Shown: positions 1 through 26,059 of the stretch, one piece after another
How positions within the stretch are numbered: position 1 is the first letter of the stretch
Layout of the letters: every line of letters begins with the position of its first letter
Assembly: GCA_002308815.1 (NCBI GenBank)
Contig: DBVX01000061.1
Span: 1 to 26,059 of the forward strand
Length of the DNA stretch: 26,059 nt
Reading direction: 5' to 3'
Source of the DNA: Bacteroidales bacterium UBA1253
GTDB taxonomy: Bacteria > Bacteroidota > Bacteroidia > Bacteroidales > Paludibacteraceae
The notes under the pieces: generated by a model
What the model was told of the DNA's origin: nothing
Seen by the model: the letters and a program-made list of their open reading frames with translations, nothing else
Database searches by the model: none
Program-made: the position numbers and the translations under genes

Positions 1-1
1 G

Positions 2-32
2 CTGCCGGCAACTGTCTGGCAGTTGCCGGCAG
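2..32 (-). terminator. Strong GC-rich hairpin downstream of the BspA-like gene
   Basis: A perfect 13-bp inverted repeat (CTGCCGGCAACTG and its complement) encloses a 5-nt loop, TCTGG. It lies 65 bp past the stop codon of the minus-strand BspA-like gene, so it is placed as a transcription terminator or 3'-end stabiliser. The window ends immediately after it in the minus direction, so a following U-tract cannot be checked. It could also terminate a plus-strand gene from outside the window. Confidence 0.55.
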
Positions 33-45
33 GTGTCTCTCTATT

Positions 46-60
46 GGTCATCTGATGACC
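46..60. other. Short perfect hairpin GGTCAT-ctg-ATGACC
   Basis: A 6-bp perfect dyad with a 3-nt loop sits between the BspA-like stop codon and the larger hairpin at 2-32. It may be part of the same 3'-end structure or an operator for something outside the window. Only the symmetry is seen. Confidence 0.35.
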
Positions 61-96
61 TGTTAGATTCCTTTCAGTCGAATCGTCATTACCCTT

Positions 97-2064
97 TTAG
101 TCAAGACGCTGGCCCTGGGCGGTGTAAGTCTTGCCGTTGCGCTCGATGAGGAGGATGCCGTTGCGGATAGTCTTCTGTGTCTGGCCGCTTTGCGCATCGG
201 ATGAAATCGTGTTAATGGCTGTTTCTTCACTTGGAACACATTCGATATGTTTGAAATTACCCCATTCATTATGCAGGTCGTAATCATCAAAATTCTCGCA
301 GGGTACATACAGATATGCGTTGTAATTTGCAAATGTTTTGGATTCTATGTCAGGCGGCGTTACGGCGTGGCAGTAGATACGTTTAATAGCCGAGCAACCA
401 TCAAAAGCATAGTTCCCGATGGTTGTAACACTCCGAGGGATAAGGACTGAAGTAAAGCTGCTGCCATTAATAAATGCACTATGGTTAATATTTGTTACGC
501 CGTCAGGGATGACCAATTCAGTTATCTCGTTGCCGTCCAAGAAAAGGTGCTTGGCATAATAAAGCGGGTTCGCTGTTGTACTACGAAAATAAATCCTGCA
601 CCATGCGGCAAGATCGGGTATATGTACAGAAGTTAAACTATTGCACTCATAGAAAGCCCCATATTCAATGCTTGTTATACTACTTAGAATCGTTACAGAA
701 GTCAGATTTTTACAGCCATTGAAAGCCTCGTCTCCAATCCATTTTGTTCCCTCTCTAATGGTATAAGACGATAATGTTTTATCTACCGCTTCAACCAAAT
801 ATGAATCAGCATAACGGATATTGTCTATTACGGGCAAACTGCTGCACCCTATAAAAGCATATTCTCCAATATTTGTAACACTATTTGGAATTTTTATGGA
901 GGTCAGATTGCTGCATTGATAAAAAGCCTTATCTCCAATGCTCGTAACGCTGTTTGGAATCTCTATGGAAGTCAGACCGCGGCATTGACAAAAAGCACTT
1001 TCTCCAATGCTCGTGACGCTTTTAGGAAGTACGATAGATGCTACCTTAAACATCCCCTCACACAATCCGTCCGGGACAACCTTAACTCCATCTCCAAATG
1101 TAAAAGACTCTATTTGAGAACTAATGTAGGAAAATGGGGATATATGATTTTCATACCAACCATCCCAAAAATCCGATTCGAAATTTTCTGCATTCCACTC
1201 TATGGCTATTATAGAGGAGCATCCGCTGAATACATTCGTTCCGATATGGGAAATATTTTGAGGAATGGTGACAGATGTAAGCAAACGACAATTACAAAAT
1301 GCCTTATCTCCAATAGATGTTACGCCGGTTGAAATACTGACAGATGTCAAGCCTGTACAACCAAAGAAAGCATATTCTCCAATACTTGTGACATTGTTGG
1401 GGATGGCGACGGATGTCAGTCCCGATAAGTCTTCACACAAGCTAGCCGGTATAGTTTCCACTTCCTCTCCGAAGGTAAAAGTGGATATATTTTGAAGATT
1501 ATGAAACGGCGGATAATACCCGTTATCGGATCCGATAGCACAGTTTTTCGCATTCCAATGAACCGTAGTCAGAGACATGCATTTTTGGAAGGTACCTCCA
1601 GCACCTATCGTGGTTACCGTTTCAGGAATAGATACTTCTATCAGAGATTCACATCCAAAAAACGCTCCCAATCCGATGCTTGTCACACTATTAGGGATAG
1701 TAACAAAAGTCAGACTTGTACAATTGGCGAAAGCCCAGTCTCCGATGCTTGTGACGCTGTTGGGAATGGTTATGGAGGTCAAACTGTTGCAATAAGCGAA
1801 AGCATAGCTTCCAATGCTTGTGACACCATCTGAAATGACGACGGTTTTAATAGAACTGCTATAGGAATACCACGGGGTATTAGTTTTATCTTCACCAATA
1901 TAGGTATAATTCGTCATTGCTCCGGTGCCGGAGATGGTTAGAACACCTGTTTCGGTGTCAAGAGTCCATGTAAGGTTTTCGCCGCAGGTGCCGCTGTAGG
2001 TCTCGGCGGATAGGGACAAACTGAATATGAACATCAGTCCTGCCATAATAAACTTGTGTTTCAT
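97..2064 (-). CDS. BspA-like leucine-rich-repeat surface protein, 655 aa
   Basis: An exported adhesin-type protein of the BspA/LRR_5 family. It starts with a signal peptide (MKHKFIMAGLMFIFSLSLSA), followed by a short beta segment (residues about 20-55) with the pattern 'GENLTWTLD...GVLTISGTG' common in these proteins. About a dozen repeats of roughly 23 residues follow, with the core 'SVTSIGxxAFxxCxxLTSVxIP'. The last residues form a tail (NGILLIERNGKTYTAQGQ) like those of four other proteins in this window and like the start of a T9SS sorting signal. The family is known for binding matrix proteins and other bacteria; the ligand here is unknown. The gene is AT-richer than the core operon. It has 506 bp of upstream sequence with no clear TAnnTTTG promoter. 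Short antisense open frames inside it are shadows of the repeats. Confidence 0.9.
   Translation of the reverse strand: MKHKFIMAGLMFIFSLSLSAETYSGTCGENLTWTLDTETGVLTISGTGAMTNYTYIGEDKTNTPWYSYSSSIKTVVISDGVTSIGSYAFAYCNSLTSITIPNSVTSIGDWAFANCTSLTFVTIPNSVTSIGLGAFFGCESLIEVSIPETVTTIGAGGTFQKCMSLTTVHWNAKNCAIGSDNGYYPPFHNLQNISTFTFGEEVETIPASLCEDLSGLTSVAIPNNVTSIGEYAFFGCTGLTSVSISTGVTSIGDKAFCNCRLLTSVTIPQNISHIGTNVFSGCSSIIAIEWNAENFESDFWDGWYENHISPFSYISSQIESFTFGDGVKVVPDGLCEGMFKVASIVLPKSVTSIGESAFCQCRGLTSIEIPNSVTSIGDKAFYQCSNLTSIKIPNSVTNIGEYAFIGCSSLPVIDNIRYADSYLVEAVDKTLSSYTIREGTKWIGDEAFNGCKNLTSVTILSSITSIEYGAFYECNSLTSVHIPDLAAWCRIYFRSTTANPLYYAKHLFLDGNEITELVIPDGVTNINHSAFINGSSFTSVLIPRSVTTIGNYAFDGCSAIKRIYCHAVTPPDIESKTFANYNAYLYVPCENFDDYDLHNEWGNFKHIECVPSEETAINTISSDAQSGQTQKTIRNGILLIERNGKTYTAQGQRLD
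840..1840 (-). repeat. Tandem ~69-bp LRR-encoding DNA repeats
   Basis: Within the BspA-like gene the DNA itself is repetitive. Units of about 69 bp contain recurring words such as 'ccaatgcttgtgac' followed by 'ggaat' and 'atggaggtcag', clearest at 840-1040, 1300-1420 and 1660-1840. Each encodes one 23-residue LRR_5 repeat. Near-identity between neighbouring units makes loss or gain of repeats by recombination plausible. Confidence 0.7.
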
Positions 2065-2491
2065 AGTGATGTTTTTTTAGTTAATCGTTTTTTGTTATCA
2101 ATTGAATATCTTAAAATTTAGATATTGTTCTTTTAGGTCGGTTTTCTCCGGATTTCGCAACGGGACGGAAGAATTGATAGACTTTTGAAATCTGGATTCA
2201 TTTGTTAATAGCAGCTGAAGGGAAAAAGTAACGCTGTTTTTTCAAAAAAATGTCGGCATGCAGAAAAAAAGGTTTTCTAATAGACAAAAGCAAAGCGTGA
2301 ATGTTATCCACGCTTATTCTCCAAATAGAGGTTCCGGAAAATGACCCTGTCACAAGAATAAACAATAACGTCCACGCCGATATGTACGTATTGCACTAAC
2401 ACAAGTGCATTTAGATACATATCCGAGAACATCTATTGCGCCATCTTGTCTTGGGTGACGAAATTTTCCGGATTTCTACTTACCAAAACAA
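2065..2491. other. Non-coding region with several inverted repeats
   Basis: No credible gene is seen in this AT-rich stretch between the cassette array and the BspA-like gene. It holds dyad symmetries: AATATCT/AGATATT (2105-2126); AAGCGTG/CACGCTT (2293-2315), which on the minus strand is followed by a T-rich run and could terminate transcription leaving the array; a pair of 10-bp inverted repeats TCCGGAAAAT (2333-2342 and 2463-2472) bounding 140 bp; and inside that an imperfect hairpin, GATATGTA...TGCACT with its complement (about 2379-2422). The BspA-like promoter must lie near 2070-2300, but I see no clear consensus. Confidence 0.5.
2293..2315 (-). terminator. Possible terminator of the cassette array
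   Basis: A 7-bp perfect stem (AAGCGTG/CACGCTT) with a 9-nt loop. Read on the minus strand it is followed by TTGCTTTTGTC, a moderately T-rich tail. It lies about 255 bp past the PIN-toxin stop codon and before the BspA-like gene. Its assignment as a terminator is an inference from shape and position. Confidence 0.3.
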
Positions 2492-2570
2492 GCGTCAATA
2501 AACGCCTTTATATGTCCTTGCTGTTTAACGTCGGCAAGCGACGACCGCCTTTACGCTCGCGGTGAAGCGG
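2492..2570 (-). repeat. Cassette repeat R1 (divergent short copy)
   Basis: The fourth, most diverged copy of the element that follows each toxin-antitoxin unit. The left arm GCGTcaaTAAAC (2492-2503) and right arm GTTTAACGT (2523-2531) match the other copies, including the 3-nt bulge 'caa' and the following GCCTTT. The interior is only 19 nt instead of about 47, and the outer segment 'tggagaggggacgg' is replaced by a different sequence that contains its own dyad (CCGC...GCGG, about 2544-2570). It ends directly at the stop codon of the PIN toxin. Confidence 0.65.
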
Positions 2571-2993
2571 TTATTTATAGTTTACAATCAAATCCAAGCC
2601 TTGATTGCGATAAAAAGCAAACAATCTATCACTGGAGATAAGCGGCATCCGTTCCGTCAAAGCATGTGAGATAATCAGATGATCAGACGGATCAGTGTGC
2701 CCTTGCGCATCGTTAGTAGTCAAGTGTGCAAATGTGCGCATGTGCTCCTCGTGAATAGGCAATACTTCTATAAAGTATTCATTCATGACAGAATCAATAA
2801 TATCTTCGGGCGTTCTCCATCGTTTTGCCCAAAGCCCTTTGCGGCGATATGCGACTACCAGCTCTTTGATAGATTCCATACTCATACACAAGATATTGTC
2901 CGGATCCTGGATAATAGCCTGCACATCAGCATTCAGCAACTCGGGGTCGGTTGCCAAATACACAAAGATATTAGTGTCAAGGAGATAACGCAT
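2571..2993 (-). CDS. PIN-domain ribonuclease toxin (VapC-like), 140 aa
   Basis: A small PIN-domain protein, probably the toxin of a type II toxin-antitoxin pair. Members of this fold are metal-dependent RNases that typically cut tRNA or rRNA. The acidic metal-binding residues are in the expected places: Asp6 in LLDTNIF, Glu40/Glu44 in the MESIKEL segment, Asp101/Asp104 in TDPSDHLI, and Asp122 in ISSD. The length of 140 aa is typical. Its start codon overlaps the stop of the upstream 41-aa gene by one base (TAATG), which implies translational coupling and supports this start. R1 follows directly. The target and the degree of toxicity cannot be judged from sequence. Confidence 0.88.
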   Translation of the reverse strand: MRYLLDTNIFVYLATDPELLNADVQAIIQDPDNILCMSMESIKELVVAYRRKGLWAKRWRTPEDIIDSVMNEYFIEVLPIHEEHMRTFAHLTTNDAQGHTDPSDHLIISHALTERMPLISSDRLFAFYRNQGLDLIVNYK

Positions 2994-3118
2994 TAAAGGA
3001 ACAGCGTTGCATCATTAACAACAACACTCCCTTTCAGCCTCATTGCTGCTTCCCATGTTCTGCTGATTGCTTCTTTCAGCACATTGGGCTTCTCCTGTTT
3101 TGTTGTTTGTTCTGCCAT
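2993..3118 (-). CDS. Small antitoxin candidate, 41 aa, coupled to the PIN toxin
   Basis: A short frame starts at ATG 3118 and ends in TAA sharing one base with the PIN start. The product begins MAEQTTKQEKPNVLKEAISR and ends with SVVVNDATLFL. It has a charged N-terminal half, a possible amphipathic helix (VLKEAISRTWEAAMRLKG) and a hydrophobic tail. A Bacteroidota promoter sits about 40 bp upstream, so this is the first gene of the unit. I do not recognise the family. The function as antitoxin is inferred from position, size and coupling. It is shorter than most VapB proteins and may lack a DNA-binding domain, so autoregulation is uncertain. Confidence 0.7.
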   Translation of the reverse strand: MAEQTTKQEKPNVLKEAISRTWEAAMRLKGSVVVNDATLFL

Positions 3119-3157
3119 GTCAATACGGTTTATTTTTACTCTTTGCAACTTTGGCGG

Positions 3158-3189
3158 CAAAGGTACTGCTTGTTTTCAATTCCTGCAAA
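3158..3189 (-). promoter_or_regulatory. Bacteroidota promoter for the PIN toxin-antitoxin unit
   Basis: On the minus strand, TTTG (3189-3186), a 20-bp spacer and TACCTTTG (3165-3158) match the Bacteroidota -33/-7 consensus exactly. The first start codon is 40 bp downstream. Confidence 0.8.
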
Positions 3190-3220
3190 TATATCTGTAA
3201 AAACAGATGCGTCACGGTGT

Positions 3221-3306
3221 CAACGTCAATAAACGCCTTTGCTGTAACTGCTTTTTTACGTTGCCAGCCTCAACGCTCTCTGTTTAACGTCGTGGAGAGG
3301 GGACGG
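3221..3306 (-). repeat. Cassette repeat R2
   Basis: One of three nearly identical copies. The arms are ACGTcaaTAAAC (3223-3234) and GTTTAACGT (3282-3290). They can pair as a 9-bp stem with a 3-nt bulge. The interior holds a small hairpin CGTTG-ccagcct-CAACG. The outer segment 'gtggagaggggacgg' ends 18 bp before the RelE-like stop codon. Confidence 0.8.
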
Positions 3307-3324
3307 TATGATATCAGATATTGG

Positions 3325-3636
3325 TTACTTCAATTTGCCGGCTTGTTTTTTCGGTTCGCGGCGGGTATCCCAGAAAGCAGCAATATGGATGCTATCGCCC
3401 TTTATGTAATAGACTAACTTGCTTAAACGATGAATAACAATACTCCTGTATGCTATCTGATGTCGTGCGAATAATGAATCAAGATTGCCTATCTCGGGGG
3501 ATGTCTCCAACAAATAGGAGATATGTTCCACCTCGGACATAAACTTTGAGCGGATGTCTTCACCAAACTCGTTGAGAATATATTCTTCAACTTGGCGCAG
3601 CCCCCTTTCCGCACGATTTGACCAAAGTACCTTCAT
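3325..3636 (-). CDS. RelE/ParE superfamily toxin, 103 aa
   Basis: A type II toxin of the RelE/ParE fold. The N-terminus (MKVLWSNRAERGLRQVEEYI) gives the family's first strand and paired helices. The segment SYLLETSPEIGN and the strands around IAYRSIVIHRLSKLVYYIKGD and IHIAAFWDTRREP match the ParE/RelE beta-sheet and the usual C-terminal 'xxFWDxRRxP' ending. Family members inhibit either translation (RelE) or gyrase (ParE); the sequence does not decide which. It starts 3 bp after the upstream antitoxin stop, as expected for a toxin encoded second. Repeat R2 lies just downstream. Confidence 0.88.
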   Translation of the reverse strand: MKVLWSNRAERGLRQVEEYILNEFGEDIRSKFMSEVEHISYLLETSPEIGNLDSLFARHQIAYRSIVIHRLSKLVYYIKGDSIHIAAFWDTRREPKKQAGKLK

Positions 3637-3639
3637 ACC

Positions 3640-3867
3640 TCAAATATGATGAAAGACCTGGTCATTGGTCTTGTACCTGCCCGCAGCGAAATCGGCTTCC
3701 GACTCCGCCAGCATGGTATCAATTTCAGCCAACGTGTAAGGCTCTATTCGCTCCTCCTTGTCCGCATATTCAACAAGATGCGCGGCAAGCCAACGTTTAT
3801 TGGCGGCTGTGAGGTCAAATGTGGCAAGTATCTGGTCAAAGACTCCCTGCAAGGCAACTGTACTCAT
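3640..3867 (-). CDS. Antitoxin partner of the RelE/ParE-like toxin, 75 aa
   Basis: A small acidic protein in front of the RelE/ParE-like gene, separated from it by 3 bp. The C-terminal part (LAEIDTMLAESEADFAAGRY, then KTNDQVFHHI) is the toxin-wrapping tail seen in many Bacteroidota antitoxins of RelE-type pairs, where 'E.D...G....S.EVF' motifs are common. The N-terminal half is helical without an obvious ribbon-helix-helix or HTH, so a DNA-binding role is not shown. The promoter lies about 70 bp upstream, at 3939-3971. Confidence 0.8.
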   Translation of the reverse strand: MSTVALQGVFDQILATFDLTAANKRWLAAHLVEYADKEERIEPYTLAEIDTMLAESEADFAAGRYKTNDQVFHHI

Positions 3868-3931
3868 ATTGTGTTCTCCTGTCGGTTAGTGATTTGTTAA
3901 ATCTGCACGGAATTCCCAAGCGGGATGATTA

Positions 3932-3972
3932 ACGGCGGCAAAGGTACGAAAGAAATGAGGATATATGCAAAT
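3932..3972 (-). promoter_or_regulatory. Promoter of the RelE-type unit; 41-bp block identical to 5852-5892
   Basis: On the minus strand, TTTG (3971-3968), a 21-bp spacer and TACCTTTG (3946-3939). The whole 41-bp block, including the normally unconserved spacer, is identical to the promoter of the KilA-N unit 1920 bp away. This means duplication or recombination rather than chance consensus. Confidence 0.85.
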
Positions 3973-3978
3973 GTTATT

Positions 3979-4006
3979 AGTTGAAAGTTGATAGTTGAAA
4001 GTTGAG
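3979..4006. repeat. Four tandem heptamers, AGTTGAA type
   Basis: Units AGTTGAA, AGTTGAT, AGTTGAA, AGTTGAG in a row. A closely similar heptamer run occurs at 16210-16237. Such TTGAAAG-type arrays are seen between genes in many Bacteroidota genomes; the function is unknown to me. Confidence 0.75.
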
Positions 4007-4027
4007 AGAAGTTTGGGAGTTCTGCCT

Positions 4028-4122
4028 GTCGCAAACAATGTCAATAAACGCCTTTTATGTAACTGCTTTTTTACGCTGCCAGCCTCAACGCTCACAGGTT
4101 TAACGTCATGGAGAGGGGACGG
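4028..4122 (-). repeat. Cassette repeat R3
   Basis: 95 bp. The arms are ATGTcaaTAAAC (4038-4049) and GTTTAACGT (4098-4106). The interior and the outer 'atggagaggggacgg' segment are almost the same as in R4. Both R3 and R4 also share the flank 'gtcgcaaacaa', absent from R2. It ends 6 bp before the stop codon of the DUF2442-like gene. Confidence 0.85.
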
Positions 4123-4128
4123 TATTGG

Positions 4129-4377
4129 TTATAATGCTACACCATATTCATATATGGCATCGCTTGGCAAGTCAATCCGGTCATTCCAATAGATGCAAGT
4201 GCGACTCGCATCCAACTGCGCATTCTCAAACAAACCATACTCTGTTTCAAGATCATGAAAAGCAGGCAACGTTTTAATGTCCTCTGCTACATCATAACGC
4301 ACCTGCCGCCCATCGTCAAACGAAACGAGCAACTGGTAATCCGCAAGCGGCTGGTATGACTTGATACGCGGTATCAT
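4129..4377 (-). CDS. DUF2442-like protein, 82 aa
   Basis: A small protein of the DUF2442 type: MIPRIKSYQPLADYQLLVSF, then 'DDGRQVRYDVAEDI' and a C-terminal 'LDASRTCIYWNDRIDLPSDA' box, the most conserved part of the family. I place the start at 4377 because this ATG precedes the family's usual first strand; an earlier in-frame ATG at 4434 would overlap the end of the upstream DUF4160 gene. The gap to that gene is then 11 bp. DUF2442 genes commonly sit next to DUF4160 genes in a toxin-antitoxin-like arrangement; the biochemical role is not established here. Confidence 0.82.
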   Translation of the reverse strand: MIPRIKSYQPLADYQLLVSFDDGRQVRYDVAEDIKTLPAFHDLETEYGLFENAQLDASRTCIYWNDRIDLPSDAIYEYGVAL

Positions 4378-4388
4378 TGATTTGGATG

Positions 4389-4646
4389 TTAATCTTTTAA
4401 TGGTGGGAGTTTTATAATTCTCTGCGTGTTCCACATTTCTTGCAGTTCATCTTTATGCTCACTTAACCACTCTTTCACCATCTTTTGAGCTCGGTTAGGC
4501 AGGTCTCCTTCTGTCATTTCAAATGTGTTGATGTCAAACACGCCCATATATTCTTCATAAAGCGCGTGTATGTGTGCAGGCTCGTGTTCTTTGGGCTTAA
4601 AGAACATCTTAATGATGATTCCGTAAAAACGGCTTACTTCCGGCAT
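4389..4646 (-). CDS. DUF4160-like protein, 85 aa
   Basis: The sequence MPEVSRFYGIIIKMFFKPKE followed by 'HEPAHIHALYEEYMGVFDI' is diagnostic of DUF4160: the start with 'RFYGI.I.MF' and the histidine pair in 'PAHIHA'. The C-terminal helix (AQKMVKEWLSEHKDELQEMW) fits too. It is the first gene of a two-gene unit with the DUF2442-like gene, usually interpreted as a putative toxin-antitoxin pair. The two histidines could bind metal or be catalytic, but this is speculation. Its promoter is 37 bp upstream. Confidence 0.87.
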   Translation of the reverse strand: MPEVSRFYGIIIKMFFKPKEHEPAHIHALYEEYMGVFDINTFEMTEGDLPNRAQKMVKEWLSEHKDELQEMWNTQRIIKLPPLKD

Positions 4647-4682
4647 AAGTATCTGTTTTTCTATTTTGTTTTACTTCGTTGG

Positions 4683-4714
4683 CAAAAGTACGGCATCTTA
4701 ATCACTTGCGCAAA
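4683..4714 (-). promoter_or_regulatory. Bacteroidota promoter for the DUF4160-DUF2442 unit
   Basis: On the minus strand, TTTG (4714-4711), a 20-bp spacer and TACTTTTG (4690-4683), an exact fit to TTTG-N20-TAnnTTTG. Unlike the promoters at 3932 and 5852, its spacer is unrelated. Confidence 0.78.
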
Positions 4715-4766
4715 TAATTACACAAAATTCATCAATAGCGTCTAACGGTTATGAAGATTCGAGTTA

Positions 4767-4860
4767 GTCGCAAACAACGTCAATAAACGCCTTTTATGTA
4801 ACTGCTTTTTTACGTTGCCAGCCTCAACGCTCTCAGTTTAACGTCATGGAGAGGGGACGG
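4767..4860 (-). repeat. Cassette repeat R4
   Basis: 94 bp. The arms are ACGTcaaTAAAC (4777-4788) and GTTTAACGT (4836-4844), with the inner hairpin CGTTG/CAACG. It is nearly identical to R3 over its whole length. It ends 8 bp before the stop codon of the KilA-N gene. Confidence 0.85.
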
Positions 4861-4868
4861 CTATTAAT

Positions 4869-5729
4869 TTATGCCATCAGTTGGCTATCGGGTAACTGAG
4901 GAAGACCTGCAATATCCAAGGCTGAAAGCGTTTGCAGTTGCTTGATCGCCATAGCGCGAAGTGCCTGCAAACGAACTGTCTGCGGTTGCTTTTGCTCAAT
5001 GAGCAATGCATTGTACGATTCCATATTCGCTAATACAAGCAATTGTTGTAATGTCGCGTAATCGCGGATATTGCCTTTCTTGCCGGCATTAAGTTTTCTC
5101 CATTGCGCCGCAGTCATACCAAACAATGCCACATTGAGAACATCGGCTTCATCAGCATAGACATAGGACTGTTGCTCTTTTGTCAAATCCGGCGGCAATA
5201 AATTCTGCTGAATAGCGTCCGTGTGTACCCGGTAGTTGAGTTTGGAAATCTCCCTGTTCAAGTTCCAAGACAAAGACAACCGTGAGTTCTCGTCAAACTT
5301 GAGACGCCGGTAATCTTTCATCAGATAGAGTTTGAACTCCGCAGAAATCCAAGATGCGAATTCCATCGCGATATCACTATGCGCGTACGTACCGCCGCTA
5401 TACCGTCCGGCTTTGGTCGCAATACCGATAGCACCTGTCATTTCAATCCATTTGGAAGGAGTCATGACAAAACGGTTGAGGCCGGATTCCGTTCTAAACG
5501 TGTCGAATTGCACACGGTTAAAATCAGGATTGTGCAAACTCTCCCAAAGCCCGAGAAACTCAATCGTATTGCGGTTTCGCATCCAGTTCTGAATGGCAAA
5601 ACGCGGGTCATCACTATTACGGAAACGGGCGATATCCGTCAAAGAGATGTATTCATTGCGGTAATCCTCGGTATAAATACCCACATCTATACCTTGTACA
5701 TGCAATATGTCCGACTTGAGTTTGCCCAT
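4869..5729 (-). CDS. KilA-N domain protein, 286 aa
   Basis: A KilA-N type protein. Residues about 5-125 carry the domain: MGKLKSDILHVQGIDVGIYT, then 'NEYISLTDIARFRN...WMRNRNTIEFLGLWE', a 'TPSKWIEMTGAIGIATKAGRYSGGTYAHSDIAMEFASWIS' core, and 'FKLYLMKDYRRLK'. KilA-N is a DNA-binding fold of phages and large DNA viruses, also found in stand-alone bacterial genes. The second half (about 150-286) is helical with 'MTAAQWRKLN...GNIRDYATLQQLLVLANMES', typical of Bacteroidota versions. The start at 5729 is chosen because the domain begins there; the longer frame upstream has no homology signal and would run into the permease gene. It leaves a 5' untranslated region of about 120 bp. The role as defence or addiction factor is unproven. 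Confidence 0.85.
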   Translation of the reverse strand: MGKLKSDILHVQGIDVGIYTEDYRNEYISLTDIARFRNSDDPRFAIQNWMRNRNTIEFLGLWESLHNPDFNRVQFDTFRTESGLNRFVMTPSKWIEMTGAIGIATKAGRYSGGTYAHSDIAMEFASWISAEFKLYLMKDYRRLKFDENSRLSLSWNLNREISKLNYRVHTDAIQQNLLPPDLTKEQQSYVYADEADVLNVALFGMTAAQWRKLNAGKKGNIRDYATLQQLLVLANMESYNALLIEQKQPQTVRLQALRAMAIKQLQTLSALDIAGLPQLPDSQLMA

Positions 5730-5851
5730 AAGCGGTAATCTTGACTGGTTCAATATTGTTTTTGAACGACCTAATTGTGTCAATACTTTCTCTGGGTTAA
5801 GCACGTCAATGGCTTGCTGCGGAGCATAATACGAATAGAGTATTTTGGAAT

Positions 5852-5892
5852 ACGGCGGCAAAGGTACGAAAGAAATGAGGATATATGCAAAT
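5852..5892 (-). promoter_or_regulatory. Promoter of the KilA-N unit; duplicate of 3932-3972
   Basis: On the minus strand, TTTG (5891-5888), 21 bp, TACCTTTG (5866-5859). Forty-one bases are identical to the RelE-unit promoter, and identity stops sharply on both sides. It marks the upstream boundary of the cassette region; the next 109 bp to the permease stop contain no gene. Confidence 0.83.
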
Positions 5893-6001
5893 CGGGATGT
5901 AATTTTTTCGATCGCTGCCCTGAAACCGCCCGCAAAAATGCGAGTGCAATGCAAGAATGCAAAACGGCAGACGGGGTATAGGAAAAGGCAGCCGGTGTCC
6001 C

Positions 6002-7222
6002 TCAGTCGTAGCGCATCACCTCGGCGGGGGAGATGCGGGTGGCGATGGCGGACGGAGCAAGAATGACCAGGAACGAGACCAACGCCACGCCCGCGTTGAG
6101 CAGGACAATCTGAAGCCACGGGAAAGCGACAGGGACGTAACCGATATAGTACGTAGCGGCGTCCAGCGGCACCAGACGCGTGAAATACTGCAACGCAGCC
6201 AGTCCCAATCCCAACAGATTCCCCCATATCATCCCTTTCCCGACAAGCATGGATGCCTTCGTAATAAAGATACGGCGCACAAAGCGGTTGCCCGCACCCA
6301 GCGCCTTGAGCACGCCGATGAGATAGATATTGTCAAGTATCAGGATAATCAGTCCCGATATGATATTGAAACCCGAGACAAGAAGCATCAGAATAATAAT
6401 GACAATCACGTTCATATCCAGCAGGTCAAGCCACGCGAACACGGCAGGATTCAACTGCTCGAGTGTCTGGGAGTAGTAGGCGTTGCCGTCCCTGTCAAGG
6501 TGGTTGGCGGTGGCATACCACACGCGGTCAGCCGTCTCCTCCAGACGGGAGAGGTTGTCCACATACAGCTCAATGCCCGAAGCCTGGCTGTCATCCCAGC
6601 CGTTCAACTGCCGGACAACCGAGGATTCGGCAAGGATGAACCGCGAGTCCGCCTCCTCGAACCCTGTGGAATAGGTGCCTGCGATTTTCCAACGGCGGAC
6701 GCGCACGTTGTCCCCCACAAAATAGCAGTACACCTCATCGCCCGTTTTCAGAAGCAGCTTCCGGCAGAGCGATTCGGACAGCAGCACCTCATTGTCCGAC
6801 TCAGGCAGACGGCCTTCCGTCAGATTGGGGGCGAAGCGCGACCAGTCGTCCGCCGCCTTCAGCACAATGCCCTGGAACTGGATGTCAGTCTTGATAATGC
6901 CCGGCTTGGTGAGAAACGCCCTTGCCTCCGTGACGTGGGGGATGGCACGCAGCACGCCGAGCAGGCTGTCCGTCACCTCCACGGGCTTCATCTCGTAGGT
7001 GTTGTTGTTGTCGAAATTGACCACCTGTATATGCGCGCCGAAACAAGCCACCTTGTCTGTTATCGTCCGCTTGAAGCCAATCACAACGCACAGCGTGAGA
7101 ATCATCACGGTCATGCCGATGACGATACCCGCCACAGCCACACGGATGGCGGGACGCGACGAGTGGTTCTGCTCCTCCTGCTTGTAGTACAGTCGGCGGG
7201 CTATGAAGGTTTCGGGACGCAT
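6002..7222 (-). CDS. LolC/LolE-family ABC transporter permease, 406 aa
   Basis: An inner-membrane FtsX/LolCE-type permease, expected to work with an ATPase (LolD-like, not in this window) in extracting lipoproteins or in related export. The layout is typical: N-terminal 'FIARRLYYKQ....SRPAIRVAVAGIVIGMTVMIL' with the first membrane segment (about 25-50), a large periplasmic domain (about 55-265), then three membrane segments in the FtsX domain (about 270-400), including 'LLVSGFNIISGLIILILDN...IGVLKALGA'. It ends with the usual 'PAEVMRYD'. Start 7222 (MRPETFIARR) is chosen over the longer frame to 7381, which has no family sequence and overlaps the divergent gene. The cassette array lies directly downstream on the same strand. 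Confidence 0.9.
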   Translation of the reverse strand: MRPETFIARRLYYKQEEQNHSSRPAIRVAVAGIVIGMTVMILTLCVVIGFKRTITDKVACFGAHIQVVNFDNNNTYEMKPVEVTDSLLGVLRAIPHVTEARAFLTKPGIIKTDIQFQGIVLKAADDWSRFAPNLTEGRLPESDNEVLLSESLCRKLLLKTGDEVYCYFVGDNVRVRRWKIAGTYSTGFEEADSRFILAESSVVRQLNGWDDSQASGIELYVDNLSRLEETADRVWYATANHLDRDGNAYYSQTLEQLNPAVFAWLDLLDMNVIVIIILMLLVSGFNIISGLIILILDNIYLIGVLKALGAGNRFVRRIFITKASMLVGKGMIWGNLLGLGLAALQYFTRLVPLDAATYYIGYVPVAFPWLQIVLLNAGVALVSFLVILAPSAIATRISPAEVMRYD

Positions 7223-7277
7223 GGTGTTTGGCACGGATTTTGTTGCATTATGGATAGTCAATCTATTCCTTACGATT

Positions 7278-7664
7278 ATGAAACGTTCGGTTCTTGTCCT
7301 TGTTCTGTTTGGTATGGCTGCCGGTCTTTGGAGCCAGACTTTCCCCGCTCCCCGCCGCACCGCCGAAGAGGAGGCGCGCAAGCAGACAGGTATGATGGTG
7401 CGTGAGTTGTCCCTTAACGATTCCGTTCAGATTGACACGCTCTACCGTCTGCACCTGAAGTACGCCCGTCTGCGCCGCCGGAGCAACACCCGTCAGGAGG
7501 AACTCAACCGGCTGGTACTCTTCTCGGACGAGTTGAAAGGCATCCTCACACCGGAGCAGTACAACCGCTTCATGAGCGTGCAGGTGGACTCACTCCCCCG
7601 TCACCGCCAACCCCTGTTCGGGCGGATGCCGCAGCGAGACAGCGACAGGCCAGCCAAGCCATAA
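7278..7664 (+). CDS. Small secreted protein, 128 aa
   Basis: An exported protein with a clean signal peptide (MKRSVLVLVLFGMAAGLWSQ) and a charged helical body. The segment 'IDTLYRLHLKYARLRRRSNTRQEELNRLVLF....LKGILTPEQYNRFM' resembles the helical, LTxEQ-containing periplasmic proteins of the CpxP/Spy type, but the similarity is too weak to name a family. It is divergent from the permease gene (55 bp between starts). Its last 95 bp overlap the end of the convergent PAP2 gene. Start 7278 is chosen for the signal peptide; the longer frame from 7203 would overlap the permease start. Confidence 0.75.
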   Translation: MKRSVLVLVLFGMAAGLWSQTFPAPRRTAEEEARKQTGMMVRELSLNDSVQIDTLYRLHLKYARLRRRSNTRQEELNRLVLFSDELKGILTPEQYNRFMSVQVDSLPRHRQPLFGRMPQRDSDRPAKP

Positions 7665-8169
7665 GACCGCCGATGAGCAGCCCCGCCAGTATGTCCGACG
7701 GATAATGCACACCGAGATACATACGGCTGTAACAGTTGAGAGCCACCCACACCATCATCGGTACGGTGGCTTTCCAATTTCTCCAGAGCAGCGAAAAGAG
7801 CAAGGCGCAGGCCATTGTATCCGATGCGTGCGATGACGGGAAACCGTACCTGCCGCCGCGATAGCCGTTCACTATATGCACCAGTCCTCCAATCTGCGGG
7901 TCACGCGAGGGCCGCCAGCGGGCGATGAGGGGCTTCAGCACCCCCGATGTCAGGAAGTCGCTCAATCCGACAGCGAGCGCAAAACCCAGCAGCATCAGCA
8001 GCATCTTTCTCCATCCGAACCGCTGCCACAGCAGCGCGGCAAGCAACAGATACAGCGGAATCCAGATCCATTTCTCACTCACATACCAAAAGAACGTGTC
8101 CGCCCATGGGGCATGGCAGCCGTTGATGGCGAGCAGGAACTGTTGGTCGAAAGCGAGAAAGTTGTCCAT
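7570..8169 (-). CDS. PAP2-superfamily membrane phosphatase, 199 aa
   Basis: An integral membrane phosphatase. All three catalytic motifs are visible: KPLIARWRP (K79, R86-P87), PSSH (111-114; family form PSGH) and SRMYLGVHYPSD (S148-R149, H155, D159). Five or six membrane helices surround them. Members dephosphorylate phosphatidic acid, undecaprenyl pyrophosphate or lipid A; the 'PSSHASD' form and the size fit a UppP-like or LpxE/F-like enzyme, but the substrate is not decided. It is the last gene of the long minus-strand run, 4 bp after rsmE. The C-terminal 25 residues (after LMAWLACRCLAAAS) look low in conservation and overlap the convergent secreted protein gene by 95 bp. Confidence 0.9.
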   Translation of the reverse strand: MDNFLAFDQQFLLAINGCHAPWADTFFWYVSEKWIWIPLYLLLAALLWQRFGWRKMLLMLLGFALAVGLSDFLTSGVLKPLIARWRPSRDPQIGGLVHIVNGYRGGRYGFPSSHASDTMACALLFSLLWRNWKATVPMMVWVALNCYSRMYLGVHYPSDILAGLLIGGLMAWLACRCLAAASARTGVGGDGGVSPPARS

Positions 8170-8173
8170 AGGT

Positions 8174-8890
8174 TTATTCGTTCATCAGTATTGCGGTATG
8201 GCAGGCAACCACAGCGGCTGTTTCGGTGCGCAGCCGACTGTTTCCGAGGCTGACGGGCAGGAATCCCGTCTGCAGAGCCGCAGCCACCTCCTGTTCACTG
8301 AAATCACCTTCCGGTCCGATCAGCATCACCACATCCCTACCCCGCTCCACCGCGTCACGAAGAAGGTGTTTGTCCGATTCGTAACAATGGGCGATGAACC
8401 GCTGCGGAGGAAGTGATGCCGCACTGCCGCTCTGACTGCGGATGAACGCGTCGAAGTCCGTCATCTCATGGATGACGGGAAGATACCGGGTGAGGGACTG
8501 CTTGGCGGCACTGAGGATGATTTTCTCAAGGCGGTCAATGCGCATCTGTCTGCGCTCCGAATAACGGCAGTTGAGCAATGTGAACTCGTCCGCGCCTATC
8601 TCGGTGCATTTCTCCACCATCCATTCCACGCGCTCGGCGTTCTTGGTCGGCGCAACGGCTATATGCAGATGGAAAGAGTGGTTCCTATCCTGTTTTTCAG
8701 CCTTAAGTATATCAAACTCGCAGTGCTTGGGATGAGCCAGCGTGATTCGGGCGGTGAAGGTGGTACCGCGCCCGTCCGTAAGCAGGATGGTGTCGCCCGC
8801 CGCATACCGCAGCACTCGGACACAGTGACCGCTCTCCTCCTCACTGAGGCAATGCGAACGGTCAATATCAGGGGTATAAAACAGATACAT
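8174..8890 (-). CDS. rsmE: 16S rRNA m3U1498 methyltransferase RsmE, 238 aa
   Basis: RsmE methylates N3 of U1498 in 16S rRNA using S-adenosylmethionine. The N-terminal PUA-like domain is seen in 'SEEESGHCVRVLRYAAGDTILLTDGRG'. The SPOUT catalytic domain follows: 'APTKNAERVEWMVEKCTEIGADEF', 'SERRQMRIDRLEKIILSAAKQS', then the SAM-binding knot with LIGPEGDFSEQEV (about 190-202) and LGNSRLRTETA (about 215-225). The length is normal. It lies between the tail-bearing secreted protein (5 bp gap) and PAP2 (4 bp gap), so it is co-transcribed with both. Confidence 0.96.
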   Translation of the reverse strand: MYLFYTPDIDRSHCLSEEESGHCVRVLRYAAGDTILLTDGRGTTFTARITLAHPKHCEFDILKAEKQDRNHSFHLHIAVAPTKNAERVEWMVEKCTEIGADEFTLLNCRYSERRQMRIDRLEKIILSAAKQSLTRYLPVIHEMTDFDAFIRSQSGSAASLPPQRFIAHCYESDKHLLRDAVERGRDVVMLIGPEGDFSEQEVAAALQTGFLPVSLGNSRLRTETAAVVACHTAILMNE

Positions 8891-8895
8891 AACGG

Positions 8896-10305
8896 TCAGC
8901 GGACGGGCATACCCAACAGATTATAAGTTGCCTGCGGAGTGCGGATGACGATTTGTCCGTTGCGCAGTTCCTTGCGCGTAGCGGACGGGATAATAATCTC
9001 CTCCAACGGGGTAAGCGAAGGGAATGTGGTGTAACAGGCCGCCGTTTCACTAACGGGGACACCAGCAAGCGGGAAGGCGAACACACATTCGGTATCCTCG
9101 CTCCACATCACCGCCTTTTCGCCTATCACATAATCGCTGCCGCTTTCCTTGACAGTCAAGCCGCGTTTGCTGCTTGAATTTGTGCTGTTGTGGTACAGCA
9201 TGACGGTACCCTTTCCGACCGCCTGCCAAGCCCACGCGCGCTCATACGGAGAGAGCGACCCTGAATTGTTGTATCCGAGATACGAATGAGAGGCAGGGTG
9301 AAAGAGAATAACGCTGTCCTCTCTGACGGTCAGCGAATACCTTACCGCATCGGAGGCGGAGGTGGTGTTCCATACCGCGTATCCCGCCGCATCCCGCTGA
9401 AGCGGGGCAAGGATAGTGGGAACTGTTCCGTCTTTTACTCGTCCTGCTGCCAACGCCATTTCCCCGTCACCAGTGTTCAGAGCCAAAGCATACTCACCAT
9501 CTGAGAGGTCATTCCGGGTGCCTACAGGCAGGTCGGTCTGCTGTTTGTAGAGTGCGAAAAGAACGGCATCAGAAGACGTAATGTAATAGCGGCTGTACGG
9601 CAGACGGGTGAAAGGCGGCGCGGAGGCGTTCTCCACCGGCCGGTCGGTCCAGCCTAAAAAGCGGTAGGTCTGCCCATCACGCATAACCGTACGGGCTTCG
9701 TCATCCACATCGGGCAGCAGAATCCCTTCCCCTGCCACGTCCTCACACAACACAATCTGCTTAAGCAAATGCGTATCGAGCCAACGGAATTCCGAGCATT
9801 GGATGACAGGCGGGTCAGGCGTGTATTCAATCTCCACCTGCCCCAGATAAAGACTGTTCTCGGTGGCAGTTATATGGAGCTGCATGACATCCGACGGTCC
9901 GACACGCCACGCCCCGACTGCGGCAAAAGGAAGGTACGATGTGCTGTAGCCCGTTCCACGCCAGTCGGCAAACGATCCGTTGAACGAGAGCAGTTGCAGA
10001 TTCCCCAGCGTCAGCAGCACCTGTCCTGCACCCGCTTTCTGGTTGGAGCGCATATAGACCAGCACACTTGTCACCGTTCCCGAAGGCATACCTGTCAGGA
10101 CGAGATCGGCGGCGGAATTGGCTGTAAACCATCCCTTGCCGTTGCCTCCTGTCTGCTGATAACTGACTGTAATGGATGCGGGTGCGTCCTCTTCCGTCAC
10201 CTCCGCCGATGACGTGCCTGTCAGCGCAATGGTAACCGTTTCGGCACGGCACAGCAAAGCCCCGCTCAAAAGCAGCGAAAGGGCTATTGCAAACGGGGCT
10301 TTCAT
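8896..10305 (-). CDS. Secreted protein with T9SS-like C-terminal tail, 469 aa
   Basis: Function unknown. A signal peptide (MKAPFAIALSLLLSGALLCRA) leads into beta-rich sequence: an N-terminal module of about 140 residues with 'SVLVYMRSNQKAGAGQVLLT' and a closing 'LYLGQVEIEYT', a pattern seen in Bacteroidales surface proteins; a middle module with 'YRFLGWTDRPVENASAPPF' resembling short InlB/Listeria-Bacteroides repeat-like 'F.GW' sequences; and a C-terminal region of about 170 residues. The final residues (LRNGQIVIRTPQATYNLLGM) look like the start of a T9SS type A sorting signal, shortened to end after 'LLGMPVR'. It is embedded between rny (8 bp) and rsmE (5 bp), an unusual place for a surface protein. 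Confidence 0.85.
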   Translation of the reverse strand: MKAPFAIALSLLLSGALLCRAETVTIALTGTSSAEVTEEDAPASITVSYQQTGGNGKGWFTANSAADLVLTGMPSGTVTSVLVYMRSNQKAGAGQVLLTLGNLQLLSFNGSFADWRGTGYSTSYLPFAAVGAWRVGPSDVMQLHITATENSLYLGQVEIEYTPDPPVIQCSEFRWLDTHLLKQIVLCEDVAGEGILLPDVDDEARTVMRDGQTYRFLGWTDRPVENASAPPFTRLPYSRYYITSSDAVLFALYKQQTDLPVGTRNDLSDGEYALALNTGDGEMALAAGRVKDGTVPTILAPLQRDAAGYAVWNTTSASDAVRYSLTVREDSVILFHPASHSYLGYNNSGSLSPYERAWAWQAVGKGTVMLYHNSTNSSSKRGLTVKESGSDYVIGEKAVMWSEDTECVFAFPLAGVPVSETAACYTTFPSLTPLEEIIIPSATRKELRNGQIVIRTPQATYNLLGMPVR

Positions 10306-10313
10306 TGACAGGT

Positions 10314-11879
10314 TTATTTTGCAAAGTTGATGGCTCGTGTCTCGCGGATGACGGTCACCTTGACCTGTCCGGGATAGGTCATCTCGTCCTGTATGCGCTT
10401 GGCAAGGTCGAAACTGAGCAGTTCGGTGTCCTTGTCGCTTATCTTGTCCGCGCCGACAATGACGCGCAGCTCGCGACCGGCCTGCAGGGCGTAGGTCTTG
10501 ACCACTCCGGGGAAGGACATGGCGAGGTTCTCAAGGTCATTGAGACGCTTGACGTAGGTCTCCACGATTTCGCGCCGTGCGCCGGGTCGTGCGCCGGAAA
10601 TGGCATCACACGCCTGCACGATGGGGGCGATGAGCGTTTCCATCTCTATCTCATCGTGGTGCGCGCCGACGGCGTTGCAGATGTCGGGTTTCTCTCCGTA
10701 CTTCTCGCAAATCTTCATACCGAGTGCGGCATGCGGCAGTTCCTCCTCGTTCTCGGCGACCTTGCCTATGTCGTGCAGCAGACCGGCTCGACGGGCTTTC
10801 TTGGGATTGAGTCCCAGTTCGGAAGCCATCACAGCACAGAGGTTGGCTGTCTCGCGTGAGTGCTGGAGCAGGTTCTGACCATACGATGAGCGGTATTTCA
10901 TCTTACCGATAAGGCGTATGAGTTCGGGATGCAGTCCGTGTACGCCGAGGTCAATGGTGGTGCGCTTGCCGGTCTCGATGATTTCATCTTCTACTTGTTT
11001 GGTCACTTTGGCAACCACCTCCTCTATGCGCGCGGGATGGATACGTCCGTCCTGTATGAGCTGGTGCAGGGCCAGACATGCAATCTCGCGGCGGATGGGG
11101 TCGTAGCCCGAAACGGTGATACATTCGGGCGTGTCGTCCACCACAATCTCCACTCCGGTAGCGGCTTCCAGAGCGCGGATATTGCGTCCCTCACGGCCGA
11201 TGACGCGTCCTTTGACCTCATCGTTGTCAATATGGAAGACGCTGACGGCGTTCTCGGCGGTTGTTTCGCTGGCGACACGTTGGATGGTCTGGATGATGAT
11301 TTTCTTCGCCTCCTTGTTGGCGGACAGCCGCGCGTCGTCCATCACCTCGTTGATGTACGCCATCGCATCGGTTTTCGCCTCGTCCTTGAGCGACTGGATG
11401 AGCTGTTTCTTCGCCTCCTCAGCTGGCAGACCGGCTGACTGCTCCAGTTGTGCCAGTGCCTGTTTGTGCAGACGCTCAATCTCCTGCTGCTTGTAGTCGA
11501 TGGCTTTCTGCTGCTGCTCCATCTTCTGGGCGCGCTGCTGGATTTCGTTCTGCCCGCGCTGCAGTTCGCCCTGGCTTTCCTTGAGCTGTTGTTCGCGCTG
11601 CTTGAGCTGCTGGTCACGCTGCTGCAGCTGCTGGTCACGCTGGTTGAGCTGCTGCTCGCGCTGCTGTTTGCGTTGCTCGTCCTGACGGAGGCGGCTGTCG
11701 TGTTCCTGCTTGAGAGCTATGAATTTCTCTTTCGCCTCGACGATTTTGTCCTTCTTGATTATCTCCGCCTCCTCCTGTGCTTTTTTCAGCATTCCCCGGG
11801 TTGAGTATTTGAAAAAGATGTAGCATGCCGATGCGCCCAATAGCATCGCTCCTACTGCTACGATAATGTAATAGATCAT
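10314..11879 (-). CDS. rny: Ribonuclease Y, 521 aa
   Basis: A membrane-anchored endoribonuclease that starts mRNA decay. One N-terminal membrane helix (about 3-22) is followed by a long coiled coil (about 28-200), a KH RNA-binding domain with [15 protein letters not shown] (about 224-238), and an HD domain with the metal-binding HD pair in [11 protein letters not shown] (His369-Asp370) and GAHHDE (about 406-411). The length matches the family. The coiled coil holds a glutamine-rich stretch of exact 7-residue repeats ([21 protein letters not shown]; about 74-105) that is also repetitive in DNA. Its start overlaps the zapA stop by 4 bp, showing tight coupling. Confidence 0.96.
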
Positions 11880-12172
11880 AGTGTTTGGTTTGTATGTGTT
11901 TGTATTAGTTGGTTGATTTGGTTGATTCTTTCTTCTACGGGCTGCAGGTTCTTCTCGCGCGCGTCATCGCAGAGGTTGCATCCCATCTGCAGGGCGACGT
12001 ATGCCCATAGCATTTCCGTGGTGGCTTTCGGCATCGCCTTCCGGTAACTCTGAAAACTGCTGTTGCATATCTCCGCCGCGCGACGGTAAACCGGCTCCTT
12101 GTTCCTTTCCACCTTGAAGGCGAAGCGGAACGAGTCAATCTGCAGGGTTATGTTCTGTATGTTTTCCTCCAT
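11876..12172 (-). CDS. zapA: Cell division protein ZapA, 98 aa
   Basis: A ZapA-type FtsZ-ring stabiliser. The start is '[21 protein letters not shown]', followed by '[38 protein letters not shown]' and a C-terminal coiled coil ([15 protein letters not shown]). The length is typical. The neighbouring upstream gene encodes a small coiled-coil protein (6 bp gap) and rny overlaps its 3' end by 4 bp. The zapA-rny arrangement is common in Bacteroidota. The 'LALQ' box of the family appears here as VALQMG. Confidence 0.9.
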
Positions 12173-12178
12173 TGTTCT

Positions 12179-12460
12179 TTAACTTTTCAGAGCCTCCATC
12201 GCGCGGTTGACCTGTCCGATGATGAGTGTCAGTTGGTCTTTGGCGCGCTGCCGGTCGCCTTCCGTGCCGCCCGTCATCTGGTGGGCAGCCAGCAGGGCTC
12301 GGTAACGCTGCTGAAGGTCGTCCATCTCGCCGTATGTCCGCACCAGTTCTGACCGCATCGCTTCGTTCCGGTCCCGCAGTTCGGTCAGTTGTTTGCGCAG
12401 ACGGTCCTGCTCGTCAAGCAACTGACGTACAGATGCCTCCAATTGGTCGAGAGCCTGCAT
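12179..12460 (-). CDS. Small coiled-coil protein upstream of zapA, 93 aa
   Basis: An almost entirely helical protein: a heptad pattern runs from residue 1 to about 62 (LEASVRQLLDEQDRLRKQLT, then ELRDRNEAMRSELVRTYGEM), followed by a short linker and a second helix ending 'LTLIIGQVNRAMEAL'. Genes of this form often precede zapA in Bacteroidota and may be functional analogues of ZapB or subunits acting with ZapA at the Z-ring. That role is an inference from position and shape. Its start overlaps the DUF3078 stop by one base (TGATG). Confidence 0.82.
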   Translation of the reverse strand: MQALDQLEASVRQLLDEQDRLRKQLTELRDRNEAMRSELVRTYGEMDDLQQRYRALLAAHQMTGGTEGDRQRAKDQLTLIIGQVNRAMEALKS

Positions 12461-13635
12461 CAGAACGCGTAACTGACACCGAGTCCGAGATTGGCGAGGA
12501 ACTGCACACGCTCCACGGGGTTCTTCCCGTCCTTGTCGGCAATCTTCAGACCGTTGACATACTTGAGGTTGGTGGAGAGGGTTACGTTAAGGCACTTGAG
12601 GAGCTGGTAAGACAAGGTGGTCGTCCAATCGACATCGAAATTGCCGAAACGGCGGTTGTTGTCGCGGTAGCCAAGGTAGTCCTGTGAAACGATGGTATAA
12701 GACTTGTTGTCCTTGATCTTAACAATCTGCGGATCGGAGAAGATACGAGTCTGGTCAGTACCATCGGCATCCGTATAGACCACATCGTAGAGTCTGATCT
12801 TGTCCCAAGCATACGGTGTATAAAGGGTCAGACCCGTCATTACCTTCAAATCTTTGTAGGTATAGTTGACAGTACCCTTGATGGTAAGACCAAGTTCCGC
12901 CTTGGCGTTGGTATAGTCTTTGGTATAACCGTCCTCACCGTTGTCGGTGTAGTGCCATACGCCGTATTTCTCCTGCAGAGCCTCGCGGAGGTTGTAGTCA
13001 GCGACTGAACTCAGGTCAGCAGCGGGATCTTCAAAAAGGGCTTGTTCGCGCAGATAGTCCTTGAAGCGGTTTTGCACTCTGTCGCTCACCCACGCGGTGG
13101 TGATACGTCCCGCCACGGGCGACAGATAAACGGAGAAGATGCTGTTGGGTTTCCAGTCGATACCGACCGAGATGTCGGTATAGGAAGGGGCGAGGATGTT
13201 GGAGATGACCGGATTGGGCGCGCCTGTTCCGAGGTAGGTACGACCAAGGTCAAACTGCGTCTGAAAGCCTGTCTGCAGGGTGAGGTACCACTTGGGCTGG
13301 AAAGCCCATCCGAACTTGGAGTCGAACTTGAAGTGATCGCTGGCTTTCTGCACCTTGTCGTAGGTCTGGTCCACGTAGCTCATACCATACTCCACATCAA
13401 GGTTGGAGTCCCAACTCAGGCTGCTCTTGTCGTAGAGGAGGCGCACCTTGCCGAACGCCACGCCGGTGATGTTGTTCTTGCCTCCGGCTGCCCAGTTGAC
13501 CATACCCGTGGCGTTCGCGTTCAGTCCGACTATACCGGACCACTGCCAGTCCTTCTTCTCAAGTTCCGCTTCCTGTGCCCATACCAATGACGGCAGCAGA
13601 AAGCAGGGAATAAGTATCAAGTGTTTGATATTCAT
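12460..13635 (-). CDS. DUF3078 outer-membrane beta-barrel protein, 391 aa
   Basis: The signal peptide (MNIKHLILIPCFLLPSLVWA) is followed by the DUF3078 signature: 'WQWSGIVGLNANATGMVNWAAGGKNN' and alternating strands such as 'SWDSNLDVEYGMSYVDQTYDK' and 'FQPKWYLTLQTGFQTQFD'. The C-terminus ends in a barrel-type strand with terminal Phe (LGLGVSYAF). The family is restricted to Bacteroidota and has no established function. Start 13635 is chosen for the signal peptide; the longer frame to 13692 adds 19 residues with no export signal. It follows the DJ-1-like gene after 90 bp that contain a pair of 17-bp direct repeats, so it may have its own promoter. Confidence 0.9.
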   Translation of the reverse strand: MNIKHLILIPCFLLPSLVWAQEAELEKKDWQWSGIVGLNANATGMVNWAAGGKNNITGVAFGKVRLLYDKSSLSWDSNLDVEYGMSYVDQTYDKVQKASDHFKFDSKFGWAFQPKWYLTLQTGFQTQFDLGRTYLGTGAPNPVISNILAPSYTDISVGIDWKPNSIFSVYLSPVAGRITTAWVSDRVQNRFKDYLREQALFEDPAADLSSVADYNLREALQEKYGVWHYTDNGEDGYTKDYTNAKAELGLTIKGTVNYTYKDLKVMTGLTLYTPYAWDKIRLYDVVYTDADGTDQTRIFSDPQIVKIKDNKSYTIVSQDYLGYRDNNRRFGNFDVDWTTTLSYQLLKCLNVTLSTNLKYVNGLKIADKDGKNPVERVQFLANLGLGVSYAF

Positions 13636-13663
13636 AATTGTTTTTATTTTGGTTGTTCTTGTT

Positions 13664-13711
13664 CGATATTTCGGATAACGGTATTTCGACATTCCGATAT
13701 TTCAGTTATCG
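13664..13711. repeat. Pair of 17-bp imperfect direct repeats
   Basis: CGATATTTCGGATAACG (13664-13680) and CGATATTTCAGTTATCG (13695-13711), spaced 31 bp start to start, with a related GTATTTCGACATTC between them. The second copy is also a weak dyad (CGATA/TATCG). They lie between the DJ-1-like stop and the DUF3078 start, so they could be regulator-binding sites or remnants of tandem duplication. Confidence 0.5.
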
Positions 13712-13725
13712 AAGTTCATTCCTTG

Positions 13726-14259
13726 TCAATATTGCGCGGTGTCATATACTTGGTCGGCTGTTTCCTCGCCTGCGAGATGCTCGATAAGGCAGAAGGCGAA
13801 ATCGGAAGCGAGACCGGGGCCTTTGGCGGTGATGATGTTCTTCGACTCAACCACCAGTCCGCCCACGAAACTCTCGCCGAGCCATTCCTCAAATCCGGGA
13901 TAGCAGGTGGCCTGCTTGCCTTCCAGAATGCCCAGTTTGCCCAATACGGAAGGAGCGGCGCAGATGGCGGCAATCTGTTTTCCTTGTTCATTATGCTTCA
14001 GCAGCAGGTTGCACAGCGGCTGACACTCATCCAGACGGGTTGCTCCGCCCGGCAGGATGAGCATTTCCGCATCGCTGAAATCGCAATCGGCCATGCACTT
14101 GTCGGCAGTCACCTCTATCTGATGCGCTCCCATCACGCGGGGATTTCCCGTCACGCTTACTGTGGTGAGGACTATTCCCGCACGGCGCAGCAGGTCGATG
14201 GTGGTAACGGCTTCAATCTCTTCAAAATTGGTGTCAAGGAAAAGATAATTCATAGACAT
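13726..14259 (-). CDS. DJ-1/PfpI family protein, 177 aa
   Basis: A DJ-1/ThiJ/PfpI-fold protein of the YajL/DJ-1 branch, usually linked to protection against oxidative or carbonyl stress. Seen: N-terminal 'NYLFLDTNFEEIEAVTTIDL' with the acidic partner Glu16, 'EMLILPGG' (about 65-72), the nucleophile elbow AAICAAPSVLGKLG with Cys100, and the closing 'DFAFCLIEHLAG'. The length is normal. It follows tonB by 17 bp. The exact reaction (deglycase, chaperone or glyoxalase-like) cannot be derived from sequence. Confidence 0.92.
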   Translation of the reverse strand: MSMNYLFLDTNFEEIEAVTTIDLLRRAGIVLTTVSVTGNPRVMGAHQIEVTADKCMADCDFSDAEMLILPGGATRLDECQPLCNLLLKHNEQGKQIAAICAAPSVLGKLGILEGKQATCYPGFEEWLGESFVGGLVVESKNIITAKGPGLASDFAFCLIEHLAGEETADQVYDTAQY

Positions 14260-14276
14260 TCTTTTTGATGTTCAAC

Positions 14277-15104
14277 TTATTTGTATTTGAAGGTATAGGT
14301 GATTGTTCCCATTTGTTTGTCAGGCCGGTCGGTGTCGGTGAACTTGGCTTTGAGTGCCGCCTTGACTGCCATCTGTTTGGTTGTCTCGTCGGAAACAGTA
14401 CCACCTATGGCTTTGGCAGCAATGACATTGCCTTCCTTGTCCACGGTTATCGCCACTTTGACCGTTCCTTCCTGTTTGAAATCCTGAGACGGCTTGGGCA
14501 GGTCGCCTCTCAAACCTCGTCCGTTAAGGCTCCATGAGTTTCCCCCGCTGCTGCCGTGTCCGAGCGGGTTGCCTTTGGTGCCGGAAGAAGCGGATTCGCG
14601 GTCGGAACCATTGCCGCCTTCAGGCGAGTCAGTGTTGCCGAAGAGTGCGCCCAGCTGGTTGGCCTTGTCCACAGCAGCCTGTTTTTTGGCGCGCTCTTCC
14701 GCGAGTGCCTTTTCTTTGGCTTCGCGTTCGGCTTTCTCGCGCGCCTGCTGTTCTTTCTTCCTGCGGCGTTCCTCTTCAAGGGCTTTCTCTTTCTGTTTGC
14801 GTTTCTTCTCCTGTTCCTGACGGAGAGCGGCAGCCGACTCGTCCTCCTGTGTCATCAGGTCGTTGTCCGACGGTGTGGAGGGAACGGGCGGAGCTGCGGT
14901 GGGCGTGGGTTGGGCGGATGAGGCAAGCAGTCCGTCCTGAACGCCGCCGCCCGTATCGCTGTTGCCGAACGACACCTCTATGCCCTCGTCTTCGGGCTGC
15001 ACCACGGCATCAATATAGATGAACCACGTGAGCAGGAAGACAAGCACCATCACGATGGCGGTAACGGCAGCGGATTCTATTTTGGCACGCAGGTCTTCGT
15101 TCAT
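14277..15104 (-). CDS. tonB: TonB-family energy transducer, 275 aa
   Basis: Links the ExbB/ExbD motor to outer-membrane TonB-dependent receptors. A single N-terminal membrane helix (AVTAIVMVLVFLLTWFIYI) is followed by a long low-complexity periplasmic segment with a charged Lys/Glu-rich helix (about 90-150), a Gly/Ser-rich linker, and a C-terminal TonB-like domain: 'GTVKVAITVDKEGNVIAAKA...TVSDETTKQMAVKAALKAKF'. It overlaps exbD by 4 bp. The Lys/Glu-rich spacer replaces the Pro-rich spacer of E. coli TonB, and TolA-like function cannot be excluded because no TolB/Pal genes are seen nearby. Confidence 0.9.
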   Translation of the reverse strand: MNEDLRAKIESAAVTAIVMVLVFLLTWFIYIDAVVQPEDEGIEVSFGNSDTGGGVQDGLLASSAQPTPTAAPPVPSTPSDNDLMTQEDESAAALRQEQEKKRKQKEKALEEERRRKKEQQAREKAEREAKEKALAEERAKKQAAVDKANQLGALFGNTDSPEGGNGSDRESASSGTKGNPLGHGSSGGNSWSLNGRGLRGDLPKPSQDFKQEGTVKVAITVDKEGNVIAAKAIGGTVSDETTKQMAVKAALKAKFTDTDRPDKQMGTITYTFKYK

Positions 15105-15508
15105 TTCTTCGTGGCGATGACGAGTTTCATCTTATGTTCATTGGCGATGTCAAGCACGCGCACCACCTCCTTGTAGGCAATGTCCTCATCGGCGTGCAGG
15201 GCGATGTACATAGTGGAGTCCTGCTGCTGCACGGAAGAGAGGTAGAGTTCAAGGTCTTCGGCGTTGATAGCCACAGGTTTCTCCCGTCCGAGAGCCACCG
15301 AATAACCGCCGAGGTTGTCAATAAAGACTTTGGCGACCACCTGCTTGGTGTTGGTCTTGGCGCGAGCCTGCGGCAGGTTGATTTTGATGTCATTGGGACT
15401 GGACATCGTGCTTGCCATCACAAAGAAGAGCAGGAGCAGGAATATCAAGTCCGTCATGGAAGACATGGCAAAGGTGGCTTCCACACGATTGCGTCGTTTG
15501 AGTGCCAT
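15101..15508 (-). CDS. exbD: ExbD/TolR-type proton-channel subunit, 135 aa
   Basis: The start 'MALKRRNRVEATFAMSSMTDLIFLLLLFFVMASTM' contains the single membrane helix with the essential Asp (S-M-T-D-L) that conducts protons. The periplasmic domain follows ('INLPQARAKTN', 'VALGREKPVAINAEDLELYL', 'IALHADEDIAYKEVVRVLDI'). It forms the motor with ExbB and drives TonB. It begins 6 bp after exbB and overlaps tonB by 4 bp. Confidence 0.95.
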   Translation of the reverse strand: MALKRRNRVEATFAMSSMTDLIFLLLLFFVMASTMSSPNDIKINLPQARAKTNTKQVVAKVFIDNLGGYSVALGREKPVAINAEDLELYLSSVQQQDSTMYIALHADEDIAYKEVVRVLDIANEHKMKLVIATKK

Positions 15509-15514
15509 AGTGTC

Positions 15515-16204
15515 TTACGCGGGTTCGTTCAACAGATCCATAAACTCCATCGTGCGTCCCTCAAGAAGGCGCACCACGTGGTCGATGCGGGCTACGATAA
15601 AATTGTAGGCGAACATGGCGATGATACCCACAATCAGACCGCCGATGGTGGTGACCATCGCCTGGTACATGCCCTCGCTGAGGGTGCTCATCTCGATGAC
15701 ACCGCTGGCGTTCTGCGCCATATTGAAGAACGTCTGCACCATACCGAGTACGGTACCGAGGAAGCCCAGCATCGGTGCTCCGGCGGCTATGGTTGCCATA
15801 ATGACGAGTCCTTTCTCCAGTTTGCCCACTTCGAGGTTGCCGGCGTTCTCGACCGCCACCTGTACGTCCTGCATGGGTCTGCCGATGCGGGAAATACCTT
15901 TCTCCACCATGTGTGCGGAAGGGGTGTTGGTCTGACGGCAGAGATTGAGCGCCGAATCCATCTTGCCTTCGTGGATATAGTCCTTTATTCTGTCCATAAA
16001 CGACATATCCTCCTTGGTAGCGCGGTGGAGGATGATGAGCCGCTCCACAAAGACGTAGATTGCCCACGCCAGCAGCAGGGCAAGGATAATCATAATCCAG
16101 CCTCCGTAGGAAGCCATTGTCCAAACGTTTATTGACTCTTGCACGGGTTCGACAACGGTCATTTCCTGCGCCAGTGTGTCGGGGGTAGTTACTTGTAACA
16201 GCAT
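15515..16204 (-). CDS. exbB: ExbB/TolQ/MotA-type proton-channel subunit, 229 aa
   Basis: Three membrane segments: about 30-55 (GGWIMIILALLLAWAIYVFV), about 135-160 (LGFLGTVLGMVQTFFNM) and about 175-205 (GLIVGIIAMFAYNFIV). The conserved 'AAGAPMLGFLGTVLGMV' and 'GMYQAMVTTIGGLIVGI' boxes are those of ExbB/TolQ. It partners ExbD and TonB downstream. Start 16204 is chosen because the longer frame to 16345 would overlap pdxJ by 100 bp and shows no family sequence. The 41 bp between pdxJ and this gene are mostly tandem heptamers. Confidence 0.95.
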   Translation of the reverse strand: MLLQVTTPDTLAQEMTVVEPVQESINVWTMASYGGWIMIILALLLAWAIYVFVERLIILHRATKEDMSFMDRIKDYIHEGKMDSALNLCRQTNTPSAHMVEKGISRIGRPMQDVQVAVENAGNLEVGKLEKGLVIMATIAAGAPMLGFLGTVLGMVQTFFNMAQNASGVIEMSTLSEGMYQAMVTTIGGLIVGIIAMFAYNFIVARIDHVVRLLEGRTMEFMDLLNEPA

Positions 16205-16209
16205 ATTAA

Positions 16210-16237
16210 ATTGAAAATTGAAAGTTGAAAATTGAAA
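16210..16237. repeat. Four tandem heptamers, ATTGAAA type
   Basis: Units ATTGAAA, ATTGAAA, GTTGAAA, ATTGAAA fill most of the pdxJ-exbB gap, ending 5 bp before the exbB start codon. They are close in sequence and length to the run at 3979-4006, 12 kb away. On the transcript they read as TTTCAAT repeats in the leader of exbB. Confidence 0.8.
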
Positions 16238-16245
16238 GATAAACG

Positions 16246-16959
16246 TTATTTCAGGCAGGCTTTGTAGCGGCGGATGGTTTCTTCCAGTCCGAGATAGAGG
16301 CAGTCGGCAATCAGTGCCTGTCCGATGCTCACTTCCGCCGTCCACGGGAAGGCCTGTATAAAATCGCGGAGGTTAAGCAGATTGAGGTCGTGTCCGGCAT
16401 TCAAGCCCAATCCTATTTCTTGTGCTTTCTCCGCCGCCGCACGGTACATTTCAATGGCACGATTCGGGTCAGTCGCGTGTATTTCCGCATACGGACCGGT
16501 ATAGAGTTCCACGCGGTCGGCACCCGCTTTCCTGGCGTACTCCACCATTATGGGGTCGGGATCAACAAAGATGCTCACGCGGATGCCCGCCTGTTGGAAC
16601 TTGCGAACGAGGGTGGTGAGTTTGGCGAGGTGCGCGCGCGTGTCCCAGCCGTGGTTGCTGGTCAGCTGGTCTTCCGCATCAGGAACCAGCGTCACTTGGG
16701 CGGGACGGATGTCCGTCACCAGATCCACAAAGGGAGACCGGGGATTGCCCTCTATATTAAATTCGGTAGTAACCAGAGGTTTGAGCAGATACACATCCTC
16801 GCGCCGTATGTGGCGTTCATCGGGACGGGGATGTACGGTAATGCCTTCCGCTCCGAACTCCTGCGCTTTTTGCGCGAACAACTCCACATCGGGGGTGTTC
16901 CCGCCCCGCGCGTTGCGCAGAGTCGCCACTTTGTTCACATTCACACTCAATCGTGTCAT
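16246..16959 (-). CDS. pdxJ: Pyridoxine 5'-phosphate synthase PdxJ, 237 aa
   Basis: Condenses 1-deoxyxylulose 5-phosphate with 3-amino-2-oxopropyl phosphate to give pyridoxine 5'-phosphate in vitamin B6 synthesis. The TIM-barrel signature is plain: '[17 protein letters not shown]', '[13 protein letters not shown]', 'FNIEGNP', 'VTLVPD', 'VSIFVDPD', 'ELYTGPYA', '[10 protein letters not shown]' and '[18 protein letters not shown]'. The length is normal. It is first in the long minus-strand run; pdxJ next to exbB/exbD/tonB is a recurring arrangement in Bacteroidota. A candidate promoter is 24 bp upstream. Confidence 0.97.
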
Positions 16960-16982
16960 ATCAGGTCAAAATTAAGACGCGG

Positions 16983-17014
16983 CAAAGATACGGTGTTTTT
17001 TTATGTCTGCACAA
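16983..17014 (-). promoter_or_regulatory. Candidate promoter for the pdxJ operon
   Basis: On the minus strand a good -7 element, TATCTTTG (16990-16983), lies 24 bp before the pdxJ start codon. The -33 element is weak (TTGT or GTTG at 20-21 bp upstream instead of TTTG). It shares the 150-bp divergent region with the regulator's promoter. Confidence 0.6.
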
Positions 17015-17049
17015 CGAAAAACGGATATTTTCAAAAGCCGTTCCATTTT

Positions 17050-17082
17050 TTTGCTCGACACAGGAAAATTAACGTAAATTTG
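17050..17082 (+). promoter_or_regulatory. Bacteroidota promoter for the AraC-family gene
   Basis: TTTG (17050-17053), a 21-bp spacer and TAAATTTG (17075-17082) fit the consensus. The chosen start codon is 28 bp downstream. An ATG at 17100 opens only a 2-codon frame. Confidence 0.75.
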
Positions 17083-17110
17083 CGCGCTTTTCCGCTAACA
17101 TGCAGTAACG

Positions 17111-18259
17111 ATGATTTTCACACTTGTCACAGCCCTTCCGATGTTCGCCTGCCTTTTTTGGCTGGTTTTCTTCGTTTGCAGGCTGACAAGCAGACGTACG
17201 GACAGTACCGGTGGCGCGCGGAACACGGTGCCGATGCTGTTCTTTCTTGCATCCACGGTGCTGTATATGTGCCACTTTCTGTATTTCACCGGGTACGGGA
17301 ACAGGCTGCTGGAGATTGTTTATTTTACTGCCAACCTCAGCGTCTTCCCACTCTTCTATATGTATCTGGCACATCTGACGCAGGACATCTCCCGCAGTAC
17401 AAGGCGTATAGTATGGCTATTCGCTCCTACTTCGGCCGCGGCTGTCCTGATGATTCTGTGCTCGGCCTTTGGCTGGAACGGCGTGTACGGGGCGGTGCGC
17501 ACAGCGGTAAGGCTTTGCTTCGCCTGTCAGGTATTGTTCGTCTGGACAAGCGGACACAAGATGTTGCGCGACTTCACCGACCGGTTGGACGACATCTACA
17601 GTGACGACCGCAGTTGGACGCTTCGTCCTGTTACCAGACTGCTGCACTTGCTCGGTATCATTTCGGTGATTGCCATACTGCTCAACCTGCTCGGCAAGGA
17701 ATGGTTCGCAGGCAGGTTAATCGTGACTGTCCCCGCCCTGATGATGTCCGTCCTGCTCTATGCAGTCGGCTATGTGGTGGCGGAAATAAAAGTGGTGACA
17801 GATGACCACACGGAGGCTGAAGCCCCTATGGCGGATGTTCCTTCCATCGATAAGGCGCAGACGGAACGTCAGAGCGGCGACCATACAGAAACCGAACAAA
17901 TGCTTACGCTGAAGCAACGGCTGGAGGAGTATATGCGTGCGGAGAAACCATATACCGACCCCGCTTTCACCATCTACGACCTTGCCCGCGCTCTGAACAG
18001 CAACCGCAGTTACATAAGCAGCCTCATCAACCATCAGTACGGCATGAACTTCTCCGCCTTTGTGTCCGACTACAGGGTTGAACATGCGCGGGAGATACTG
18101 TCACACGGCACTTTCGCCACCAACAAAGAGGCGTTGAACACCGCGATGGTGGAAAGCGGTTTCCTTTCCGAGCCGACTTTCTACCGCCTTTTCAAGCAGA
18201 AGACCGGCAAGACCCCGAGTGCGTACCGTGCCGACTTCCTCCACTCCACCCGCCCCTGA
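17111..18259 (+). CDS. Membrane-anchored AraC-family transcriptional regulator, 382 aa
   Basis: The N-terminal half holds about six to seven hydrophobic segments (start MIFTLVTALPMFACLFWLVF; further stretches near 37-55, 62-80, 97-115 and about 177-220). The C-terminal about 100 residues are an AraC/XylS-type double helix-turn-helix: 'FTIYDLARALNSNRSYISSLINHQYGMNFSAFVSDYRVEHAREIL' and the second motif 'ALNTAMVESGFLSEPTFYRLFKQKTGKTPSAYR'. This fusion of a membrane sensor and an AraC output is frequent in Bacteroidota. The signal is unknown. It is transcribed away from pdxJ and towards the BspA-like operon, whose upstream region has 21-bp direct repeats, so that operon is its likely target (inference). 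Confidence 0.92.
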   Translation: MIFTLVTALPMFACLFWLVFFVCRLTSRRTDSTGGARNTVPMLFFLASTVLYMCHFLYFTGYGNRLLEIVYFTANLSVFPLFYMYLAHLTQDISRSTRRIVWLFAPTSAAAVLMILCSAFGWNGVYGAVRTAVRLCFACQVLFVWTSGHKMLRDFTDRLDDIYSDDRSWTLRPVTRLLHLLGIISVIAILLNLLGKEWFAGRLIVTVPALMMSVLLYAVGYVVAEIKVVTDDHTEAEAPMADVPSIDKAQTERQSGDHTETEQMLTLKQRLEEYMRAEKPYTDPAFTIYDLARALNSNRSYISSLINHQYGMNFSAFVSDYRVEHAREILSHGTFATNKEALNTAMVESGFLSEPTFYRLFKQKTGKTPSAYRADFLHSTRP

Positions 18260-18327
18260 CATCCCTACAGGCGAATTTTCAGTCACACCATATCCTCCCT
18301 TAGCAAAACTGACTATCAAGGCGTTGG

Positions 18328-18369
18328 ACGTTTTGAGAGTTGATTTGTACGTTTTGAAAGTTGATTTAT
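18328..18369 (+). promoter_or_regulatory. Two tandem 21-bp direct repeats upstream of the BspA-like operon
   Basis: ACGTTTTGAGAGTTGATTT (18328-18346) and ACGTTTTGAAAGTTGATTT (18349-18367) repeat with a 21-bp period, two helical turns, and differ at one base in the 19-bp core. AraC-family proteins typically bind such same-face direct repeats. They sit between the regulator gene and the operon, next to a TTTG element. The inner TTGAAAGTTGAT also resembles the genome's heptamer arrays, so a non-regulatory origin is possible. Confidence 0.5.
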
Positions 18370-18373
18370 GGGG

Positions 18374-18411
18374 TTTGCATACAAAAGTATGAACAGCTTG
18401 AGGTACATTTG
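18374..18411 (+). promoter_or_regulatory. Candidate promoter of the BspA-like operon with a 26-bp spacer
   Basis: TTTG (18374-18377) and TACATTTG (18404-18411) match the two Bacteroidota elements but are 26 bp apart instead of 19-21. A perfect dyad CATAC-aaaa-GTATG (18378-18391) lies in the spacer. The start codon is 51 bp downstream. The over-long spacing would suit an activator-dependent promoter; that is inference. Confidence 0.45.
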
Positions 18412-18461
18412 TTGCATCGTGTGCGCAAGTAATAACCATTAACCAATAAACAATAACCACT

Positions 18462-21125
18462 ATGAAAAAGTTTTTTCTTTCAGTCATCTGCGCTGTTGTA
18501 AGTGTAAGCGCAATGGCAGCCTTCGAGAAGGATGGCTTCTGGTACTACATTAACGGTTCAGGAGCAGTCGTAACTTATGCGCATGATGCGCAGGAAGAAC
18601 CGATAGCGGGGTACTACAAAGGTGATGTGGTTATCCCTGATTCGGTAGAGTCTTACGGCACCAAATATGCTGTAAAGACTATCGGCATAAAGGCTTTCTG
18701 CAACTGCCCTGACATGACCTCACTCACCATTCCCGCCAACATTACGCTAATAGAGGGCGACAAGACCACTTTTGAGGGAACACCGCTCAAAAACATCATC
18801 ATCAACGGCAGTCTGACACCACTCAGTATTGCATGTGATATTAATCTTAATGATGGCGAAGACGGCGACCCGTTTATGACCCTTGCTTCGTCGCTATGAC
18901 ATATCTATCAAGGCAGAAACATACAATACTACAACTCTGATCCCGAACTCCCCAGAACCATCTTGAGGAACTTCACAGCATTGGAAAGTATTGTTTTCGG
19001 CGAGAATGTAAGTAGAATTGTGGACGAGCTCTATTCGGGCTGCACGGCTCTGAAACACATCGAATGCCGCTCCACGCAACCCCCGTATGTATGGTCGGCA
19101 CTGACCGACATCGACTACGAGAACATTGAGTTGCTCGTACCCAAATACTATGGCTACGCCTACCAGAGCGCCGCGTTTTGGGGCAAATTCACCAACGTCG
19201 TAGAACCCGAATACCCCAAACAGTTGGAGTGGCGCAATAGTATTCCGCTTGATGGAGAACAGAAGTATTATGTTACTACCGATATGGCATTGCAGGCTTT
19301 GGCGGCATTAGGTGTTGCCAACGACAGCGTTCAGGCTGTGTTCAGTCACTACCAAACCAAATTCAACGCCAAAGTGTCTTACCGCCACGGGAAGGAAAAG
19401 GATATGGAAACGGAAACGCTGCTCGCCGCCTATCCCAACACCATTTGGAGAGTACAGCAGAATGTCACCTACGCCCTGTCAGAGACCGACACCGCACACG
19501 TCATTGAGCTTGCCTGGTACACCGACGACTGGCTCAGTTTCTACAACTCCGCCGTTACGGGTTATACGCTGTATGTCGGCTATCCATACGTGCCGCAGGA
19601 AGTGTCCAACCCGTTAGGCTTGGATGTCACTTACTCCTCTTCCGACGGGACTGTGGCTGCCGTGGATGCCAAAACAGGCAAAGTCAGTGTACTCAAAGAC
19701 GGTGTAACCACCATTACCGCTACCTATAAGAAATCCGAAGCAGAGGTTATCTCCGCTAGTTACGAGTTTACTGTAGAGAAAGGCTCTTATTACGACATCT
19801 CATTTATCGGGACGCGCATCAAACTGACCAAAGAGAATGCCCGCGACATCTTTGGCGACGGGAAAGTGTCGTTTGACTACGAGACAGGCGTACTGACCCT
19901 CAACAACTATCGCTTGCATTTCACAGATGATGAGAAGAGTACGATGGGCTGGTCAGACTGGATGTCCTACAGTAGCATTCCGCAAGTGCCTATCGCTATT
20001 GACATTATCGGCGACTGCCGCATCACCAACAACTCTGCCGGTATTGGTGCCAGTGCTCCGATTATTATACGCGGCAAAGGAGAGAACGCCACCCTCGTTT
20101 TAGACGGTTATTTCTCGCAACTGACAGCAAGCAATCTGACCATTGACAATGTGGAGGTACACACCATCGAACACTCGCCGCACCCCAATGTAACTTGCGA
20201 CACACTGACCGTTATCAACAAGGGTTATCTCGAAATGTACAACACCATAGGCGATGAAGCCCCCGATGCAACCGAAGAAGAGATTCTTGAATGGGGTGCC
20301 CGCGCAGGACAAGCCAACAAAGTGATTATGGACGAAGACATCAAGATTCTCACCACCGGCGTTACACTCAAAGAGACCGACAGCCAATGGGAAGACGGAG
20401 TCATGACGTTCTACTTGGGCAACCGCCCCGCTTTGCGCGTGGAGATCGGTCCGGCACCTGTTGTTCCGACTGCTCAGACATCCAACGTGTCGTTTGGCGC
20501 AATCGAAATAGACGACAACCCGAAAGGAACAGTAATAGACGGCGTGCGCTACACCTTCACCACCGATGACAGTGTGGATCTGACAGACGAGTGCATCGTC
20601 CTCCAATCGACCATGGACGCAACCAAGATTGACGAATTGCTCAACTCTCTCACTCCCGGTACCGCCGAGTTCGCCGACAGATTCCACGGACTGAGCTTCC
20701 TCCTGCCTGCCGGTGAAGGCGAAATCTATGTTACGATGCAGACCTTCGGCACGCACGAACTCAACATCAAAGTAGGCACAGGCACCGCCGTTGCTTTCAG
20801 TCAGCCGGAAAAGGGAGAAGTACACATCGCTTACAACAGCACCGAACCGACAATGGTTTATATCTACGGAACGGAAACCGCTCCGCAAGAAGCCGCTCCG
20901 CGCTATACTCCCATCCGGTTCGCACAAGCCGAAGACGGAGACGAGCCGGAAACAACCGGCGCAGTCAGGATTTATTCGATGAATCTCACATGCATTGGAT
21001 CGGCACTGGAAGATGTATTCGGAACACAGTCGTCCTCGACCGCAATAAAAGTCGTCCTTGACGGCAAAGTAGTCATCATCCGCGACGGCAAGACCTATAC
21101 GCCCGCCGGTGTGGAAGTGAAATAA
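18462..21125 (+). pseudogene. BspA-like/Big_2 surface protein gene interrupted by an in-frame TGA, 887 codons
   Basis: Two open frames (18462-18899 and from about 18900 to 21125) lie in the same reading frame, separated by one TGA at 18897-18899 (codon 146). Aligned with the paralogue at 21158-23887, 'SSL-stop-HIYQGRNI' falls opposite 'PTCTYLYLGRNV', so the stop replaces one residue with no frameshift. The first part has a signal peptide (MKKFFLSVICAVVSVSAMA) and LRR_5-like repeats. The second continues the LRR, then has a Big_2 Ig-like domain ('VTYSSSDGTVAAVDAKTGKV'), a beta-rich module ('VSFDYETGVLTLNNYRLHF') and the C-terminal domain and tail (VVIIRDGKTYTPAGVEVK). It is first in a three-gene operon. 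Either a recent nonsense mutation, a sequencing error or, least likely, readthrough. Confidence 0.85.
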
Positions 21126-21157
21126 AAGAAGACATAACAACCAAATTCCCATAATAT

Positions 21158-23887
21158 ATGAAGAAGAATTTATTTGTAGCAGCACTCATGTTAGTGGCGG
21201 GACTGCTGCAGGCGCAGAACCAACAGAAGATTGACGGCGTCTGGTATCTTCTCGACAGTGAAAACAAGACCGCAACCGTGACGTTCTGTCCGACGGACGA
21301 ATCCGAAGGCTTTGTGGCTGAAAGCGGCTACATGGGCAAACTCAACATTCCCGCAACAGTCTCAGGCGAGGCAACGGGTTATATGCCCTACGACGTGATT
21401 GCCATAGGCGACAGCGCCTTTGCCAAATGCCCATATCTGAAGTCTGTCATTATCCCCTCCTCTGTCAAGACGCTGGGTCTGTATCTGACGGCAGAGTCAT
21501 ACCTCAACGAATACGAAAAAGGCATTGAGGCGATTACCATCTCCGACGGCAGCGAACCTATCGAGTTCACTTACAGGCAGGGCGACACGGGAGAGGAGTT
21601 CTCCTTCTCCGAGATTGCACCGACCTGCACCTACCTCTATCTCGGCCGTAATGTCACCGTGAAGACGGATGTGGATTGGGACATACCTATCTTCCATACA
21701 TGGAGCAGCGTTGAAGAGGTTGTCTTCGGCGAAGGCTTCACCGAAGTGCCCCTTGCTTTCTGCCCCTTCAGCCGCAAGCTGAGGAGCATCCAAATCAACT
21801 CGGACAACGTGCTTGAACCCGGTCCGCGCATGTTCGGCTTCCTCGACGAGGACAAGCCGCAGCCCGACGCAAAAGCAATCACCCTCTATGTACCTTACGG
21901 CATGAAGGAGACGTATGCCGCACATGAATACTGGAGCCGCTTCACCATCGAGGAGATGGACGAGGCACGGCGCTACGGCATCCGATATGCGGATGATTAT
22001 TTCGACTTCTTTATCAACGGACTCTACTACAAGCGCACCAGCCGTGGTGTCAGTGTGGTTATCCCGCAGGTATGGTACATCAACCACGACGGCTCCTATG
22101 TAAGCCAGTGGAGCAGCGAGTTCCCCTACAAGCAGTCTGAAATCACTATTCCCGAATCAATCACTCTCTATCTTAAAGATTATACCACCTATTCCCTTAC
22201 GCCGAAGGATGGCTATGAGAAAACCACCCTTACCGTGGCAGGCATTGGCGACTACTGCTTCCGTGGTGCACGCAACCTTGAGCAACTGACTATCCCGAAT
22301 ACTGTAGCAGAAGTAGGAATGGAAGCCTTTGAAGATGCCCTCAACCTCAAGTCGCTTGACATACCCGAATCCGTTATCCACACTGGCTGGCTCGCTTTCG
22401 CACGCGCTGGCTTCGAGGAGATTGTCATTCCCGCTTCCTGCAGCAAGTGGGAGTTCAATCAGGGCACAGCCGTCTTTCAGGAGTGCCTTAACCTGCGCAA
22501 AGTCACATTTGCAAAGGGCACTACCCGCATTCCTGACCGCATCTTCTTTGGCTGCACGGCACTGCGCACCGTCATCATCCCCGACGAGGTGACAGAAATA
22601 GGAGCAGGGGCTTTCGCAGGTTGCAGCGCGCTCAGCTATCTGCAACTGCCCGCAAGCCTTGAGAAAATTTACAACCGCACCTTCCGGGGCTGCCCGTTGC
22701 GCGAACTGGAGATTCCGGCTGCTGTCAAGGAAATAGAGCCGGCGGCTTTCCTTGCCACTGTGTTCACAAAACTCAAAGTGGACAAGAACAACACCGTGTT
22801 CGACAGCCGCGACAACTGCAATGCTGTCATACGCACAAAGGATAATACGCTTCTGGCTGCCTGCAACGGCACTTTCATTCCCGAAACAGTGGACTCTATA
22901 GCTGAAGAGGCCTTTACTGAACTCTACGGACTGCGCTCCGTCACTCTGCCAAAGAACCTGAAGAAGATTGCATATGGAGCGTTTATGAACTGCGACAACC
23001 TCGCTGTCATCACTTCACATATCACCAACCCCGCTGGCATTCTTGCTGAAAACGGCTTCTCTTCATGGAGCGATGAAGACGCACCTTGCAACAAGGCGGT
23101 CCTCTATGTGCCCGCAGGCACCAAAGCCTTGTATGAGGCTGACACCGAGTGGAAAAACTTCAAGAACATCATTGAAATGGAAGGCGGGAACAAACCCGCT
23201 GACGTGGCTGATCTGAAGCCTGTTACTGAGGACGGAGCCGCCGATTTCAGCAAACTGGATGGCAAAGACCTCTCCAACGCACTTATCGGGAACATATACG
23301 TCACCTGCGACCTCGGCGACGGATATAACAGTACGGACAAAGCCCTTGTCTTCAACACCGTAGTGGATCAGCTCATGCTGGACAACATCGCCGCCCACGA
23401 AGGCAATATGGATGTGCTGCGCAACAACTTCAGCGGCATCGTGCTGGAGATACCCGCAGGCAAGGGTACTGTCACCATTGAGGCGAAAGTGACCGGCAAG
23501 CGCGCATTAGCGGCTTATATCTCGGGACACGAAGGCACTACCGTCAATGAGGCACCCGCGACAAAGACCGAGATTGACATACCATTTGACGAAGAGGAGA
23601 AGGCATTTGTCTATATCTACGGCATTTATGATGACGGCGAAGCGCTGCCCGCACCGCAGCGTGTGGCGTCGAAGATACAGCGCGCTCCCGCAGCCACCGA
23701 GGATGACGACCTTACGGCAGGAACGGTCAATATCTACAGCGCAAAGTGGACTATCAGCGAGCTAACCGATGTGGAGCAGATCGAAGCAGATGCAACGACC
23801 GCCGTGCAGAAGGTGGTCCGTGACGGTCAAATCCTTATCCTCCGCGACGGCAAAATCTTCACTCCCGCCGGTGTGGAAGTGAAATAA
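21158..23887 (+). CDS. BspA-like leucine-rich-repeat surface protein, 909 aa
   Basis: Intact paralogue of the interrupted gene, starting 32 bp after it. Signal peptide MKKNLFVAALMLVAGLLQAQ. LRR_5-type repeats occur at about 70-170 and more regularly at about 340-610 ('GDYCFRGARNLEQLTIPNTV', 'IFFGCTALRTVIIPDEVTEI', 'GAFAGCSALSYLQLPASLEK'). Two 'LYVPxGxKxxYxAxxxWxxF' modules (about 246-265 and 650-670) close each LRR block, as is usual in these proteins. The C-terminal about 200 residues form a beta domain shared with both neighbours, ending in the tail QILILRDGKIFTPAGVEVK. Its last about 45 bp are almost identical in DNA to those of the upstream gene. Predicted to be surface-exposed; the ligand is unknown. 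Confidence 0.9.
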   Translation: MKKNLFVAALMLVAGLLQAQNQQKIDGVWYLLDSENKTATVTFCPTDESEGFVAESGYMGKLNIPATVSGEATGYMPYDVIAIGDSAFAKCPYLKSVIIPSSVKTLGLYLTAESYLNEYEKGIEAITISDGSEPIEFTYRQGDTGEEFSFSEIAPTCTYLYLGRNVTVKTDVDWDIPIFHTWSSVEEVVFGEGFTEVPLAFCPFSRKLRSIQINSDNVLEPGPRMFGFLDEDKPQPDAKAITLYVPYGMKETYAAHEYWSRFTIEEMDEARRYGIRYADDYFDFFINGLYYKRTSRGVSVVIPQVWYINHDGSYVSQWSSEFPYKQSEITIPESITLYLKDYTTYSLTPKDGYEKTTLTVAGIGDYCFRGARNLEQLTIPNTVAEVGMEAFEDALNLKSLDIPESVIHTGWLAFARAGFEEIVIPASCSKWEFNQGTAVFQECLNLRKVTFAKGTTRIPDRIFFGCTALRTVIIPDEVTEIGAGAFAGCSALSYLQLPASLEKIYNRTFRGCPLRELEIPAAVKEIEPAAFLATVFTKLKVDKNNTVFDSRDNCNAVIRTKDNTLLAACNGTFIPETVDSIAEEAFTELYGLRSVTLPKNLKKIAYGAFMNCDNLAVITSHITNPAGILAENGFSSWSDEDAPCNKAVLYVPAGTKALYEADTEWKNFKNIIEMEGGNKPADVADLKPVTEDGAADFSKLDGKDLSNALIGNIYVTCDLGDGYNSTDKALVFNTVVDQLMLDNIAAHEGNMDVLRNNFSGIVLEIPAGKGTVTIEAKVTGKRALAAYISGHEGTTVNEAPATKTEIDIPFDEEEKAFVYIYGIYDDGEALPAPQRVASKIQRAPAATEDDDLTAGTVNIYSAKWTISELTDVEQIEADATTAVQKVVRDGQILILRDGKIFTPAGVEVK

Positions 23888-23917
23888 GCAGGAAAGACAT
23901 CAAAAATTATCTATACT

Positions 23918-25873
23918 ATGAAGAAAACAATTCTTTTCGCCCTTGCGCTTGCAGGTTGCTTGAGTGCCGGGGCACAGATTACCAACAGCGAGTATAAGTC
24001 AGTTAATCTGACGAATATGGAACTTAAGTCATGGCTGGCCGATGAGGCCGGCAGTATGGCGGACACCGTTATTGTTCTCCATGCCAGATTCGTGAATAAC
24101 TATGAGGTGGACACTTTCCTGTATTACTCATTCGTCAACAACAAGTTGATAGAGAAGAAGGACGCTTATATCAACACTGAGGAGGCTCAATTATACTCGT
24201 GGTGGTTCGGCGGTGAAAAACTGACCTTCGAGAACGGACACACCAAGATCCACTTGTCGGGCGATGTCAGCAGCAAAACTCCTTTCAGTTTCGGTATGGA
24301 GAAAGACACCACCTACGCCGCCTTTGCCGGCAAGGGAGAGTTTTTTGCCAATAGTTTGAACAACTACAAGCAACTGCCTCTTGTCTTCACGTCCTCCAAC
24401 CCGAAAGCGGTGAAAGTGAATGCCGAGACGGGTGCGATAGAGGTGATAGGTGTGGGTCAGACCACCATCACCGCCTTCTATGACGGACAAGCCGGCAAGT
24501 TTCCCGCCTATCAGACATCCTACACCATGACCGTAGTCGACCGCCCGTTTGATGACTATGAGTTTGTGGACTTTGACAATCTTGAGACAAGCGAATACGA
24601 GTACTATACCCAGAGAGGCAGGTATTCCTACGACCCCGAGACCTACACGCTGACGCTTGACAACTATCATCTGTTTTCAAATGAGAACATGTGGTTCCAG
24701 TTCTTCACCTACGCCGTGAGCCGTCCGTCGCCCATCCCCTTGACGATATACGTGAAAGGCGATTGTAAGATTGTTTCCCGTGGCGGTGCCATTCAAGCGG
24801 GTGCGGACGTGGTTGTTCGCGGCGACAAAGGAGCCACCCTCGCGATGTACAGTTACGTACCGCCCGTGGAGGCAAAGAAATTCATTGTGGACGGAATCAA
24901 CCTGAGCCTGTCATCGGAAGCTCATCCCAACTTTGCGGGCGACTTGTTCCAAATCAACAACGGCTCGTATGTACACTTGCAGGAATACGCTTACTTCAGC
25001 GGCGAGAGAGACCATATAATGCAGTTGCTGTTCGGTGATTTGAAGATGGACAGCGAGATTGGCATTCTCACCAAAGGCGTGCATTACGGCACGGCGGAAG
25101 TTGAATGGTATGGCGAAATGCAAACCTACACCACCTTCTTCTTCTCCGACAACACAATCGCCCCCGTGGTTGAGATAGGCAAGGTGCAACGCCCGAAACC
25201 TCTCACCGATAAAACCGAGCCTGTTCAGATATCTATGGAGGGCGTGGAGGTGGAATATAATCCCGCCGGAACGGATATTGACGGCATCTTCTATACCATT
25301 ACCGAAGACGACAAGATGATTTCGGAGGAGGGCTGTCTGGAGCTTGTATCCACGATGGGTCAGACAGAGATGCAGCAGATTTCGGGCATCTTCTCATCCG
25401 CCTCACTGGCTTTGGCGCAGAACTTCCGCGGCATCAGTTTCCTGCTGCCCGCAGGCGAGGGTGAAATCACGCTTGACGCCCTTACGCTCGGCACGCACCA
25501 ACTCGGCGTGAAGATTGGAGAAGAGGAAGCCCTCTTGTACACTTTGGACGAGAGGAAGACGGTCAAGGTGGAGTACGATATCGCCGAGCCGCAGCTGGTG
25601 TTCATCTATGGCTATGTTGAGCCGTCGGAAGAAGAGTTCTATACACCTTGTCGCGCCGCACGGAGTATCCCGATGGAAGAAATCGACGGGTCGGTGAAAA
25701 TCTACGGCATCACCATCAATCCGACGAAAGTTATCACAGGGGTTGAAGAGGCAGTAATGAACGGCAAGTCCGGCTCCGATTCTTCACAAACCGGGAAAAT
25801 CCTCCGCAACGGACAGGTTCTCATCCTCCGCGACGGAAAGATGTATAACTTATTTGGTGCGGAAGTACAATAA
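23918..25873 (+). CDS. Big_2-containing surface protein with shared C-terminal domain, 651 aa
   Basis: Third gene of the operon, 30 bp after the second. Signal peptide MKKTILFALALAGCLSAGAQ. It has no LRR. It starts with a unique region (about 20-140), then a Big_2-like Ig domain ('FTSSNPKAVKVNAETGAIEV' and 'GQTTITAFYDG'), then the same beta-rich module as the first gene ('YSYDPETYTLTLDNYHLF', 'IPLTIYVKGDCKIVSRGGAI', 'GADVVVRGDKGATLAM') and the shared C-terminal domain ('FRGISFLLPAGEGEITLDAL', 'LVFIYGY'), ending QVLILRDGKMYNLFGAEVQ. It thus looks like the second half of gene one with a different N-terminus. Surface-exposed function inferred only. Confidence 0.88.
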   Translation: MKKTILFALALAGCLSAGAQITNSEYKSVNLTNMELKSWLADEAGSMADTVIVLHARFVNNYEVDTFLYYSFVNNKLIEKKDAYINTEEAQLYSWWFGGEKLTFENGHTKIHLSGDVSSKTPFSFGMEKDTTYAAFAGKGEFFANSLNNYKQLPLVFTSSNPKAVKVNAETGAIEVIGVGQTTITAFYDGQAGKFPAYQTSYTMTVVDRPFDDYEFVDFDNLETSEYEYYTQRGRYSYDPETYTLTLDNYHLFSNENMWFQFFTYAVSRPSPIPLTIYVKGDCKIVSRGGAIQAGADVVVRGDKGATLAMYSYVPPVEAKKFIVDGINLSLSSEAHPNFAGDLFQINNGSYVHLQEYAYFSGERDHIMQLLFGDLKMDSEIGILTKGVHYGTAEVEWYGEMQTYTTFFFSDNTIAPVVEIGKVQRPKPLTDKTEPVQISMEGVEVEYNPAGTDIDGIFYTITEDDKMISEEGCLELVSTMGQTEMQQISGIFSSASLALAQNFRGISFLLPAGEGEITLDALTLGTHQLGVKIGEEEALLYTLDERKTVKVEYDIAEPQLVFIYGYVEPSEEEFYTPCRAARSIPMEEIDGSVKIYGITINPTKVITGVEEAVMNGKSGSDSSQTGKILRNGQVLILRDGKMYNLFGAEVQ

Positions 25874-25906
25874 ACGGATAGAAAAGGCTTATCTTCTGCA
25901 TACTTT

Positions 25907-25948
25907 GATATAGACAGTGAGGCGTATACACGTCCCACTGTCTGTATC
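25907..25948 (+). terminator. Hairpin after the surface-protein operon
   Basis: GATATAGACAGTG (25907-25919) and CACTGTCTGTATC (25936-25948) pair at 12 of 13 positions with a 16-nt loop, 34 bp past the last stop codon. No T-run follows, so it may be a 3'-end stabiliser or a terminator of the weak type frequent in Bacteroidota. The remaining 111 bp of the window show no gene. Confidence 0.55.
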
Positions 25949-26059
25949 GAAGGGATTATTGAGAAATATTACTGTCCGATAAAACTCATAAAAACCGTTT
26001 AATCCCCTGAAACTCTCTGATAATCAAATGTATATTGCTTGGTTTTCAGAAAGTAAGCC

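Follow-up and report, generated by a model that had tools for sequence, protein, structure and literature searches.

A structured RNA of Bacteroidales, probably an attenuator leader, with toxin and phage-defence genes lodged in it

The repeated element R, copies of which follow four small gene units in a 26,059-nt stretch of Bacteroidales bacterium UBA1253 (contig DBVX01000061.1; the whole stretch is referred to as the window), belongs, as the 5' domain, to a larger structured RNA, named H here. This domain is composed of H-type pseudoknots and a strand S1, GGCGTTTATTGACG. The sequences show the RNA family, its structure, the arrangement of the units, with cargo genes lodged in some leaders of Paludibacteraceae, and the exchange of cargo. 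We consider it likely that H is an attenuator leader of Bacteroidales and that the units are swapped via the R/S1 repeats. The preliminary description of the window had read the same units as an integron cassette array. This was not borne out, R being part of an RNA and not a stand-alone recombination site.

Results and Discussion

Structure of H

The window's complete copy of H reaches from R1 beyond the span reported earlier and stands ahead of a BspA-like gene. Its elements are the following.

2321..2506, minus strand: complete H copy including S1 (cmsearch 60.9 bits, E=2.9e-14, model positions 1-199 of 199)
2493..2506, minus strand: S1 core GGCGTTTATTGACG, 3' end of R1 (H model match, pattern scan)
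2427..2438, minus strand: S2, partner of S1 in a pseudoknotted helix (pairing in the window copy, type B, read from the sequence)
2355..2378, minus strand: S3, putative antiterminator strand complementary to the terminator tail (duplex energy)
2286..2315, minus strand: intrinsic terminator hairpin and T-run, 3' end of H (tail fold -12.0 kcal/mol)
97..2064, minus strand: gene of a BspA-like leucine-rich-repeat surface protein, downstream of H (Pfam LRR_5, E=1.8e-104)

H measures about 240 nt, and its structure was set by hand on one of its types. Across 31 type A sequences, 99.2% of 1413 cells are paired, compared to 35-39% in slid controls, and the S1:S2 pairing holds in 99.4% of cells. A wider alignment of 40 distinct rows, which includes other families, consists of 39 copies and one reverse-strand echo and was itself fitted to the structure; here, 94.0% of cells are paired (31-44% in slid controls) and 33 of 35 pairs are altered on both sides. 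The presence of fully conserved G-U pairs speaks for RNA rather than single-stranded DNA. Unprompted, RNAalifold paired S3 with the terminator arm and S1 with S2; P1-P3 are absent from its result on the mixed alignment because the two H types are misaligned there. A pseudoknot precedes S1 at 40 of 144 S1 sites, as compared to 137 of 2880 shuffles, while 104 of the 144 sites lack a pseudoknot of the searched form.

Loci and Scope of the Counts

The H model was run on 94 sources (the window and L043-L135; L136-L173 were left out) and gave 99 matches, 11 of which are weaker echoes on the opposite strand. Our counts of downstream genes, signal peptides, strand, S3:P4, S3:tail and -7 boxes are based on 88 H loci, namely 66 of the 99 model matches and 22 of the matches from the survey of Bacteroidales genera outside G000, picked by hand. 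Reverse-strand echoes, truncated copies and second records of the same contig were left out, as were, without a set rule, some others (e.g., L091, L092, L099, L102, and L104). Strand counts and upstream gene-end counts consider genes of at least 100 aa only. The Pfam scan of neighbours covers 98 of 126 ORFs; omitted were 18 ORFs of the window and a further 10, selected by hand as overlapping or doubtful, and 10 of the window ORFs were scanned separately. The S1 pattern scan of genome contigs comprises at least 118 stretches, including a few from unrelated genomes; in five of the latter that were run against the H model (L073, L079, L084, L108, and L131), it has no match.

Evidence for a Proposed cis Attenuator

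According to our model, the leader would begin with its own promoter, followed by one or more H-type pseudoknots, S1, a long hairpin (P1-P3, S2, S3) and an intrinsic terminator, and it would stand upstream of genes encoding exported proteins more often than usual. The RNA would either end at the terminator or, when the S3:tail helix forms, let RNA polymerase read into the downstream gene. Since S3 is complementary to the entire terminator, both outcomes are conceivable. Attenuation in cells and the signal it would respond to belong to this model.

H and the gene following it share a strand in 83 of 87 loci. Of the other neighbouring gene pairs in these loci, 374 of 501 do so, and for upstream neighbours at a distance of over 130 nt the figure is 41 of 65. 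At the 65 loci with a gene start at most 300 nt from H, and for this promoter type only, a -7 box was found upstream of H in 44 cases (antisense 11) and between H and the gene in two (antisense 7). By a crude rule, 52 of 83 downstream genes have a signal-peptide-like N-terminus, compared to 167 of 498, and 31 of the 83 lack such a start. Some of the same-strand downstream genes are distant: of the 83, 42 start over 110 nt past the modelled end of H, and 19 start over 300 nt past it. Related genes follow H in different genomes.

A tail with a T-run, loosely defined, is present in 85 of the 88 copies, and the tail folds below -6 kcal/mol in 78. In all 88, the internal strand S3 is complementary to the whole terminator and the S3:tail duplex is stronger than the terminator hairpin (-26.0 vs. 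-12.0 kcal/mol in the window). Cognate S3:tail duplexes have a mean of -27.2 kcal/mol, non-cognate ones of -21.3, and none of 5000 permutations was as good. For the competing S3:P4 helix the difference is weak (8.05 cognate vs. 7.72, permutation p 0.0045), and S3:tail could be a fixed architectural helix instead of a switch.

A terminal intrinsic terminator, a covarying S3:tail helix and a same-strand gene without its own -7 box in the gap are what an attenuator is expected to have, and judged by its sequence the neighbourhood of H suggests a cis attenuator. With attenuators and riboswitch-type leaders, H shares its own promoter, the structured leader, the intrinsic terminator, a competing complementary strand and the same-strand downstream gene. 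It differs from them in the pseudoknotted S1:S2, in an S3 that spans the whole terminator, in lodged protein genes and in belonging to no Rfam 15 family where scanned. Under the model, H probably serves gut bacteria as an on/off switch for genes of surface proteins. Neither a ligand nor a partner protein of H was found. Being strongly covarying and enriched before genes for exported proteins, H points to an undescribed layer of control for the surface proteins of Bacteroidales.

The Units of the Window

Sequence comparison within the window confirmed that four same-strand units are each followed by a copy of one element, R4 to R1. Their components, all on the minus strand, are listed in the direction of reading.

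5852..5892, minus strand: promoter of the KilA-N unit (-7 box 5859-5866; 41-bp repeat)
4869..5855, minus strand: KilA-N protein gene, phage-defence candidate PDC-S22, start codon uncertain (Pfam 2.8e-16; PADLOC 421 bits)
4753..4865, minus strand: R4, two pseudoknots and S1 (4778-4791), then about 25 nt of truncated H (H model 40.5 bits)
4683..4690, minus strand: -7 box of the DUF4160 unit promoter (motif scan)
4389..4646, minus strand: DUF4160 gene, DhiT-like toxin (Pfam 5.3e-21; NF048015 88.3 bits, under the cut-off of 100)
4129..4377, minus strand: DUF2442 gene (Pfam 2.1e-07)
4028..4126, minus strand: R3, pseudoknots and S1 with a short H stump behind (H model 25.9 bits at 4024-4052)
3932..3972, minus strand: promoter of the RelE unit, 41 bp identical to 5852-5892 (repeat comparison, -7 box)
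3640..3867, minus strand: small gene upstream of the RelE/ParE toxin gene, putative antitoxin by position
3325..3636, minus strand: RelE/ParE-type toxin gene (Pfam ParE_toxin 7e-05)
3221..3306, minus strand: R2, two pseudoknots and S1, without H (repeat comparison; pseudoknots partly read from the sequence)
3158..3165, minus strand: -7 box of the PIN unit promoter (motif scan)
2993..3118, minus strand: 41-aa ORF upstream of the PIN gene, putative antitoxin
2571..2993, minus strand: PIN-domain toxin gene (Pfam PIN 3.8e-12)
2517..2543, minus strand: R1 pseudoknot, stem CGTCG/CGACG, loop CTTGC pairing with GCAAG (pseudoknot search, sequence)

R3 and R2 show 95% identity to R4 (4765-4865), while R1 has only about 45 bp in common with R2-R4 (2486-2531, 85%) and a different upstream half. 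Nine R matches occur genome-wide at E<=0.001, including the four of the window, and one of the others is a 99% copy on another contig; hence, the repetition of R is not due to chance. The element had been placed 8-40 bp behind the stop codon. Measured from 86-bp repeat blocks, it does lie close, at approximately 7-18 bp for R4, R3 and R2, and for R1 it is the common part that lies about 39 bp past the PIN stop. R1 runs on into the long conserved hairpin, of which R4 and R3 hold mere stumps, a feature missed earlier. H is cut at three different places behind R4, R3 and R2, which no single-site mechanism predicts.

The units carry promoters, as had been claimed: matches to TAnnTTTG, which we take to be the Bacteroidetes-type -7 box motif, stand ahead of all four (5859-5866, 4683-4690, 3939-3946, and 3158-3165), and additional boxes are located at 3186-3193 and 2963-2970. 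The cargo assignments KilA-N, DUF4160, DUF2442, ParE-type and PIN agree with Pfam, but the two small putative antitoxins, the product of 3640..3867 and the 41-aa ORF, have no match in Pfam or NCBIfam. Regarding base composition, the array (43.9% G+C) is indeed lower than three core genes on one side (57-58%); the BspA gene on the other side has 42.5%, and thus low G+C is not peculiar to the array.

Cargo Genes in Other Loci

Toxin and phage-defence genes occupy the H leader in a minority of loci, and the cargo varies between species. Among 81 H loci, 16 have a gene of at least 100 aa ending at most 130 nt upstream of S1, and 12 of these 16 genes belong to toxin/antitoxin or defence families. 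Consequently, most copies examined are not at gene ends, a finding that the preliminary description had named beforehand as speaking against its array. Its expectation of cassette-like units with content differing between species proved correct: the window and L063 differ, and both end in PIN, R1, H and a BspA-like gene. KilA-N, RelE and PIN units recur at 93-96% identity in other genomes with different neighbours (KilA-N 96%, PIN 93%); the DUF4160-DUF2442 unit recurs elsewhere at 82%.

The junctions are of several kinds. The RelE unit is present in another species (L043) with 96% identity, and the homology stops exactly after TTGACG, followed by different DNA. The window's R2 is a mosaic: it shares the variant of its 3' part with L063, which places the exchange responsible for RelE within R and not at one fixed point. 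Behind S1, the H stumps have differing lengths. In L055 and L142, the RhuM start codon directly follows TTGACG with different leaders ahead; in L142, the RhuM gene lies behind S1, and neither R nor H was seen after it. A DDE transposase was observed ahead of one H in L198.

In some Paludibacteraceae leaders, toxin/antitoxin or phage-defence genes lie between the promoter and the final pseudoknot-S1-H. Each lodged gene has a pseudoknot-S1 copy of its own at the 3' end, such that H keeps an S1 after insertion. The window is an unusually long case, with four genes in the leader of a BspA-like gene and H complete at the distal end only. Recombination between R/S1 repeats probably accounts for the gain, loss and swapping of units, through general machinery or some other kind. 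Some genomic islands insert into a tRNA or tmRNA gene and make it whole again. The inserted DNA here similarly brings a duplicate of the portion of the RNA gene that would otherwise be split off; in contrast to these islands, it targets a leader RNA, consists of small genes and has no integrase of its own. Toxin-antitoxin and phage-defence genes settle in H leaders with no integrase in sight, which offers a defined spot to study gene movement.

Alternative Explanations

An integron-like process would insert a circular gene-R unit after TTGACG at a platform of promoter, R and S1|H, with a dedicated recombinase located elsewhere or lost. The sharp end of RelE homology in L043 and the RhuM starts in L055 and L142 fit this idea, and so does the two-pseudoknot R of cargo units, which is near-identical among several species although the H that follows it is not. 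The array moreover resembles integrons and CALINs in its same-orientation units of gene plus element, its toxin-antitoxin and defence cargo and its content varying between species. Yet it departs from them in the element being part of a structured RNA, in most examined copies lying off gene ends, in exchange apparently not being confined to one point, as the unequal H stumps and the mosaic R2 suggest, and in the integrase, which was not found. None of 41 genomes, incomplete MAGs of which the window's own is 69% complete, has a match over the integron-integrase cut-off (TIGR02249), in line with the earlier remark that no integrase is present; weaker tyrosine recombinase matches occur in all 41, XerC/D-like recombinases being present as everywhere. 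Searched with four XerC/D-like queries (16/16 self and cross hits in the control; serine and distant recombinases lie outside their reach), the 686 ORFs of 24 loci with R yielded no relative; most of these loci bear cargo, and in L145, L114, L113 and L045 a cargo gene beside R is not established. Within the 98 H-locus neighbour ORFs, the 25 of 70 Pfam families listed contain no recombinase, transposase or reverse transcriptase. By these genome, neighbour and locus searches we reject an integrase nearby. attC sites fold as a hairpin of R''/L''/L'/R' boxes; R1-R4 DNA folds no better than shuffles on either strand, which rejects a canonical attC, as already supposed, and no RYYYAAC...GTTRRRY frame was seen by eye in R1-R4. 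Among the matches listed, two S1 sites within 2 kb occur on the window contig only, using an exact pattern that misses R2-like variants; tandem S1 sites also exist in L063 and L113. Altogether, we regard an integron-like process as unlikely. Repeats of an RNA domain can give rise to an array built like that of an integron.

A related idea, to which we likewise assign a low probability, is a regulatory-RNA cassette platform, in which the pseudoknot-S1 domain would double as recombination site and each insertion would rebuild the switch. Defence and toxin genes would then be stackable before a surface-protein gene, and if so, one RNA would govern both together. Slightly less probable still is that H acts in trans as an independent non-coding RNA that has a promoter and a terminator of its own, with the downstream genes as bystanders. 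Promoter box and terminator do bracket H, its structure is strong, and several copies exist per genome; against this stand the same-strand bias of the downstream genes, the scarcity of -7 boxes in the gap and the complementarity of S3 to the whole terminator. That R is a MITE or another small element spread by a transposase is hardly credible: R is multi-copy, mostly intergenic and dispersed, but the examined copies are part of an RNA that covaries and has a promoter box and a terminator, related genes follow H in different genomes, and the one 41-bp repeat observed duplicates a promoter. An origin from a retron, a bridge RNA or a group II intron was also weighed and dropped for want of support.

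Known RNA Families and Distribution of H

H is apparently a large, uncatalogued RNA. A literature search, which was not exhaustive, found no description of it. Rfam 15 gave nothing at gathering score on the H copies scanned and nothing at E up to 1 on seven loci; for the window H with E up to 5, the sole match is a chance-level microRNA (E 3.8, 15.2 bits vs. 70). As Rfam 15 matches do not exceed chance in the stretches scanned, H as a known Rfam family was rejected. Bacteroidales-1 RNA (RF01693), listed as a candidate RNA in PMC2864571, is like H a structured RNA of Bacteroidales. It is not H: it has another sequence and is found in 11 of 22 genomes, with one copy over cut-off in each, at places other than H. 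Within the genus, 57 of the 61 sampled genomes have H, with several copies per genome, and H occurs in 17 of 183 sampled genera of Bacteroidales.

The Repeat as the 5' Domain of a Structured RNA

The element R, copies of which (R4, R3, R2, and R1) follow the four small-gene units on the minus strand of the window, belongs almost certainly to a large structured RNA, here called H, as its 5' domain. At many sites, both in this genome and among its relatives, R is extended at its 3' end by a conserved ~200-nt hairpin that closes with an intrinsic terminator. BLAST detected R in 27 of 61 genomes. In the window, R4 and R3 carry H stumps only, and one copy is complete:

2321-2506, minus strand: complete H, after R1 only (60.9 bits)

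In a structure set by hand on 31 H copies, 99.2% of cells are paired, versus 35–39% in slid controls, and the pairing of helices P1 and P3 is kept despite two-sided changes in many copies. Strand S1 (GGCGTTTATTG), at the 3' end of R, forms a pseudoknot helix with strand S2; its conserved G-U pairs speak for an RNA. Copies from other Bacteroidales families share the same helices, with 94.0% of cells paired and two-sided changes in 33 of 35 pairs, as counted on 40 distinct rows (one being a reverse-strand echo) in an alignment fitted to the structure. H-type pseudoknots, each made up of a stem, its loop, a TAAAA-like spacer, and a strand pairing with the loop, occur upstream of S1 at 40 of 144 sites, compared to 137 of 2880 shuffles.

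Distribution and Known RNA Families

At E ≤ 1e-4, the covariance model had hits in 57 of 61 genomes of the genus, at most 22 per genome; the richest, G082 (22) and G074 (20), are well suited for studying H diversity. At E ≤ 0.001, the order sample gave matches in 25 of 295 genomes, representing 17 of 183 genera. The class sample yielded three of 247 genomes, all of the same order. H-bearing relatives are largely Paludibacteraceae and other Bacteroidales of ruminant and horse guts.

Rfam 15 reported no family for the H copies scanned at gathering thresholds, nor for seven H loci at E up to 1; a microRNA match overlapping the H copy of the window is at chance level (E 3.8). Identity with Bacteroidales-1 RNA was rejected, as this is a different RNA at other genome places. 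Four of 20 loci scanned contain the DUF805b motif (RF02914) downstream of H, at a distance of 65–220 nt in three and about 1 kb in L010:

L002:676-710, DUF805b motif
L041:1223-1257, DUF805b motif
L015:1988-2022, DUF805b motif
L010:284-318, DUF805b motif

In another genus, a SAM-II riboswitch (L181:2016-2075) lies close to an H locus.

Downstream Genes and Switch-Like Anatomy

H and the gene 3' of it share a strand in 83 of 87 loci, versus 374 of 501 adjacent pairs in the rest of these loci (binomial p 3e-7) and 41 of 65 loci for H and the gene preceding it. Between the modelled H end and the downstream gene, the gap has a median of 115 nt. Of 65 loci, 44 have a promoter box upstream of H, and two have one within the H-to-gene gap. 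Starts resembling exported proteins characterize 52 of 83 downstream genes versus 167 of 498 others, by a crude hydrophobicity rule with freely chosen start codon applied equally to both sets.

Strand S3, the putative antiterminator, is complementary to the entire terminator tail, including both arms. The S3:tail duplex averages -27.2 kcal/mol for cognate and -21.3 for non-cognate pairs (equalled in none of 5000 permutations), and exceeds the terminator hairpin in strength in 88 of 88 copies. The competing S3:P4 pairing received weak support. As modelled, the layout is that of a terminator-antiterminator switch; H would operate as one in response to a signal, and is likely a cis attenuator.

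In L031, L036, and L037, a shortened H, its 3' half apparently deleted, directly precedes a BspA-like or other signal-peptide-bearing gene. The window holds a second BspA-like leucine-rich-repeat gene (21158-23257, plus strand), in front of which the model reports no H.

Array Organization and Exchange Points

The four units and repeat copies are present as the preliminary description had it, and its cargo calls (KilA-N, DUF4160, DUF2442, ParE-type toxin, PIN) were upheld. The KilA-N protein matches the PADLOC phage-defence candidate PDC-S22; the DUF4160 protein resembles toxin DhiT with a score under the curated cut-off. The low G+C content ascribed to the array is real but not specific to it, the BspA gene being low in G+C as well. 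R4, R3, and R2 are at least 95% identical over 86–101 bp, and R1 has only its last ~45 bp in common with them. A -7 box precedes every unit, and two units have an identical promoter segment of 41 bp, hinting at a recent promoter duplication or exchange:

3932-3972, minus strand: promoter segment
5852-5892, minus strand: identical promoter segment

The window and L063 share the PIN-R1-H-BspA end (93% over 1012 bp) and differ upstream; thus, the distal unit is shared and the upstream units are variable. A single-site recombinase moving the units, as in an integron, would fit junctions at TTGACG. In L043, the RelE unit shows 96% identity until the base after TTGACG, where a different H follows, and RhuM starts directly after TTGACG in L055 and L142, behind differing leaders (the RhuM gene of L142 had no visible R or H behind it). 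These junctions look integron-like. However, R2 of the window has the resident variant in its 3' part, the H stumps after R4, R3, and R2 are unequal in length, and cuts in other leaders lie at yet other positions, all of which speaks against a single-site recombinase. Moreover, no integron integrase scored over cut-off in 41 genomes, and a search of 24 loci turned up no XerC/D-like recombinase. The new integron proposed earlier is not what the data show. The array would be most simply explained by recombination of a general kind between R/S1 repeats; such movement of units is our leading reading and weakest step, with even chances of being correct.

A divergent H-like hairpin (L025) lies after the RelE unit of L044 (3064-3785 and downstream); the model does not report it there. 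L002 and L128 are nearly identical for ~75 bp after the terminator and differ in both strands of P1 and P3, as if whole H units had been swapped.

Cargo Genes in H Leaders

Beyond an ordinary repeat, H is of interest as a widespread RNA and as an unusual home for defence genes. Among the 81 H loci that have an upstream neighbour, 16 carry a gene (≥100 aa) that ends within 130 nt of S1, always on the same strand. Twelve of these belong to toxin/antitoxin or defence families: KilA-N, HEPN (two), MazF-like, HepT, YhcG nuclease, PIN (two), DUF2442 (counted as a DhiT-like toxin's partner), Fic, ParE-type, and RhuM. The other four encode an HTH/ATPase-like protein, a thioredoxin-like protein, and two proteins without family. 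The 22 H loci from other genera contribute none of the 16. For YhcG, RhuM, and Fic, PADLOC likewise gave defence-model matches. Genes that are shorter or overlap occur at such positions too, among them YoeB, DUF4325, DUF2442, and PIN. A gene with a polyvalent-protein kinase domain (L114:3239-3799) is located 259 nt upstream of an H copy.
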